This document shows, in pieces, positions 1-64,000 of a stretch of 64,000 nucleotides of DNA. Each line of letters starts with the position of its first letter. Positions within the stretch are counted from its first letter, which is position 1. Where the stretch lies: contig PEAM01000008.1 in NCBI GenBank assembly GCA_002753565.1, positions 1 to 64,000 of the forward strand. Reading direction: 5' to 3'. The notes beneath the pieces are model-generated. The model was not told the DNA's origin. It searched no databases and saw only the letters and a program-made list of their open reading frames with translations. Made by a program: the position numbers and the translations under genes. The stretch is from Magnetococcales bacterium (GTDB lineage: Bacteria > Pseudomonadota > Magnetococcia > Magnetococcales > JADFYX01).

Positions 1-121
1 GTTCGAGCATATCCCGGCGACCCAGACCGTTGACGACTTCGATGCTTTGCTCCCTTGGAATTCAAAAAAGAAAATTTGTTCCGTCAAACCATCTCAGTGA
101 TGGGGTTCATTTGCCGCTTAC
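1..121 (+). mobile_element. Right end of an IS66-family insertion sequence (cut by window edge)
   Basis: Seen: a transposase C-terminus ends at 100, and the sequence just after it, read on the minus strand from 121, begins GTAAGCGGCAAATG. IS66-family elements characteristically have termini starting GTAA(G), with the transposase gene running almost to the right terminus. Base 121 is therefore the likely outer end of the element, and an 8-bp target duplication would begin at 122 (ACTCATTG). The left end lies outside the window, so the duplication cannot be confirmed here. The fragment that follows (122-452) has no start codon of its own, as expected if the element landed inside a gene. Confidence 0.75.
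2..100 (+). CDS. IS66-family transposase (TnpC), C-terminal end only
   Basis: Frame 2 is open from the window edge to TGA at 98-100 and encodes 32 residues containing T-V-D-D-F and A-L-L-P-W-N. The latter is the hallmark ending of IS66 DDE transposases (the IS66 C-terminal domain, usually closing with a variant of LLPW). A short basic tail with three lysines follows. The gene is partial at its 5' end, and its distance of 21 bases from the terminal inverted repeat fits the family. I cannot tell whether the full copy is intact. Confidence 0.7.
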   Translation, partial: FEHIPATQTVDDFDALLPWNSKKKICSVKPSQ

Positions 122-452
122 ACTCATTGCAACCTTTATTTTCCATATTCGCTGTAAACCAAGTACAGATTTTGAACGGAGTGATTTTTGCTTGCCCAAT
201 CTGATAGAGAGTGGTGACGGAGGGGTTCCAGAGGATATTCGGCAGGCCCTTTTTAACGATTCTGGTGCGTTAGATCTATGGTATTATCTGCGCTACCAAG
301 AGAATCAGTACCGTTCAGAAGTCGACTTATGCGAAATAGAGAATCACCTAGAGGGACTTGGAGAGACATGGCCGGAGATGGTTAAGAATAGCCGGGAGAT
401 GCTAGCATCTTTGCGTAGGAACAACACATCCTCATCAACATCTTCCCCATAA
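122..452 (+). pseudogene. 3' remnant of an unknown gene, truncated by the IS66 element
   Basis: The frame is open from the IS boundary to TAA at 450-452, about 109 codons, and has no plausible start codon with a ribosome binding site after the IS terminus. An apparent longer frame from TTG 30 or ATG 42 runs through IS sequence and is out of frame with the transposase, so it is probably artificial. The encoded segment is acidic and soluble in the middle (residues rich in E, D, Y, W around 200-400) and ends in a Ser/Thr-rich tail. I do not recognise a family. It reads like a genuine protein end whose first part was displaced by the insertion. No function is proposed. Confidence 0.5.
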
Positions 453-717
453 CAGATATCTCTCTCGTTAGCGTACCTAATGTGAGTTTGTCTTACCAGC
501 CGGTATGATAGTATCCGATTTTCATGAGCGGATAGATTGAAATTACGAGATTATTAACCAATAAGACAAACAATCTCGGAGTTGAACATTTCTTTGTTTC
601 CATTATAAATTCTCTGGAGAAGGTTGACTCGGTAGTTGAATGCTTTACCTAGAAGAGATCAGGAGCTATATGATGACAACGATGGAAGGGTTTGTTCCAG
701 CTAGGCTGGAATTGTAA

Positions 718-1977
718 ATGACTGTTGTTAATGAAAAATTTAAGTTAAGATTCAGTGGTTTTGTGGTGATTAGATCCTGGATATTTAATCTCATAACCGC
801 AGAGTCTACGCCGTTCCTTCATGCTCTCAAGGAGAAGATTGAGGAAAGATATGGCTGTTGGTATGGTGAGGATATCAATGCCAACACCTTTTTCTCGCGT
901 TTCATCCAGGATCATGCTTTCCTCTTTCCGGACCAGAAAGAGTCGGTAATGAGCAAAGCAAACGAGCGGCCTAGCGATGAGAACTTGAGGGACAGGATGC
1001 GGGGTTTCAACGACCTGGAACTGGAAGCTAAGATTCAACATCTACGCTCCCGGTCCAAATCCAGAAAGTCCCACTACCAAGATATCTTGGTCAAGGTTGA
1101 CGGTAAGATTACTGGTATCAACAATGAAAAAAGTCCAAAACATCATTATTATACGGTCCAGAAAGAATTTGCTGAGGTCGCTCTCCGGCGTGCTAATGAG
1201 GAACTTGATGAAACATCACTGATCAATAGCGCCATCAGGATGCTGATTTCCTCTGGACGTTCTTTTAACCTTCCGTATGTCGGGTTTGTAGATTTATTTC
1301 CTCTTCTCGACTTGACCGATTATGATCTGGACAATCCATTTCGTCATTTTCAGCAACTGTCCTTTCCAGTCTACCAGGAAATGCAATCCACCTGGAAAAG
1401 CACAAAGGATTCTGGCCAGACCTTAGCGGTCATTCAACAGGAAATTCCTGATATCGAATCGCGATTTCAGCACCTAATACAGGACCCTTGCTTCGCAGCC
1501 CGTCGGTTGTTGTTTCAGGAATGCCTGGATGTTGCCGGGCAAGGGTTTCACTCCGCCGCTACACTTTTGCTAATCACCCAGTTGGAAGGGTTGCTAGTGG
1601 ATTGGGCACAGGAGTTGAACGGCATAACGTTTGACGGCAATACCTTCGATATTTTCCCTATACCAGTAAATACGGATAAATTCATCAAGATCACCGGTGG
1701 TCTGGGAAAAAATTTGAGCATCGCTAAACTAATCCAGCAATCGAGGTTTCGTTGTGCCTTCGATCCAGCTTATACTGAGTTTTTCCTCTCTGAATTTTAT
1801 GATAACCGATGCCAGATGGCACACGGTGCCATAGTCGCTCCATCCAACCATACCGATTTTCTGGCAACACTTCTATTTGCTATCACCACAGTGTTGGAGT
1901 ATGAAAAATTCAAAAATGATTTGGATTGGTGGAGCCGGTATCATATTCAAAAAACTAAATGTTTTAACATTCCATGA
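718..1977 (+). CDS. HEPN-like protein of unknown function, 419 aa
   Basis: ATG 718 follows directly on an in-frame TAA (715-717), so translation cannot begin further upstream in this frame; the binding site (GGCTGGA) is weak. The protein has no signal peptide or membrane segment. The C-terminal third is helical and holds R364-C-Q-M-A-H369 followed by G, matching the R-x4-6-H motif of HEPN domains, many of which are RNases in toxin-antitoxin, abortive-infection or other conflict systems. The first 300 residues are not recognisable to me. The DNA is more AT-rich than the downstream genes and lies beside an IS66 end, so it was probably acquired. It could be a standalone defence protein, but no partner gene is visible, and many HEPN proteins are catalytically silent. 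Confidence 0.55.
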   Translation: MTVVNEKFKLRFSGFVVIRSWIFNLITAESTPFLHALKEKIEERYGCWYGEDINANTFFSRFIQDHAFLFPDQKESVMSKANERPSDENLRDRMRGFNDLELEAKIQHLRSRSKSRKSHYQDILVKVDGKITGINNEKSPKHHYYTVQKEFAEVALRRANEELDETSLINSAIRMLISSGRSFNLPYVGFVDLFPLLDLTDYDLDNPFRHFQQLSFPVYQEMQSTWKSTKDSGQTLAVIQQEIPDIESRFQHLIQDPCFAARRLLFQECLDVAGQGFHSAATLLLITQLEGLLVDWAQELNGITFDGNTFDIFPIPVNTDKFIKITGGLGKNLSIAKLIQQSRFRCAFDPAYTEFFLSEFYDNRCQMAHGAIVAPSNHTDFLATLLFAITTVLEYEKFKNDLDWWSRYHIQKTKCFNIP

Positions 1978-2323
1978 TCATAATTTTTATCTATGTCGCT
2001 TTCATTGCCTGAAGCCGATTTTGCCCAGATTGATACAACGGAGAAACATTGGGTGTTCAGAAATTTCTGAACGAGTTTGTAAAGCAATTTTGGTCCACCA
2101 AGTGTGACCTTAGCAGGAACTATGGACCTGCAACACACATTTTCCTCAAGTGGAGAGAGTTTTGTGGTTTTTGACGGTTCTGTTTCTTTTTATCATGATG
2201 CAAGTATTCTATATTTTTTTGCCCAACCGAAAACCCTCCCAAATCGTCTCCGTTGTACCACATAAAAATTCCAGAGAATGTTCCCCGTATGGTGGTGTAT
2301 GCTTCACCATTTACAAAACGAAG
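1978..2323. other. Intergenic stretch without a convincing gene
   Basis: AT-rich sequence between the HEPN-like gene and the terminator at 2324. A 25-codon frame beginning at ATG 1993 (MSLSLPEADF...) stops at 2070 and may be a remnant of a degraded gene. A small inverted repeat, ATGGTG...CACCAT, lies at about 2290-2310, immediately before the terminator, so the segment could end in a small structured transcript. I see no good promoter, tRNA or protein gene. Confidence 0.4.
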
Positions 2324-2356
2324 AACCCCGGGTCCATACGGACTCGGGGTTTTTTG
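2324..2356 (+). terminator. Strong rho-independent terminator
   Basis: ACCCCGgGTCC pairs with GGACtCGGGGT around the loop ATAC, followed at once by a run of six T on the plus strand. It lies 70 bases before the start of the downstream histidine kinase, so it ends transcription coming from upstream (an RNA or the HEPN-like gene). It also shows that the kinase frame should not be extended upstream through this region. Confidence 0.85.
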
Positions 2357-2427
2357 TTTGGTGGAATCGGTTTAAATATGTAGAGTCTGAACTTTACCTT
2401 ATTTGTATCAGAGTGCTAGACTGCACC

Positions 2428-5400
2428 ATGACCAGTCTTCGAGTGAAAATTATTGGCATCATCCTGGCTATTCTGTCTGTTTCGATGATCGCTTCCATGT
2501 ATACCGCCGGGAAAATGCTCTCCGAATTTGAGCATTTTTACTCCCTCAAGCACGAGACAGAAGTTCGTGAGCAAGCGCGGTTTTTTATTGAAGAGCTAAC
2601 CGCTAAATACCGTGATAAATTGGACCGGGTTTTAGATAAGCCGCTATCCTTGGTTGGTATCTTATCCAGCCGTGCTGCAGAGCTGTACAGTAATCAATCC
2701 TCCTATGTCGATAGGGGTACTGACCCAAAAAACAGGTTAGATAAACAGGAAGAAAATGGGATTTTCAATAACGGTCCAACCTGGAGAGTCAATACCCTCT
2801 ACTGGGGTGGAACGGAGGTTTCTCACGCGGTTTCCAGGGAACATGGTGTGCTTTCTCAACTGGACGGTCTTCTGGTTGATTTGGAACAGGCCGACCCCTC
2901 TTTTACTGCGGCGTGGTTGATTTCCAGCTCTGGCTATGGCAAATATGCCCCCAATATCCATGTGGCAACGCTTCTTCCGCCTCCTTCAGAGTTTGACCTG
3001 CGTAACCTTGAAGATGATCCCCCTTATTCTCTCGTCTCTCCTGCTTTAAACCCAAACCGTCAAAAAAAATTTGGGGATGTCTATAGGGATGCTGTAGGAC
3101 ATGGTCTGATGGTTTCTGCTCTGGCTCCAGTCTATGATGCAAAGGGAGAGTTTCAAGCGGCAGTTGGTATTGATATCTCTCTGAAGGATATGCAAAAAGA
3201 GATACTCAGTTTCGAATGGTCCATCTCCAAAAGAAAATTAAATGGCAAGAAATCTTCAGGATTTGCCTTTCTTGTCGATCAGAGTGGAAAACCGATTGCT
3301 TTTCCAGAAAAATTTCTGCCTCTCGTCGGGATGAGTCCTGACATTGACAGGCTGAAGGTGAGCTTTCTACAATCAGACCATCAAGAGGTCAGAGAGACCA
3401 TCGGCCGGATGATTCTAGGAGAGAAGGGGATTATTCAACATACACACAATGGCAGTACCCATCTTTTGGCTTTTCAGCCTCTACAGGTGACTGGTTGGAG
3501 TTTGGGGTTGGTCATCCCGGAGTTAGAACTCCTGGATGCGGTTAAACTGTCACATAGTGAAATGAATCAAACCGTGGATCTTTTGTTAAACCAAATGGGT
3601 TTGATTACCCTTGTCAGTATTTTGATCACCCTCACCCTTACCTATTTTTTTCTCCAGAAGATGGTTCTTGGACCGCTGAGAACGATCCGTAACGCCTCAA
3701 GAGCCTTTTCTCAGGGAGAGCTCGATAGTCCGGTTGCCATAACCCGGAATGATGAAATGGGAGAGTTGGCCGAAAGCTTTAATTTTATGCGCCAATCCAT
3801 TTTAAAAACCGTTGGTGCCTTGCAAAAAGAGGAGAGGCGCCTTCAGGCGATTATTAATAACTCTACAGCGGTGATTTACCTTAAAGATCTGCACGGTCAT
3901 TATCTGCTTGTCAATAACACCTTTGCCAAGTTATTCAAAGCCGACAAGAAATCTATTGTTGGTCTTGGTGATGCTGATCTTTTCCCTAAAGAGATAGCCG
4001 ATAAATTTAAAGAAAATGACCGGAAGGTGGTAGAGGGAAATCGTCCCTTGCAGTTGGACGAGGTTGTGCAGCAGGATGATGGTATTCACAACTACATATC
4101 CAACAAATTTCCTCTGTATGATGAGAACGGAAAAATGGAAGCCATATGCGGTATTTCTACTGATATTACTGACCGCAAACATCATGAAGAAGAGTTGGAA
4201 AAACACCGTAACCATCTGCGACTATTGGTGGATGAGAAAACGGAAAAACTCATTGTTGCCCGTGAAGAGGCTGAGCAGGCCAGCCAGGCTAAGAGTCTGT
4301 TTTTAGCCAATATGAGCCACGAGGTCCGCACGCCAATGAACGCTGTTCAGGGGATGGTCGAACTGTTGCGGCGCTCCGAGTTGACCAATAAACAATATGC
4401 CATGCTGGAAACAATCTCCGCCTCAAGTAAGGACTTGTTACGTCTACTGGATGATATTTTGGATCTGTCGAAAGTGGAGGATGGTAAACTTGAGATTAAG
4501 AAGGAGGATTTTAATATTCTTCACCTTCTTGAAAACCTGATTGAGTTAAATCGTGCTGAAGCGAAAGAAAAAAAACTCTCTCTAAATCTGACCATGGATG
4601 AGACAATCCCGACGGTTTTACACGGTGACCGGTTTAGGTTGCGGCAAGTTTTATGGAATTTGATCGCCAACGCAGTCAAATTTACAGAAAAAGGGTTTGT
4701 AGCTGTCAAAGGGCAATCCATGGGAATCGTTCCTAATGGCATTCGGGTAAAATTTTCGGTAGAAGACTCCGGAGTGGGCATCTCTTTCGAAAATCTAGCG
4801 GTTATTTTTGATCCCTTTATCCAGGCAGATTCAACCAAATCCAGGAAACACCATGGAAGTGGCCTGGGGTTGGCTATTTCCAAGAAGTTGGTTGATTTGA
4901 TGGACGGTCTGATGAGTGTCGAAAGCCAACCTAACACAGGGAGTGTTTTCCATGTTGAACTGGACTTTGCGGAGGGGAACAAACAGGCCCAAGAAAAAAG
5001 AGATGAAAAAAAACTCAGACCAGCACCTTTATCGATCCTTTTGGTAGAGGATGAGTTGGTGAGTCAGGCGGTTGTTGAAGCTTTGCTGACGGATGAAGGG
5101 TATCAGGTTACCGTCTGCTCCAGCGGTGTTGAAGCTCTGGAGTTGATATATGCCAACCCTTACGATGCTGTTTTAATGGATCTCCGTATGCCAGAGGTGG
5201 ATGGGATTGAGACTTCAAAACGGATTCGGGCCTCATCGGATCTTCGTGTAGCACACACAACCGTGATCGCTTTCACGGGTGATGTGATGAAAGAGACGGT
5301 TCAGCACTGTTTTGACGTTGGTATGGACGGTATTATCGCTAAACCCATTGATATTGATGAAGTGAATAAAGTTTTGTCGGAACTGGTTCATTCGGATGAC

Positions 5401-5433
5401 CAGTTGGGTTTGGAACCAAAGGTGAAGCGTTAG
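2428..5433 (+). CDS. Membrane hybrid histidine kinase: Cache-like sensor, HAMP, PAS, kinase core, receiver
   Basis: ATG 2428 is chosen because an in-frame extension to 2278 would run through a terminator. The protein has 1001 aa: TM1 at about 7-29, a periplasmic double-Cache-like sensor to about 390, TM2 at about 395-415, HAMP, then a PAS domain (about 475-585). The HisKA phosphoacceptor is H631 in [12 protein letters not shown]. The HATPase region has N (NAVKF), G1 (DSGVGI) and G2 (GSGLGLAI) boxes. The receiver at about 868-985 has the acidic pair E-D, phosphoacceptor D918 ([11 protein letters not shown]) and the K-P-I signature. It would sense a small extracytoplasmic ligand and autophosphorylate, passing phosphate to its own receiver. 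No Hpt or cognate regulator is adjacent in the same operon; the HD-GYP regulator lies convergent and downstream. The ligand is unknown. Confidence 0.9.
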
Positions 5434-5463
5434 GCCGGTCCACCAAATCGATAGGAACCGGCC
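5433..5463. terminator. Hairpin between convergent signalling genes
   Basis: GGCCGGT (5433-5439) pairs with ACCGGCC (5457-5463) across the 48-base gap between the converging kinase and HD-GYP genes. The stem can be extended by CC/GG with a bulge. There is no clear T-run on either strand, so it may be a bidirectional but weak or Rho-assisted terminator. Confidence 0.4.
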
Positions 5464-5481
5464 AGGCTACCATGTCGTGGC

Positions 5482-6579
5482 TTATCGGACACCATCCGAC
5501 AGGGAGTCAAAGCTTCCCCCTTGCTCACTCCATTTTTGGCGAACTTCAAGCATCTCATCAATACAGGTCAGAAAGACGGTGACCAGTGTTGGATCAAAAT
5601 GTGTGCCTGCCTCGCTTTTTATCATCTCCAAGGCTTTTTCCACCGGCCACTCAGGCTTATAGGGGCGGGCAGTGGTTAAGGCGTCAAAGACGTCGGCAAT
5701 GGCAACAATTCGACCTTCTATGGGTATTTTATCTCCTTCCAGACCACGAGGATAGCCACCACCATTCCATTTTTCATGGTGAGTCAGGGCTACCACACGG
5801 GCCATGGAGAGGAGGGGGGACTCATGGCGACCGATGATGCCGGCTCCAATACCGGGATGTTGGCGCATGATCTCCCACTCTTCATTGCTTAATTTTCCTG
5901 GCTTGAGAAGAATGCTGTCTGGTGTACCAATTTTGCCGATATCGTGCATGGGGGCGGCGTTGAGCAGGAGTTCGGCCTGATCTTCGGCCATACCGCTCTT
6001 TAAGGCGACAATTTTGGAGTAGTGGCTCATGCGAATAACATGAAGACCGGTCTCGTTATCTTTATACTCTGCGGCTCTGCCCAGACGTCGAATAATCTCC
6101 AGGCGGGTGGCCTCCAGCTCCTGGTTTTTTTCATCCAGGGCCAGGGTCCGCTCTTTGACCCGCTCCTCCAGAATGACATTCTGATTTGCCAACTGTTGCC
6201 GGGCTCTCACCAGGTTTAGGTGGGTTTTTACCCGGGCCTGGACAACGGGGGGGCTGAAGGGTTTGGTAATATAGTCCACAGCCCCAACCCGAAAGCCCTG
6301 GGTTTGATCTTCGGACTCCTGCTTGGCAGTAATAAAAATAACTGGGATGTCACGGGTTGCAGGATCCTGTTTAAGCTGCCGACACACTTCATAACCATCA
6401 ATACCGGGCATCATGATATCCAACAGAATCAAGTCGGGCTTGGTTGTCGGAATATCCTCCAGAGCGCTCTCTCCGTCGAGCGCCACACTGACATCGTACT
6501 GTTCTCCCAGGGTCTCTAGCAGTACGTCGATGTTGGTTTCGGTATCATCAACAACAAAAATTTTTGCCTCATGCTCCAT
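5482..6579 (-). CDS. Response regulator with HD-GYP output (predicted c-di-GMP phosphodiesterase)
   Basis: 365 aa. Residues 1-125 are a receiver (V-D-D near the N-terminus, phosphoacceptor Asp in L-L-D-I-M-M-P-G-I-D-G, K-P-F). A coiled linker (about 130-170) leads to an HD-GYP domain (about 170-350) with M-H-D-I-G-K-I-G, H-H-E-K-W-N-G-G-G-Y-P and I-A-D-V-F-D-A-L, all the family's metal and GYP residues. This is the RpfG-like layout; the enzyme class hydrolyses cyclic di-GMP. Its ATG overlaps the 3' end of the upstream hybrid kinase by 11 bases, which suggests translational coupling, so it is probably the output of that kinase and the FIST sensor. Lowering c-di-GMP usually favours motility over attachment. 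Confidence 0.92.
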   Translation of the reverse strand: MEHEAKIFVVDDTETNIDVLLETLGEQYDVSVALDGESALEDIPTTKPDLILLDIMMPGIDGYEVCRQLKQDPATRDIPVIFITAKQESEDQTQGFRVGAVDYITKPFSPPVVQARVKTHLNLVRARQQLANQNVILEERVKERTLALDEKNQELEATRLEIIRRLGRAAEYKDNETGLHVIRMSHYSKIVALKSGMAEDQAELLLNAAPMHDIGKIGTPDSILLKPGKLSNEEWEIMRQHPGIGAGIIGRHESPLLSMARVVALTHHEKWNGGGYPRGLEGDKIPIEGRIVAIADVFDALTTARPYKPEWPVEKALEMIKSEAGTHFDPTLVTVFLTCIDEMLEVRQKWSEQGGSFDSLSDGVR

Positions 6580-9500
6580 GATTATCCATCCCTTTTAATT
6601 GGCTGTTAACGGCATTACGGAGGTCGGTCAAGCTCTGTTCAGCCTCTTTGAAGCGGTATTTTTTAATCAGTTTGCTCAGCTCATCTGCCCCTGTTTTCCA
6701 GGCCAGGGGAAGGTGAAAGCTCTCCAGTTCGGTCAGAAGATCGCGGCTTTGTCGGGCTTGACGTTTTTGGAGAATGGGTGCCAATTGATCCAACAGCTCT
6801 GTGACCACCTGTGGAGAGGTTGTCTCTACGGAGGAGGAGGCTGGAGATGATGGATTGATCTCTGGCAGTTGTTGGATTCCCGATAGCACCATCTGCATCT
6901 CTTCATCCAGACTGTTGATGATCTCTGGCAAAGCCAGCCATTGATCATCGTTCAGATGGTTCTCTACCTTTTCTGCCCATTGGGCCAGGGTGACGGCGCC
7001 GATGGTGCCTGCCAGCCCTTTGAGGGTATGGGCCAACCGTTTGGCGACAGGGTCACGTTTTTCTATCAATCTCCTAAGCTGTGCCACCGACCCCGATTGC
7101 TCTTGGCCAAATTCGGTCAGCAGACGGTGGTAGAGAGTACTGTTTTGGGCGGTATGGTGCAGACCTGTTTGGGTTTCGATACCGGGCAGATCTGGCAACA
7201 CCGCCGCCTCCCCGGTTCTCTCTTGTTGGCTTGCGGTGTTAACTAGAAGTGGACGGTCGAGCCACCTTCCCAGGGTAATGTACATCAGGTCGGGATCGAT
7301 GGGTTTGGGGATGTGGTCATCCATTCCCGCCTCCAGGCACCGTTCTCGATCTCCTGCCATGGCGTTGGCGGTCATGGCAAGAATGGGGATCTCGACCCCC
7401 TGTTTGCGGATGAGGCGGGTTGCTTGAAAGCCGTCCATGACCGGCATTTGCAGATCCATCAAGATGCCATCAAAAGAGTGGTTGTTGGCAACCTGATCAA
7501 CCGCTTCCGAACCATTGACCGCCATGGTAACCGATACCCCCGCCATTTCCAGCAGTTCAAGCGCCACCTGACGGTTGACCGCGTTATCTTCAACCAGAAG
7601 AATATGGCAGCCGCTTAAATCGTAGTGCCTGTCTGCACCGAAAGATTTGACCTTTCTTTTGCTCTTTTTGTGACAAAAACGGGGTAGACTGCCGCCGATC
7701 AAGGTGACAAAGCCATCGAAAAGAGATGAGGCGGTAACCGGCTTTTGGACAAACTCCAGGGAGGGGATCTTATGTCGGAGGCTCTGAAGCTGTTGCCGCT
7801 GCTGATGGTCGGCTAGAATCAGTATCGGCAGGGTTGGATTGTCGGACCCCAGACGGAGCTGGTTGATATCATCCAGCACCTGTGAACCCAGACATCGGCC
7901 ATCCCATAGAGAGATCAGCGGTTGAATGCTCCCCTCTCCCTGCAAACAGGCCAGCGCCTCTTGCTGCGTGCTAAAGGCTGAAACCTTGAAGGCGAGGGAC
8001 TCTAATAGTTTGGTCAATACCTTGCTTTGGGTCTGGTTGGAGGTCAGCAATAAAACCTGAGAGCCACGCAGGGTATCCGGCAGGTCGGCAAAGACTGAAC
8101 TCGGTTCACCCTGTTTTAAATAGAGGGTGAACCGGAACAGACTACCCTGGCCTGGTTTGCTCTCTACCGTAATATCCCCCCCCATCAACTGGACCAGGTT
8201 TTTGCAGATAGCCAGCCCCAGGCCGGTGCCGCCAAATCGTCGGGTGGTGGAAGAGTCGGCCTGAGAGAAAGATTGAAACAGACGGCTCATCTGCTCGTCT
8301 GTCATGCCGATGCCAGAGTCTTGGACGGTGATACAAAGTCCCCCTTTTTCGATAAGCTCCACCCGCACCAGAATATTCCCCTGGCTGGAAAATTTAACGG
8401 CATTGCTGGTTAAGTTGAGCAGAACCTGGTTCAGCCGTAGAGCATCCCCAATCCAGGCACGGGGCAGGGTGGCCGGAATATCAAAAATAATCTCCAGCCC
8501 CTTATCCTGAGCCTTGAGGCTGATCTGATTGGATAGGGTTTCAAACAGCTCATCCAGACAAAACTCCGCCTCTTCCAACTCCAGCTTTCCGGCCTCAATT
8601 TTAGAAAAGTCTAAAATGTCGTTGATGATGCGTAACAGAGACTGAGAGGCGTTGAAGATTTTTTCTAGATAATCTTTTTGCCGGGGGTCTTTCTCCCGGC
8701 TCAGGGCCAGGTGGCCTAACCCAATGATAGCATTCATGGGGGTGCGGATCTCATGGCTCATATTGGCTAGAAAGTCACTTTTGGCCTGACTGGCGGCTTC
8801 GGCTTGGCGCATGGCCTCTTTGAGTTGATCCTCCACCTGCTTACGATCACTGATATCTTTATGAATACCGGTCATTCGGGTGGCTCGGCCCTCCTGGTCA
8901 CGCTCGGTAACCCGGCCTGAGGATAAGATCCATTTCCACTGCTTGTTTCGGTGCTGCATGCGAAATTCAACGTCAAAGTCCAGCTGTTCCCCCAACAGGT
9001 GGGCGAACAGTTTCTCCTTGACCCGATGTTTGTCGGCGGGATGGATGAGATTTTCCCAGGCTTTTCCCGTCTCTTCCATCTCCCCTTTTCGAAAGCCGAC
9101 CATAGTGAGCCACTGCTCGCTGAAATAGGCGACATCGGTTACCGGATTCCAATCCCACAATCCGGTGTAGGAGGCGTCCAGAGCGATGGTCAGACGCTGT
9201 TCCTTCTCTCGCAGCGCCTCCTCCATGGCTTTTTGATGGGAGATGTCGGTACGGATGGCGACATACTCCATGGGTTTTCCCTGGTCATTTAAAAAGGGAA
9301 TAATGGTGGCTGATACCCAATAGAATCTACCGTCTTTGGCTCGATTGCAGATTTCACCATTCCAGACCTGACCTTTGGCGATGGTGTTCCACAAGGTTTT
9401 AAAAAAAGCTCGGTCATGGTGACCGGAGTTGATGATGCGGTGGGTCTGTCCCAACATCTCCTCTTCAGTATAGCCACTGATAGAGCAGAAATTTTTATTG

Positions 9501-10030
9501 GCATAGGTGATCACCCCTTTGACATCGGTAATGGTGACAATACAGTGTTCATCCAGGGCAAATTTTTGCTGCTCCAGGCGGCTGAAGGCCTCTTGAAGGC
9601 GGACGTTGACCGACCGATTCTCCTCGACAAGTTCCACCATCATCCGGGCAATCTCACCCAAATCGTTCTGATCTTCCGGGATGGGGGGTTTGCCGGCCGA
9701 TTGGAGGAGGTCGTTGGTGGTGCGCTGCAGAGAGGTGATCACCTCCCCTTTGAGGGCAGTCTCCTTTCGAAGTCGCTGGTTGGCTTCGTTGAGTTCATCC
9801 GAGCTTAACTGCAGGCTTCTGTTGCGTAGCTCCAGGTCTCTCTCTTGGCGAGAGTAAGAGTCATCGACCCGCTCCAGAAAAGCCGGTAGTTGCAGCGCTA
9901 TCCTCTGGATTTCTGGATCATTTTCCCACCCTGTCGCTTTTTCTGACAGGCGGTTCAATGTTTCAGCCAGCTTTTCGGGGCTCTCTATCTTGAACACCCG
10001 TTTAATCTGTCTTTTCAGCAGCCGATGCAT
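6569..10030 (-). CDS. Soluble hybrid histidine kinase (NahK-like): coil, PAS, PAS, kinase, degenerate REC, REC, Hpt
   Basis: 1153 aa from ATG 10030, which has GGAGA about 11 bases upstream; TTG 10039, overlapping the previous stop, is the alternative. No membrane segment is present. Order: coiled coil 1-165, PAS about 170-265, PAS_3 about 275-395, HisKA with H426 (N-M-S-H-E-I-R-T-P), HATPase about 530-645 (NAVKF, DSGIGM, GGTGLGL), a receiver-like domain about 665-785 lacking the N-terminal acidic pair, a complete receiver about 805-925 (V-E-D-N, L-M-D-L-Q-M-P), an Hpt with A-H-T-L-K-G-L-A-G and a C-terminal helical module. It sits directly after a FIST protein. In Pseudomonas and others the FIST protein NosP controls the cytosolic kinase NahK, so this kinase probably takes its input from the FIST partner and passes phosphate to the HD-GYP regulator. 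Confidence 0.88.
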
Positions 10031-10035
10031 GATGC

Positions 10036-11178
10036 TCAACGTTCTCCGATAAAGGCGATGGTCATGGTCTGGTTGTGCAGCTTACAAGAGAGAATTTCAC
10101 CCAGGGGGCTGATTTCGCCATAGGAGTAAAAACCGGTTAGAACCGTAGCGTGGTGCAGTGTTTCGGCTACCGCTTCCACCTCGTCATCGACCTGATCACC
10201 CATCACAAGTTTTCTGCCGACACAGCTAATCAACATGGCCAGACCGGGGGTCGGCTCCGCAAGGCTTTTCAAGGTTTGGTGAGCGGCCTCTTCTGCACCG
10301 TCGACCAGATCATCCACATTGGCGTGCATCAGGCGTAAATAGCCCTCCGGGTCGATCTCTCCTGCCAGGGTGAGGCTGCCTGCATCGGGGTCAATACCGA
10401 GAATGGTTCGGATCAGGCCAAGCTGAGAGTGGTTGGCATCGAGCATTTCGAAGGGAAACAGCAGGCCGGAGGCCGGTAGGTCACGGGCGTGATCACCCAG
10501 ATATTTTTTATAGACATTCAGGGCCGGCTCACCATCCAGTTCGTAGAGAATATTCCCGCTGCATCGGGTGATTTTACGGGCCGGTCCAAAGGGCGACCAG
10601 CCACCAAAAGAGCCGTGTCCAAAGAGGAGATCCTCGCCGCAAAAGGCCATGGCAACCACGCCGCGAGCAGAGAGGCCACTCGGGGAGAGTGTCAAGGTCT
10701 CCTTAAACTGGCCACCGTCACCAGCCAGCCCACCAGAGATGAGCACCTCTGCGGTCAACTCGCTATTGATACCGTTAATGATGGCCGAACCGTTAACATC
10801 GATACCTGGCCCAAACAAAGTGACCGCCTTGGGATTTAACGGAGCAAGTTGCCGACCCAGTTCAGCACCGGCCCGGAAGGAGTCGTCCAGGTTGGCAACC
10901 TGGGTCTCGACCAGATGGAGTTGGACCTTCTCGAAAGAGATGGCTGTAATCACCGCACCACCGTCACTTACCCCCTCCCGAGAGATCTCACCCGCCGTAC
11001 TGCATCCGGCCAATTTTGCCGTGGGAAAACTCTGCTGCAAGGTGGTGAGAAACAGCGGGTCTGCCATGACCTCCAGCGCGCTGAAGACCAGAATAAGGTC
11101 AGGGGAGATCCTCTGCAGTGGCGCCAACCCCTCTTGAGTCAACTGGGAACTGTCCGTTAAATATTGTTCAATTTTCAT
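10036..11178 (-). CDS. FIST-domain sensor protein (NosP-like)
   Basis: 380 aa, soluble. The FIST_N part shows G-C-S-T-A-G-E-I and G-G-L-A-G-D-G, then G-W-S-P-F-G-P. FIST_C ends with Y-G-E-I-S-P and L-H-N-Q-T-M-T. The length equals that of a two-domain FIST protein. ATG 11178 has GGAGAG at good spacing. FIST proteins are small-molecule sensors; the NosP subgroup binds haem and nitric oxide and regulates a neighbouring NahK-type kinase. The neighbours here (soluble hybrid kinase, then HD-GYP) reproduce that layout. The FIST assignment is firm; haem or NO binding is inference from context, since I cannot identify the haem ligand from the sequence alone. Confidence 0.88.
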   Translation of the reverse strand: MKIEQYLTDSSQLTQEGLAPLQRISPDLILVFSALEVMADPLFLTTLQQSFPTAKLAGCSTAGEISREGVSDGGAVITAISFEKVQLHLVETQVANLDDSFRAGAELGRQLAPLNPKAVTLFGPGIDVNGSAIINGINSELTAEVLISGGLAGDGGQFKETLTLSPSGLSARGVVAMAFCGEDLLFGHGSFGGWSPFGPARKITRCSGNILYELDGEPALNVYKKYLGDHARDLPASGLLFPFEMLDANHSQLGLIRTILGIDPDAGSLTLAGEIDPEGYLRLMHANVDDLVDGAEEAAHQTLKSLAEPTPGLAMLISCVGRKLVMGDQVDDEVEAVAETLHHATVLTGFYSYGEISPLGEILSCKLHNQTMTIAFIGER

Positions 11179-11225
11179 GATTTATGCTCTCCGTGTCAGT
11201 TGGTTGAATCCGGGGTTGCTCTACT

Positions 11226-14200
11226 CTATTGCTCATCCAGAGAAGCCATCAGGGCCTCCAGGCTTTTCATGGCATTTTTAAAACGATATTTTTTCACATG
11301 CAACGCCAACTCGTCACGCTTAGAGGCCAAAACCGACGGTAGAGCGATGTTGAGAAGCTGTTCGAGGGTATCTCGACTCTCTCGTGGGCGTCTATGGGTC
11401 AGGTGGTTCTCTAGCTGCTCCAAGCTATCCTTAAAAGCGTTATAATCCAGAGGTTTTCTCTCTTTTTCTGCCGCCACGGGGGTAGCCAGAGTGTCCAAAC
11501 CGGCCATGACCCGCTGCCATTCGGCTTCAAGGGGGGGAAGAAGAGGGGAGAGGTCAGAGGGGTCGGAGGTGGCGAGTTGCGCCTCTACCTGAGCGGCAAG
11601 GGTTTGCAGTTGGGTCGCCCCAATGCTGCCTGCCAACCCTTTCAAGGTGTGCATGTGCCGCAGGGCCGACGCCCTGTCTCCACTCTCCAGATGGGCATGC
11701 AAAACCTGGATGGCCTGGGATTGATCGGCCTGGAAGTTTTTCAGAACCTTTTGATAAAAAGGCCGATTACCCCCCATACGACTCAACCCCAACGTGACAT
11801 CAATACCCGGCAGATCGGGTATCGGGGTTGGAGTGGGGGAGGGGGCGGTGAAGAGGGGTTGGGCTGGCCCTTTTCTGCCGGTCCAGCGGGAGAGGGTGGC
11901 ATACAGCACCTTGGGATCGATGGGTTTGGGAATATGGTCGTTCATGCCGGCTTGAAGGCTTAAATCCCGATCTCCGGTCATGGCGTTGGCTGTCATGGCA
12001 ATGATGGGGGTTTCGGGGGGGATTTTCTCTCTCAAGCGACGGGTCGCCTCCATACCATCCATCTCGGGCATCTGGATATCCATCAGGATCAGGTCGGGCT
12101 TTAACGACGGCCCCTTCTCAACCGCTTGAATACCATTGATTGCCACCGAGACACGCACCTTGGCCATCTGCAGCAGTTCGGTGGCTACCTGCCGGTTGAG
12201 GGCGTTATCTTCTACCAACAGGACATGGATTCCCTGCAGATTGGGCACCTCCTCCTGAGGTTGGGCTTTGGGGCTTTCTGGCAGGTTGGGGTGCAGCAGA
12301 GCGGTTAAAGCGCCCAGTAACTCCGAAGGGATGATCGGTTTTTTCAGAAGGGTTGCCCAGGAGCGAGGTTGGCACCAGTCAACCTGTTTGGGGTGGTCTG
12401 TATGGGTACAGATCAGCAGGGTGGGCAGAGGGTTTTCCTGTTGATCCCACGCCTCTATCTGCTCCTGCTGTATTGGATCAGCCTCCAGAATCAGAACAGA
12501 TTGAGGTTGCAACACCTGAATTTTCTGGCTCAGGTCGGTCCTCTCCACAGCTTGAGCCTGGAGCCGCTGAGCGGTGAGCGTGGTCAGCAGTGCCTCTTGT
12601 GCTTTAGGGTTTTTCATGCTGACCAAAGCGTGGACATTCTGCAAAAGAGGGGGGGGGATGGCCGGGATGGAGGGTGACTCCTGAGGGGTTGTTTGAATGC
12701 TGAACCGAAAGCAGCTACCCACACCAACCTGGCTCTCCAGCCCGATGGTTCCTCCCATTAACTCGACCAGCCGTTTGCAGATGGTCAACCCCAACCCGGT
12801 ACCACCAAAACGGCGGGTTGTGGAGCTGTCAGCTTGGTTGAAGGGGGTAAACAGCCGTGAAGCCTGATCAGAGCTCAAGCCCGGCCCGGTATCCTCTACG
12901 GCAAATTGCAGATGGCCCTCCTGCTCCAGCGGAGTAACCGACAAGATGACCTCTCCCCTGTCGGTAAATTTAATGGCATTGCCGATGAGGTTGAGAAGAA
13001 TTTGATTGAGCCGGTAAGGGTCGCTGATCAGGGTGGCAGGAATCTGCTGGTGGCGGTTGATAATCAACTCCAGACCTTTCTCCTCGGCTCGAATAGCCAC
13101 CAAAGCCGCTAGTGAGGAGAGGGTTTCATCCAGGTTGAATGGAATCTGTTCCAGTTCGAGCTTTCCGGCCTCAATTTTAGAAAAATCCAGGATATCGTTG
13201 ATAATGTGCAGGAGAGACTGACCGGCATCGTGAATTTTTTGCAGATAGTCGGCCTGGTTGGGGTCGACAGCGCTGCGCAGGGCCAGATGGCTCAGGCCGA
13301 TGACGGCATTCATGGGGGTGCGGATCTCATGGCTCATATTGGCGACAAAGTCGCTTTTGGAGCGGTTGGCTGCCTCGGCCTGACGGATGCTCTCCTTGAG
13401 TTGTACCTCAATGGTTCGCCGCAATGTCAGCTCGTTAGAGCGTTCCTTCATCCGTTGTTCCAAATCTTGGTGGGCCTGTTTCAGGGCCGACTCAGCCTGC
13501 TTTCTGGGAGTGATATCCTGGATGATTCCGGTAAAATGCAGGCCGCTTTCCACCAAAAAATCGCTGAGGGAGAGTTCCGCCGGGAAAGAGGTTCCATCGG
13601 CTCTGTTGGCGGTACACTCCATGATGGTAGTGGTGGCGTTGACCAGGGTGATGTTGGGCAGAAACCGAACAAAGGGTTGACCGACCATCTGGTCGTTGGG
13701 CAGGCCGAATAGAGATTCACAGGCGGGGTTGGCGCTCTGAATCGCACCTTGTCCATCCATGATTAAAATACCCATCCTGGCGCTCTCGGAGAGGCTGCGC
13801 ATTTTGATCTCGCGCATTTCAAGCTCCCGGTGATTCTCTCTCAGCCGCTCTAAAAGGGTGGCAAAGGTTCGGGCAAGCAGGCCGATTTCGTCCCTAAGCT
13901 GGGGAATATGGATTGGGTCCGTCATGACCTCCATGTTGCGGGTCTCATGGGTCAGCCGGGTAAGGGGTTGGATAACCCGCTGATTAAGCCGCCGAGAGAT
14001 GAAGAGTGCGATAACCACACCGACTATCAAGGTGCAGATGCTCAATAAGATCATGGATTGAGCGCCCCTGTCCCTCCCTCTCATCTTGGTCTGGCTGGAG
14101 ATGATCAAAACCGGACGGTTATCCAGGTCCCGCATCATCCCCATAACCTGCAGTCTATTGTCCGGTTTTTCGACCATGATCGGTTGACTGCTCTTTTGCA

Positions 14201-14933
14201 GTTGTGCTTTGAACAGATAATAGGGGGAGGAGGGGTGGAGTGTGTGCCAGAGGTGGATTTGAAAATCGACCTCTGTCTGTTGAGCCAGGGTTTGGAGGAG
14301 GGTGTCGGAGAGCTGACGAACCATAACCAGAGAGCCTCTGGTTGGCCCTTGCTGTCGGCTGGTGAGAATGGGATAGGCGGAAAAAAGATAGATTTGCTCT
14401 TCAAAAAGATAGAGGCCGCTCACGGCCTGTTGCTTGGTTATGGTGGTGTTGAGCCAATGCTCTTTGGGCAGAGGGTTGGGTAAAAAGAGCTTGTCTTGGG
14501 CAAGCTTCTCCTCCCCATCCACCTTCTTTCCCCAGACCAAGGCTCCTTGATCGTTATAGTAAAAAACACCATCCAGTCGGGCCGATTGCAGGGTTTCCAG
14601 GTTGAGGCTGGCATCGATGTAGGCTTGATTGCGGTCTTGAACAAAGCGATAACTGTCATCCCAAGCTCCCCAATCTTTTACCAGCAAGGAGAGGTGGTGC
14701 AATTCACGCTGAATGGCACTCTGGCTTCGAGAAAAATTTCTTTGGGCGCTCTCTCGGTCCAACTCCGCAAATCCTGGGAGAATAATCCACTGCCCCAGGG
14801 CGAGGATAAACAGGCCGTAAAGAGCGACCGCACTAAAAACCAGCAGAGGAAGCCAGATCCGAATGGCAGAGAGTTGTTGGTTAATCTGTTTTAGGCTAAG
14901 CACGCTCCACTCCCTCTTATTCCAAAGCATCAA
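11226..14933 (-). CDS. Membrane hybrid histidine kinase: CHASE4, HAMP, PAS, kinase, degenerate REC, REC, Hpt
   Basis: 1235 aa. TM1 at about 27-50 is followed by a CHASE4-like periplasmic domain (about 60-225, with the typical V-K-D-W-G-A-W-D-D-S-Y segment), TM2 at about 285-310, HAMP, PAS (about 375-480) and HisKA with H535 (N-M-S-H-E-I-R-T-P). Then come HATPase (NAIKF, DTGPGL, GGTGLGL), a degenerate receiver, a complete receiver (V-E-D-N, L-M-D-I-Q-M-P-E-M-D-G) and an Hpt with M-H-T-L-K-G-L-A-G. The last 70 residues form the same helical module as in the NahK-like kinase. It is first in a four-gene minus-strand run and ends 47 bases before the FIST gene. It is probably a second input to the same phosphorelay. 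ATG 14930 is an equally possible start. Confidence 0.9.
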   Translation of the reverse strand: MMLWNKREWSVLSLKQINQQLSAIRIWLPLLVFSAVALYGLFILALGQWIILPGFAELDRESAQRNFSRSQSAIQRELHHLSLLVKDWGAWDDSYRFVQDRNQAYIDASLNLETLQSARLDGVFYYNDQGALVWGKKVDGEEKLAQDKLFLPNPLPKEHWLNTTITKQQAVSGLYLFEEQIYLFSAYPILTSRQQGPTRGSLVMVRQLSDTLLQTLAQQTEVDFQIHLWHTLHPSSPYYLFKAQLQKSSQPIMVEKPDNRLQVMGMMRDLDNRPVLIISSQTKMRGRDRGAQSMILLSICTLIVGVVIALFISRRLNQRVIQPLTRLTHETRNMEVMTDPIHIPQLRDEIGLLARTFATLLERLRENHRELEMREIKMRSLSESARMGILIMDGQGAIQSANPACESLFGLPNDQMVGQPFVRFLPNITLVNATTTIMECTANRADGTSFPAELSLSDFLVESGLHFTGIIQDITPRKQAESALKQAHQDLEQRMKERSNELTLRRTIEVQLKESIRQAEAANRSKSDFVANMSHEIRTPMNAVIGLSHLALRSAVDPNQADYLQKIHDAGQSLLHIINDILDFSKIEAGKLELEQIPFNLDETLSSLAALVAIRAEEKGLELIINRHQQIPATLISDPYRLNQILLNLIGNAIKFTDRGEVILSVTPLEQEGHLQFAVEDTGPGLSSDQASRLFTPFNQADSSTTRRFGGTGLGLTICKRLVELMGGTIGLESQVGVGSCFRFSIQTTPQESPSIPAIPPPLLQNVHALVSMKNPKAQEALLTTLTAQRLQAQAVERTDLSQKIQVLQPQSVLILEADPIQQEQIEAWDQQENPLPTLLICTHTDHPKQVDWCQPRSWATLLKKPIIPSELLGALTALLHPNLPESPKAQPQEEVPNLQGIHVLLVEDNALNRQVATELLQMAKVRVSVAINGIQAVEKGPSLKPDLILMDIQMPEMDGMEATRRLREKIPPETPIIAMTANAMTGDRDLSLQAGMNDHIPKPIDPKVLYATLSRWTGRKGPAQPLFTAPSPTPTPIPDLPGIDVTLGLSRMGGNRPFYQKVLKNFQADQSQAIQVLHAHLESGDRASALRHMHTLKGLAGSIGATQLQTLAAQVEAQLATSDPSDLSPLLPPLEAEWQRVMAGLDTLATPVAAEKERKPLDYNAFKDSLEQLENHLTHRRPRESRDTLEQLLNIALPSVLASKRDELALHVKKYRFKNAMKSLEALMASLDEQ

Positions 14934-15236
14934 TCATTACAAGAGGGTTTATTGTCTATTCTCTTGACCTCTCCCCGAATGGTGACACCATTCAGGATGA
15001 TTTGATCATAACCACTGAAAGAATTAAAGGGCTAATGCGCTCTCTTCTTCAGCCCAATGACGGTTTCTGGTGCCGATCGCCCGTTTTACCAAACAATCCC
15101 TCCTCAGCCAGAAAGATCTGCTGATGCTAGAGGCCTGGAGAATAATTGGGTATGATGCGTTCTCAGTCTAAAGAGTTGAGAAGGTAGACGTCTGGTTTAG
15201 GGTGGACTGGAGCGTATCATTAAGGTGAAAAAGGCT
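14934..15236. other. Divergent intergenic region between kinase operon and IalB-like gene
   Basis: 303 bases with no gene. It must hold the promoters for the minus-strand signalling operon and the plus-strand IalB-like gene. The only outstanding element is the dyad at 14977-14993, described separately. I could not assign -35/-10 pairs with confidence. Confidence 0.5.
14977..14993. promoter_or_regulatory. Near-perfect 17-bp dyad, candidate operator
   Basis: GAATGGTG-A-CACCATTC is an 8-1-8 inverted repeat without mismatch. It lies 44 bases upstream of the CHASE4 kinase start, inside the divergent region. Half-sites of this size and a one-base centre fit binding by a dimeric helix-turn-helix regulator, and the position would suit control of the minus-strand operon. 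There is no T-run, so it is unlikely to be a terminator. The regulator is unknown. Confidence 0.5.
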
Positions 15237-15809
15237 ATGAATCGTTTCAAACTGTATGGGAAAGTGTGGCCTCTGCTTCTGCTGTTGCTTCTGCTGCCGA
15301 CCCAGGGTGAGTCAGCCCCGAAGGTGGGTGATCGTTTTGGCGCGTGGACCTTCTCTTGCAAAGCCATGGGGCCGGGAAAAACGCGCTGCGGATTGATCCA
15401 ACAGGTTCAAACCCGACGTTCCGGTAAAACCATCCTCTATGCGACCCTCGGCTATGCCGGAAAAGGGGGGCGTTTGGTGCTGATGCTGCGAACTCCCCTC
15501 AACATTTATCTGCCAACCGGCGTCCAGGTTGGTATCGATTCCGGCCCGCTACAATCGGCTCCTCTGCAGCAGTGTAAAAAAAAGGGCTGTGTGGCCCTGT
15601 TGAAAATTTCCAATACCCTCCTGGAAGCATTCTATTCCGGTACTCAAATGCGGGTTGTTTTCCGTGTTATCCTCAAAGAAGGCGTGGTCGCTGTTCCGGT
15701 CAAACTCATGCTCAACGGACTGAAAAACGGTATATTGGCTTTGGAGGGGAGTGACAGGAAAGAGAACAGGATATACAGAGAGAAGGAGACAGAGTCCCTG
15801 GTCTTTTGA
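15237..15809 (+). CDS. Secreted IalB-like (invasion-associated locus B) family protein
   Basis: 190 aa from ATG 15237, chosen over GTG 15225 because AAGGTG lies nine bases upstream. A leucine-rich signal peptide (about 1-26, ending G-E-S-A) is followed by the IalB fold: F-G-A-W-T-F-S-C near the start, a paired cysteine (T-R-C-G), I-Y-L-P-T-G-V-Q-V-G-I-D and a later C-K-K-K-G-C-V-A. The conserved cysteines probably form disulfides in the periplasm. IalB-type proteins are widespread in Alphaproteobacteria, including non-pathogens, and their molecular role is unclear; the name reflects Bartonella and implies no virulence here. It stands alone between signalling genes. Confidence 0.8.
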   Translation: MNRFKLYGKVWPLLLLLLLLPTQGESAPKVGDRFGAWTFSCKAMGPGKTRCGLIQQVQTRRSGKTILYATLGYAGKGGRLVLMLRTPLNIYLPTGVQVGIDSGPLQSAPLQQCKKKGCVALLKISNTLLEAFYSGTQMRVVFRVILKEGVVAVPVKLMLNGLKNGILALEGSDRKENRIYREKETESLVF

Positions 15810-15967
15810 CCCTCGCATACCCTTTGGCTGAAAGCCGGCTTATCGATTGTGGGAGGGATGACTTGGTAATCAGGGTGTGTTGAGGTAGTATGGTGCGGTT
15901 ATTGCTTTAATACTATTCAGAAGTAACGTTTGGGCTATCATTCAACCGGGTAAGAGCGTATCCAATT

Positions 15968-17461
15968 ATGGGGTCAGCAGATAAACAGATCATCCTCCTT
16001 GTCGACGACACACCGGAGAATATCGATGTGTTAAGTGGGATTCTCCGCGAAGAGTACAAGGTCAAAGTGGCTTTGAATGGTCAACGGGCGCTCAAAATTG
16101 CCGAAACCGACCCACAGCCCTCTCTCATCCTGTTAGATGTGATGATGCCGGGTATGGATGGGTTTGAGGTGTGTCGTCGCCTGAAGGCAAACGAAAAAAC
16201 CCAAAATATCCCTGTCATTTTTGTCACAGCCAAGACCGATTCTGGCGATGAAAAAGCCGGTTTCGAGTTGGGAGCCTTGGACTACATAGCCAAACCCATC
16301 AAACCCGATGTGGTCCAGGCCCGAGTTCGAACCCATGTCGAGTTGTGTGTGGCCCGAGATGAGGCGGAAAGGTTGCTGGCTGAAAACAGGGAGATGTTGC
16401 AGCAAACCTTGATTGGCTCCATTCGAGTTATCTCCGACCTGCTCTCTTGGGCCAACCCCGCCGCTTTTCTTCGTGCGGCGCGCCTGCGCGCCTTTATGGA
16501 GGGGGTGGTCGAAGAGCTTGAGTTGAAGGAGGAGGGGTGGCAGTTGAATCTGGCTGCGACCCTCTCTCAAATTGGTCTGGTTGCGCTTCCGGCTGAGGAG
16601 ATGAACCGCTACTCCACCGGACAAGGGGTCTCCTTCAAGTTTTTAAGCCTCTTTAAAGCCCAAGCCGAAATTGGTGGTCGGGCCCTGGGGCAGGTTCCCC
16701 GTTTGAAGGTTGTGGCGGAGATCATCGAAAACCAACTCAAACCTCTCCCCGCACCCGGTGACTATCCCGAAGAGATTCACCAACGAGACATCCATACCCT
16801 GGGCAGGCAACTCCTCAGAATTTTGACCGACTTTGACCATAAGCTGTTAGGGGAAAAATCCTCTGTCGTACTACAGAGCATGCGCAACGATCCCCACTAC
16901 GACGCTGGGTTGATTCAAACCCTTGAGCAGGTCATCCAAAAAATGGAGTGGATTCCCTGCGCTCTTTCCACCGGTAAAATAGCGTCAGGGATGGTGCTGG
17001 ACGAGGAGGTGGTGCTCCCCGGCCGTGGTGGCACCCTTAAAGAGGGAACGGTTCTCACGCAACAAAAGATAGATGAACTGGTCACCCTTTTTAAAAACAG
17101 CCAACAGTACCGGCTTTTCAGGGTAAAAGTGCCCTTTAAGGTGGATCAACACGGCAATCTGCCTTCCGTCAAGGAGATGCAGGCGTTGGTCTCGGATGAA
17201 GCCGTGACAGAGCCGGAACCAGAATCCCCCACCAAAGGCACGTTGGATCTGGCCGTTGTAAAGCCGCTGATAACGGATCTGGCCTCCCATCTGGAAGAGG
17301 ATGATCCAGACTCTAAAAACCTGGTCACCAAACTACAAACCCTGGCGGCTTCTACCGAGGCGGAGGATCAGGTTAACCAGATTTCCGAACTGGTTAACCA
17401 ATACGACTTCCCCGCCGCTTTGGAGTTGCTCCAAGAGCTGGGGGAGAAGCTTAAGCTTTAA
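15968..17461 (+). CDS. Response regulator with degenerate HD-type output and C-terminal helical module
   Basis: 497 aa. Residues 1-125 are a complete receiver (L-V-D-D-T, phosphoacceptor Asp in L-L-D-V-M-M-P-G-M-D-G, K-P-I) that closely resembles the receiver of the HD-GYP regulator at 5482-6579. The middle (about 130-400) aligns in layout with HD-GYP helices, but where the HD motif should be it reads N-L-A-A-T-L-S-Q-I-G, and no G-x-G-Y-P is present. The metal ligands are therefore gone and phosphodiesterase activity is not expected. The last 70 residues match the C-terminal module of the two hybrid kinases upstream. It may be a phosphorylation-dependent binding protein. The ATG has a poor binding site. 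Confidence 0.75.
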   Translation: MGSADKQIILLVDDTPENIDVLSGILREEYKVKVALNGQRALKIAETDPQPSLILLDVMMPGMDGFEVCRRLKANEKTQNIPVIFVTAKTDSGDEKAGFELGALDYIAKPIKPDVVQARVRTHVELCVARDEAERLLAENREMLQQTLIGSIRVISDLLSWANPAAFLRAARLRAFMEGVVEELELKEEGWQLNLAATLSQIGLVALPAEEMNRYSTGQGVSFKFLSLFKAQAEIGGRALGQVPRLKVVAEIIENQLKPLPAPGDYPEEIHQRDIHTLGRQLLRILTDFDHKLLGEKSSVVLQSMRNDPHYDAGLIQTLEQVIQKMEWIPCALSTGKIASGMVLDEEVVLPGRGGTLKEGTVLTQQKIDELVTLFKNSQQYRLFRVKVPFKVDQHGNLPSVKEMQALVSDEAVTEPEPESPTKGTLDLAVVKPLITDLASHLEEDDPDSKNLVTKLQTLAASTEAEDQVNQISELVNQYDFPAALELLQELGEKLKL

Positions 17462-17494
17462 CGTCTTGGATCAGCTGGCACGCTGGCTCTTAGA

Positions 17495-18727
17495 CTACAC
17501 CTTGAAAAGCTGTCTTTCTTTTGGGGCCATACAGTGAACCGAAGAGTCCATCTCTTTCAATAGAGATTGTGCCCGCTCTAATTTGGCATCAATATCCTCA
17601 TCGGTCTGGTCTGGGTCGTGGTGGAAAAGGTGGAGGGAGTTGACTTCCGCCTGGTGGGCCAGCTTGACAACCTGGCTGACACTGGAGTGGCCCCAAAGCA
17701 CCTTGCTCGGATACTCCTCGTCGGTATAGGTGGTGTCGGTAATGAGAATATCGGTCCCTTTAACAAATTCGACCAGCCGATTAAGGTTTTGTGGGTCATA
17801 ATAGGGGCTATCCTCCAAAGGGAGTTCATTATCGGTGACATAGCAGATACTCCTCCCCTGATACTCTATGCGGTAGCCAAGACAGTTTCCCGGATGGTTG
17901 AGCAGCAGCGTCTTAATGTGGATACCATTGATCTCCAAGGTCTCCTCTTTCAGGTCGCGGAAATAGACCCGAGCGGCGAACTCTTTAATCTGAATGGGAA
18001 AATAGACCCCTTCCATCTGAGATGAGATAAGCTCTCGCATGGAGAGTGTGCCGTGGGAGGCACCCAAAATTTCGATTTCGTGTCCGGGCAGGTAGAGGGG
18101 GACAAAAAAGGGCAGGGCGTTGATGTGGTCCCAGTGGGGGTGTGAGATGAAAATTTTAGCGTCGATCGTGCCTTTTTTTTGTGACAGAAGAGAGCTCGAC
18201 AGGGCTTTGATACCGCTACCGGCATCAAATATGAAAAAGTCTCCTTTGGGAAAGGCGATGGTGATGCAGGAGGTGTGACCGCCATATTTAAGGGTTTTCT
18301 CCCCCGGCATGGGCAGGGTTCCCCTGACCCCCCAATAGGTCAACTCCATCCTATCGAGTAAAATACGCAGAACCTCCTGGGCAAAGCTCTCTGGGTTGAT
18401 CGGCTTGAGAATAAAACCGTCTCCGCCAATGGAGAGGGCACGTTTACGGTCATAGTCAAAGGCTTTTGCCGACACAAAAATGATTTTTAAATGTTTCAAG
18501 GTCGGATCTTGCCGAAGTATTCGGCACATCTCAAAACCATCCATCCCAGGCATCATGACATCGAGAATAACGCAGTCAGGCTTCTGTTGGCGGATGACCT
18601 CCAGGGCTTGGATGCTAGAGGTAATGGAGGTGACCGTCTGACCTTCTGCTTCCAAGAGGAGGGTTTCCACCTCCAGGAGGTTGGGGTCGTCATCGACGAG
18701 AATAAAATGGAACGATTTGTTATCCAT
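17495..18727 (-). CDS. Receiver fused to a metallo-beta-lactamase-fold hydrolase
   Basis: 410 aa from ATG 18727; TTG 18739 is the alternative. The receiver (about 1-125) has V-D-D-D, the phosphoacceptor in I-L-D-V-M-M-P-G-M-D-G and a K-P-I signature. From about 130 an MBL-fold domain begins (W-G-V-R-G-T-L-P, Y-G-G-H-T-S-C) with the metal motif H-P-H-W-D-H, a further H in L-L-N-H-P-G-N, D in T-D-T-T-Y and H in F-H-H-D-P. All ligands for a dinuclear site appear intact. Proteins with this MBL subtype hydrolyse phosphodiesters or related bonds; the substrate is unknown. It converges on the degenerate HD regulator and faces away from the BvgS-like kinase. Confidence 0.85.
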   Translation of the reverse strand: MDNKSFHFILVDDDPNLLEVETLLLEAEGQTVTSITSSIQALEVIRQQKPDCVILDVMMPGMDGFEMCRILRQDPTLKHLKIIFVSAKAFDYDRKRALSIGGDGFILKPINPESFAQEVLRILLDRMELTYWGVRGTLPMPGEKTLKYGGHTSCITIAFPKGDFFIFDAGSGIKALSSSLLSQKKGTIDAKIFISHPHWDHINALPFFVPLYLPGHEIEILGASHGTLSMRELISSQMEGVYFPIQIKEFAARVYFRDLKEETLEINGIHIKTLLLNHPGNCLGYRIEYQGRSICYVTDNELPLEDSPYYDPQNLNRLVEFVKGTDILITDTTYTDEEYPSKVLWGHSSVSQVVKLAHQAEVNSLHLFHHDPDQTDEDIDAKLERAQSLLKEMDSSVHCMAPKERQLFKV

Positions 18728-18849
18728 TAAAGAGTCCAATTAAACGTTTAACAGGCAGCTATGACTATCCAATCCTGGCAGAGAATACCATATCCTTCAA
18801 CAAACATCCTGAAATAAACTAAAGAGGGTGTTGATGTGTGGATGTTCTC

Positions 18850-20910
18850 TTATTCCTCTTTTGCTGGCAGGGGGTTGCTGTTCATGTTCAGTAGAGGGAG
18901 TCGGAAGAAAAAGGTACTACCCTTTCCTGGTTCGGTTTTGAAGTCGATGGTGCCTTGATGATTTTCTACCAGAGCTTTGGTGATGGATAGGCCCAGGCCT
19001 GTTCCCCCTTTTTGTCGGGTGTCGGAGGAGTCGGCCTGGGCAAATTTTTGGAATACCCGAGGTTGAAACGAGGCAGGAATGCCCGAGCCAAAGTCGGTGA
19101 CGGAAAACGTGGCCCAGGGTCTCTCTTCTACCAAGGCGATCTCGACCTTTTGCCCTGCTTGGGAATATTTGGCCGCATTGGATAGCAGGTTGGCCAGCAC
19201 CTGGAAAAGACGTGCTCTATCCCCTTTGATCCTTAAATGATCTGGCAGGGGCTCCATGACGGTATAGGTAACCCCAAGCTTGACCCCATAGGCTCTGTTC
19301 TCCTCTACGGCTTGGCGGAGCAGGGTGGCTGGGTCCAGAGGTTTGAGCTGGAAGGAGCTTAAGCCGGACTCGATTTTTTGAACATCTAAAATATCATTAA
19401 TCAGCAGGTTGAGTCTTTCGCTGTTATTATAGGCCAAAGTGAGCAGCCGCTTGGTTTTGTCTGGCAAGGGGCCGGTAACGCCGGCTAACACCATTTTTAA
19501 TCCACCATAAATGGAGGTCAAGGGGGTGCGTAGTTCATGGCTGACGGTAGAGACAAACTCATTTTTGAGTCGGTCGGTCTTTTTTTGCTCGGTCAGATCA
19601 TGGAGTATCCCGGTAAAAAGGGTGCGATCTTCCAGGTCGATAACACTGATGGAGAGCTGGATGGGAATGGCCTCGCCCTCTTTTGTCAGCCCCTCAACCT
19701 CTTGAGAAATGCCTAATATTCGTGCCTGACGGGTTCTCAGGTATCGGGCCAGATATTCATTGTGGTTCTCTCGATGGGGGGAGGGGATGATCAGGGAGAT
19801 GTTGTTGCCGAGCATCTCGTCCATCGTATAGCCAAACAGATGTCCGGCAGCCGGATTGGCCGCGACGATGATGCCCTGGTCTGAAATGGTGATGATACCC
19901 TCTACGGCGTGATCGAGAATGGCCTGATGTCTGGCTCCCTCCTCTTCAAGTTTTTTTTGGGCCTGCTTACGCTGTTGGATCTCACTGCGGAGTCGTCGAT
20001 TCCACAATAGAATGGTAATAAGGATCAGAAGGCTTCCGGCTAAGGTAGCTGCAACAATGCGATAATCGACCTGATTATGATATTTGACACGAATCCAGTG
20101 GTTGTAAATCTGATCTCGCTGTTTGGGGTCGATGGAGTCCAAGGCTTTTTGCAGAATGGGGAGCAGTTCCGGCCAGTCATTACGAACCGCCATGGCCAGT
20201 TCGAAGCGGTAAGGGGTTTGACCGGAGACCTTGAGGTTGGTCAAACCCACCTCTCGCATCACCTGGCTTGCCACCGCCAGATTACCAATAAAAGCAAAGG
20301 ATCGCCCATCCGAGACCTGTTCCAACCCCTGGCGGGTGGTATCGACCAGGGTAAGGGGGAGTTCGGGATGGTTTTTTGCAAGGAGATCGTGGGAGGCATA
20401 GTTTTTGACAACGGCGACAGGGTGGCTCAAAAGTGCTGGGATACCATCGATAAAATCTTCATCATCACGAGTAAAAATGACCATGGGAGATGAGATGTAC
20501 GGCTTGGTGAAGGAGACAAACAACGCCCGTTGTGGCGTTTTAACCACGCAGGAGAAGAGGTCCAGATCTCTGTTTTTCACCCCTTCAACCATCTGGGACC
20601 AGGGTCGGTTGGGGTCGATTTGGAAGTGGATACCCAGCCGCTGCTCAACCAAACGGATGATATCGGCCGCCATGCCTCGGTACTGTTTTTGGGCATCGAT
20701 AAACTCAAACGGTGGCCAGTCAATATCGACAGCCAAGCGAAGGGTTGGATGGTTTGCCAGCCAGTTTTTTTCTGACTCGGTCAGAGAGAGTTCAACGGGG
20801 CTTTTTGCCTTCTCGGAGGCTGACAGCAGCCCAGGGGGAAAGAGCAGAAGAGTAAGCAGGCAGACGTACAAAACACCCAATTGAGCCTGTTTGAAAGGTC
20901 GTGGTTCCAT
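18850..20910 (-). CDS. BvgS-like sensor kinase: periplasmic solute-binding domain, PAS, kinase core
   Basis: 686 aa from ATG 20910; ATG 20940 in frame is an alternative and neither has a clear ribosome site. The signal peptide is about 1-32. A family-3 solute-binding domain (about 45-285) contains L-R-L-A-V-D-I-D-W-P-P-F-E-F, typical of BvgS/amino-acid-binding sensors. TM at about 290-312, PAS (about 345-445), HisKA with H458 (T-V-S-H-E-L-R-T-P) and HATPase (LSNAAKYS, DFGSGI, GGTGLGLS) follow. There is no receiver, so it needs a separate partner; the receiver-MBL protein 122 bases downstream on the same strand is the obvious candidate. It probably senses an extracellular amino acid or similar small ligand. 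Confidence 0.88.
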   Translation of the reverse strand: MEPRPFKQAQLGVLYVCLLTLLLFPPGLLSASEKAKSPVELSLTESEKNWLANHPTLRLAVDIDWPPFEFIDAQKQYRGMAADIIRLVEQRLGIHFQIDPNRPWSQMVEGVKNRDLDLFSCVVKTPQRALFVSFTKPYISSPMVIFTRDDEDFIDGIPALLSHPVAVVKNYASHDLLAKNHPELPLTLVDTTRQGLEQVSDGRSFAFIGNLAVASQVMREVGLTNLKVSGQTPYRFELAMAVRNDWPELLPILQKALDSIDPKQRDQIYNHWIRVKYHNQVDYRIVAATLAGSLLILITILLWNRRLRSEIQQRKQAQKKLEEEGARHQAILDHAVEGIITISDQGIIVAANPAAGHLFGYTMDEMLGNNISLIIPSPHRENHNEYLARYLRTRQARILGISQEVEGLTKEGEAIPIQLSISVIDLEDRTLFTGILHDLTEQKKTDRLKNEFVSTVSHELRTPLTSIYGGLKMVLAGVTGPLPDKTKRLLTLAYNNSERLNLLINDILDVQKIESGLSSFQLKPLDPATLLRQAVEENRAYGVKLGVTYTVMEPLPDHLRIKGDRARLFQVLANLLSNAAKYSQAGQKVEIALVEERPWATFSVTDFGSGIPASFQPRVFQKFAQADSSDTRQKGGTGLGLSITKALVENHQGTIDFKTEPGKGSTFFFRLPLLNMNSNPLPAKEE

Positions 20911-21095
20911 AAGCGTCAGAGGGTATGAAAGAGACAACATCCGTTCAGTATATCACCAAAAACAACAACAGAGAATAGTTGCTTTGTCCCGACACTGTTT
21001 GGCATAGCCCATAAGGTAATATTAGGGTATGTTAAGATGATTGGAAGAGAGTTATTTTTCAAGAAATTGACACAATTGACCAAGGAAACAGCTCC

Positions 21096-22232
21096 ATGGT
21101 GGGAAAAAAAATGGATCGCCCGGCAACAATCCTAAAAGCCCTGTTACTGCTCTGTTCACTGACCTGGGTTGGTGGATGCTCAGAGGAGGCAGTCGAGAAA
21201 AAAGAGGTGGCCAGGCCTATTGCCTGGTTGAAGGTGGTTGAAGCGGATCTGGACCAGATTCGGCGTATTTCCGGGGTTTTAAAAGCGGCGGAAACAGCTC
21301 GGTTGAGCTTTGATGTCAGCGGTAAAATTCGCTCAGTAAAGGTAAACCTGGGGGATGAGGTCAAAGCGGGTGATATTTTGGCGGAGTTGGACGAGAGCAA
21401 CTTTCAACTCAATGCCAACGCCTCTCAGGGTCAGCTTCAAGAGGCCAAGGCGGCCTTGGTGGATGCCCAGAATAAGTTCTCTCGTCAAAAGACCCTTTTT
21501 GATAAGGGTTTGGTGGCCAAAGCCGGCTTTGATAATGCGCTGGCTGAGTTGGATCGGGCAAAAAGCGGTGTGAAAGTGGTCCAGGCCCAGTTAAATTTAA
21601 GTCGAAAACATCTGGCTGACACCGCTCTGCGTGCCCCCTATGATGGAACAATTACCGCCCGACTGATCGAACCCTCCCAGCGGATATCGGTTGGTGAACG
21701 CTGCTTTGAAATTGAGGGAAAACAGGGGCTGGAAATTTCGGTGATGGTGCCGGAGACCTTGATTGGTCATTTAAATAAAGAAAAGATGTTTACCGCCTCT
21801 TTTCCCGCGCTGCCAGGGGTCTTGCTACAGACAAAGGTCATCGAAATCGGTAGCCAGGCTGAAGAGGCCAACGCTTTTCCGGTCACCCTGCTGCTGCAAC
21901 AACCCTCCTCAAGCCTGCGTTCAGGCATGAGTGCAGAGGTTCTATTTACCTTTGAAGGGCAGGGACGCAGTGGCTACCAGGGGTTGGTGGTCAAGGTGCC
22001 GCCGACGGCGATTATGGCGGGGGAGGGGGAAGCGGTCTACGCCTTTGTCTATGACGAGTCGGCCGGTGTGGTCCGGCGGCGTAGCGTTCAGACTGAAAAT
22101 ATCATCAATAATGAGGTGATGATCTCTCATGGTTTGAAACCGGGCGAGATTATTGCCACGGCAGGGGTTGTCTATCTCCATGATGGACAGAAGGTCTCTC
22201 TTTTAAATGTCGGCGCAAAAAAATACAATTAA
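21096..22232 (+). CDS. RND efflux periplasmic adaptor (membrane fusion lipoprotein)
   Basis: 378 aa. AAGGA nine bases before ATG 21096 supports this start. The N-terminus is a lipoprotein signal ending in G-G-C at about residue 28, so the mature protein is probably anchored in the inner membrane. A lipoyl/hairpin region follows: L-S-F-D-V-S-G-K-I and G-D-I-L-A-E-L-D, then a coiled hairpin (about 105-170), the second lipoyl half (A-P-Y-D-G-T-I) and a beta-barrel. It links the RND pump encoded 18 bases downstream to an outer-membrane channel. No TolC-type gene is near, so the channel must be supplied elsewhere. Confidence 0.93.
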   Translation: MVGKKMDRPATILKALLLLCSLTWVGGCSEEAVEKKEVARPIAWLKVVEADLDQIRRISGVLKAAETARLSFDVSGKIRSVKVNLGDEVKAGDILAELDESNFQLNANASQGQLQEAKAALVDAQNKFSRQKTLFDKGLVAKAGFDNALAELDRAKSGVKVVQAQLNLSRKHLADTALRAPYDGTITARLIEPSQRISVGERCFEIEGKQGLEISVMVPETLIGHLNKEKMFTASFPALPGVLLQTKVIEIGSQAEEANAFPVTLLLQQPSSSLRSGMSAEVLFTFEGQGRSGYQGLVVKVPPTAIMAGEGEAVYAFVYDESAGVVRRRSVQTENIINNEVMISHGLKPGEIIATAGVVYLHDGQKVSLLNVGAKKYN

Positions 22233-22250
22233 CCCAATCCTTGGCGTGTC

Positions 22251-25200
22251 ATGAATCTTTCTGAAATTGCGTTTGAATATCGACGGTTTGTCTTCCTGCT
22301 CCTGACCATTCTATTGATCTATGGGGCTGTCAGCTACTTCACCCTGCCGGCTCGGGAAGACCCGGAGATTACCATCCGGGAGGCCTTGGTTGTGACCCGT
22401 TTTCCGGGGCTTAACCCGGAGCGGGTGGAGCAGTTGATCACCAAAAAATTGGAAGAGGTCATACGGAAAATTCCAGAAGTGGAGGAGATTCGCTCCAGCT
22501 CGACAACCGGCCGATCTGTGATCCATGTGGAGATTCAAGACCGTTTTTTCCATCTGGATGCCATTTGGCAAAATCTTCGCAACAAGGTCAACGGCGTACA
22601 AAGTTTGCTGCCTGAAGGGACCACCCCTTCCCAGGTGAATGATGAGTTTGGCGATGTCGCCGTTATCACTCTGGCATTGAGTGGGGAAGATTTCGATATG
22701 GCGGCTCTTTATCAGATGAGCAAACATATTCGTGATGTTCTTTATGGGGTGGCGGGAACCAAAAAGATTGATGTGTTGGGGGTGCAGGAGGAGCGGGTTT
22801 TTTTAGAGTTTTCCAATGCCAAGCTGGCCCAACTCGGTTTTAGTCCCATGCAGTTGGTCTCTATTTTGCAAAATCAAAACATCATCCGTCCCGGTGGTCA
22901 GGTAGATACCGGCGCGCGTAGTTTTGTTGTGGAGCCTTCCGGAAACTACCAGAGCATCGAAGATATCGGCAATACCCTCATCTCTCTGCCTGGCTCTCCT
23001 GATGTGGTGGCCCTGTCGGATCTGGTGGACATTCACCTGGATTATATCGATCCACCCCATCAGCCCTCCTATTTTAACGGAAAACCGGCGATTATCTTCG
23101 CCATCTCCATGCTCTCCAGCTACAACGTCTTGGAGTATGCTCCCCGCATGCAGGTTGCCATCGACCAGTTGGCTCAGACGCTGCCTGTCGGCTTTCATCT
23201 GGATGTTGCCACCTGGCAGGCCAGTCAGGTGGCTCGTACGGTTTATGGGGTTTCGCTCAGTGTGGGGCAGACTCTCCTGATTGTGTTGCTGGTGGTGATT
23301 CTGTTCTTGGGGGTTCGGACCGGTATTATTGTTGGCTCCATCATCCCTTTCGTCATGCTGACAACTCTGGCCTTCATGCAGTTTTTTGCTATCCCTCTGG
23401 AGCGGATGAGTCTGGCGACGTTGATTATTGCCCTGGGACTGCTGGTGGATAACGGTATTGTTGTGGCAGAAGATTTTAAGCGGCGCTTGGAGGAGGGGGA
23501 GAGCCGGAAAAAGGCGTTGAAAGAGTGTGGTGGTGAACTGTCCGTACCCCTGCTCATCTCCACCTTGACCACCATTTTGGTCTTTTTGCCCCTGATGTTG
23601 GCTGACCATGTGGCGGGAGAGTACACCCGCTCCATCTCTCTGGTCATCTTGATCTCTCTGCTTGTCTCCTGGGTGTTGGCCATCTTCTGTACGCCCACCC
23701 TCTGTTACTATTTTTTAAAGGTAGATCTCTCTGCATCTAAGCAGAAGAGAGGGATAATCGAGAAGGTGCATCAGGGCTACAGGCTTTTTTTGCACTGGGC
23801 TTTGAGGTATCGACGGCTTTTTTTATCTCTGATGCTGGTTCTGTTAATCGGCTCTGCCAAGCTGATGGGGTTGGTGCCCAAACAGTTTTTTCCAGACTCC
23901 GACCGTACCCAGATTCTTATCTATGTCGAACTCCCCTCCGATACCTCCAGCCGTACGACAGATCGTCGGATGCAGGATCTGTTTGCCTGGTTGAAGGAGC
24001 CGGGACGGTTTCCTCATATTGACTCTTTTTCCGGGTATGCCGGCTATGGTGGGCCACGGTTTGTGCTCTCTCTTGCCCCGGGTGACCCATCTGATAATAC
24101 GGGATTTATCGTTGCTAATATTAATGAAACACAGAATATGCAACCAACCCTGGATGCCCTGCGGGAGGGGTTTCCCCAGGCTTTTCCCGATCTGTTCATC
24201 CGGGCTTCTCGCATGTTTCTCGGGCCGAGTGACTCCAGCAAATTGGAGATTCAGGTCAAGGGGCCGGATGCCGACGTCATTTATGGCAAAGCTCAGGAGA
24301 TTGCAGCTCTTTTCCGTACCATTCCCGGCACCATCGATATTCGCCTTAACTGGGAGAATCGGATTACCAAGGTGTTGGTCAAGGTGGATCAGCAGCGAGC
24401 CAGGCGTTCCGGTATCACCTCGGATGATGTGGCCACCTCCATGCAGGCCTATTTTAGCGGGGTGGAGATAACCGAATTCCGTCAAGGGGATACCATTATC
24501 CCCATCATCATCCGGGCAGCGGCGGCGGAGCGGTTTAACCTGGACCGTATTCGTACCATGAGCGTCTACTCTTCGGCTCGGGGCACCAATGTTCCCCTGT
24601 TTCAGATTGCCGATTTTGAACCGGTCAACCAATATGCCCGTATTGATCGGGAGAATATGTTCAGGACGGTGACGATCGAAGCGAAAAATCTGCAGATGAC
24701 CGCTGAAGATCTCAAGCAGGTTCTCGATGGTATGCTTGCCCCGGTTGAGGCCGACCTGCCTCTGAACCATGCCATCGAATATGACGGGGTCATTGCCGAC
24801 TCAGCCAGTGCCCAGAAGGCGCTTTCGGCTAATGTGCCTGTGGTGTTGGGTATGATTGTGTTGTTGTTGGTTTTGCAGTTCAACTCTTTTCGTCGGCCGT
24901 TGATTATCATTCTAACCATTCCCCTCTCTTTGATTGGAGCGGTGTTGGGGTTATGGGTGACCGGTTCCTATTTTGGTTTTATGGCGACGTTGGGGCTATA
25001 CTCCCTGGCAGGCATCATCATCAACAATGCCATTGTTCTGATCGATCGAATCGACCTGGAGCGTCAAGGGGGGAAAGAGGGATATGAGGCGATTATTCAT
25101 GCCGCCTCCCTGCGACTCAGGCCTATCACCATGACCACCATCACCACCATTCTTGGCCTGCTTCCCCTGATCCTCTCCCAAGATGCTCTCTTTTATGGCA

Positions 25201-25334
25201 TGTCCAATGCCATGGCGTTTGGGTTGGGTGTAGGAACCCTTTTGACCCTGGGCGTGGTACCGGTTCTGTATGCCATACTGTTTAAGATCAAAAGTCCGGC
25301 TCCTTCCCCCTCAAGTGAGGGGCATGTTTCTTGA
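22251..25334 (+). CDS. RND efflux pump, inner-membrane transporter (AcrB superfamily)
   Basis: 1027 aa, the normal length for the family, with 12 predicted membrane segments in two halves and two large periplasmic loops. The N-terminus (Y-R-R-F-V-F-L-L, then R-E-D-P-E-I) is typical. The TM4 signature reads G-L-L-V-D-N-G-I-V-V-A-E-D, so one of the two adjacent aspartates seen in AcrB (D-D) is replaced by V-D-N; the remaining acid and the downstream E-D could still serve proton relay. The second half has S-L-A-G-I-I-I-N-N-A-I-V-L-I-D. It forms an operon with the adaptor. The substrate cannot be predicted from sequence. Confidence 0.93.
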   Translation: MNLSEIAFEYRRFVFLLLTILLIYGAVSYFTLPAREDPEITIREALVVTRFPGLNPERVEQLITKKLEEVIRKIPEVEEIRSSSTTGRSVIHVEIQDRFFHLDAIWQNLRNKVNGVQSLLPEGTTPSQVNDEFGDVAVITLALSGEDFDMAALYQMSKHIRDVLYGVAGTKKIDVLGVQEERVFLEFSNAKLAQLGFSPMQLVSILQNQNIIRPGGQVDTGARSFVVEPSGNYQSIEDIGNTLISLPGSPDVVALSDLVDIHLDYIDPPHQPSYFNGKPAIIFAISMLSSYNVLEYAPRMQVAIDQLAQTLPVGFHLDVATWQASQVARTVYGVSLSVGQTLLIVLLVVILFLGVRTGIIVGSIIPFVMLTTLAFMQFFAIPLERMSLATLIIALGLLVDNGIVVAEDFKRRLEEGESRKKALKECGGELSVPLLISTLTTILVFLPLMLADHVAGEYTRSISLVILISLLVSWVLAIFCTPTLCYYFLKVDLSASKQKRGIIEKVHQGYRLFLHWALRYRRLFLSLMLVLLIGSAKLMGLVPKQFFPDSDRTQILIYVELPSDTSSRTTDRRMQDLFAWLKEPGRFPHIDSFSGYAGYGGPRFVLSLAPGDPSDNTGFIVANINETQNMQPTLDALREGFPQAFPDLFIRASRMFLGPSDSSKLEIQVKGPDADVIYGKAQEIAALFRTIPGTIDIRLNWENRITKVLVKVDQQRARRSGITSDDVATSMQAYFSGVEITEFRQGDTIIPIIIRAAAAERFNLDRIRTMSVYSSARGTNVPLFQIADFEPVNQYARIDRENMFRTVTIEAKNLQMTAEDLKQVLDGMLAPVEADLPLNHAIEYDGVIADSASAQKALSANVPVVLGMIVLLLVLQFNSFRRPLIIILTIPLSLIGAVLGLWVTGSYFGFMATLGLYSLAGIIINNAIVLIDRIDLERQGGKEGYEAIIHAASLRLRPITMTTITTILGLLPLILSQDALFYGMSNAMAFGLGVGTLLTLGVVPVLYAILFKIKSPAPSPSSEGHVS

Positions 25335-25360
25335 GTGAGAGGCTATCACCAGGGTTTATT

Positions 25361-25390
25361 TTGATATTGTACTCTTGTTGGGAATATCAT
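25361..25390 (+). promoter_or_regulatory. Candidate sigma-70 promoter for the small basic protein
   Basis: TTGATA (25361-25366), an 18-base spacer and TATCAT (25385-25390), lying 54 bases before the ATG of the downstream small gene. It is a good but not perfect match in a position that makes sense. Confidence 0.4.
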
Positions 25391-25443
25391 AGATTACCCA
25401 CAAGAGACGATAGTTAACCAGGTGATGAGTGGGAGTACGGGAA

Positions 25444-25620
25444 ATGGCTAAAAAAGATAAAAAAGATTCCAAGAAGAACAAAAAATCCAATATGAGCAAA
25501 AGAGAGCGGATTGCTTTGCTGGAGAAAAAGATCAAAATTATTGAAAAGACCATGTTTGAACAGACCACACAACTTTCCGAACGCAGTGCCGCTCTGTTGC
25601 GAAAGGTCACAGAAGGCTAG
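25444..25620 (+). CDS. Small highly basic protein, 58 aa, unknown
   Basis: ATG 25444 has GGGAG eight bases upstream; an in-frame GTG 25429 is less likely. The first 20 residues are mostly Lys, Ser and Asp (M-A-K-K-D-K-K-D-S-K-K). Residues 21-58 form a probable amphipathic helix or coiled coil (L-L-E-K-K-I-K-I-I-E-K). A promoter upstream and a strong terminator downstream make it a monocistronic unit, supporting a real gene. The basic tail could bind nucleic acid or membranes. I do not recognise a family. Confidence 0.6.
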   Translation: MAKKDKKDSKKNKKSNMSKRERIALLEKKIKIIEKTMFEQTTQLSERSAALLRKVTEG

Positions 25621-25660
25621 GTATACTGTTGCAAAAAAAAAGATGATACCAAGAGTGCAA

Positions 25661-25698
25661 AAGGGGGGTTCCAGTAGATTGGGACCCCCCTTTTTTTA
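25661..25698 (+). terminator. Rho-independent terminator after the small basic gene
   Basis: GGGGGGTtCC (25663-) pairs with GGgACCCCCC around a short loop and is followed by seven T on the plus strand. On the minus strand the preceding A-run gives a short U-tract as well, so it may also stop dctM transcription, which ends at 25726. Confidence 0.85.
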
Positions 25699-25725
25699 TC
25701 TAAAGATTAAGATGGTGGGTGTTGG

Positions 25726-27003
25726 TTAAAAAAGCATATCTACCAAAACAAGGCTTAACCATGGAACATAGGTGATGACAATAAGGGCGGCAATCAAGAC
25801 ACCCATCCAGGGAAGAGCCGCCTTGGTGACAGCACCCAGACTCATGCCGGAGAGCCCCGCCGCAACATAGAGATTCAGCCCTACCGGCGGCGTGATCATG
25901 CCTACCTCCATATTGGTGGTCATGATAATACCAAGGTGAATGGGGTCTACCCCCAGGTTGAGAGCAATGGGGTGAAACAGAGGGGCCAAAATCAGCAGAA
26001 TAGCCGAAGGCTCCATAAAATCACCGGCAAACCAGAGAATAACATTAACCATCAACAGGAACATCCAGGTGCTGGGATTCTCATCCATGACCATCTGAGC
26101 CAGGTTTTGCGGAATTTGTTCTTCGGTCAATACGTGAGCAAAAATCATGGCGCAAGCAATGATAAACAGCAGAACCGAGGTCATTTTGGCTGAATCAAGG
26201 AGGACCTTGGGTACATCGGGTATCTTCATGTCATGATGGATAAACAGAGCAATGAAGGCCGAATAAACCGCCGCTACCGCAGCCGCTTCTGTTGGGGTGA
26301 AGACACCACCGTAGATACCGCCCACCACAATAAAAATCAGCATCAGTCCCCAAAAGGCATCTCGGAAGGTTTTAAACAGGTGTCCGAAACCTTTGAATGG
26401 CTCTCTGGGCATGTCCATCTTGCGGGCTGCAAACCAGGTGGCGAAAACCAGGAATGATCCCATGAGTAGACCGGGAAGAATACCGGCAATAAACATTTTA
26501 CCCACCGACTCCTCAACCGCATCCGCATAAACGATCATGGGAATAGAGGGCGGAATCAGAATACCCAGGCTGCCTGAGGTGGCAATAACGCCTACAGCGA
26601 ACTCTTTGCTGTAGCCCGCCTGGATCATGCCGGGGATCATGATGGAGCCGATGGCAACAACGGTTGCTGGTGAGGAGCCGGATATGGCCGCAAACAGCAG
26701 ACAGGCAACCACGCCAGCAATCGCCAACCCGCCATTCATCCAACCCACCATGGCCTTGGCAAACTCAATCAGACGTTGAGAGACGCCGCCAGTGGTCAGA
26801 AAGTGGGAGGAGAGGATGAAAAACGGAATGGCCAGGAGTGTGGTGTGCTCCATGGTGTCAAACAGCTTTTGGGCGATAATGATAATCGGATCATCGGTGT
26901 GTACCCAGGTATAGATCATGCTGGAAAAACCCAGGCTGATGGCAATGGGTACACCGATTAATAGCAGCAGGATTAAACCGAAAAAAAGGATAATGGTACT
27001 CAT
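25726..27003 (-). CDS. dctM: TRAP transporter large membrane subunit (DctM)
   Basis: 425 aa with about 12 hydrophobic segments, the standard length for the large TRAP permease. Family signatures include P-I-A-I-S-L-G-F near the N-terminus, A-I-S-G-S-S-P-A-T-V-V-A-I-G, G-I-L-I-P-P-S-I-P-M and the matching C-terminal repeat with T-P-P-V-G-L-N-L-Y-V. It forms the sodium-coupled channel of a TRAP uptake system with DctQ and DctP. Its ATG overlaps the dctQ stop (ATGA), indicating coupled translation. The substrate is probably a C4-dicarboxylate or another organic acid. Confidence 0.95.
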   Translation of the reverse strand: MSTIILFFGLILLLLIGVPIAISLGFSSMIYTWVHTDDPIIIIAQKLFDTMEHTTLLAIPFFILSSHFLTTGGVSQRLIEFAKAMVGWMNGGLAIAGVVACLLFAAISGSSPATVVAIGSIMIPGMIQAGYSKEFAVGVIATSGSLGILIPPSIPMIVYADAVEESVGKMFIAGILPGLLMGSFLVFATWFAARKMDMPREPFKGFGHLFKTFRDAFWGLMLIFIVVGGIYGGVFTPTEAAAVAAVYSAFIALFIHHDMKIPDVPKVLLDSAKMTSVLLFIIACAMIFAHVLTEEQIPQNLAQMVMDENPSTWMFLLMVNVILWFAGDFMEPSAILLILAPLFHPIALNLGVDPIHLGIIMTTNMEVGMITPPVGLNLYVAAGLSGMSLGAVTKAALPWMGVLIAALIVITYVPWLSLVLVDMLF

Positions 27004-27518
27004 TCTTTGATCTCCCCTACATAATCATCTGCCTCTTTTTTGTGGATACGGGTAATCTCTCCCCGCCAGAGCTTGATGCCAACTTGAACCAGATGGTAGG
27101 TCATGAGTGATAAACCAAAGGGGATGGCAAGATAGGGTATCCATTGAGGTATTTGCAGGTCGAGAGAGAGGTCACCCCACTCATAGATTTTGATGGTGTA
27201 GCGGATTGACAGGATCAAAACCGTGAAGATGAATCCAATGCTACAGGCCAAGGCAAGCAGGGTGAGCTTTTTTTGGTTCTGTGGAGAAAACTTTTCCACC
27301 ATGATATCGATACCCAGGTGGACACCCTCCTTGGTTCCATAGGCCGAACCAACCAAAACAACCCAGGCAAAAAGATATTGAACCGCCTCCAAGACCCAGG
27401 TAAAACCGCTATCAAACAGATAGCGGGCTACTACATTCATAAAAAGGAGCAGGGTAGCCGAGGCAAGCCCTACGGTAATGATCCACTTTTCACTGGTATC
27501 AATTATTTTATCCAGCAT
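27000..27518 (-). CDS. dctQ: TRAP transporter small membrane subunit (DctQ)
   Basis: 172 aa from ATG 27518, with GGAG eight bases upstream. A longer frame to 27575 runs through a hairpin and is rejected. Four membrane segments and the DctQ signature (M-N-V-V-A-R-Y-L-F, then A-W-V-V-L-V-G-S-A-Y-G-T-K-E-G-V-H-L-G) are present. It pairs with DctM, overlapping its start by four bases. A hairpin at 27555-27588 separates it from dctP, which probably lowers expression of the membrane subunits relative to the abundant binding protein. Confidence 0.93.
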   Translation of the reverse strand: MLDKIIDTSEKWIITVGLASATLLLFMNVVARYLFDSGFTWVLEAVQYLFAWVVLVGSAYGTKEGVHLGIDIMVEKFSPQNQKKLTLLALACSIGFIFTVLILSIRYTIKIYEWGDLSLDLQIPQWIPYLAIPFGLSLMTYHLVQVGIKLWRGEITRIHKKEADDYVGEIKE

Positions 27519-27554
27519 AGAGGAGGCTCCAACGGAAAAAAGGGTTACAAGAAC

Positions 27555-27588
27555 AAAAACCGGCCACATAAACAAAAGGCCGGTTTTT
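27555..27588 (-). terminator. Intercistronic hairpin with T-run between dctP and dctQM (attenuator)
   Basis: AAAAACCGGCC and GGCCGGTTTTT form a perfect 11-bp stem with a 12-base loop, so either strand ends in five T. In the direction of dctP to dctQ it is a classical terminator placed inside the operon, only 37 bases before dctQ. Partial read-through would set a high DctP:DctQM ratio. Confidence 0.75.
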
Positions 27589-27610
27589 CTTGGTTAGTAC
27601 TTCAATAAAA

Positions 27611-27651
27611 CGGGTGTTTGGCTGTCGGAAAAGGGGGGTGCCAAACACCCG
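27611..27651 (-). repeat. Perfect 12-bp inverted repeat after dctP
   Basis: CGGGTGTTTGGC (27611-27622) pairs fully with GCCAAACACCCG (27640-27651) around a 17-base loop. It lies in the dctP 3' untranslated region, 38 bases after its stop, and has no T-run. It could protect the dctP mRNA end from 3' exonucleases, as stems do in other binding-protein operons. Confidence 0.65.
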
Positions 27652-27688
27652 AATCAGAGGGTTCCGTCACGGTTGATTCAATGAAGAA

Positions 27689-28711
27689 TCAGTGGCCCAG
27701 CAGTTCGTGGATGGCTTTTAGAAGGCCGGCACCAATCTGACGACGGAACTGATCTTCCACCTTCTTGGTGGCTGCAATCCATTGTGCCCGGTCAGCTTCG
27801 GAGAGTTCCACAATCTTGGCTTTCCCGGCTTGTTCAATTTTAGCCCGATCACCCGAATCCGCTTCAGCCGCAAACTTACGGTTGGCCATGGTGGCCTCTT
27901 TCATAATGGCAGTCAGCTCTGAACGGATATCCTCTGGAAGGTTGGCCCAGAAGGTTTTGCTGACGACAACCAAGTAGCCAAGGTAAGAGTGGTTGGATAC
28001 GGTGATGTAGTCTTGAACTTCATAAAACTTTTTGGAGTAGACATTGGACCAGGCGTTCTCCTGACCATCCACAACCCCTTGAGCCAAGGAGGTGTAAACC
28101 TCTTTGAAAGAGAGCTTTTGTGGTGTGCCACCAAGCGCCTTGATCATGGCTGAGTGGACGTCGGAGCTTTGAATTCGGAATTTGTTGCCTTTAAAGTCGC
28201 CAGGGACCTGGGTCAGCGGCTTGTCACCCTTGATGGAGAAGACTTTCATGCCATTGTCCCAGAAGGAGAGGGCTTTAATGCCTTTTCTCTCCATGGGTTG
28301 GGTCATCCGTGCTACCAGGTCGGAGTCGGCCAGTTTGTGGACATCTTTGATGTCGTTAAACAGGAAAGGGAGGTCAAAAGCCTGCATGGTACGAGAAAAT
28401 TTGACAAACTTGGACAAGCTTGGTGCTGCCATGATACCGCTGGTCTTGCTATCACTCAGCCGCATGGCCTCCATGACTTTGTTGTCATTGTAGAGCTGCG
28501 AGTTGGGGAAAACGATAACCTTCACTTTTCCAGCCAACCGCTCATTAACCATGTCGGCAAAAGCTGTGGCAGCTTTTCCCTTGGGCGTTTGAGGAGAGAC
28601 AACGTGAGAAAATTTGATGACATACTCCGCCGACGCATTCCGGACGCTTCCGAAACCGGCTAGCAGAGAGACACCCAAACATAGGACAAACGCATTACGA
28701 GACAATTTCAT
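27689..28711 (-). CDS. dctP: TRAP transporter solute-binding protein (DctP)
   Basis: 340 aa with a signal peptide (about 1-28, ending N-A-S-A). The mature protein begins E-Y-V-I-K-F-S-H-V-V, the usual DctP start, and has the substrate-carboxylate region around G-N-K-F-R-I-Q-S-S (the conserved Arg that binds the ligand carboxylate) and G-V-V-D-G-Q-E-N. It is a periplasmic receptor delivering an organic acid to DctQM. It lies 197 bases after the POR operon on the same strand, so it probably has its own promoter there; a link to pyruvate or dicarboxylate metabolism is plausible. Confidence 0.94.
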   Translation of the reverse strand: MKLSRNAFVLCLGVSLLAGFGSVRNASAEYVIKFSHVVSPQTPKGKAATAFADMVNERLAGKVKVIVFPNSQLYNDNKVMEAMRLSDSKTSGIMAAPSLSKFVKFSRTMQAFDLPFLFNDIKDVHKLADSDLVARMTQPMERKGIKALSFWDNGMKVFSIKGDKPLTQVPGDFKGNKFRIQSSDVHSAMIKALGGTPQKLSFKEVYTSLAQGVVDGQENAWSNVYSKKFYEVQDYITVSNHSYLGYLVVVSKTFWANLPEDIRSELTAIMKEATMANRKFAAEADSGDRAKIEQAGKAKIVELSEADRAQWIAATKKVEDQFRRQIGAGLLKAIHELLGH

Positions 28712-28908
28712 ATTTTTCCTCCAAATATTGATGCAGACTAATGAATCTACTGTAAAAATGTATCTGAACCAGGTGGATCTGAAAACCTCTCCTGCTTTGG
28801 ATGGTTGGGGTAAGCAGAATAAGTTTTTTTAAAAACGTACTTATCGTTTGGTAACCTAAAGGAAGGGGCTCCTTTTGTCTACCATCTAAGTGTTCCAATC
28901 CATCCTCT

Positions 28909-30543
28909 TTAAATGGTTTCGTTGACAATATCGATGGAACCACAAGGACACTCCGTCGCACACAAAGCACACCCCTTGCAGTAGTCATAGTTGATTTTGA
29001 ACCCTTTTCCCGGACCCAGTTTGGTGATGGCATTATCCGGGCAGGCTCCGTAACAGTTATCGCACTCAAAGCAGTTTCCGCAGGAGAGGCAGCGACGGGC
29101 TTCAAACAGGGCGTTGCCCTCATCCAGGTTGCCCAACACCTCTTCAAAACCGGACTGTCGCCGGATCAGGCTTAGAATGGGTTGAACCGTCTTGGGCGCA
29201 TCGCTAAAATACCAGGTGTTGAGATTTTTAAATTCGGCGGGTGGATTGGCCGGGGGCTTTTGATAGGAGAATCCACCCAGGTAGGCATTGATGTTTTTAG
29301 CCGCCTTTTTGCCGTGGCCCACGGCAATGGTAATGGTTCTTTCGCAGGGGACAACATCTCCTCCGGCAAAGATTTTTTCATGACCGGTCTGCATCCCTTG
29401 GTTCACCTGGACATTCCCCTGTAACACCTTGATGCCGGGAATGGAGCTCAGACAGCAGTCGGCATCCACCAGTTGGCCCAGAGCCATGATGACGGTATTG
29501 GCTTCAATGGTCTCCACCTCACCGGTCGGGAACGGTTTGTTGGTGTCGGTCATGACCATTTTTTCAGCGAAGATTTTACCATCCTCAATTTTGTTGATTA
29601 CCCGCAGACAGTTGAGCTTGACCCCCTCTTCCAACGCCTCTTTAATCTCGAAAGGGTGGGCAGGCATCCGATCTTGGGTGCGTCGGTAGAGTACCATCAC
29701 CTCTTTGGCCCCCAGACGTACCGCAGAGCGGGCGGCATCGATGGCGACATTGCCACCACCATAAATGGCAACCCGATCGCCAACCGTTGGAGGCGGATCA
29801 TTGGTCTCTACCTGACGAAGGAATCGTATGGCTTCCTGACACTCAATAGAGCCATCCATGGGAACATCCAGTTGACGAGGCTTCTGGGCGCCAACAGCGG
29901 CAAATACCGCATCAAACTGCTCCTCTTCCATCTTTTTCAAGATATCTTTGACCGGGCTGTTCAGGCGGAACTCAACCCCCATGGTCTCGATGCGTTTGAT
30001 CTCGGCATCTAAGGATTTTCTCGGCAGGCGATAGCGGGGAATCCCGTAGCGCAACAGTCCACCGGCAGCCGGAGCTGCCTCAAAAAGGGTGACCTCATGG
30101 CCTAGAAGCCGAAGATGATAGGCGGCAGAGAGACCACCAGGACCCGAACCGATGACCATCACCCTCTTACCTGTGGGCCGGGCAGAGATCTCTACCTGCC
30201 AGCCGTTTTCGATAGCAAGGTCACCCAAAAAACGTTCCACCGCGTGAATGCCCACCGTCTCATCCAGCTGAGCCCGATTACAGCTAGACTCACAGGTGTG
30301 ATAACAGGCTCTCCCCATGATGGCGGGCAGAGGATTGTTCTTCATGATCTCCTGCCAGGCTTGATGGTAGTTGCCCTCTTCTGCATGAAAAAGCCACTGT
30401 TGAATATTCTCGCCAGCCGGACAGGTCTGGTTGCAAGGGGGGAGTCGATTGACAAAAACCGGCTTTTTGGATCGCCAACTGCCGGTCAGGTTGGAGAGGC
30501 TTGATCCCACGTCCAACGTAATGGCAAAAGGTTTGATGCTCAT
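28909..30543 (-). CDS. NAD(P)H-dependent flavoprotein with C-terminal ferredoxin domain, partner of the 2-oxoacid oxidoreductase
   Basis: 544 aa of the GltD-like type. An N-terminal Fe-S region (C-N-Q-T-C-P-A-G and C-Y-H-T-C-E-S-S-C) precedes an FAD site (V-I-G-S-G-P-G-G-L) and an NADP site (Y-G-G-G-N-V-A-I-D followed by L-Y-R-R, whose arginines normally bind the 2'-phosphate). The C-terminal 2x[4Fe-4S] domain has C-L-S-C-G-N-C and C-K-G-C-A-L-C-A-T-E-C-P. Its ATG overlaps the porB stop, so it belongs to the complex. It could replace the missing PorD ferredoxin subunit and couple 2-oxoacid chemistry to NADP(H). It is a paralogue of the DsrL-type protein 7 kb away. Confidence 0.88.
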   Translation of the reverse strand: MSIKPFAITLDVGSSLSNLTGSWRSKKPVFVNRLPPCNQTCPAGENIQQWLFHAEEGNYHQAWQEIMKNNPLPAIMGRACYHTCESSCNRAQLDETVGIHAVERFLGDLAIENGWQVEISARPTGKRVMVIGSGPGGLSAAYHLRLLGHEVTLFEAAPAAGGLLRYGIPRYRLPRKSLDAEIKRIETMGVEFRLNSPVKDILKKMEEEQFDAVFAAVGAQKPRQLDVPMDGSIECQEAIRFLRQVETNDPPPTVGDRVAIYGGGNVAIDAARSAVRLGAKEVMVLYRRTQDRMPAHPFEIKEALEEGVKLNCLRVINKIEDGKIFAEKMVMTDTNKPFPTGEVETIEANTVIMALGQLVDADCCLSSIPGIKVLQGNVQVNQGMQTGHEKIFAGGDVVPCERTITIAVGHGKKAAKNINAYLGGFSYQKPPANPPAEFKNLNTWYFSDAPKTVQPILSLIRRQSGFEEVLGNLDEGNALFEARRCLSCGNCFECDNCYGACPDNAITKLGPGKGFKINYDYCKGCALCATECPCGSIDIVNETI

Positions 30544-31565
30544 GATTTCTCCTCCGAAACAAGCAGTTTGAACTGAGCAATGTTTGCATCAGCCATGGCT
30601 TGGATGGCGGCGATCTTCTCCCACTCTTCCTGCCCTTTTTTAAACAGGTGGGAAAAACGTTTTTGGGTCTTCAGGTACTCCTCCACCGGAACCTTCTGCC
30701 GAATGGGAACGGTGCCGGTGACCTTGCCGTGTTCGGCCTCGAACAGGGGAAAAAGGCCGCATTTAATCGCCAGTCTGGCCACATGGATGGTCTCTTCCGG
30801 CTTGGAACCCCAACCCAAGGGGCAAGGGACAAAGATATGGATATAACGTGCCCCTTTAATGGACATGGCTCTGGTGACTTTTTGCTCCAGATCGTGGAGT
30901 GCAGCCACATTGGCGGTGGCTACATAGGGGATTTTATGGGCCATAGCCAAAAGAGGGAGATTTTTTCCGGTACCAAAGACATTGCCGGGCTCCTTGCCCA
31001 CAACAGGGGTGGTGGCAGTTCGGGCGGTGGGTGGAGTGGCGCTGGAACGTTGGACGCCGGTATTCATGTAACCTTCGTTGTCGTAGCAGATGTAGAGCAC
31101 ATCATCATTGCGTTCAAACATGCCGGAGAGGCAGCCAAAACCGATATCCGTGGTGCCGCCATCACCGCCCTGGGCGATGGTTTTTACTTCTGGCCTTCCT
31201 TTTACACGCATGGCAGCAGCCACACCGGTTGCCACGGCAGCGGCATTGCCAAACAGAGAGTGAATCCAGGGAATTTGCCAGGAGGTCTCCGGGTAGGGCG
31301 TTGTAAACACCTCCAGACAGCCGGTAGCATTGACGGCAATCACCTGATTGCGAGTAGCACGCATGGCGGCATCGATGGCATACCGCGCCCCAAGGGCCTC
31401 TCCACAGCCTTGACAGGCTCGGTGACCGCAGGTCAAAGAGTTTTTCCGATCCATACTACCCTGTACGGAACGCTCTTTGATGTTGAGTAGCCGATTTCCT
31501 ACCGTAAAAGTACCTTTTTGATAGAATTTAACCCGCTGTTCGGTTTCCTGCTGCTTGTTACCCAT
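30540..31565 (-). CDS. porB: 2-oxoacid:ferredoxin oxidoreductase, beta subunit (PorB-like)
   Basis: 341 aa from ATG 31565, with AAGGG nine bases upstream; ATG 31574 is less well placed. The cluster/TPP region C-G-H-R-A-C-Q-G-C-G-E-A and the thiamine-diphosphate motif G-D-G-G-T-T-D-I-G, then Y-D-N-E-G-Y-M-N-T-G-V-Q-R-S, are the pyruvate-oxidoreductase beta signature. With the alpha and gamma subunits it catalyses reversible 2-oxoacid decarboxylation to acyl-CoA with ferredoxin. In autotrophs using the reductive TCA cycle it runs as pyruvate synthase. Pyruvate is favoured over 2-oxoglutarate by the N-T-G-V-Q-R-S segment, but this is not proof. Confidence 0.9.
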   Translation of the reverse strand: MGNKQQETEQRVKFYQKGTFTVGNRLLNIKERSVQGSMDRKNSLTCGHRACQGCGEALGARYAIDAAMRATRNQVIAVNATGCLEVFTTPYPETSWQIPWIHSLFGNAAAVATGVAAAMRVKGRPEVKTIAQGGDGGTTDIGFGCLSGMFERNDDVLYICYDNEGYMNTGVQRSSATPPTARTATTPVVGKEPGNVFGTGKNLPLLAMAHKIPYVATANVAALHDLEQKVTRAMSIKGARYIHIFVPCPLGWGSKPEETIHVARLAIKCGLFPLFEAEHGKVTGTVPIRQKVPVEEYLKTQKRFSHLFKKGQEEWEKIAAIQAMADANIAQFKLLVSEEKS

Positions 31566-31668
31566 GGGTATCATCCCTTATAATCCATCCTTGAGCAGAG
31601 TATGGGGTAGAGACCCAACACCCCCTGTTGATATCTGCATTCGATACAACGGCCTTATTGTTGGAGGC

Positions 31669-32922
31669 CTATTCCGGTTTGTTGAGTCGCTGGCCAATGT
31701 CTTTTAAAATATTTTCGGCTGTCGGACCGGAACGACGCGCCTTTTTATCCCGATCTATCTCCCGTCGGATGATCTCCCAGTCCAGATCCAGGAAGTGGAG
31801 ATCTTCGATCTCTCCCCGCATCGCCTTATCAAAAAGCTCATGGAGAGATTTTTTGGTAATGGGACGCCCACCCAACCCGGCGATGGCGGTGGTGACCGGC
31901 TGAATGAGACCACGAAGGGCCATGCGGATGTTGGCAGAAAGAATGCCGCCAATACCAACAGAGAGATTTTTCTCAATGACAATAATCTGCTTGGCTGAGT
32001 GTAGAATCTCTCGTAGTGCCTTGAGAGGAAATGGTCGGAAAGAGCAGATGCTCAGGGAGCCGATACTTTTTCCATCCAGCCGCATCTCATCCACAACATC
32101 CTTGATGGTACCGTTAACAGAACCCAGGGCGACGACAATGGTGTCGGCCCCTTCGGTAAAATAGGGGTGGACCAACCCGCCAGAATCCCTGCCAAATCTC
32201 TCCTTGAAATCGGCGCTGATTTCTGGAATCCGTTCCAGTGCCCGCATCTGTTTGTAGTGCGCCAGATAACGAACCTCTGCAAAGGCCTCTGGTCCCACCA
32301 TGGCACCAATGGAGACTGGATCGTCGGGATCCAGAACCTGCATCGGTTCGTAGGGGGGAAGAAAGGCGTCCACCTGCTCCTGGCGGGGCAGGTCCACCCG
32401 TTCGTAGGCATGAGTGAGGATAAACCCATCCATGCAAACCATTACTGGACAACCCACCTCTTCGGCAATTCGAAAGGCCTGAATATGCAGGTCCATGGCC
32501 TCCTGGTTGGTTTCTGCATAGAGCTGAATCCAGCCAGAGTCCCGCATGGACATACTGTCAGAGTGGTCGTTCCAGATATTAATCGGTGCGCCGATTGCCC
32601 GGTTGCCAATGGTCATGACAATGGGCAAACCCAGCCCAGAGGCGTTGTAGACCGCCTCGGCCATAAACAGCAAACCCTGGCTTGCGGTGGCGGTGTAGCT
32701 TCTTGCTCCGGCCGCTGAGGCACCAATGGCAACGCTGAGTGCGGCAAATTCCGACTCGACGTTGATATATTCACAATTTTCAATCAACCCTTTGCGCACC
32801 AACACGCCCAACCCTTCAACAATGTGGGTTTGTGGGGTGATGGGGTAGGCGCAGATTACCTCCGGGCGGCAGAGTCCGATGGTTTCAGCTACCGCTTGGG
32901 AGCCTTCTATCTGTTTTAGCAT
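31669..32922 (-). CDS. porA: 2-oxoacid:ferredoxin oxidoreductase, alpha subunit (PorA-like)
   Basis: 417 aa from ATG 32922, overlapping the porG stop. The start region (G-S-Q-A-V-A-E, then C-A-Y-P-I-T-P-Q-T-H-I) is the POR alpha signature that contacts thiamine diphosphate. V-E-S-E-F-A-A-L-S and T-A-T-A-S-Q-G-L follow, then the C-terminal domain II with V-I-E-K-N-L-S-V-G-I-G-G. It forms the catalytic complex with PorB and PorG. The gap of about 100 bases to porB has no clear element. Confidence 0.93.
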   Translation of the reverse strand: MLKQIEGSQAVAETIGLCRPEVICAYPITPQTHIVEGLGVLVRKGLIENCEYINVESEFAALSVAIGASAAGARSYTATASQGLLFMAEAVYNASGLGLPIVMTIGNRAIGAPINIWNDHSDSMSMRDSGWIQLYAETNQEAMDLHIQAFRIAEEVGCPVMVCMDGFILTHAYERVDLPRQEQVDAFLPPYEPMQVLDPDDPVSIGAMVGPEAFAEVRYLAHYKQMRALERIPEISADFKERFGRDSGGLVHPYFTEGADTIVVALGSVNGTIKDVVDEMRLDGKSIGSLSICSFRPFPLKALREILHSAKQIIVIEKNLSVGIGGILSANIRMALRGLIQPVTTAIAGLGGRPITKKSLHELFDKAMRGEIEDLHFLDLDWEIIRREIDRDKKARRSGPTAENILKDIGQRLNKPE

Positions 32923-33500
32923 GAGGACTCTCCAGTCTCCAGTTGGTGGGTGGCACACTCATAGGCCAGTTTGACGATGGTGATATTGGCCTCAGCAATT
33001 CCGCCGCTGAATTTTTGCCTGACAGCCCCGATAACCGAATCCAAAGTGATAATTTTTGTAATGGCAGCCAAACCACCCAACAACGCCGCATTGGGTACCG
33101 GCCTGCCGATATGTTCCAGTGCCAGGTCGGTGCCGGGCACCCGCCCCAATTTTTCTGGAGAAAAAGTTTTGATAAAATCGGCAAGGCCCAAGGCTTCATA
33201 GCTTTGAGTGGAGTTGATGAGCATAAATCCGTCCGGCTTTAATCCAGAAAAAACATCGACGGAGTTGAGCAGGGTAGGATCTTGAATGATCACCGCATCC
33301 GGTTCGCCAATGGGCTCTCTCAGTCGGATCTCTTTGTTGTCGATTCGACAGTAGGAGATAACCGGTGCGCCCATCCGTTCGGAACCGAAACTGGGAAAAG
33401 CCTGGGCATATTTTCCTTCGATGAAGGCGGCAACCGAGAGCATCTCCGCTGCCGTAACCACCCCTTGACCGCCTCGGCCATGAAAACGGATTTGAAACAT
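32916..33500 (-). CDS. porG: 2-oxoacid:ferredoxin oxidoreductase, gamma subunit (PorG-like)
   Basis: 194 aa. It starts R-F-H-G-R-G-G-Q-G-V-V-T-A-A, the gamma-subunit signature, followed by Q-A-F-P-S-F-G-S-E-R-M-G-A-P-V and P-N-A-A-L-L-G. The gamma subunit binds CoA and stabilises the complex. It is first in the minus-strand operon porG-porA-porB-flavoprotein, with AGGG eight bases before its ATG. The order gamma-alpha-beta without a separate delta ferredoxin gene fits the flavoprotein carrying that ferredoxin domain. Confidence 0.93.
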   Translation of the reverse strand: MFQIRFHGRGGQGVVTAAEMLSVAAFIEGKYAQAFPSFGSERMGAPVISYCRIDNKEIRLREPIGEPDAVIIQDPTLLNSVDVFSGLKPDGFMLINSTQSYEALGLADFIKTFSPEKLGRVPGTDLALEHIGRPVPNAALLGGLAAITKIITLDSVIGAVRQKFSGGIAEANITIVKLAYECATHQLETGESSC

Positions 33501-33902
33501 AATCAGCCCTCTGTCATTTTTTTAAGTGTTGCATCTCTACTGTGTCGTAAAACCAGCTGTATCAGACTGCCGGAAAAAGCTTTTGACAAGGCGCTGTCAG
33601 CTCTGTTCACAGCCCATTTCATGATAAGCTTTATGAATGGCTTGAATAGTACAATTTATCAAAATAGATTGCAAGAGGAAAGCCGGGCATTGTTTGTTGT
33701 TAGGGCGTTTTATCTACAATAATTTATGTACAATACGCCTGTTTTTAGATGTTTACGACCCTTGTTCCCCTCTTGAAAAAGTGGTGAGAAGAGTGAAAAC
33801 GGAAGGTGATGAGAAAGGAGGGAGAAAATGGAAGCGGATGGAAAAAGGACCACCTCTCCCAAAGTGGCAAGAGAGAGGCGGCCGATATTTCCGGTCAGAA
33901 GA
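33501..33902. other. Intergenic region upstream of the POR operon
   Basis: About 400 bases between the divergently placed por start (33500) and the end of thiol peroxidase (33903). It must contain the por promoter, but I see no convincing -35/-10 pair, no terminator hairpin and no gene; the frames reading through it have no ribosome sites and unusual composition. Confidence 0.4.
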
Positions 33903-34400
33903 CTAGAGGGCTTTTAAAACGTCATCATAGTCTGGTTCATCGATAATTTCGGGAACCAATTGGGTGTAGGTGATCTTACCGGTTCCATCCAGTACGACAA
34001 CGGCGCGGGCGAACAGGCCGGCCATGGGGCCATCAACAATGCGTACGCCATAGAACTCACCAAAGGCGCGGGAGCGTAGTTCACTCACAGAGATTACATC
34101 CTTCAACCCTTCCGCACCACAAAAACGGCTATGGGCAAACGGAAGATCCATGGAGACACAGAGAACGACGGTGTTCTCCCGATTGGCTACCTCATTGTTG
34201 AAGTAACGAACCGAGGCGGCACAAACCGGTGTGTCAATACTGGGGAAAATATTAAGGACAACAGTTTTTCCAGCCAACTCGGCAAGAGAGATGTCAGATA
34301 GATCGACTTTGGTCAGTTTGAAGTCTGCTGCTTTGCTGCCCACTTCGGGGAGAGAATCGCAGGTATTAATGGGGTTTCCTTTTAGGGTGATTTGTGCCAT
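33903..34400 (-). CDS. tpx: Thiol peroxidase (atypical 2-Cys peroxiredoxin)
   Basis: 165 aa, the usual Tpx length. The peroxidatic cysteine is C60 in I-D-T-P-V-C, with catalytic Thr and later Arg of the T-x-x-C...R set; the resolving cysteine is C94 in S-R-F-C-G-A. These match the roughly 34-residue spacing of Tpx. It reduces organic hydroperoxides and hydrogen peroxide with thioredoxin, in the periplasm or cytosol; no signal peptide is present here. A -10 box lies 39 bases upstream. Its place between POR and Dsr, both oxygen-sensitive enzymes, suits an oxidative-protection role. Confidence 0.95.
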   Translation of the reverse strand: MAQITLKGNPINTCDSLPEVGSKAADFKLTKVDLSDISLAELAGKTVVLNIFPSIDTPVCAASVRYFNNEVANRENTVVLCVSMDLPFAHSRFCGAEGLKDVISVSELRSRAFGEFYGVRIVDGPMAGLFARAVVVLDGTGKITYTQLVPEIIDEPDYDDVLKAL

Positions 34401-34438
34401 TGTTTCGAGACTCCTGGAAAAAAAATTTATTAGGGTAT

Positions 34439-34444
34439 ATTATA
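34439..34444 (-). promoter_or_regulatory. Candidate -10 box for tpx
   Basis: Perfect TATAAT on the minus strand, 39 bases before the tpx ATG at 34400, in an AT-rich stretch. A matching -35 is weak (CTAGGT at 17-base spacing), so the start site could be activator-dependent, for example under redox control. Confidence 0.45.
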
Positions 34445-34619
34445 AAATTCGGATTTGTTAACCTAGGCAAGTAACTTATAGCGGCTCTGGTTCGGTTACG
34501 CAATTTCTAATTCGTGACAGCTTTGGCAAAATGTTTGAAAACTATTTAATAAAAAGAGATCACTACCGTTATCCAACAGGTTGGGAGAAAAGCCTGGCTT
34601 CCGTCGGTAAGCGTTGTAC

Positions 34620-34847
34620 CTACCCCTTGGCAAAGGCGTTCAACCGCCCACAGTCCGGGCAGGTCCAGTCCCAACTGCTTACGCCAATCACCCCAATTTT
34701 TTTAGCTTCATCCAGGCAATTTGTGCAGAAGGCAAAACCGCAACCGCAACTCCAGGTGAAGCCGTTTTGCTGTTCACAGATAAAACAGGGGTGGTAGGTT
34801 TTTAAGGGAGTTTTTTTGGCGCGTTTTTTTTGTGGCTGTAGGCTCAT
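34620..34847 (-). CDS. Small zinc-binding protein with eight cysteines, 75 aa
   Basis: Cysteines 21/24, 34/36, 41/44 and 63/66 are arranged as C-x2-C, C-x-C, C-x2-C, C-x2-C, enough for two zinc sites (zinc ribbon or RING-like). The N-terminus is basic (K-K-R-A-K-K-T-P). No signal peptide or membrane segment. It lies upstream of tpx on the same strand but 219 bases away, and is divergent from dsrA, sharing its upstream region. A role in nucleic-acid binding or in protein contacts is possible; I do not recognise a named family. Confidence 0.65.
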   Translation of the reverse strand: MSLQPQKKRAKKTPLKTYHPCFICEQQNGFTWSCGCGFAFCTNCLDEAKKIGVIGVSSWDWTCPDCGRLNAFAKG

Positions 34848-35247
34848 TGGGAGTTTCCGCCGTTAAACATGCAAAAATTATAGGATCGAAAGGCGTTTAT
34901 TCAAACCGGGTTTGGCTGAAGATCCCACTTTCGTAAAAAAAATATCTTGACAAGATGAAATCACAGGTGCTGATATACCGTCAATATATATATGTGTAAC
35001 AAGTTGGATTTGAGTCTTCTGTTTTGTCTAACTACTTGATGATGTTAAAAGTGAGCAAAGAAAAAAAATTCTTTTAATCTGTTTTTGAACGAATAAAAGA
35101 GAATAAGGGTCAAAAGGTGGGAGCCTGTTTTTGGGTCAGAAATGATATGCCTTAAAGTGTAGGTCGTGTGTTCAACATTTAGAATTCAATAATGTTCTAA
35201 TCATTTGATAGAGCAACAAAACTATAGAACAATAAACGGAGAAAGTT
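34848..35247. other. Divergent regulatory region upstream of dsrA
   Basis: 400 AT-rich bases between the small zinc protein and dsrA, with no gene. A sigma-70-like promoter lies at 34947-34976 and would leave a dsrA leader of about 265 bases. The leader contains a TATATATATA tract near 34984 and A-runs, but I found no stable hairpin followed by a T-run. No known riboswitch could be identified by eye. Confidence 0.5.
34947..34976 (+). promoter_or_regulatory. Candidate promoter of the dsr operon
   Basis: Perfect TTGACA (34947-34952), an 18-base spacer and TGATAT (34971-34976). It is the best -35/-10 pair in the region upstream of dsrA. Transcription would start near 34983 and give a long untranslated leader. 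Confidence 0.5.
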
Positions 35248-36486
35248 ATGTCCAAACAACCGGAAGACTCGGGTAAAGAACTGCATCCTACCCCCATTCT
35301 AGATGAGCTGGAAAAAGGCCCTTGGCCCAGCTTTATCTCTGGCTATAAAGAGTGGATCAAAGAGAGTGGCAACACCATGACACGGGGTGTCTTGGACCAG
35401 CTTCAATACTCCTACGAGACCAAAATGGGTTACTGGAAAGGTGGCGTGGTTGGTGTACACGGATATGGCGCTGGCGTCATCAGCCGTTACTCCATGATTG
35501 CTGACAAGTTTCCTGAGGCCAAAGAGTTTCACACCATGCGGATTCAACCCGCCCCCGGACTGCACTATAGCACCAAGGCTCTGGGCGAAATTTTGGATAT
35601 CTGGGAGAAATACGGCTCTGGCCTGCTCTCCATGCATGGTCAAACCGGTAACCTTCAGCTTCAAGGTATTGGACAAGATGATGTTCAAGAGTGTTTTGAT
35701 GAGCTGAACAAACTCGGTTGGGATCTGGGTGGAGCCGGCGCAACGGTCCGTACCGGTGCCTCCTGTGTGGGTCCTGCTCGCTGTGAGATGTCTTGTTACG
35801 ACTCCCTGAACGCCCACTATCAGGTACTCTCCTACTTCACCGATCTGGTTCACCGTCCTCAGCTTCCTTACAAAGCCAAGTTTAAGTTTTCCGGCTGTCC
35901 CAACGACTGTTCCAACAGTATCCAACGGGCTGACTATGCGGTTATCGGAACCTGGAAAGATGATATTCAGATGGATGAGGCTGAAGTCGATGCTTTCATC
36001 GCCAAGAAGGGCGTTGAATATTTTGTCAACAATGTGGTAACACGCTGTCCGACCAATGCCATCTCACTGGAAAATGGTAAAATGGTCATCGATAACCGTG
36101 ACTGTGTTCGTTGCATGCACTGTATCAACGTGATGCCAAAAGCCCTCTCCCCCGGTAAAGAGCGGGGTGTCTCCCTGTTGGTTGGTGGTAAGGGACACTT
36201 GAAAGTGGGTAACATGTTGGGCTCTGTCATGATTCCATTCTTCAAACTGGAGAGCCAGGAAGATATGGATGCCTTCATTGATATCATCGACGGTATGATC
36301 GACTGGTGGTCCGAGCAGGCCCTGGATCATGAGCGTATCGGTGAGTGTATCGAGCGAGTTGGCATGGTTGAATTTTTGGATGCGGTTGGTCTTGAGACTA
36401 CCATTGAGATGGTATCCCACCCACGGGATAACCCCTATTTCAAAGCAGACCACAACCATAAACCAGAAGTTAAACCCATTGCCTGA
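35248..36486 (+). CDS. dsrA: Dissimilatory sulfite reductase, alpha subunit
   Basis: 412 aa. GGAGAAAG six bases before ATG fixes the start. The sirohaem-[4Fe-4S] site is C173-x5-C179 and C217-x3-C221 (C-V-G-P-A-R-C, C-P-N-D-C). An inserted ferredoxin domain has C-P-T-N-A and C286-x2-C289-x2-C292. The cytoplasmic DsrA2B2 enzyme interconverts sulfite and DsrC-bound sulfur. Direction is not fixed by these motifs; the adjacent dsrL and absence of dsrD here favour the oxidative (reverse) type used by sulfur oxidisers. First gene of dsrA-dsrB-dsrL-orf119. Confidence 0.97.
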   Translation: MSKQPEDSGKELHPTPILDELEKGPWPSFISGYKEWIKESGNTMTRGVLDQLQYSYETKMGYWKGGVVGVHGYGAGVISRYSMIADKFPEAKEFHTMRIQPAPGLHYSTKALGEILDIWEKYGSGLLSMHGQTGNLQLQGIGQDDVQECFDELNKLGWDLGGAGATVRTGASCVGPARCEMSCYDSLNAHYQVLSYFTDLVHRPQLPYKAKFKFSGCPNDCSNSIQRADYAVIGTWKDDIQMDEAEVDAFIAKKGVEYFVNNVVTRCPTNAISLENGKMVIDNRDCVRCMHCINVMPKALSPGKERGVSLLVGGKGHLKVGNMLGSVMIPFFKLESQEDMDAFIDIIDGMIDWWSEQALDHERIGECIERVGMVEFLDAVGLETTIEMVSHPRDNPYFKADHNHKPEVKPIA

Positions 36487-36510
36487 TTGCGGTTATCCAG
36501 GGAGAAAAAA

Positions 36511-37584
36511 ATGCAAAAGAGAACTTATAAAACCGAAGAGAGCGGGCTACGCAACCATATGGAAATGTTGCACCCTGTTTCGCAAAAAAACTATGGTAAA
36601 TGGAGCTACCACGAGCGTCCACGTCCTGGTGTACTGAAACATGTCGCCCTCAGCGGTGATGTACTATATACCGTTCGGGCTGGTACCCATCGTCAGGTGA
36701 CCATTCCCATCGTGCGTCGCTTGATCGCTCTGGCTGATAAATATGCTGACGGGCATCTGCGCTGGACCATCCGCAACAATGTGGAGTTCATGACCCCCAA
36801 TGAAGCCAATGTTGCGCCGTTGATTCAAGAACTCGAAGCGGCCGGTCATCCGGTCGGTGGTACCGGTAACTCCATCTCCGCCATTGCTCACACCCAGGGA
36901 TGGCTCCACTGTGACATTCCAGCTACCGATGCTTCGGGTGTGGCTAAAAGTGTCATGGATGCCCTGTATGACGACTTTGTCAAGGAAGAGATGCCAAACC
37001 GGGTTCGTCTGGCAACCTCTTGCTGCGAGATCAACTGTGGCGGTCAGGCCGATATCGCCGTTGTGGTTCAACACACCCGTCCACCAAGGATCAACCACAG
37101 CATTCTCAAAGATATTTGTGAAATGCCCAGCACCGTGGCACGCTGCCCGGTAGCAGCAATTCGCCCAACCACCGTCAACGGCAAAGCCTCCTTGATGGTT
37201 GTTGAAGAGAAGTGCATCTACTGCGGGGCCTGTTTTGGTGCCTGCCCAGCCATGGAGATCAACCATCCTCAACACTCCAAGTTTGCCGTTTGGGTGGGTG
37301 GCAAAAACTCCAATGCCCGGACCAAGCCCAGCAACATGCGCCTGGTTTGTCACGGGCTGGACAACAATCCACCACGCTGGCCAGAGGTAACCCAGGTTCT
37401 GCGTAACATTCTCGGTGCCTACAAAGAGGGTGGTCGTGAGTGGGAACGTATGGGTGAGTGGATTGATCGGATTGGCTGGAAGCGCTTCTTCGAAGAGACC
37501 GGTCTTCCTTTCGATAAATATATGATTGACTCCTACCGTCATTCCCGGACCTCCTTCAATCAATCGGCCCATATCCGATTCTAG
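36511..37584 (+). CDS. dsrB: Dissimilatory sulfite reductase, beta subunit
   Basis: 357 aa from ATG 36511, preceded by GGGAGAA; an upstream TTG frame from 36487 is rejected. The protein starts its conserved part with H-P-V-S-Q-K-N-Y-G-K-W and has a Cys-rich cofactor region (S-C-C-E-I-N-C-G-G), a second one with A-R-C-P-V-A-A-I, and a ferredoxin domain with C-I-Y-C-G-A-C-F-G-A-C-P. The beta subunit carries the catalytically active sirohaem in characterised enzymes. It lies 24 bases after dsrA. Confidence 0.96.
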   Translation: MQKRTYKTEESGLRNHMEMLHPVSQKNYGKWSYHERPRPGVLKHVALSGDVLYTVRAGTHRQVTIPIVRRLIALADKYADGHLRWTIRNNVEFMTPNEANVAPLIQELEAAGHPVGGTGNSISAIAHTQGWLHCDIPATDASGVAKSVMDALYDDFVKEEMPNRVRLATSCCEINCGGQADIAVVVQHTRPPRINHSILKDICEMPSTVARCPVAAIRPTTVNGKASLMVVEEKCIYCGACFGACPAMEINHPQHSKFAVWVGGKNSNARTKPSNMRLVCHGLDNNPPRWPEVTQVLRNILGAYKEGGREWERMGEWIDRIGWKRFFEETGLPFDKYMIDSYRHSRTSFNQSAHIRF

Positions 37585-37604
37585 AACGATAGGAGCCTAA
37601 TGTT

Positions 37605-39335
37605 ATGACTGAGAGTAATGAAATTTTAGAATCTGCTGTAAAGTATGAGTTTGGAGAGTACTCCGTTGAAACAGGGTTGGACCGCATTGTTGCTTATGGT
37701 GACCAGAGTGGAAAATGCCCTACTTATGTTGAGCGGACTCCCCCTTGTTCTGACGGTTGTCCGGCGGGTGAGGATATTCGTGGTTACCACAATATTATTC
37801 GTGGTATCTGGAAGAAGGATGATCCTTGGAAGGCCGCTTTCGAGCGGTTGACGGCCACCAACCCTTTTCCTGCCGTTATGGGACGTGTCTGTCCGGCCCC
37901 TTGTGAGAGCGCCTGTAATCGGCAGTATCGTGATGAGACTGTCGGAATCAACGCTGTAGAACAGGCGATTGGTGACTTTGCCAGAGAGAACAAGTTGGCT
38001 CTGCCAACTCCTCCAGCCTCTACCGGCAAGCGGGTTGCCATTGTTGGTTCCGGTCCTGGTGGCCTCTCTTGTGCCTACCATCTCCGCATGCAGGGTCATG
38101 CTGTAACTATATTTGAGCGTGATCCCAAGCTGGGTGGCATGATGCGTTATGGCATCATGGGCTACCGGGTAAGTCGAGAGGTGTTGGATCAGGAGATTAA
38201 GCGCATTCTCGATCTGGATGTCGAAGTCAAGCTGGGCGTCAAGGTGGGTGAAGAGATCTCCTTACAGGATCTTCGCGACCAATACGACGCGGTCTTCCTG
38301 GCCGTGGGTGCCCAAAAAGGCCGAGGTATTCCCATTCCGGGTGCTGAGGGTAGCAACGTAACCAATGCCATCGAATTTTTGCGTGGCTTTGAACTGGATA
38401 GAGCCAGTCATAAAGTCGGTAAACATGTGGTTGTCATCGGTGATGGTGATGTCGCCATGGATGCGGCCAGACTGGCCCTGCGTTTAGGCTCCAAAGCGAC
38501 TCTGTTGTCGGGTGTGGCGCGTGAAGAGATGAAGGCCTCTCAGATTGAGTTCGATGAAGCTCTGCAAGAGGGAACCGATATGAAGTTCATGTCGGGAACC
38601 GTAGAGGTGATTCGAGACGCTTCTGGTACCATGACCGGTGTCAAGTGTATTAAAATGGTCCGTAAAGAGAAAGGAGAGGATGGGTGGAATCATGCCATTC
38701 CTTTCTTCCGCTACAAACCGGAACCCGGCAGCGAGTTTGAACTGCAAGCAGACATGTTGGTTGCTGCTATTGGTCAGACTACCGATATGGTCGGTCTGGA
38801 TGCAGCAACCGGTGGCAAGCCTAGCCTGGATGTTGATTTTAATATGCAGGTCAAGGGGATGGAAGATGTCTTTGGTGGGGGTGATGCGGTTCAGATCAGC
38901 CTGTTGACCACAGCCATCGGACATGGTCGTAAAGCGGCTTCCAACATTGGTCGGTTTTTGGCAGGCAAAGCCCTCCCCAAACGGAACCGGGGTGATGTGG
39001 TCAAGTATGACAAGCTTAAGTCCGACTATTTTGTCGCGCAAGAGTCGCCCAAGCGCACTTTCCGCCATCCAGAAAAGGTGGAGGGAGACTGGGAAGAGAC
39101 GCTGATCGCCCTATCCCAAGAGGATGCCACCAAGCAGTCTGACCGCTGTATGAGTTGTGGCATGTGTTTTGAGTGTAACCAGTGTATGCTCTACTGTCCG
39201 CAGGAGGCGATTGTCAAATTCCGGGGTAACCCTGAAGGCGAAGTGATGTATACCGAATATCAACGTTGTGTCGGTTGTCACATCTGTGCGGAGGTCTGTC
39301 CTACCGGTTACATTGACATGGGTATGGGAGCTTAA
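37605..39335 (+). CDS. dsrL: DsrL-type flavoprotein: NAD(P)H:acceptor oxidoreductase of the Dsr pathway
   Basis: 576 aa with AGGAG nine bases upstream. N-terminal Fe-S motifs (C-S-D-G-C-P-A-G, C-P-A-P-C-E-S-A-C) precede FAD binding (V-G-S-G-P-G-G-L) and a nucleotide site (I-G-D-G-D-V-A-M-D). The C-terminal 2x[4Fe-4S] domain is C-M-S-C-G-M-C and C-V-G-C-H-I-C-A-E-V-C-P. After the nucleotide motif the GltD-type L-Y-R-R is replaced by L-S-G-V, so NADPH-selective arginines are missing. In Allochromatium DsrL passes electrons from sulfur oxidation to NAD+; the position right after dsrAB supports the same job. It could also act in the reductive direction. Confidence 0.88.
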   Translation: MTESNEILESAVKYEFGEYSVETGLDRIVAYGDQSGKCPTYVERTPPCSDGCPAGEDIRGYHNIIRGIWKKDDPWKAAFERLTATNPFPAVMGRVCPAPCESACNRQYRDETVGINAVEQAIGDFARENKLALPTPPASTGKRVAIVGSGPGGLSCAYHLRMQGHAVTIFERDPKLGGMMRYGIMGYRVSREVLDQEIKRILDLDVEVKLGVKVGEEISLQDLRDQYDAVFLAVGAQKGRGIPIPGAEGSNVTNAIEFLRGFELDRASHKVGKHVVVIGDGDVAMDAARLALRLGSKATLLSGVAREEMKASQIEFDEALQEGTDMKFMSGTVEVIRDASGTMTGVKCIKMVRKEKGEDGWNHAIPFFRYKPEPGSEFELQADMLVAAIGQTTDMVGLDAATGGKPSLDVDFNMQVKGMEDVFGGGDAVQISLLTTAIGHGRKAASNIGRFLAGKALPKRNRGDVVKYDKLKSDYFVAQESPKRTFRHPEKVEGDWEETLIALSQEDATKQSDRCMSCGMCFECNQCMLYCPQEAIVKFRGNPEGEVMYTEYQRCVGCHICAEVCPTGYIDMGMGA

Positions 39336-39336
39336 T

Positions 39337-39696
39337 ATGAGTAATGCAATGCAACAGCTGGACAAAGCGATCAACGAGGCTTCCAATTGGGCCGTTTCCG
39401 GCTGGAAGATGACTTTTGGCCCTCGTCATGTGGAGGTTAACTCTCTGAAAGAGGCCAATGCGTTGGCCGAAAGCTTTCATAACCGCCTGGAGGCTATCAG
39501 CTATTGGGTTGATGTCGAAACGGTGGGAGCGGAGACCGCTGAGCAGGGCAAAAAAGCCAAGGTTGCCCTGGAAAAAGGCGATGTAAAAGGGGCAGTGAAT
39601 GCTGTCTATTTTGCTCGTTATCTCGAAAAGCGCATCAATGACGAGACACCGACCTGGGGTCCGGCCTTTAGCGCACTGGAAGAGGCCTCCTCCTAA
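39337..39696 (+). CDS. Unknown 119-aa protein, fourth gene of the dsr operon
   Basis: ATG 39337 lies one base after the dsrL stop with GGGAG six bases upstream, so it is almost certainly co-translated with dsrL. The protein is soluble, without cysteines, and helical: residues 1-20 amphipathic, a short W-K-M-T-F-G-P-R-H segment at about 23-31, then three helices (S-L-K-E-A-N-A-L-A-E-S, an A/K-rich stretch about 65-90 and Y-F-A-R-Y-L-E-K-R). It is not DsrC, DsrD, DsrE, DsrF or DsrH: it lacks the C-terminal Cys of DsrC and any catalytic Cys. The composition suits a small subunit or assembly partner of DsrAB or DsrL. I do not recognise the family. Confidence 0.75.
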   Translation: MSNAMQQLDKAINEASNWAVSGWKMTFGPRHVEVNSLKEANALAESFHNRLEAISYWVDVETVGAETAEQGKKAKVALEKGDVKGAVNAVYFARYLEKRINDETPTWGPAFSALEEASS

Positions 39697-39718
39697 GGAA
39701 GCCCCCTCTTTTCATCAT

Positions 39719-39751
39719 CCACCACCCCGGCTATCATCTCCGGGGTGGTGG
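39719..39751. terminator. Perfect 12-bp hairpin between dsr operon and sthA
   Basis: CCACCACCCCGG (39719-39730) pairs with CCGGGGTGGTGG (39740-39751) across a nine-base loop, in the gap between convergent genes. Very GC-rich and symmetrical, but with no T-run on either side, so probably an mRNA-end stabiliser or Rho-linked bidirectional terminator. Confidence 0.6.
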
Positions 39752-39769
39752 ACCTGCTCCCTCGATCCC

Positions 39770-41218
39770 TCATTCTGTCTCTTCAATATCATGCGCTTCA
39801 GGCGCCACAGTGGGATAGCATTTTATCTGTCCGGCTTGCAACTGGGTTAGGGCATCCAGAGCCGCCATCTTGTAGACCTCTCCCAAGGTGGGATAGTTAA
39901 AAATATTTTCTAGAAAATAGTTGATGTTTCCCTTATGGACCATGACGGCTTGACCAATATGGATCAACTCCGAACTCTCCTCTCCCAGAATATGGACACC
40001 GAGAATCTCTCCACTCTCCTGATTGACCAACATTTTTAAAAATCCCTCGGTAATCCCCTTGATCTGTCCTCTGGCTGTTTCGCTGAATCGGGCGATACCG
40101 ACGGTAAAAGGGATCTTTTGGCTGGTCAGCTCTTTTTCGGTGAGGCCAACCATGCTGATCTCGGGAATACCATAGATGGCAAAGGGAAAGTTTTTGGCAT
40201 GAGAGGGAAGCTGTTGACCAAAGGCGTGAGCCGCCGCCTGACGACCCTGCTCCATGGAGGTGGAGGCCAGGCTGGGGAAGCCGATGACGTCCCCTGCAGC
40301 ATAGATATGGGGCTGCTGGGTCTGATAGTGGTCATTGACCTGCAGGCGACCTTTGTCGTCGGCACTAAAGCCAACATTTTCGAGGTTCAGGGAGTGGGTC
40401 GAGCCGGTTCTGCCTGAGGCAAAGAGCACCATATCCCCATAGATCACCTTGCCGCTCTCCAGGGTGGTAATCAACTGCTGTGGCCCCACCTTTTCCACTC
40501 CGACCACCTTTTCACCCAATCGAATGCTCACATTTCGACTACGCAGATAGTACATGTACTCTTCGATGATCTCATGGTCGAGAAAGTCCAGCAGCTGCTC
40601 CCGACCGTCTACCAGGGTAACCTTGATATCCATGGCGGAAAACATGGAGGCATACTCGATACCGATCACTCCGGCCCCCACCACCACAAGATGACGGGGC
40701 AGTCGTTTAAGTTGGGCGATATGATCACTGTCGAGAATAAAATCCCCGTCAAAGGTGACATTATCTGGTCGGAAGGGGACGGTTCCGGTGGCAATAACAA
40801 ATTTTTCGGCTGTATAGCGCTGTTGATTGCCTTGAGCATCGGTCACCGAGAGGGTGTTCTCCTGTTCAAAATGGGCCTCACCATTGATGAGTTGCACACC
40901 GGAACGATAGAGTTGGTTGCGCATGATCTCCATCTCGTGGTCGACGGTCCGGTTGAGCCGTTGCATGAGATCCTGGACGGTTAGATCATGTTTTAATCGA
41001 TAGCTTTTTCCATAGAGGCCACGCAGGTTATACCCGGTCAGGTAGAGGACGGCAGCACGTAATGTTTTGCTGGGGATGGTGCCGGTATGAAGGCAGGCTC
41101 CACCTACACTATTGCCTTTTTCGACAATGGCGACCTTTTTACATAGTTTTGTTGCCTGAACCGCAGCACTCTGTCCGGCTGGTCCACTTCCGATGACGAT
41201 CATGTCGAAATGTTGCAT
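39770..41218 (-). CDS. sthA: Soluble pyridine nucleotide transhydrogenase (SthA-like)
   Basis: 482 aa. FAD motif V-I-G-S-G-P-A-G and NAD(P) motif V-V-G-A-G-V-I-G, then Y-A-A-G-D-V-I-G-F. At the redox-active site of this superfamily (C-x4-C) it reads A-C-L-H-T-G-T-I-P-S-K, so the second cysteine is Thr, as in SthA and unlike lipoamide or glutathione reductases. SthA exchanges reducing equivalents between NADH and NADPH. Next to DsrL (predicted NAD-linked) and close to the NADP-type POR flavoprotein, it could balance the two pools. It is followed by a small hydrolase gene on the same strand upstream. Confidence 0.88.
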   Translation of the reverse strand: MQHFDMIVIGSGPAGQSAAVQATKLCKKVAIVEKGNSVGGACLHTGTIPSKTLRAAVLYLTGYNLRGLYGKSYRLKHDLTVQDLMQRLNRTVDHEMEIMRNQLYRSGVQLINGEAHFEQENTLSVTDAQGNQQRYTAEKFVIATGTVPFRPDNVTFDGDFILDSDHIAQLKRLPRHLVVVGAGVIGIEYASMFSAMDIKVTLVDGREQLLDFLDHEIIEEYMYYLRSRNVSIRLGEKVVGVEKVGPQQLITTLESGKVIYGDMVLFASGRTGSTHSLNLENVGFSADDKGRLQVNDHYQTQQPHIYAAGDVIGFPSLASTSMEQGRQAAAHAFGQQLPSHAKNFPFAIYGIPEISMVGLTEKELTSQKIPFTVGIARFSETARGQIKGITEGFLKMLVNQESGEILGVHILGEESSELIHIGQAVMVHKGNINYFLENIFNYPTLGEVYKMAALDALTQLQAGQIKCYPTVAPEAHDIEETE

Positions 41219-41232
41219 GGTTTTTCCTAATC

Positions 41233-41802
41233 CTAAAGCAAAGAGGGGTTGGTGATGAGGCGGGATGGATTTTCTCTTTCAGAGAGCAGCTCTTCAAGGA
41301 ATTGAGTAAATCTTTTTTCGATAAAAGCCATGGCGGATAGCAGACGATGGTCAGCATCCACCAGGTGGAGGTTGAGTCGATAGCGTTGAGAAAAGTTGAT
41401 CACATGGGCAACCGGTACCACCTCATCCTGCCAGCCATGGATGAGGGTAACCTGATTGGTGTGTGGAGTAGGGTCTTGATGGCGGTAGCCGGGTAGACAG
41501 AGGGCAGGCGCCAATAAGAAGAGTCCGATGGGCTGGCGCTGTTGAGAGGCAACCAAGGAGATGTAGGCCCCCATACTGGAGCCGACCAGAATGAGTGGCA
41601 GACCAGCAGGTAGTTGGTTGATGTGTCTCTTGAGCGTGTCAGCTCGCTGGTCTGGATCAGGTTGATGGCGATAGTCCAGGCTCTCGATCTGGCATCCCAG
41701 TTGGCTGGCAAGGGTGGCAAGCCGCCTAATCTTGGTGCCGTCCGGGGTACCCATTTGACCATGAGAAAAAAGAACCAAGGGAGAGGAGGTGGATCGATCC
41801 AT
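41233..41802 (-). CDS. Small alpha/beta hydrolase
   Basis: 189 aa. The oxyanion/first-strand region is L-F-S-H-G-Q; nucleophile elbow G-S-S-M-G; acid in H-G-W-Q-D-E-V-V-P; base His in D-A-D-H-R-L. This completes a Ser-Asp-His triad on a minimal fold without a lid, like YqiA/YcfP-type esterases or thioesterases. No signal peptide. It ends 15 bases before sthA on the same strand and is probably co-transcribed. The substrate is unknown. The ATG context has no strong ribosome site. Confidence 0.8.
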   Translation of the reverse strand: MDRSTSSPLVLFSHGQMGTPDGTKIRRLATLASQLGCQIESLDYRHQPDPDQRADTLKRHINQLPAGLPLILVGSSMGAYISLVASQQRQPIGLFLLAPALCLPGYRHQDPTPHTNQVTLIHGWQDEVVPVAHVINFSQRYRLNLHLVDADHRLLSAMAFIEKRFTQFLEELLSERENPSRLITNPSLL

Positions 41803-42203
41803 TTTAAAACGCTACAAACCTTTACTTAGAAAATAAAAAGCCAGAACAAAACCGTAGGCGTTGTCCACCCCCACCAGAGACTAAGCCGTCACCATCTCCC
41901 TAAACATGATTGAGTTAAATATAGTGTCATCCTCATTGAAAAATGGACAGTCTAGAGATTCTAAACCAAATTTGTACAAAACGATTGCGGATGGGGCTGG
42001 GAAGGTTGGTCGTTACCCAAATCCACCAGGAACGGGGCGTGTTCCTGGACCCCCAACTGTGCCTGGTTCCGATTTGATTTAATGATAGTATGTCATTCAG
42101 GCCTGTAACTTGCAATAAAAACACCTTACAAGGAGAGATCACCTATCACCAAGGGGGGTATCCATGGGATCTTGCCAATATTAATAGAAGAAGGAAATGG
42201 GCG
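41803..42203. other. Intergenic region with one stable hairpin
   Basis: 401 bases between a minus-strand hydrolase and a small plus-strand gene. It should contain both promoters. At 42026-42048 CCAGGAAC and GTTCCTGG form an 8-bp stem with a GGGGCGT loop, flanked by A-C-rich sequence; no T-run follows. It may be an operator or part of a structured RNA. No tRNA or known ncRNA motif is seen. Confidence 0.4.
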
Positions 42204-42413
42204 ATGAAAATAGAGGCTAAACCGAGTAATATAATGGAAAATAAAAGAAATTTCTCTACTAAACCGGATAAGCTTGACCCCATTATTGCCGCTTTGGAGG
42301 CGTATGTCTGTGCGGTAGAAAAATATCAGGAGAGCGGGAGTCAGGCGGTGGCTCAGCACCACCAGAACAATATTACCCTACTTAAAAGATGGGATCGGCA
42401 ATCTTTGCACTAA
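42204..42413 (+). CDS. Small hypothetical protein, 69 aa
   Basis: ATG 42204 has AAGGA eight bases upstream, better than the in-frame extension to 42090. The N-terminal 25 residues are basic; the rest forms two short helices (I-I-A-A-L-E-A-Y-V-C-A-V-E-K-Y and an H/Q-rich A-V-A-Q-H-H-Q-N-N). There is no signal peptide. It ends before a GC-rich hairpin at 42440. I do not recognise it. Confidence 0.5.
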   Translation: MKIEAKPSNIMENKRNFSTKPDKLDPIIAALEAYVCAVEKYQESGSQAVAQHHQNNITLLKRWDRQSLH

Positions 42414-42439
42414 ACCCAGGTTTGGCCGTTAGAAGCACC

Positions 42440-42469
42440 GTGGTGGGGAGATTTCCCCCCCCCCACCAC
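42440..42469. terminator. GC-rich hairpin between convergent genes
   Basis: GTGGTGGGG (42440-42448) pairs with CCCCACCAC (42461-42469), loop AGATTTCCCCCC. It lies between the 69-aa gene and the convergent chemoreceptor. There is no T-run, so termination may be Rho-assisted. Confidence 0.5.
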
Positions 42470-42490
42470 TATACCGAATCTCAACATACG

Positions 42491-45364
42491 TCAGTTGGTG
42501 TATTTTCCGGCTATCTCTGAGAGTTTGTCGTTAAGATCGGGTACATTCTCTCTCATCCACTCTCCATAGACACGATCATGAACCTTGATATGGTCTCTAA
42601 GCCAACTGGCAACAAAGGCCGGTAGCTCGACGGCCAATACCGGGGAGTCGCTGTCGCTCTGCATGGACTGCTCGGCAAAGCGGTCCAGATCCGTGCGCAG
42701 GTCGGCGTGGTGTTTGCTATGCTCTTCTTGTCCCGGCCAGCCCAGAGTGGTATAGGCTCTCTCTTCAAAGCCAAGGTGCCAGCGGGCAAACTCGTCCATT
42801 GCATGAATAATGGGTGCAACATCCTCGTTACTGGCAACCGCCTGTTTCATGCGCGAGGAGAGGGCGAAGATGATCATGTGCTGCTCATCTATAACGGGAA
42901 TGTCCAGCATGAATTCTGGCCCCCAAAAGCTCTCTTTCTCCACCCTTTGCTGCTCTTCAGGGACCAAGTCTGAAAGTGTTTTGAACAGGGCCACCTTGTT
43001 TTTAAGGGCTTGGGCCGTTGTACCGATATCTCGGGCAAACTCTCCTGACATAGCCGACAGACCACCGGTTTTCTGCATGCTGATATCGATGGATTTCATG
43101 GCAGTGGCCACGCCATCCGAGCTGATTTTAGCGCGATCGACACTTTCAGAAATGGCGGTGCTGCTCTGAGAGGCCAAGCCAACTTTGGCAGAGGTATCTT
43201 CGACATCCGTTGCCGCCATGGCAACATTTTGCGTTACCTCACCCACACCGGCTGAAATTTCACTGGCGCTACGGGTAATCTCAGAGATTCCCAAACTGGC
43301 TTCACTCACCTGTCGGGCTACCTCATTGGTCTCTTGATTGAGCAGATCCATGGAGCCGGAGATCCCCTCCAGGTTGTGGTTCTGCTCTTCTACCGCCCGG
43401 TTGATCTCCTGGTTGCTGATATTAACATCATCGATAATCTTGACAATCTCCTCCATAGAGCTGGCAGCTTCGATGGTTTCGCTCTGGATTTCGGTGATTT
43501 TACTGGCGATCATCTGAGTCGCTTCTGATGTTTGGCGGGCCAACTCCTTAACCTCATTGGCGACCACGGAGAACCCCTTGCCTGCATCACCGGCCCCCGC
43601 TGCCTCGATGGAGGCGTTGAGTGCCAACATGTTGCTCTGATTGGCAATATTTCGAATGACATCAACCACCTGGCCGATCTCCTTGGCGGAAACAGCCAGT
43701 TTTTCCATAACCAAAGAGGAGTCAGATACCCGTCGATTGGCAACCTGAGATCGCTCACCAGCCGTTTGACAGCGCTTTTGGACCTCGGCCAGAGAGTTGC
43801 TCATAACCTGAATGGAAGAGGCGACCTCTCGGACATTTTCGGTCATCCGCTCTGTGGCATCGTTAACGGCACCAATATTGGAACTGGCCTCTTCTGTGGC
43901 TGAGGCGACGGTGCTGAGGTTGGTTGAGGCCTCTTCGGCTGCGGCAGAAATCATGGTCATGTTATTGCTAAGATTTTCAGCGGCCTGGGCAACAACGGTC
44001 AGGCTGCTGGTTGACTCATTGGCATTGGAGGAGACCTCTTCCATGCTAAAGCTCAACTCGATGGCGGCCTGTGCCGAAGCGTTGGTCTCTTTGGTGACGC
44101 CGTTGGCCTGGGTCTCCATCTCTTTGGCAACCTGGGTCATGATGGTGGAGAAAGAGGCCAGAGCATTGGCGTCGTTGATGATGCCAACAACGATGAGGTT
44201 TAACTGCTGGCTCATCTGCTCCAAGGCACGGACCAGCTCACCAATCTCATCTTGACTTTCACTGGAGATATGAGCGGTTAAATCTCCCGCCGCCACCTGC
44301 TTGGCAAAAGCCACACCCTGACTCAACGGTTTGGTAATACTCTGGGTGATGAACCGGCCAAAGAGAACAGAGAGCAAAAGACCCAAAATGGCAAAGATAA
44401 TATTAAGGGTAACCATCTCGGCGTTGAGAGATTCAATCTGTGCTACATCCCCCTTCAAGAGGGTGCGTTGACTCTCTACCATGCCACTCAGCAGGCTGGC
44501 AATTTCAGCCCCCCTGGGGGCCGCTTGGGTTTTCAACCAGTGGTTGGCTAAATTCCAGTCACTCGCACCTCGAAGGGCAAAAAGCTTTTCGGTGAGTGGT
44601 ACAAAAAGGGTGCGAGCTTTTTCAAAGCGGTGGAAAGCGGCCTCTTGCTCGGCGGTCATCCGGGTCAGGTCACGGCTTAAATCCTGAAAACGGCTCTCAT
44701 TGATTTTCCACTGAACAGAGTACTCACTCTTGTACGACTCTTTTCCTGAGATCAGGTAGGTTCGCAGGGCGGTCAGACTCAGGCCAAAGCTACCATAGAC
44801 ATCGGCAATCTCCGCCAAGAGATTTTTTCTCTCCATTCCGGCCGGTAGCCCCGCCTCATCCTTAAGAAGCTGGCTCAGGCTGTCGGCCATGGTGTCGGCA
44901 AGAGGAGACATCTCTTTATAGAAAAGATCCAAGGCAGGAATATTGGCCTGCTCATGGGCTATTTTTTCGATGCGATCCTGGATGGATTCGAACTCACTTA
45001 AGATTTGAGTGATTTGTACCAATCTCTGACGGTTTTCCTCGTCAGTCCAGGTTTGGGAAAGGTCATCCAGTTGCGCCTTTTTTTCGTGGATATGTTGCCA
45101 GGCAACCGCTCTAACTTTTCTGAACTGATCGTTGGGGATCAGCATCCATCCCCGTAATCCTGCCAAGGCCGCCTGTGTCTCTTTTTCGATGGCTGTGCTG
45201 GCTAAAACCGTTGGAACACGGGTTTGAACCATGCGGGTGTTGAGAGTAGCTATCTGGCTGAGCTCAAATAGATTTATACCGACAATAAAGGCGATTATCA
45301 GAGTGAGAAAGCCAAAACCCACAACAAGTTTGGCACCAATTTTAAGATTATTAAACGTATCCAT
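42491..45364 (-). CDS. Methyl-accepting chemotaxis protein with C-terminal bacteriohemerythrin domain
   Basis: 957 aa from ATG 45364; the longer frame lacks a binding site. TM1 at about 13-35, a helical periplasmic sensor of 4HB/HBM type (about 36-305), TM2 at about 308-330, HAMP (about 332-385) and a long signalling hairpin with the tip [12 protein letters not shown] and [11 protein letters not shown] hemerythrin domain begins near 814 with all ligands: H829, H863-x3-E867, H882-x3-H886, H925-x4-D930. A di-iron site at the cytoplasmic tip, as in DcrH, would sense oxygen or its redox effects and steer aerotaxis. It is 19 bases after a secreted repeat protein on the same strand. Confidence 0.92.
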
Positions 45365-45383
45365 TATTCTGTCCCACAGCCCA

Positions 45384-46286
45384 TTATTGAATCGTCCGCA
45401 CTCGGGACAAAAGGAGTTGTACCAGTTGATTGACATGAGAAGGTGATTTGCGGCCAGGATAGTTGTTGGCAATATCCTGCTCTTTACCGGCCTGGATAAC
45501 CAACTGTTTCAACTCGGCGAGTGTCAAAGCTGCCAGGTTATAGACATGGCCAGGGCCAATTCTTTTTCCCTCGCCCTCTTGGGAAAGGGTTAATATGTTC
45601 AGTTTTCGTCTGTGGCTGAGTTGCTCAATTTCAGCAAAGAGAAGTTGGAGTTGCTGATAGATCTCACCAGGACGTTTTTTGCGTACGAGAGGAGGCAGCT
45701 CCTGTGGTTTGCCATCATCGAGAATACGCACATACTGCCGAGCAACCGAAAGGAGTTGGTAGACCTCTGAGGGGGAGATTTTTGTTGCCAGCATGACATC
45801 CAGCTTGGCGCTCACCTCCATGGCTAAAGAGAGGACATCGGTCGGTTTTTTGTTCCAATCCAGTGGTGGGGTCGAGACAGAAGGGATACCGCCCATCCTG
45901 TCGGCCACCAACTGCAGTTGATCGGTAGCCAGGGAGACCAGCTGAAAAACATCGGTTGGTTTGGGGGTGCCGGTTGGGGGTATGGCTCTTGCGTGGGGGA
46001 ATTGGACCATCTCCAGTGTAAACCGGTTGGCCCGCTCCAGCAGGCCCCAGCGCACTAAGCTGTAGACCTCTCGAGGAGTGGCACCAGAAACAGCGATAAC
46101 CGGGGTGGATTGACAGGATTTTCCCATCTCTTCACACATCAACGAGACCAAACCATCCAGAGCGCTTAATTTTTGATAGACATGGGGCGGTTTGATTGGG
46201 GCAGATAGTCCTGTTCCAGAGAGCAGTAGTGAGAGGGGAAGGATAAGGATCAACAGTGCTTTGAAAAGTATTTTTTCTCTTTTCAC
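45384..46286 (-). CDS. Secreted protein with eight P-x-x-V-[YF] repeats, 300 aa
   Basis: GTG 46286 is chosen: GAGG lies six bases upstream and it yields a clean signal peptide (M-K-R-E-K then L/I-rich to about 29, S-G-T-G-L-S-A). The mature part consists of eight units anchored by P-x-x-V/I-[YF] at residues 33, 71, 110, 148, 172, 206, 245 and 282, usually 34-39 residues apart, each followed by a leucine-rich helix (x-L-x-x-L). The units look like a helical solenoid. Only two cysteines, C51 and C58, occur. It is periplasmic and ends 19 bases before the hemerythrin chemoreceptor, which has a periplasmic sensor; it could be the ligand-presenting partner. No family recognised. Confidence 0.75.
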
Positions 46287-46568
46287 AGTATGCCTCAAGG
46301 TTAGATATTCCTCCGATGTTAAAGGGGGAATCAGACAAAAAAAAGGTTGGCAATCCACAGGCTAACGGGCCACCGCACCCCTTTATAGCAAACTTGCTCA
46401 TGACACGAAATTTTTTTTACAAAGATTTCTCTTTTTTCCTCTTTGGTAAAAATCCTGTCTGTCTGCTTTTTAAGACGATATACTCCGTAGCTTGGATGGG
46501 GTCGGTTTGAGACACACAGACAACAGGCTGACCCTTGGCTCACTGAAACAAAAAAAGAGACCCTTTTT

Positions 46569-46790
46569 ATGCAATTACCCACCATCGCCATAATAGATGA
46601 AGAGGAGTGTGTTCACGCTGCCGATCTTCGTGTTGCCAGTCAGGAGGATGGTCATATCGTCTTCCACGGGACCTTCATGGCTGAAGATCCGGGGCTGCCA
46701 GTACTGGAAAAGCTGTTCATCCGGCTCACACCCAACGAGGCCATGCTTTTGGCGGATGAGTTGACCGCTTGCGCACAATTTAGGGATTAG
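46569..46790 (+). CDS. Small acidic hypothetical protein, 73 aa
   Basis: ATG 46569 without a strong ribosome site. Acidic, no signal peptide. It contains H-I-V-F-H-G-T-F-M and P-N-E-A-M-L-L-A-D-E-L, reminiscent of a small alpha/beta fold. Its end lies three bases before the convergent parA stop. The upstream 282 bases are shared with the divergent repeat-protein gene. Not recognised. Confidence 0.5.
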   Translation: MQLPTIAIIDEEECVHAADLRVASQEDGHIVFHGTFMAEDPGLPVLEKLFIRLTPNEAMLLADELTACAQFRD

Positions 46791-46793
46791 AGG

Positions 46794-47558
46794 TCAGAGC
46801 CTCTTCGCGGCAATTTCGGCAGCCAGTTGCACGTAGCCCTTGGCTCCCTTGGCTTTTTTATCGTACCAGACCAGGGGCTTTCCGAAGCTTTGAGATTCGC
46901 TCACCTTGATGTTTCTGGGTATGGTGGTGGTAAAGAGTTGATCTTTGAAATATTTTTTCACCTCTTGTGCCACCTGTTGTGTCAACCTGGAACGTCCATC
47001 GTACATGGTGAACACAATGCCGGCGATGGTGATCCTTGGGTTGAGTCGACGCCGGGTCAACTCAACGATTTCTACCAGTTGACTCAGCCCCTCCAGCACC
47101 AAAAATTCACAGGGCATGGGCACAATGATCTCATCTGCCATCACCAGGGCGTTGAGGGAGAGAAGGCCTAAGGAGGGGGGACAGTCTATGAGGATGAGAT
47201 CGTACTGTTTAACCGACCCCTCCATTCTCTCTTGCAGACGAAACTCCCGTCCTATTTCACTGACCAACTCAATCTCTGCTCCCCCCAGGTCCCGTGTGGC
47301 CGGAATAATGTGGGGATAGGGAGGGTAGGGGGTGACCATGGCCTCTTCGGGTGCGCAACGACCAGATATGACGTCATAGATGGAGCGGATAATCTGCTTT
47401 TTTTCAATGCCAAAGGCTGTAGAGCTGTTCCCTTGCGGGTCAAGGTCGATAAGGAGTACCCGCTTGCCCTGATCAGCAAACGCCGCGGCAAGATTGACTG
47501 CCGTAGAGGTTTTTCCCACCCCACCCTTTTGATTTGCCAGGGCAATGATTTTAGCCAT
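46794..47558 (-). CDS. parA: ParA/Soj-family ATPase
   Basis: 254 aa. The deviant Walker A is K-G-G-V-G-K-T at 11-17, Walker A' is L-L-I-D-L-D-P-Q-G-N and Walker B is L-I-L-I-D-C-P-P-S. This is the Soj/ParA layout for chromosome or large-complex positioning. No parB and no parS-like repeats are nearby; a chromosomal parAB is expected beside rsmG/mnmG, which are not in this window. An orphan ParA could instead place other cellular cargo. It follows an HD-GYP-like gene by 87 bases on the same strand. Confidence 0.9.
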   Translation of the reverse strand: MAKIIALANQKGGVGKTSTAVNLAAAFADQGKRVLLIDLDPQGNSSTAFGIEKKQIIRSIYDVISGRCAPEEAMVTPYPPYPHIIPATRDLGGAEIELVSEIGREFRLQERMEGSVKQYDLILIDCPPSLGLLSLNALVMADEIIVPMPCEFLVLEGLSQLVEIVELTRRRLNPRITIAGIVFTMYDGRSRLTQQVAQEVKKYFKDQLFTTTIPRNIKVSESQSFGKPLVWYDKKAKGAKGYVQLAAEIAAKRL

Positions 47559-47645
47559 AGTAAGGTTATGTTTTCTTTCTAGAGAGGACCAGCGGGCAGA
47601 GTAGTTGACTTGCGTTAATATGTCAAGATGGCTCCTGCGCAGCAG

Positions 47646-49622
47646 TCAGCCCCAATGTTCTCCCATGGTGATGTGGCTTAGATCGGGTAGGGCCAGGAGG
47701 TCGGAGAAATCCATGATGACGTTTCCCACTTGGTTGAGGAGCAGGTCTTGAATAGGCTCCAGCTTTTTCTGGGTGTTCAGGCTTTCCAACTCTTTGGGAT
47801 CATCCCCTTCACGCAGGAGGCAAAAAACCGCTTTGGTGGTGCTGATCTCCTCCACCACCTGGATATCGTAGAACACTTTTCTGACCGGGTCGATACCGGC
47901 CTCAGCCATCATGATGCCTGTGATAGGGATGCCCCGTTTGACAAGCCAGGCCAGGGGAACACCATTTTTAACCTGCTGGACACGATCCAGGCAGTCTGCT
48001 TTTCTCAGGGCTGCGGTGGTGATCCCCATTTTTTTTAAATCGTCTGCTGTTAGCCGGTTTTCACTCCCCGGAAGTTGGACCGGCAAGTGTTTGAGTATTT
48101 TGATCCCCATTTTTTCGAGCTTTTCATGGGGTATGTTCACCCCCCGCCTGGTGAGCCGTTGAGGACTGATTCCTCCATTTTTCTTAATCAGCTCGACATC
48201 AAAATGGTAGGACTTGGCCCGGCCCATCAGGCCGGACTTCTCCAGCTCTTTCACGGTCAGCCACTCCCGCCAGGCGTCCAGCTCTATCACCTGTTTTTCC
48301 CGGATCAAAACGGTTTTGGTCAGGGTAATGTTGGCGGCTGCCAAGGCTGTTTCCGATAGATCCAGATCCAACCCTTTATCTTTACAGATCTGCTGCAGCA
48401 CCTTGAGGGATAAGCCACCGCGACGACGAATCCGCTCCATATCCATGCCAACATTACGCAGAGGGACGATAAAGTCCATCTTCTCCATCTCGTAGTAGGT
48501 GAGAATGGGGTTGGGCGGAATTTTTTTCGGTGGAAGTTTGGTAAAAATACGGTTCTCTTTCTCCCGTGGCAGGGCCATTCGGCGATTCAGGGGGAGAAAA
48601 TTGGGGTTTTGCTTTTGATAAAAACGGTGCCAGGCCGCATAGTGTTCGGGGTGGAAGTGGCCCAGTTTGGCATCGGAGTTCATGATGATCAATACTTTAA
48701 AGGCATCCAGCCCTCGCTTATAGGAGCGACTCTCCTCCAGAGCAGAGATCATGTCGGCCAGACAGGTGATCTGGATAATTTCCCGTTCATCTTGGTCCAT
48801 CTCGGCCAGCCGCTCTTTAACACTGAATTTCATGGCACGTTTGACAAAGTCTGGGTAGAGCGTCAAGCCGCCGTAACCTTTTCCCTCTACCGAGGCGTAC
48901 CACTCATGGTGCAGAAGGGCAGACATCATGATCAGGTCGGGTTTGATATCCGGCTGATAGAGCATCCGACAGCCAAAGAGGGGATGAAATTGAATCTCCT
49001 TCCACTGCTTGTTATTCAGGCGTCCCGGCCAGTTGAGGGTCTCCAGGTTGACCTTGGTTTTGCCCAGATCATGATTGAGCAGCGCCATGGCGGCCCGGAC
49101 AATTTTGTTGTCCTCCCAGCCCAACTCCCGAGCAACCGCCATCAGTTGAAAGGCGGCAATCAGGCTATGTCGGGCGGTGCTGTCATGGTGTTCGGTCAAT
49201 GCCACCAGTTTTTCTGAGGAGTCGGGGCTGAAAAGTTCTCCAATATCATCCAGGTTATCACGAATCAGCCCTTCCAACGAGTTCATATGCTGGCGATTTC
49301 TCAGGGCGGTGGCCACATCCTCCGCTTGGCTTTCGTTACTGCTGAAAATGCCATTGATCACCGAAAAGGTCTGCTCCATATACTCGACGGTCGAGAGAGC
49401 CGATTTTTCTTCGATGGGTTCGGCATGGATTGTGGTGATATCCCGCAGTTTGAGTCGTTTGAGCAGGGTTGAGGTGATGGGGGTGTAGCGGCTGACGAGA
49501 ATCGTCTGGCTTCCAGGTGCCAATACATCCTGAGAGAGCCTCATACCCTTGAGAATAGCAGGATTATCAAGTTGATATTCCGCCTCTTTTACGGTTTTTC
49601 CAGAGGTTGTTTCAGCAGGCAT
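47646..49622 (-). CDS. HD-GYP-like protein with long unknown C-terminal half
   Basis: 658 aa from ATG 49622 (AAAGGA upstream). N-terminal about 1-110 is a PilZ-unlike small domain (L-A-P-G-S-Q-T-I-L). The HD part (about 145-340) has H152, L-N-H-D184-D... as H183/D185 context in L-L-N-H-D-L-G-K, H213 (F-H-P-L-F-G), H-H-E at 238-240 and then G-K-G-Y-G-G where classical proteins have G-x-G-Y-P; A-D-M-I-S-A-L follows. The C-terminal 300 residues contain repeated short units (G-G-L-S-L, G-G-I-S-P, G-I-T, G-V-N-I-P) of unknown fold. Metal ligands look intact, so c-di-GMP or another nucleotide may be hydrolysed. Confidence 0.7.
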   Translation of the reverse strand: MPAETTSGKTVKEAEYQLDNPAILKGMRLSQDVLAPGSQTILVSRYTPITSTLLKRLKLRDITTIHAEPIEEKSALSTVEYMEQTFSVINGIFSSNESQAEDVATALRNRQHMNSLEGLIRDNLDDIGELFSPDSSEKLVALTEHHDSTARHSLIAAFQLMAVARELGWEDNKIVRAAMALLNHDLGKTKVNLETLNWPGRLNNKQWKEIQFHPLFGCRMLYQPDIKPDLIMMSALLHHEWYASVEGKGYGGLTLYPDFVKRAMKFSVKERLAEMDQDEREIIQITCLADMISALEESRSYKRGLDAFKVLIIMNSDAKLGHFHPEHYAAWHRFYQKQNPNFLPLNRRMALPREKENRIFTKLPPKKIPPNPILTYYEMEKMDFIVPLRNVGMDMERIRRRGGLSLKVLQQICKDKGLDLDLSETALAAANITLTKTVLIREKQVIELDAWREWLTVKELEKSGLMGRAKSYHFDVELIKKNGGISPQRLTRRGVNIPHEKLEKMGIKILKHLPVQLPGSENRLTADDLKKMGITTAALRKADCLDRVQQVKNGVPLAWLVKRGIPITGIMMAEAGIDPVRKVFYDIQVVEEISTTKAVFCLLREGDDPKELESLNTQKKLEPIQDLLLNQVGNVIMDFSDLLALPDLSHITMGEHWG

Positions 49623-49935
49623 GAACAAAAATCCTTTGAAGCAAAAGCGGTCATCAAACATCTGTTTTTAAAGGGAAGAATGAACGTAAAGCCATTCTGG
49701 AAACAGCCACTCCAACCAACGTAACAATCATTATATACTACAGCTTCCTGTAATCAAACCCATTATCCGGGAAAGGTCAGCAGCCCTTCTGAACTCAATC
49801 GGTGATAAGGCGACTCTCCTTTAGTATATTGTCGGTGCGGATAATAAATAATCAATAAAAGCCACCAGGTAGAAAACAGGATGATGGGGACGTACAATTT
49901 GACCCTGTGTGCGGGAGGCTGGTAAAAAAGAGGTT
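49623..49935. other. Divergent intergenic region
   Basis: 313 AT-rich bases between the HD-GYP-like gene and the SGNH gene. It contains several TATA/AATAAT-like stretches near 49730-49740 and 49840-49855 but no convincing -35/-10 pair, hairpin or gene. Confidence 0.4.
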
Positions 49936-51159
49936 ATGGTCAACGCCACGCCAAAAAAAAGCGGCGGTCTCGCCCTTGTTCTGCTCTCTGTTCTATCGGC
50001 TCTGTTTCTGGCGGAGTTGGGGCTGCGGCTGATGGATTTCTCCTTTTACTGGCCCCTCTCCAGAGATCCCAACCCTCTCACCGGATGGGCCGCCAAGCCG
50101 GGTACCCAGGGGTGGCAGAGGTTGGAGGGAGAGGCCTTTATTCAGATCAACCAGGCAGGTTGGCGGGATATTTCTCATCCTTTGTCAGCCGAACCGAAGC
50201 GATTTCGCATCGCCCTTTTAGGGGACTCCTTTACCGAAGCGGTTCAGATTCCTTTATCTCAGACCTATTGGCGGCTTCTGCCCGACTATCTTCAGCGCTG
50301 CCATACGCCCCTCACCAAGCCCAAGGAGGTGGAGATCATCAATTTTGCCGTCAGTGGTTACAGTACGGCTCAAGCGTTGATGGTGTTGGAGAACCATGTT
50401 GCCCCCTACCGGCCCGATCTGGTTATCCTGGCCTTTTTTACCGGCAACGATATTCAGGAAAACAGCCAAACCCTGGGAGGGGACGCCATGCGGCCTACCT
50501 TCGACTATAGTGAGGGGGAGCTGGTACTCAACCGGGATTTCAGAGATTCTGAGGAGTACCAAAGCAAAAGCCGATGGATGGGGCGATTCAAATCGGCACT
50601 CCTGCACCACTCTCGACTAGCCCAGGCCGTCGCAAGAGCCTGGTATCTCCATCATCTTCGACTCAAGCAGCAGGCGAGTGTGCCGGATACCGCAGACCTC
50701 AGCCCCAGCGAGCCGGGTGTGGATGTCAGGGTCTACCAGCCACCCAAAACCCAGGCGTGGCAATCAGCCTGGCGTGTAACCGAAGGGCTTTTGAAGCGCA
50801 TGAACGATAAGGTAAAAAAAGAGAACAGCCGGTTTTTGGTCATCACCCTTACCAATGGCGCCCAGGTGCATCCCGACCCCCAGTTCAGGGCGCACTTCAA
50901 AGAGCAGCTTGGCCTCTCGACACTCTTCTATGCCGATGAGCGTATTCGACAGATTGGGGTTCGGCACGGTTTTCCGGTTCTTAACCTGGCCCCAGGTTTT
51001 CAACAGTTTGCCACCCAGACCGGAATCTGGCTTCACGGCTTTAAAAATACCGCTCCGGGGGTGGGGCACTGGAATGAAAACGGACACCAACTGGCTGCTC
51101 AAAGTGTGGCCGATTTTCTCTGTCAGCACTCGGAGTTGATGGCGTTGAGCAGGGAGTGA
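49936..51159 (+). CDS. Membrane-anchored SGNH/GDSL-family hydrolase
   Basis: 407 aa from ATG 49936, where AGAGG lies very close; GTG 49909 in frame is an alternative. One membrane segment at about 11-31 would anchor it with the catalytic domain outside. Block I G-D-S-F at 96-99 carries the nucleophile Ser; F-T-G-N-D is block III; H-W-N-E-N-G-H near the end supplies the catalytic Asp/His equivalent. Such proteins act on acetyl or other esters of glycans and lipids. It is followed, after 203 bases, by two coupled unknown genes. Confidence 0.82.
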   Translation: MVNATPKKSGGLALVLLSVLSALFLAELGLRLMDFSFYWPLSRDPNPLTGWAAKPGTQGWQRLEGEAFIQINQAGWRDISHPLSAEPKRFRIALLGDSFTEAVQIPLSQTYWRLLPDYLQRCHTPLTKPKEVEIINFAVSGYSTAQALMVLENHVAPYRPDLVILAFFTGNDIQENSQTLGGDAMRPTFDYSEGELVLNRDFRDSEEYQSKSRWMGRFKSALLHHSRLAQAVARAWYLHHLRLKQQASVPDTADLSPSEPGVDVRVYQPPKTQAWQSAWRVTEGLLKRMNDKVKKENSRFLVITLTNGAQVHPDPQFRAHFKEQLGLSTLFYADERIRQIGVRHGFPVLNLAPGFQQFATQTGIWLHGFKNTAPGVGHWNENGHQLAAQSVADFLCQHSELMALSRE

Positions 51160-51166
51160 CGGTAAG

Positions 51167-51185
51167 GGATAAAAAATTTTTATCC
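51167..51185. repeat. Perfect A/T-centred palindrome after the SGNH gene
   Basis: GGATAAAAA-A-TTTTTATCC, nine bases each side, just eight bases after the SGNH stop. It is probably a weak terminator or operator; the stem is AT-rich and short on GC pairs. Confidence 0.45.
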
Positions 51186-51362
51186 TGACATGGTTTTTGC
51201 GGGGGTGAAGGGATGAAAAAAATAACAAGTTAAATCAAAATGTTGCTATCCATCTCTGGGGTTTCCTCTTTTGTCAGGAGCAGATTCGCTTATGTTGTCG
51301 CCCTGTTTTGACGATTAATAGGGAAACGAGTCATTAACTCCTGCAATAACTGGGAGAGGGTA

Positions 51363-51875
51363 GTGGGGCAATACACAGAACCGGAAGGCTGGATATCCAT
51401 GGAGGATTATATCGTCCATGGGATACGGGATGAGGGCGGCCACAAAGTACCAAGAGATCAACAGCTAAAGATGCCACCAGCACCGGAAGGTTGGGTATCC
51501 GATCAGGAGTACCATATCGATCGAGTCCGAAAAACCATCCCACCCCCCAGTCGGGACTCTTTTATCCTCTGTCTGCGAGAGCCTCCCCCCAAACAGCCGC
51601 CACCACCTGAGGCCCATATTACCATGGCCCAGGCTCTGGAAGAGATCATGGCACCAGCTAAAAGCAACGTGTTGGAGTCTCGTCTGGACAGCATGGCACG
51701 GGAAGATCAGCGGGAGTTTGAGTCTGGATTGATTGATGAGGATGAGCTGGAGCGCAGGCGTGTTGCCTCCAGTATTATTCGCGACAATCACAATCGGCGA
51801 AAAAAACGTGTGGCCGATTGGTATACTGACACCTATTTCAGGGCTTTTGAAAACCCCAAAATTGAGGATGATTGA
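51363..51875 (+). CDS. Hypothetical protein with a tandem P-E-G-W repeat, 170 aa
   Basis: GTG 51363 with GGGAG upstream. Residues 6-28 (E-P-E-G-W-I-S) and 40-60 (A-P-E-G-W-V-S) are a short duplication separated by about 34 residues; a proline-rich linker (about 59-85) and a charged helical C-terminus (about 95-160) follow. No signal peptide or membrane segment. The stop adjoins the TTG start of the next gene, so both are translationally coupled. Function unknown. Confidence 0.6.
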   Translation: MGQYTEPEGWISMEDYIVHGIRDEGGHKVPRDQQLKMPPAPEGWVSDQEYHIDRVRKTIPPPSRDSFILCLREPPPKQPPPPEAHITMAQALEEIMAPAKSNVLESRLDSMAREDQREFESGLIDEDELERRRVASSIIRDNHNRRKKRVADWYTDTYFRAFENPKIEDD

Positions 51876-52811
51876 TTGAGCCCAGGCCATATTGACAGCT
51901 TGGGCAGCAGTTCAACGGAGACCGTTTTCTGGCGCTCTTTTTCGGCTGTTTCAGCTTTTTTTCTCCTGTTATTCTTCTCTCCCGCCTGGGCTGTTGGTGG
52001 AGGGGTTGATCCCCTCATTGGTGAGCTGGACAAGCTCATGGTACGGGCTAAACAGTCCGCTTTGGCTTCTGACTCTTTTTTGCAAGAGATGGAGGCCATT
52101 TTAAAAAAATACCGTCCCAGCCATCGCCAGATCCTGTTTTCCGATGATTTCTCAGATGGAAACTACACCCATAACCCCACATGGACGGTACTGAGAGGGC
52201 GGTTTTCCATCGATGGCTATGGGGCGCTGTTCTCTACCTCTGGCTCTTTTGATGATACCCTGTTGATGCAGCAGGGAGGGGTGGTTCCCGAACAGTCCAG
52301 TGAGAGAAAACAGGCCGGGCAACTGCTGGCCTTGATGCAGAGCCTCTCGGGTGAGGGAAAAAAACAGCCCACCAAGAAAAATATCAAACGGGCCACCATT
52401 CACACGCCGGTAGCAACCCCCAACCATTTTGATCTATCCTTGACATTCCGCTCTGGTCAAGATCGGGGGGTGGGTGAAGTGGGGCTTTTTGTCGATAATC
52501 CGCAAAAATCCGGCTATCGCCTGCTGCTCTCCGCCGAGCCGACCGCCAACCAATCCATCTCCTTGGTCCGCTATGAAAATGGCCACTCTCGGGTGTTGCG
52601 TGGAATAGGAGGGGTCTACCTGGGGGATGGTCTGACCCATAGAGTACGATGGCGACGGCTGGAGAGTGGTCTGATGAGTGTCTGGATTGATGGTATCGAA
52701 ATGGTGCGGATACGGGATTCCGCCCTATGGGATGGCTTCTCCGGGTTGGTCATTGTCAATGATCAGGGGGAGTTTGCCTTTGATCAGATTGTTCTGAAGA
52801 CGGCAGAGTAA
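51876..52811 (+). CDS. Secreted protein with a concanavalin/LamG-like beta-sandwich, 311 aa
   Basis: TTG 51876 directly follows the previous TGA and has GAGG eight bases upstream; no ATG offers a better start. The signal peptide is at about 18-39 (F-F-L-L-L-F-F-S-P-A-W-A). A helical region (about 45-80) precedes a beta-sandwich (about 85-310): F-S-D-D-F-S-D-G, W-T-V-L-R-G-R-F-S, then L-T-F-R-S, G-L-F-V-D-N and H-R-V-R-W-R-R near the end, typical of carbohydrate-binding 3-keto-disaccharide-hydrolase/LamG-like modules. No catalytic residues are identifiable. It overlaps the convergent MBL gene by 56 bases. Confidence 0.65.
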   Translation: MSPGHIDSLGSSSTETVFWRSFSAVSAFFLLLFFSPAWAVGGGVDPLIGELDKLMVRAKQSALASDSFLQEMEAILKKYRPSHRQILFSDDFSDGNYTHNPTWTVLRGRFSIDGYGALFSTSGSFDDTLLMQQGGVVPEQSSERKQAGQLLALMQSLSGEGKKQPTKKNIKRATIHTPVATPNHFDLSLTFRSGQDRGVGEVGLFVDNPQKSGYRLLLSAEPTANQSISLVRYENGHSRVLRGIGGVYLGDGLTHRVRWRRLESGLMSVWIDGIEMVRIRDSALWDGFSGLVIVNDQGEFAFDQIVLKTAE

Positions 52812-53553
52812 AGGTGAGAAAATCTTCAGCCAGGGTGATCGGCCCCGAATAGTGTTGGGTGCACTCAGCCAGCCTCTGGCTGTCGGGTCCGTTGATGGGA
52901 TAAAAATGGGTGGGGACCAACTGCTTCACCTCAGCCTGTTGGGCGATCATACCTGTCTCTGTGGCGCAAAGATGGCCCGCTACCTTCTCTTCGGCCAGGG
53001 TGGAACAGTCGCAAATCAGCAGGTCGGCCTGGTGGGAGAGGGCGATAATCTCTGGATCAACATCACAATCCCCCGAGAAGACAACCGATTGGCTCTGCTG
53101 TTCAAACCGATAAGCTACGCTGGCAAAGCGGTCTGAGTGGCGGGTTGGGCAGGTCTGAATGGTGAGGTCATCCATCTGCCAACGTTTGGGTACTTCACGA
53201 ATGAGGAAGGGAAAGCGGGTCGGGGGAGAGGCAACCGGTTGGACCACCTGGTTGAAAAAATCTTGAAAACCAGGGGGGCCAAAAAGATGAAACGGACGGC
53301 TTCGCTCCTCCAAGCCCGGCAAGCGGAAGGCGTGGACCAAGGCGGTTAGATCTCCGATATGGTCTGAGTGGGTATGGGTGATAAACAGGCCATCCAGTGA
53401 TTGAAACCCCACGCCGACCTGTTCCAGCTGGCGTAAAATGCCGCTGCCACAATCGATGAGGTCGACCCGATGGTCGGACTGTAGAAGATAACCGGCCGCA
53501 CACCGCTCCAGGGAGGGGAGGCCGGTGCCGCTACCCAAAATGGTGATCTTCAT
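52756..53553 (-). CDS. RNase Z-like metallo-beta-lactamase-fold hydrolase
   Basis: 265 aa from ATG 53553 (M-K-I-T-I-L-G-S-G-T-G-L-P-S), the usual family start; a longer frame to 53613 has no support. The metal motif is T-H-T-H-S-D-H, with a later H in P-T-R-H-S-D, D in F-S-G-D-C-D and H in P-T-H-F-Y-P. The layout is that of ribonuclease Z/arylsulfatase-like MBL enzymes, but the long exosite insertion is missing, so tRNA processing is uncertain. It lies ten bases after a small unknown gene on the same strand and overlaps the opposing gene at its 3' end. Confidence 0.85.
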   Translation of the reverse strand: MKITILGSGTGLPSLERCAAGYLLQSDHRVDLIDCGSGILRQLEQVGVGFQSLDGLFITHTHSDHIGDLTALVHAFRLPGLEERSRPFHLFGPPGFQDFFNQVVQPVASPPTRFPFLIREVPKRWQMDDLTIQTCPTRHSDRFASVAYRFEQQSQSVVFSGDCDVDPEIIALSHQADLLICDCSTLAEEKVAGHLCATETGMIAQQAEVKQLVPTHFYPINGPDSQRLAECTQHYSGPITLAEDFLTFTLPSSEQSDQRQTPPDH

Positions 53554-53563
53554 GACAGCCGTA

Positions 53564-54022
53564 TCAGCCAAACGTATCGATCTGGCGTGGAGAGGGCTGC
53601 CGGTGGATCGCACCCCGGTGGCTATCGAGGGCGGTTGGCTGTTGAGACTGCTGTATCTTCTCCATCCGTTGGAAAAAGGCGTCGGTAATTATATTGTTGT
53701 CGTTTGATGCTTGTGATTTATCGACTTTGGCATCAATAACGGCGCGATCAATAAACTCGTTGGATTGCTGTTCTGCTCTGTTATTGGCGCTAAATTCTGA
53801 GACCGCCTTGCTCAATTTAACCTGAGAAGCGTCGGTATAGCCACTGGTTTGTGGCCTCTCTTCCACCACAACCCGCTCCAGTTCGCTGCTTTTTTTCTCT
53901 TGATTGGTCAACACCTCTTCCCGCAACATTTTGAGGGCCCGTTGGTTTTCCGAGTGCTTTTGGGTCAAGGCAATCTGTTCCTTGTGGGAGGTGCCTGTGA
54001 CAGGGGGGGGCGAATCAGACAT
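53564..54022 (-). CDS. Hydrophilic hypothetical protein, 152 aa
   Basis: Rich in Gln, Ser, Glu, Lys and Asn, with no hydrophobic core; predicted to be largely disordered or coiled (about 15-60: E-N-Q-R-A-L-K-M-L-R-E-E-V). The ending R-Q-I-D-T-F-G resembles flagellar or surface-associated tails, but that is weak. It is ten bases upstream of the RNase Z-like gene and probably co-transcribed. No family recognised. Confidence 0.5.
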   Translation of the reverse strand: MSDSPPPVTGTSHKEQIALTQKHSENQRALKMLREEVLTNQEKKSSELERVVVEERPQTSGYTDASQVKLSKAVSEFSANNRAEQQSNEFIDRAVIDAKVDKSQASNDNNIITDAFFQRMEKIQQSQQPTALDSHRGAIHRQPSPRQIDTFG

Positions 54023-54272
54023 GGAGTAAACGCTCCTCTCTTGAAAGTTAAGTTAAAAGCGGGCAATCCGAATGAGGGTGCCAAAAACAAAAAACCCTCA
54101 CTGCCTTAGACAACCGTGATGCTATTATTATCCCCAAGCAAGAGTTTTGGCAATTGAATTATTCGCTGAATGGGTATCCCCTGATGACGATCGCCCTTTT
54201 GTGTGCGATAATCTTGTTTTACCAGTCATCTGTTTTTCGTTCACATCTTACCCTTATGAAGCAGTGCCTCTT

Positions 54273-56465
54273 ATGAAAACCCGCAAAGCATGGAAAAAGG
54301 AGAACCGCCGTATTCTACAAGGGACAGAGCCGGCCCAGGTAGAGGAGGTGGATGGTTCAGGCCGTCGCCTGTTCACCTATGAGCAGACGATCTCTGAAGA
54401 GGCGTACCTTCTCTCTCAGCGTTCGGTTATTCAGGGGCACTGTCGGCAGTGGTCCCAAGAGTGGCAAAACCTGGAGTCACTTCGCCTGCCAGAGTTTATC
54501 TCCAATCTGCCAACCCTGAATGGTCCCGAGGCGGAGTCTGGCTGGTTGGTGTTGATTCGAGACCGTGAGCGGTTGGTTGAGAGGCGTATGACGTTGGCCT
54601 CCTCTGCCAACAAGCTGGAGATTGAGTTGCCACCGGCAACCAAAGTGTTGTGGCGAGAGGCCATGGTGCCTTTTTTAGAGCACCGTTTTCAGTCGGCCAT
54701 GGTCGAGGCTGGGGTGGAGAATGAGCCGCTGGCCCGTGAGGTGGATAAAAAACTGGCTTTTGAGGAGGATCTTCACGGCGGCGAGTTCCACCCGATTCCG
54801 TTCTGGAAATATTTTGCTCGCTTTCACAAAGCCATGGAGTCCATCCGTTTTGAGTTGGAGGTGGCAGAGGCGACACGGATTCGAGAGTTTCATGCCCTCT
54901 TTCCCGCTCGGCAGATGCGTCGCCACTTTACCCTCTATCTGGGGCCGACCAACTCGGGAAAAACCTATCAAGCCCTGCAGCGTCTCAAGGAGGTTGAGAG
55001 CGGTGTCTATCTGGCTCCCTTGAGGCTGCTGGCTCTTGAGGTCTCCGAAACACTTCAAGATTGGGGGGTTCCCTGTAGTATGATAACCGGTGAGGAGCGT
55101 ATTGAGGTTGAGGGCGCAACCCATACCGCCAGCACCATCGAGATGCTCTCTCTTCATCAAGAGTATGACCTGTGTGTGATCGATGAGGCTCAAATGTTGG
55201 GGGACTCAGATCGGGGCTGGGCCTGGACCCAGGCTATTTTGGGTGTTCAAGCACGGGAGGTGTGTGTGATTGCCGCCCCAGAGGCCCGCCCAGCCATCGA
55301 AAAACTGCTCAAACTCACCGAAGATCCCTACGAGATAGTAGAGTTGGCGCGACTCTCCCCTTTAAAGTTGCTCAAAGGGTCGGTCAAAGGGTTCAAGGAT
55401 ATCGAGCCAGGTACCGCCATTGTGGCCTTTTCCCGCTCTGGAGTTTTGGCTTTAAAGGGTGAGATGGAGCGGCAGACCGGCGAGCGGGTGGCGGTTTTAT
55501 ATGGGGCGCTACCGCCCGAGGTTCGTCGTTTTCAGGCAGCACTTTTTGCTGAGGGCAAGGCCCCCTATCTGGTGGCGACCGATGCCATCGGCATGGGGTT
55601 GAATCTGCCCATTCAAACCTTGCTTTTTTCTCAGGATGCCAAATTCTATAACCACAAAGAGCACCCCTTAACCCCCATGGAGGTTCGGCAAATTGGTGGC
55701 CGGGCTGGGCGTTTTGGTAAAAATGAGGTGGGCTACATCGGGGCCTTTCGCATTGGCATGAGCCAGATAACGGCTACCTTTCAAGCCAATCCGGCCCAGA
55801 TCAACCGGGCACATCTGGCGCCTAACCTTGACCACCTGCAGGCTATTTCGGCGTTGTCAGATACCAAAAAAAGCCAACTGTCCCGCCTGCTTTTTCTCTT
55901 TGCCAAGGCGGTCAAACCCGATCCTACCGTTTATAAATTGGCCGACCTGGATGACCAAATCGTCCTGGCCAGGATTGCCGACCGCTATCGCCACCTGGAT
56001 CTTCCCACCCGCTTTATCCTCTCCGCAGCTCCAGTGCCCCTCCGGGCGACCTTGGCGGTGACGGCTTATGAACGGATGGTGGCGGCGGTTGCTCAAAAAA
56101 GAAAACTGACCCTCTCCAAAGTGATGCCTGAGCTTCAAAACCGGGAGCGGGGAAGGCTCTCTCTTCTGGAGACCTCAACCCGGATTGTCAATCTCTACTC
56201 CTGGCTTCACTATCGGTTTCCCGTTCTTTTGCCCGATATTGAGCAGGCCAAACGGTTGAGAAGGGAGCTAAATCAGGAGATTAATGTTATTCTTGGTCAA
56301 CAGGGTCCCCAGGATCGCCACTGCACTTCCTGTATGGCGGTGCTGCCTTCCCATCATCGATTTAAAACCTGTGACACCTGTCATGGTCGTCCCAAACCAG
56401 CAGGAAGAGGGGGAAGAAATGTTCGTCATCGCTCTTTTCGCAAAGGAGGCGGGCGAGGTAGATAA
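54273..56465 (+). CDS. Suv3-type superfamily 2 helicase
   Basis: 730 aa from ATG 54273; an in-frame TTG at 54147 would add 42 residues, without a ribosome site. Motif I is G-P-T-N-S-G-K-T at 224-231, motif II D-E-A-Q at 304-307, and motif VI Q-I-G-G-R-A-G-R-F-G lies around 475. G-P-T-N-S-G-K-T is diagnostic for the Suv3 branch, the mitochondrial RNA-degradation helicases also found in Alphaproteobacteria. A C-terminal C-x2-C...C-x2-C zinc element (C-T-S-C, C-D-T-C) and a basic G/R tail follow. It probably unwinds RNA during decay. Confidence 0.87.
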   Translation: MKTRKAWKKENRRILQGTEPAQVEEVDGSGRRLFTYEQTISEEAYLLSQRSVIQGHCRQWSQEWQNLESLRLPEFISNLPTLNGPEAESGWLVLIRDRERLVERRMTLASSANKLEIELPPATKVLWREAMVPFLEHRFQSAMVEAGVENEPLAREVDKKLAFEEDLHGGEFHPIPFWKYFARFHKAMESIRFELEVAEATRIREFHALFPARQMRRHFTLYLGPTNSGKTYQALQRLKEVESGVYLAPLRLLALEVSETLQDWGVPCSMITGEERIEVEGATHTASTIEMLSLHQEYDLCVIDEAQMLGDSDRGWAWTQAILGVQAREVCVIAAPEARPAIEKLLKLTEDPYEIVELARLSPLKLLKGSVKGFKDIEPGTAIVAFSRSGVLALKGEMERQTGERVAVLYGALPPEVRRFQAALFAEGKAPYLVATDAIGMGLNLPIQTLLFSQDAKFYNHKEHPLTPMEVRQIGGRAGRFGKNEVGYIGAFRIGMSQITATFQANPAQINRAHLAPNLDHLQAISALSDTKKSQLSRLLFLFAKAVKPDPTVYKLADLDDQIVLARIADRYRHLDLPTRFILSAAPVPLRATLAVTAYERMVAAVAQKRKLTLSKVMPELQNRERGRLSLLETSTRIVNLYSWLHYRFPVLLPDIEQAKRLRRELNQEINVILGQQGPQDRHCTSCMAVLPSHHRFKTCDTCHGRPKPAGRGGRNVRHRSFRKGGGRGR

Positions 56466-56501
56466 CCGATTGAAAGCGATTAAAAAGGGTAGGTTTCATC
56501 T

Positions 56502-57326
56502 ATGGTGCAGACTTTTCAGAGTGACCCCGCAGAGAAAAAATTGTTGTTCAGGCAGTTTTGGCGGGGGCTGCTGATCGAGGTCATTAAAGAGGGGCCATAT
56601 CGGAGCCTCCGCTTTGACAGCCATCTGGTTCAGTCCAGGGTGCTGGAGAGTCAGCCGGGAAAGTTGATCCTCAACTATGCCCAACACATGATAGCCAGCC
56701 TGCTTTTTCTTCCCCATCCCCCCAAGCGCATCCTCATGATTGGATTGGGAGGGGGCTCTTTGGCTCGGTTTTTTTTGGACCATTTTCCCGACTGTCATAT
56801 CGATGTGGTGGAGTATAACGAGGCCATACCCCCCTTGGCCCAAGACTATTTTTTTCTCCCTAAAGATCCTCGCCTCTCCATCATCATCGCTGACGGCGCC
56901 AACTATATGGCCACCACCCAGCCCAAACAGGGGGGGTATGAGCTGATTTTGGTGGACGCCTTCGACCATGCGGGCATGTCTCAGTCGGTCTATTCGGGTC
57001 TTTTTTTCAAGGCTGCCAAGGGGTTGATGGCTGAAAAGGGGGTGATGGCGGTCAATATGACCCGAGGAGAGCAGCTCTTCTTTGATCGCTCTGTGGAGAT
57101 TTTAAGAGGCTGTTTTCCTGATGGCCTCTTGCGTTTGCCGGTTAATCGGACCAACAATGAGATTGTTCTCGCTTGTCGTCAAGCTCAGGCCTGGGGAGAT
57201 TGGAGTCGGCCCAAAGCTCAGGCGGAGATCCTCTCCAAGCAGTTTGATATGGATATGGGAGGCTTTTTAGACCAGATAATGCCGACGGGAAATACCTTCT
57301 GGAGTCGATGGTCGAATAGAAAATAA
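56502..57326 (+). CDS. Spermidine-synthase-like SAM-dependent enzyme
   Basis: 274 aa; GGGTAGG nine bases before ATG. The nucleotide-binding motif I-G-L-G-G-G-S-L-A and the acidic V-E-Y-N-E follow the spermidine synthase fold; I-I-A-D-G-A-N-Y and V-D-A-F are the later catalytic-loop equivalents. The polyamine-binding residues of true SpeE are not all evident and the N-terminal domain is short, so it may be a related methyl- or aminopropyltransferase. It lies 13 bases before the membrane-anchored lectin-like gene. Confidence 0.8.
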   Translation: MVQTFQSDPAEKKLLFRQFWRGLLIEVIKEGPYRSLRFDSHLVQSRVLESQPGKLILNYAQHMIASLLFLPHPPKRILMIGLGGGSLARFFLDHFPDCHIDVVEYNEAIPPLAQDYFFLPKDPRLSIIIADGANYMATTQPKQGGYELILVDAFDHAGMSQSVYSGLFFKAAKGLMAEKGVMAVNMTRGEQLFFDRSVEILRGCFPDGLLRLPVNRTNNEIVLACRQAQAWGDWSRPKAQAEILSKQFDMDMGGFLDQIMPTGNTFWSRWSNRK

Positions 57327-57339
57327 TAGGGGAAATGTG

Positions 57340-58029
57340 ATGCGACCAATTGTTATAGTAGTGTTTTTTCTTATTTTTAGTGCAGCCACCCTGGTCTGGA
57401 TCATGAATGACCCGGAGATGCGCTCGTGGAAAAATGCACCGGTGCTTTCAACCATTGCCAAATATAGCGGACAGACCTCCACCGAGCTTCCCATCCCTTC
57501 ACCTCTCTCTTCAGCCAGAGAGAGCGCTGGGCAGCAAGCCGGAGTGGCGGATGAGGCGATTTTTCAACAGCTCTCTCTTCTGCAAAGTCATTTGGCGAGG
57601 CTGGAGGGGACCGCCAATCAAACAGCCCAGCGGGACGGTGGTCGGCTGGAGGCGTTGGAGTTGGCATTAACCCAACAAAAAGCTGAAATCAAGGCTCAGA
57701 AAGAAAAAATGGAGCGTTTGAAACAAGGAGAGGCCATACGACTTGACGGTGGGACCCTGAAGGTGGAAAAGGGGGATAGAAACTGGAAGCTGTCCAATAT
57801 GTTCTCTAAAAAAAGGGTGCTGGAGCAGAAGATAACCTTCTCAACCCCCTTCCTCTCAGCTCCCAAGGTTGTGCTTGGCTTGTCAACCATTGAGCTGTTA
57901 ACCGAAAAAATACGTTTGTCTGCTCTTCCTCTCTCCATTGAGCCCACCGGTTTTACCCTGCAATTAGAGACCAAATCGGATGCTAAAGCCGGTGATGTCA
58001 GCGTGGACTGGGTCGCTTTTGGTCAATGA
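57340..58029 (+). CDS. Membrane-anchored coiled-coil protein with H-type-lectin-like domain
   Basis: 229 aa from ATG 57340, with AGGGGA six bases upstream. TM at about 4-21 leaves the rest in the periplasm. A coiled coil (about 70-128) leads to a C-terminal beta domain (about 160-229) reading I-T-F-S-T-P-F, P-K-V-V-L-G-L-S, G-F-T-L-Q-L-E-T and V-D-W-V-A-F-G. This is the H-type lectin pattern known from discoidin and snail agglutinins. It could bind a surface glycan. The last seven bases overlap the convergent phosphatase gene. Confidence 0.7.
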   Translation: MRPIVIVVFFLIFSAATLVWIMNDPEMRSWKNAPVLSTIAKYSGQTSTELPIPSPLSSARESAGQQAGVADEAIFQQLSLLQSHLARLEGTANQTAQRDGGRLEALELALTQQKAEIKAQKEKMERLKQGEAIRLDGGTLKVEKGDRNWKLSNMFSKKRVLEQKITFSTPFLSAPKVVLGLSTIELLTEKIRLSALPLSIEPTGFTLQLETKSDAKAGDVSVDWVAFGQ

Positions 58030-59522
58030 GGGGTTGAATCTCTCTCTCTTCTCTCTCGGAGTAGGGACTGTTTGGGCAGATTGTTGATTTTATCCAGCAG
58101 ATTTTCTGTTGGGATGATCAGGGGCAGCAGTTTTTGACCGATGCGGGTAAACATGCCGATGGCGTTGGTGCGACCGCTGAAGACAATGTGATGGTTGGGG
58201 GTTTTAGCCACATCCAGCCAGATGCAATCGTCCGGGTTCAGGGGGTTGTGGGCGACCAGAAACAGGGCCTCATCGGGGAGATCCAACGCTTTGCGAAACC
58301 GTTTGACATCGCCCCGAGTATAGCCAGCAGGATAGTTGGGGCGTTGCAGTCGGTTCCAGAGCAGTTCCCGAACCAGACCGGGATACTGGTGGGTGTTGAT
58401 CAGCAACTCCCGGTTTGCTTTGGCTTTGGGGGGGGCCGCATGACAGGCGATAAAATCTTTGGAGATGGCGATCAGGGGGAGCGCTTCATAAAACCGATCC
58501 ATCTCCTCTTTGTAGGCCTTTCCCCTGGTTTTAAGAATCGCTTTCTCCCATAAGATCCCCTGAGCTACCCCCGCTTTCCGTACATCGGGAGAGAAACTGT
58601 CGTGGTTGCCGCGCAGATAGAAAAATTGCTTGGGAAATTTGAGCTTTAGTTTAAAGATCAGGTCCATCATGAGGATGGATGAGTCAAAATCCTCCATCTC
58701 CCCATCCACTTCGGAGTGAACCGCATCGCCCAGCACAATCATATAGGCCTCAAAATCCTTCATGGCACTCAGAAAGGCATTTTCACTTAACAGTTTAATC
58801 AGGTTATCCACCTGACCATGCAGGTCTCCCACAATAATCGGCACCATGTTATCGGGCAGCTCCAGCAGCCCCCCAGGTACACCTCGGCTGTCGGTTGGTC
58901 GATAGGCCTCTTTGGCCAGGTGATGGTTGACCTCACGGATGGTTACCAGGGCCTGACTATGAGAGAGCGGCTTGATGTCGCCACCATAAATGTCTCTCAA
59001 CGCCCGCAGTTTTCCCATCCGCCATTTTTCTACCCGGTTGATTTCCGTTGGCTTGGAGAGGGCAGAGAGCGTGGTGCCACGGTCGGTTCTCAGATCTTTG
59101 AAAATCAGGGCATCGCCAGCGTGGGCGATGGTCAGGTGGCGATTGCCTACCATGCTTTTATAGCCGAAAAGATTCTCTTGAACCACATCGCCCTTTCCCA
59201 ACAGCAGGGTCTCGCCATACTTGAGTTGAAGAAAGCCAGAGATACGGTTGTAGAACCGGGATGGGTCGAAAATAATAAAACAATCAATGGTCAGCCCCCC
59301 CTCTCCGTAGGGCGGGGTGTTGGGATAGATGTGCAATTTGTGCCCGGACTCGCCACCTAACAGCAGTTGGATGGGTTGGCCGGTATTGACAACACGGATT
59401 TCATGGCCATTGAGATGTTTCTCAAAACTTAAATCAACCTCTTCCACCTTTTTTTCGGCTCCAAAAATATCTTTGAGTTTTTGAAAAAAAGAGGCGCCAG
59501 AAGGGGGAGTGGTTTCACTCAT
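58023..59522 (-). CDS. FHA domain fused to PPP-family metallophosphatase
   Basis: 499 aa, cytoplasmic. An FHA-like domain at about 95-155 has G-N-R-H-L-T-I and L-R-T-D-R-G-T-T, equivalent to the phosphothreonine-binding R-H and S/T-x-x-G-T core. The phosphatase has G-D-L-H-G (232-236), G-D-A-V-H-S-E (265-271, where G-D-x-V-D-R-G is usual), R-G-N-H-D (304-308) and H-A-A-P-P (361-365). Metal ligands are kept, but D-R-G is replaced by H-S-E. The combination points to reversal of Ser/Thr phosphorylation; no Hanks kinase is in this window. Confidence 0.8.
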   Translation of the reverse strand: MSETTPPSGASFFQKLKDIFGAEKKVEEVDLSFEKHLNGHEIRVVNTGQPIQLLLGGESGHKLHIYPNTPPYGEGGLTIDCFIIFDPSRFYNRISGFLQLKYGETLLLGKGDVVQENLFGYKSMVGNRHLTIAHAGDALIFKDLRTDRGTTLSALSKPTEINRVEKWRMGKLRALRDIYGGDIKPLSHSQALVTIREVNHHLAKEAYRPTDSRGVPGGLLELPDNMVPIIVGDLHGQVDNLIKLLSENAFLSAMKDFEAYMIVLGDAVHSEVDGEMEDFDSSILMMDLIFKLKLKFPKQFFYLRGNHDSFSPDVRKAGVAQGILWEKAILKTRGKAYKEEMDRFYEALPLIAISKDFIACHAAPPKAKANRELLINTHQYPGLVRELLWNRLQRPNYPAGYTRGDVKRFRKALDLPDEALFLVAHNPLNPDDCIWLDVAKTPNHHIVFSGRTNAIGMFTRIGQKLLPLIIPTENLLDKINNLPKQSLLRERRERDSTPH

Positions 59523-59735
59523 CAGGGGGGTTCACTCTTAAACGGTTAATCCTCTATCGGGATTATTTTTTCATAGGGGCCTATTCAACAATGGAATAAG
59601 ACACTTCTTCCCTGGATATTATCAGGGTCACTACAAGAGAATACGGTGTTAATTTGCGACAAACTGAAGCCTGGGTCAACGGAATGGATGGCCAAGCGCC
59701 ACTTTTGTTGCAATTTTGCAATATTATCTATTTTT

Positions 59736-60836
59736 TTAAAGATGGTCAATCTGCTCCTGCAGCCAAGGAGAGAGGGCTGGGAATGTCAGCTCCAAGGAGA
59801 GGGCATAGATGGGTAGCCGATAGGGTAGGGATGGAATTTTTACGGCATCTTTTTCCGTACAGACCAGCGCCTTGATCTGATCTCTTTCAGCTCGTTCAAT
59901 CAGCAGCTCCAGGCTCTTTTCATCAAACGGGTGGTGGTCAGGAAAGGGTTGAAAAACCGCCACGTTCAACGAGAGGCTCTGAAGGGTTTGTTGAAAGGTT
60001 TCCGGCTTGGCTATGCCGCAAAAAGCCAGGACCGGCTTATGGTTCAATCCATCCAAGGGCAGCACCTTCGGTTTTTCGTCTGGTGAGGGGGGGATCTCCA
60101 GCCAATGGGAAGGTTGGTGCAGGGCATGACAGATCGGTTTGTCAGGAGACCTTTTTTGGATCTGTTCCTGGGCCTTCTGGCGAGCCTTGTGATTGTCAGC
60201 CCGCGTCAATATCACGCCGTCACACCGCTCCAAAGCGCTCGGAAACTCCCGAAGCATCCCCCCCGGCAGCAGATGACCATTTCCAAACGGGGCCTGACAG
60301 TCCAGTAAAAGCAGATTCAGTTGACGGTTTACCTGGAGATGTTGAAAACCATCATCCATGATGATCAGGTCACAGCCAAACTGCTGGATGGCTCGGGCAA
60401 TGGTCTTTTTGCGCTGAGGACCGGTTATCACGGTGACTCCGGGCCTTTTTTGGGCAATGAGTACCGCCTCATCCGCGGCCTCGGGCGCCTTCAGCAGAAG
60501 GCCGTTTGGGTCGGCTACGACGGTTACCTGTGCTTGGGTCTGCTGTCGATAGCCCCGACTGACCACCGCCACCCGTCGGCCTTTTTTTTGAAAGGTTTCC
60601 GCCAGCCAGAGAACCATGGGGGTTTTTCCGGTTCCCCCTGCGGTCAGGTTGCCGACACTGATAACCGGACACGCCGCCGTATACCGGGAAAAAAGACCGA
60701 CAGAATAACCGTAGGCTCGGATGGCCTGTATCACCCCATAGAGCTGGCCAACACCCCGTAAAACCGTGAGCAATAACCGCTCCCCAATCCCCTTGGGGAG
60801 TCGACTTCCTTCCAGCAGGGGGAGGAGGGAGATCAC
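59736..60836 (-). CDS. lpxK: Tetraacyldisaccharide 4'-kinase
   Basis: 366 aa from GTG 60836, overlapping the waaA stop (GTGA). Walker A is N-L-T-A-G-G-T-G-K-T-P, and I-M-D-D-G-F-Q-H carries the catalytic Asp region, both diagnostic for LpxK. It phosphorylates the 4' position of the lipid A precursor at the inner membrane. It follows waaA, consistent with coupled lipopolysaccharide synthesis. Its stop is followed by a 213-base gap to the phosphatase. Confidence 0.96.
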   Translation of the reverse strand: MISLLPLLEGSRLPKGIGERLLLTVLRGVGQLYGVIQAIRAYGYSVGLFSRYTAACPVISVGNLTAGGTGKTPMVLWLAETFQKKGRRVAVVSRGYRQQTQAQVTVVADPNGLLLKAPEAADEAVLIAQKRPGVTVITGPQRKKTIARAIQQFGCDLIIMDDGFQHLQVNRQLNLLLLDCQAPFGNGHLLPGGMLREFPSALERCDGVILTRADNHKARQKAQEQIQKRSPDKPICHALHQPSHWLEIPPSPDEKPKVLPLDGLNHKPVLAFCGIAKPETFQQTLQSLSLNVAVFQPFPDHHPFDEKSLELLIERAERDQIKALVCTEKDAVKIPSLPYRLPIYALSLELTFPALSPWLQEQIDHL

Positions 60837-62155
60837 GTCAGGGGGTAACCTTCAATGGTACCTTCGATGGCATCCATTGTTCTCTTTAAGGCGCCGGCAT
60901 TGTCTGCTACCACCTTGTGAGCCCTGGCCCCCATCTCTTGGCGTTTATCGGGAGACTGAAACAGAAAAAGGGTCTCCTGATAGAGGGTCTCTTCGTCCTC
61001 AACCATCACCCCTCCGTCGGCATCCAACATTTGCTGGCTCGCCTCTTTGAAGTTAAAAGTGTGAGGGCCAAAAATGGCTGGAATGGACCAGGCCGCCGGC
61101 TCCAGCATGTTTTGCCCTCCATGGGGCACGAGGCTGCCACCAACAAAGGCAACCTGAGCATAGCCATAGAGTCGCCCCAACCACCCCACCTGATCTACAA
61201 CAAGAACCGGCTCATGCCACTGACCCTGCCCTTTACGCTGACCGGGAAAAGGGCGCTCAACCTCGGAGATTCTGGCACAGCGCCACCCCCCTTTTTGCAC
61301 CAACTCACACACCTCATCGGCACGATCGGGATGGCGGGGAACCAGGATTAATCGCAGGGTGGGGATCTCTATTCTCAACCGGTCATAGACACCCAGCACC
61401 TTCTCCTCTTCGGTGGGGTGGGTGCTGGCGGCGATCCAGACCGGATCTTCAGGTACCGGAATTTTATGGGCGAGCAGCTCCATGTCGAAGGGGGTGGGCA
61501 GCTGCAGTGCCTGATCATATTTCAGGTTGCCGGTGTGGTGGATAATATCCCGCAGGCCACCGATCTGGGCCATGCGTTGGGCATCCATGGTCGACTGCAT
61601 GGCAAACAGCCTGACCGGCTCTAAAAAGGTTCTCATGAAAAATCGGAATCGGTAGTAGTTTTTAAAGGAGTTGGGAGAGAGACGACCGTTGATGGTCATG
61701 ACGGGAATGTCCCGCTTTTGCATGGCATGGAACAGATTGGGCCACAACTCGGTCTCCATGACGACAAAAAAACGGGGGCGAACCTGGTTGATGACCCGGT
61801 TGACAATCCAGGGGAGATCGATGGGAAGATAAAAAACCGCCCCAACCCCAGAGAGTTTTTCCAGGGCGACCTGCTGTCCGGTCTTGGTGACGGTGGAGAG
61901 GACAATCTCGTGGTCGGGAAATCTGTTAAGGAGCTGTTCCACCACCCCCTTGGCTGCCAGAGTCTCCCCCACCGATACGGCATGAAGCCAGATTCGTGGT
62001 TTATCGTTCTGTGAAAAAAAGGTGGGTAGATCCCATCCAAACCGTTGCAGAACGGTCCCCTTGTATTTTAGGGTAGTGAAATATCTCCACGCCCAAAAGG
62101 GGAGGGTGAGGAGTATCAAGAGGCCAAGCAGAAAACTATAAACTAAATAGGGCAT
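60833..62155 (-). CDS. waaA: 3-deoxy-D-manno-octulosonic acid (Kdo) transferase
   Basis: 440 aa from ATG 62155; the frame extended to TTG 62200 has no ribosome site. A TM segment at about 5-25 is followed by the GT30 fold: W-L-H-A-V-S-V-G-E (with the catalytic Glu), M-E-T-E-L-W-P-N and the C-terminal sugar-nucleotide region V-G-G-S-L-V-P-H-G-G-Q-N. It adds Kdo to lipid A precursor. It forms an operon with lpxK. Confidence 0.96.
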   Translation of the reverse strand: MPYLVYSFLLGLLILLTLPFWAWRYFTTLKYKGTVLQRFGWDLPTFFSQNDKPRIWLHAVSVGETLAAKGVVEQLLNRFPDHEIVLSTVTKTGQQVALEKLSGVGAVFYLPIDLPWIVNRVINQVRPRFFVVMETELWPNLFHAMQKRDIPVMTINGRLSPNSFKNYYRFRFFMRTFLEPVRLFAMQSTMDAQRMAQIGGLRDIIHHTGNLKYDQALQLPTPFDMELLAHKIPVPEDPVWIAASTHPTEEEKVLGVYDRLRIEIPTLRLILVPRHPDRADEVCELVQKGGWRCARISEVERPFPGQRKGQGQWHEPVLVVDQVGWLGRLYGYAQVAFVGGSLVPHGGQNMLEPAAWSIPAIFGPHTFNFKEASQQMLDADGGVMVEDEETLYQETLFLFQSPDKRQEMGARAHKVVADNAGALKRTMDAIEGTIEGYPLT

Positions 62156-62503
62156 GATATCGCTTCGTTGCGTGTGGGTTGGGTCATCAAAAGGTTTCAA
62201 TCAGTGTGACCCACTCATAGCCCATTCGTCCAGTTTCTTCATGCAAAATGGCCGGAAAAGTTGCACCAGCTTGTATTAATATAATCGTCACTTTTCTTAA
62301 TAAAGATTCTCTTTTTTTCCTGCCTTTTCCTAAAAAAAAAAGGGTTGGAAAAAAGGCAATGATTCTAGCGGTTAATCGGGCTGAAAAACCGGCTATGGTT
62401 TTCAATGTCACTTTCTTCTTTCAGGGGTGCTTGACAGGGAAACTTTGAGCGGGGATTATCGCCCCAATTTAGTGATTTTGTCGATGAGGAGTTGTAACAG
62501 GTC
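62156..62503. other. Divergent region between waaA-lpxK and glyQS
   Basis: 348 bases. A promoter for glyQ is assigned at 62431-62459. A minus-strand 74-codon frame (62187-62411) crosses most of it but has no ribosome site and an unusual composition. A run of ten A at 62332-62341 sits between CCTTTTCC and GGAAAAAAGG, which can pair weakly. No other feature is seen. Confidence 0.45.
62431..62459 (+). promoter_or_regulatory. Candidate sigma-70 promoter of glyQS
   Basis: Perfect TTGACA (62431-62436), a 17-base spacer and GATTAT (62454-62459), 44 bases before the GTG of glyQ. Both spacing and position are good. Confidence 0.6.
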
Positions 62504-63403
62504 GTGACCTTCCAAGAGCTGATTTTTGCCCTAGAGGCCTACTGGGCCAAACAGGGGTGTGTGGTTATTCAACCCTATGACATGGAGATGGGGGCAGGTA
62601 CGTTCCATCCGGCCACCTTTCTCAAGGTTTTGGGACCAGAACCCTGGAAAACCGCCTACGTGCAACCCTCTCGCCGTCCCACCGACGGTCGCTATGGCGA
62701 TAACCCCAACCGATTGCAGCACTACTACCAATATCAGGTCATTCTCAAACCCTCTCCACCCGATATCCAGGATCTCTATCTGGAGTCTCTGGCGGCCATT
62801 GGCATCGATCCCACGGCTCATGATATCCGTTTTGTCGAGGATGACTGGGAGAGTCCCACCTTGGGGGCTTGGGGGTTGGGCTGGGAGGTGTGGCTGGACG
62901 GTATGGAGGTGACCCAGTTTACCTATTTTCAGCAGGTAGGCGGTCTGGATCTCAAACCGGTATCCGGTGAGATCACCTACGGCCTGGAACGGTTGGCCAT
63001 GTATATTCAGGGGAAGGATAACGTCTACGATCTGGCCTGGACCGATGAGGTCACCTATGGTGATGTGTTCCATCAAAACGAGGTGGACTACTCCCGTTTC
63101 AACTTTGAGCGGGCCAACACCGACCTGCTCTTCGAGCTGTTTAAAAACCATGAGGCCGAGGCGGTTGCGCTCTCCAAAGCAGAGCTGCCTCTCCCGGCCT
63201 ACGATCAGGTGATCAAATGTTCTCATGCCTTTAATCTCCTCGATGCACGAGGAGCCATCAGCGTCACCGAACGGGCCGCCTATATTGGTCGGGTTCGCCA
63301 TCTGGCCAGAAAAGTGGCGGAAACCTATTATGCACAGCGGGAGACCTTGGGCTTTCCTCTTCTAAAGAAGGGTCACACAAAAAAAGCAGAGGTGAAGTCG
63401 TGA
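62504..63403 (+). CDS. glyQ: Glycyl-tRNA synthetase, alpha subunit
   Basis: 299 aa. GTG 62504 with AGG and GAGGAG upstream; no better ATG exists before the conserved [12 protein letters not shown]. Signatures [28 protein letters not shown] and [11 protein letters not shown] are typical of the bacterial heterotetrameric enzyme. It forms the active complex with GlyS, encoded immediately downstream with a four-base overlap. Confidence 0.98.
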
Positions 63404-64000
63404 GTCATTTTTTTTGGGAGATTGGCACCGAAGAGATTCCGGCTGGCAAGCTGGCGGCTGCTATTGAGGCTCTCCAGCAGAATGTTGAAAAGGCTCTTCA
63501 GGAGCAGGGTCTGTTTAAGCAGGGGATGACCATTGAGACTGCGGGAACCCCCCGACGTCTGATGGTGGCTGTCCATGGCTTGGCGGACAAACAGCCCGAC
63601 TCTGTCGAGGAGCGGCGTGGCCCACCGGTAGACCGAGCCTTCGACCCAGAGGGAAAACCAACCAAAGCCGCTGAAGGCTTTGCCAAAGGGTGTGGCGTTG
63701 CCGTCGCCGACCTGGGACGTCTGGAAACCCCAAAAGGGGACTACCTGGCCTACTCCATTCGCCAGAGCGGTCAGCCGGCCAGTCAGATTCTTCCTGGTAT
63801 CATGACCGATATTTTAACCCACTTTCCCTGGCCTAAATCTCAGCGCTGGGGGGATGGTGAGATGCGGTTTGTTCGTCCCATCAACTGGATTGTCTCCCTG
63901 CTGGATGGTGCCGTACTACCGTTTTCGACCATCGACGGCCTTGAGGCAGGCAATACCACCCAAGGACACCGCTTTCTGGCCCGTGGCCCCTATAAAGTCT
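63400..64000 (+). CDS. glyS: Glycyl-tRNA synthetase, beta subunit (5' part, cut by window end)
   Basis: GTG 63400 overlaps the glyQ stop as GTGA, giving translational coupling. About 200 residues are present: [10 protein letters not shown] near the start, G-T-P-R-R-L, P-K-S-Q-R-W-G and [11 protein letters not shown]. All are standard for the GlyS N-terminal region. The full protein would be about 690 residues. Confidence 0.97.

Follow-up and report, generated by a model that had tools for sequence, protein, structure and literature searches.

A predicted exported helical-repeat protein encoded beside a hemerythrin chemoreceptor in a Magnetococcales bacterium: a probable new family of periplasmic partners for membrane receptors

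The window analyzed here, a stretch of 64,000 nucleotides from contig PEAM01000008.1 of a Magnetococcales bacterium, contains a gene for a repeat protein with an N-terminal export signal, followed closely on the same strand by the gene of a chemoreceptor (MCP) that carries both a periplasmic sensor and a hemerythrin domain. The repeat protein probably represents a new, uncatalogued family of periplasmic accessory proteins that are extracellular partners for membrane receptors, and the explanation that we consider likely is that it is a co-receptor, which would dock on the sensor of the adjacent receptor and change its signalling. The features of the pair are the following.

45384..46286, minus strand: gene of the predicted secreted eight-unit repeat protein (300 amino acids, GTG start; from the sequence and homologues)
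46200..46286, minus strand: predicted signal peptide region, residues 1-29, with hydrophobic core 6-24 (hydropathy)
45387..46190, minus strand: eight helical P-x-x-[VI] units, first residues 33, 71, 110, 148, 172, 206, 245 and 282 (sequence, model and alignment)
45365..45383, minus strand: gap of 19 bases from the repeat gene to the receptor gene (sequence)
42491..45364, minus strand: chemoreceptor (MCP) of 957 amino acids (sequence, Pfam)
44417..45271, minus strand: periplasmic sensor domain of about 285 amino acids, all-helical, with a 4HB-like front half and a CHASE3-like back half
44198..44353, minus strand: HAMP domain (Pfam)
43253..43771, minus strand: MCP signalling domain (Pfam)
42545..42925, minus strand: hemerythrin domain, cytoplasmic and C-terminal, complete in its ligand residues (Pfam, NCBIfam and motif alignment)

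The repeat protein has a single hydrophobic segment at its N-terminus (residues 6-24) and no further transmembrane segment, and it is predicted by hydropathy, rather than by SignalP, to be exported and soluble. The N-terminal segment is present in 74 of 83 relatives, and no lipobox was found in the alignment of these 83 sequences. The mature part contains eight P-x-x-[VI] sites spaced by 24-39 residues, whereas 20,000 shuffled versions contained 0.96 on average and never more than 6. The initial annotation described eight helical units of the P-x-x-V-[YF] kind, which are borne out in the looser P-x-x-[VI] form, the strict form being present in five of them (unit 6 reads I-Y, and the motif closes with L in unit 4 and with N in unit 8). 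Across the aligned relatives, P is found at these eight positions in 67-83% of the sequences, with a small hydrophobic residue at P+3 in 63-99%. The 19-base spacing ahead of the chemoreceptor start and the combination of a periplasmic sensor with a complete hemerythrin domain, which the same annotation proposed, also hold. The receptor has two transmembrane segments by hydropathy (13-31 and 317-335), and 4HB_MCP_1 (residues 6-167), HAMP, MCPsignal and Hemerythrin all score above the Pfam cut-offs (107.9 bits for the signalling domain PF00015, with a cut-off of 34.6), the hemerythrin domain being recognized by both PF01814 and TIGR02481. Its ligand set (H829, H863-x3-E867, H882-x3-H886 and H925-x4-D930) is complete, with five His, one Glu and one Asp. 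The sensor domain, folded from the single sequence, gave a poor model (pLDDT 59), and its profile match to a four-helix MCP sensor in the PDB (5xua, E 0.008) is too weak to rely on.

Other genes of the window include, at 37605-39335 (plus strand), a pyridine nucleotide-disulphide oxidoreductase with Fer4_20 and 4Fe-4S dicluster domains, which we take to be DsrL-like and which would fit a sulfur-oxidising lifestyle. At 47646-49661 (minus strand) there is an ORF of 671 amino acids in which HD-type motifs can be made out by eye; Pfam gave no match at 1e-6, and a ParA-like gene (46794-47558) lies downstream of it.

The AlphaFold model of the repeat protein, built with 32 relatives in the alignment (mean pLDDT 86, pTM 0.82), is all-helical except for two three-residue strands. 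A helix begins at every one of the eight sites, and the helices are joined by loops; the model does not show the two-lobed alpha/beta fold of solute-binding proteins (SBPs). It also differs from TPR and other two-helix solenoids in having one helix per unit, and no repeat family of Pfam matches the sequence. Foldseek found no fold match in the PDB (best E 2.1) or in BFVD, no sequence relative is present in the PDB at E < 0.1, and no Pfam or NCBIfam family, those of SBPs included, scores above its cut-off. PexRD54_WY and EspB appeared among the sub-threshold Pfam matches and were put down to chance similarity between short helical repeats. The openly licensed papers searched contain no description of the family or of such a receptor pair, so that the earlier remark that no such described pair was known stands.

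The family is not restricted to this genome. A contig scan with a single repeat protein as query found no relative; the pattern finally used was built from the kinase-linked subset, a first profile having been too diverse. Profile searches detected the family in 22 of 48 genomes of the window's class, in 32 of 398 genomes sampled from the phylum and, for the class of G384, in 22 of a sample of 369. A contig scan with the kinase-linked pattern added holders in Magnetococcales, Gammaproteobacteria, Campylobacterota (Sulfurimonas, Arcobacteraceae) and Nitrospirota (Candidatus Magnetomicrobium), as well as Gallionella, Thiomargarita and a Hyphomicrobiales bin. In total, 93 copies were collected from Magnetococcales, Gammaproteobacteria, Campylobacterota, Nitrospirota and other groups. 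Double-length forms, of about 16 units, adjoin kinases in the window's genus. Such forms lie beside kinases of the dCache type in L048, L087, L088, L089 and L215, and one is found in the same genome as the window, split over contigs C29 and C13; its parts, L044:17235-18845 and L092:1-408, are probably the two ends of one gene.

The main evidence for a role in signalling comes from the neighbours of these genes, which were tagged with HMMs made from Pfam-verified segments and kinase N-terminal regions, replacing an earlier tagging by regular expressions that missed partners. Counted as copies and not as independent events, 86 of the 93 have an MCP, histidine kinase or GGDEF/diguanylate cyclase gene on the same strand within 250 bp, mostly overlapping or less than 20 bp away, whereas the proportion for the remaining genes of these loci is 6% (35 of 560). 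The partners are 25 MCPs, 56 histidine kinases and four proteins of the diguanylate cyclase type, plus L116, where the tagged neighbour is an upstream GGDEF protein and a kinase follows after one intervening ORF. Of the seven unpaired copies, three are at contig edges (L044, L081, L122) and two adjoin MCPs with a broken reading frame (L202, L223), which leaves two with both flanks readable and no receptor neighbour, L206 and L216. Both of these copies are intact (L206:8300-9214, L216:8001-8930) and could act on a receptor encoded elsewhere. The link between repeat protein and receptor anticipated in the initial annotation is supported by these counts and withstands the linkage check proposed there, although its restriction to chemoreceptors was too narrow, since most partners are histidine kinases.

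Gene order is found both ways, the MCP preceding the repeat gene in L026-L029 and the repeat gene preceding the receptor elsewhere. Most of the kinase partners scanned with Pfam are dCache hybrid kinases, and one such operon examined goes on with a CheB-CheR fusion, followed by another hybrid kinase. The operons at L034:710-8538 and L037:9596-17657 consist of a repeat protein, a very large dCache hybrid kinase, a CheB-CheR fusion, which Pfam verified in L034, and then another hybrid kinase; a similar gene order is seen at many kinase-linked loci, in Magnetococcales, Gammaproteobacteria and Campylobacterota, and the operons of L037 and L045 are preceded by a gene for a CHASE3 protein.

If the repeat protein meets its receptor in the periplasm, it should track the receptor's sensor rather than its output. 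In a tree of 83 repeat proteins, made with a quick method, the window's protein belongs to a clade of ten with 99% support, whose members are paired with five MCPs, three kinases and two proteins of the cyclase type. All of these partners except those in L026-L029 share the window-type sensor, of about 280 amino acids, and the window sensor matches theirs and that of L147 with phmmer E values from 1e-5 to 1e-58. The outputs attached to this sensor are different: an MCP in the window, diguanylate cyclases in L147 and L218, histidine kinases in L217, L219 and L220, and a GGDEF-EAL protein in L221. L147, from the window's genus, is a GAF-PAS-GGDEF protein with 38% sensor identity to the window receptor, and the tail of a repeat protein lies three bases upstream of it, at the contig edge. 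That the sensor is kept while the output changes in the window's clade points indirectly to a contact of the repeat protein with the periplasmic sensor.

A second type of sensor is common to L225 (a diguanylate cyclase, L225:6083-7948) and L228 (a histidine kinase, L228:4562-8188), whose outputs again differ. The region that they share (phmmer 1e-15) has several hydrophobic segments, and a repeat gene lies beside each, the one in L225 with a broken reading frame. Among 34 dCache kinases, the distances between repeat proteins correlate with those of the sensor (r 0.88), the cytoplasmic linker (0.82) and the kinase core (0.76), suggesting a modest excess of co-evolution for the sensor over the other two regions. 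A larger contrast obtained for the sensor in partial Mantel comparisons faded with a cytoplasmic control, in receptors limited to those with a long linker, and was discarded; more weight is placed on the retention of the sensor under changing outputs. The repeat proteins of L026-L029 are close relatives of the window's, but their partners have a different sensor, of 155 amino acids and four helices; the repeat gene of L027 also has, 199 bp away on its opposite flank, a gene for a GGDEF-EAL protein whose sensor is of the window type. Three further receptors (L148, L149 and L150) have the window-type sensor and no repeat neighbour.

Several known systems resemble this arrangement in part. SBPs stimulate chemoreceptors, sensor kinases and diguanylate cyclases or phosphodiesterases from the periplasm, as in the case of BctC/BctE (PMC9602780). 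In these systems, too, a soluble periplasmic protein is paired with diverse transmembrane receptors through their sensor domains, although those proteins belong to Pfam SBP families, whereas the repeat protein has no Pfam match above cut-off and is predicted to be all-helical, and its genes adjoin receptor genes and not transporter genes. In TorT-TorS and LuxP-LuxQ, a dedicated periplasmic protein acts on the sensor of a kinase (PMC8534201). The TorS sensor is all-helical and that of LuxQ is a PDC/Cache domain, and the sensors of the partners found here are likewise all-helical or dCache. TorT and LuxP are proteins of the periplasmic-binding-protein kind, whereas the protein described here is built of helical repeats, lacks a fold match and is also paired with MCPs and cyclases. 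QseG-QseE is another pair formed by an accessory lipoprotein and a histidine kinase (PMC12691602), comparable in that an envelope protein accompanies a kinase, although QseG is an outer-membrane lipoprotein and the repeat family contains no lipobox.

By the co-receptor explanation, the repeat protein would dock, after export to the periplasm, on the sensor domain of the receptor encoded next to it. The docked protein, whatever the direction of its effect, would alter signalling as the carrier of a small ligand or as a sensor of some condition of the envelope. In the window receptor, this periplasmic input would be combined at one MCP with an oxygen or redox input through the hemerythrin domain, and in the relatives the same module would drive histidine kinases and cyclic-di-GMP enzymes.

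The initial annotation went further and proposed a two-input receptor; in its specific form, a ligand-presenting protein and oxygen sensing would have evolved as one unit. The hemerythrin domain is complete in all its ligand residues, and in the window's genome a receptor of this kind is indeed paired with a repeat protein. The hemerythrin motif also aligns with that of DcrH of Desulfovibrio vulgaris, in which a hemerythrin domain likewise follows the MCP part at the C-terminus, a likeness seen in the hemerythrin domain; we know of no repeat partner gene for DcrH. However, none of the other partners scanned with Pfam has a hemerythrin domain, the window's receptor being the sole carrier among them, and G025 and G021 have related MCP-hemerythrin receptors (L149, L150), similar in their sensor, with no repeat gene adjoining. 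Because of these two observations, the modules are separable: hemerythrin is not part of the repeat/receptor module, and the two-input architecture is a lineage-specific combination. Evolution as a single unit is therefore doubtful.

A role of the repeat protein as negative regulator or chaperone of the receptor, like that of CpxP for CpxA, is rather unlikely; it would then clamp the sensor and be released or degraded under envelope stress, with no ligand involved. The evidence of pairing fits this role equally well, the overlapping genes suggest linked expression, the repeat protein resembles no SBP family in Pfam or NCBIfam, and the double-length forms beside kinases would suit a scaffold; however, the partners include chemoreceptors, which usually report ligands and not stress, and Pfam detects no similarity to families of the CpxP type. 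That it is an independent envelope protein, merely co-transcribed with receptor genes, is very improbable: the receptor-less copies in L206 and L216 and the same-sensor receptors that exist with no repeat gene would agree with it, but it is at odds with adjacency to three kinds of receptor output in several phyla and in both gene orders over a 6% background, and with the homologous sensors of the window's clade.

For the family as a whole, the co-receptor explanation extends to a broader proposal, to which we give about even credence: that helical-repeat co-receptors of a new fold are widespread across phyla as interchangeable sensor partners of chemoreceptors, kinases and cyclic-di-GMP enzymes, through which one kind of extracytoplasmic signal could be directed to motility, gene expression or c-di-GMP, joined in this bacterium with oxygen sensing. 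Many bacterial receptors have no known ligand and, should such a family of periplasmic partners have gone unnoticed, the true signal of these receptors would escape assays run on the sensor domain alone. Sulfurimonas, Thiomargarita and Gallionella live by sulfur or iron oxidation and, since the family is found in magnetotactic bacteria as well as in these sulfur- and iron-oxidising taxa, it may bear on how such organisms find redox gradients.
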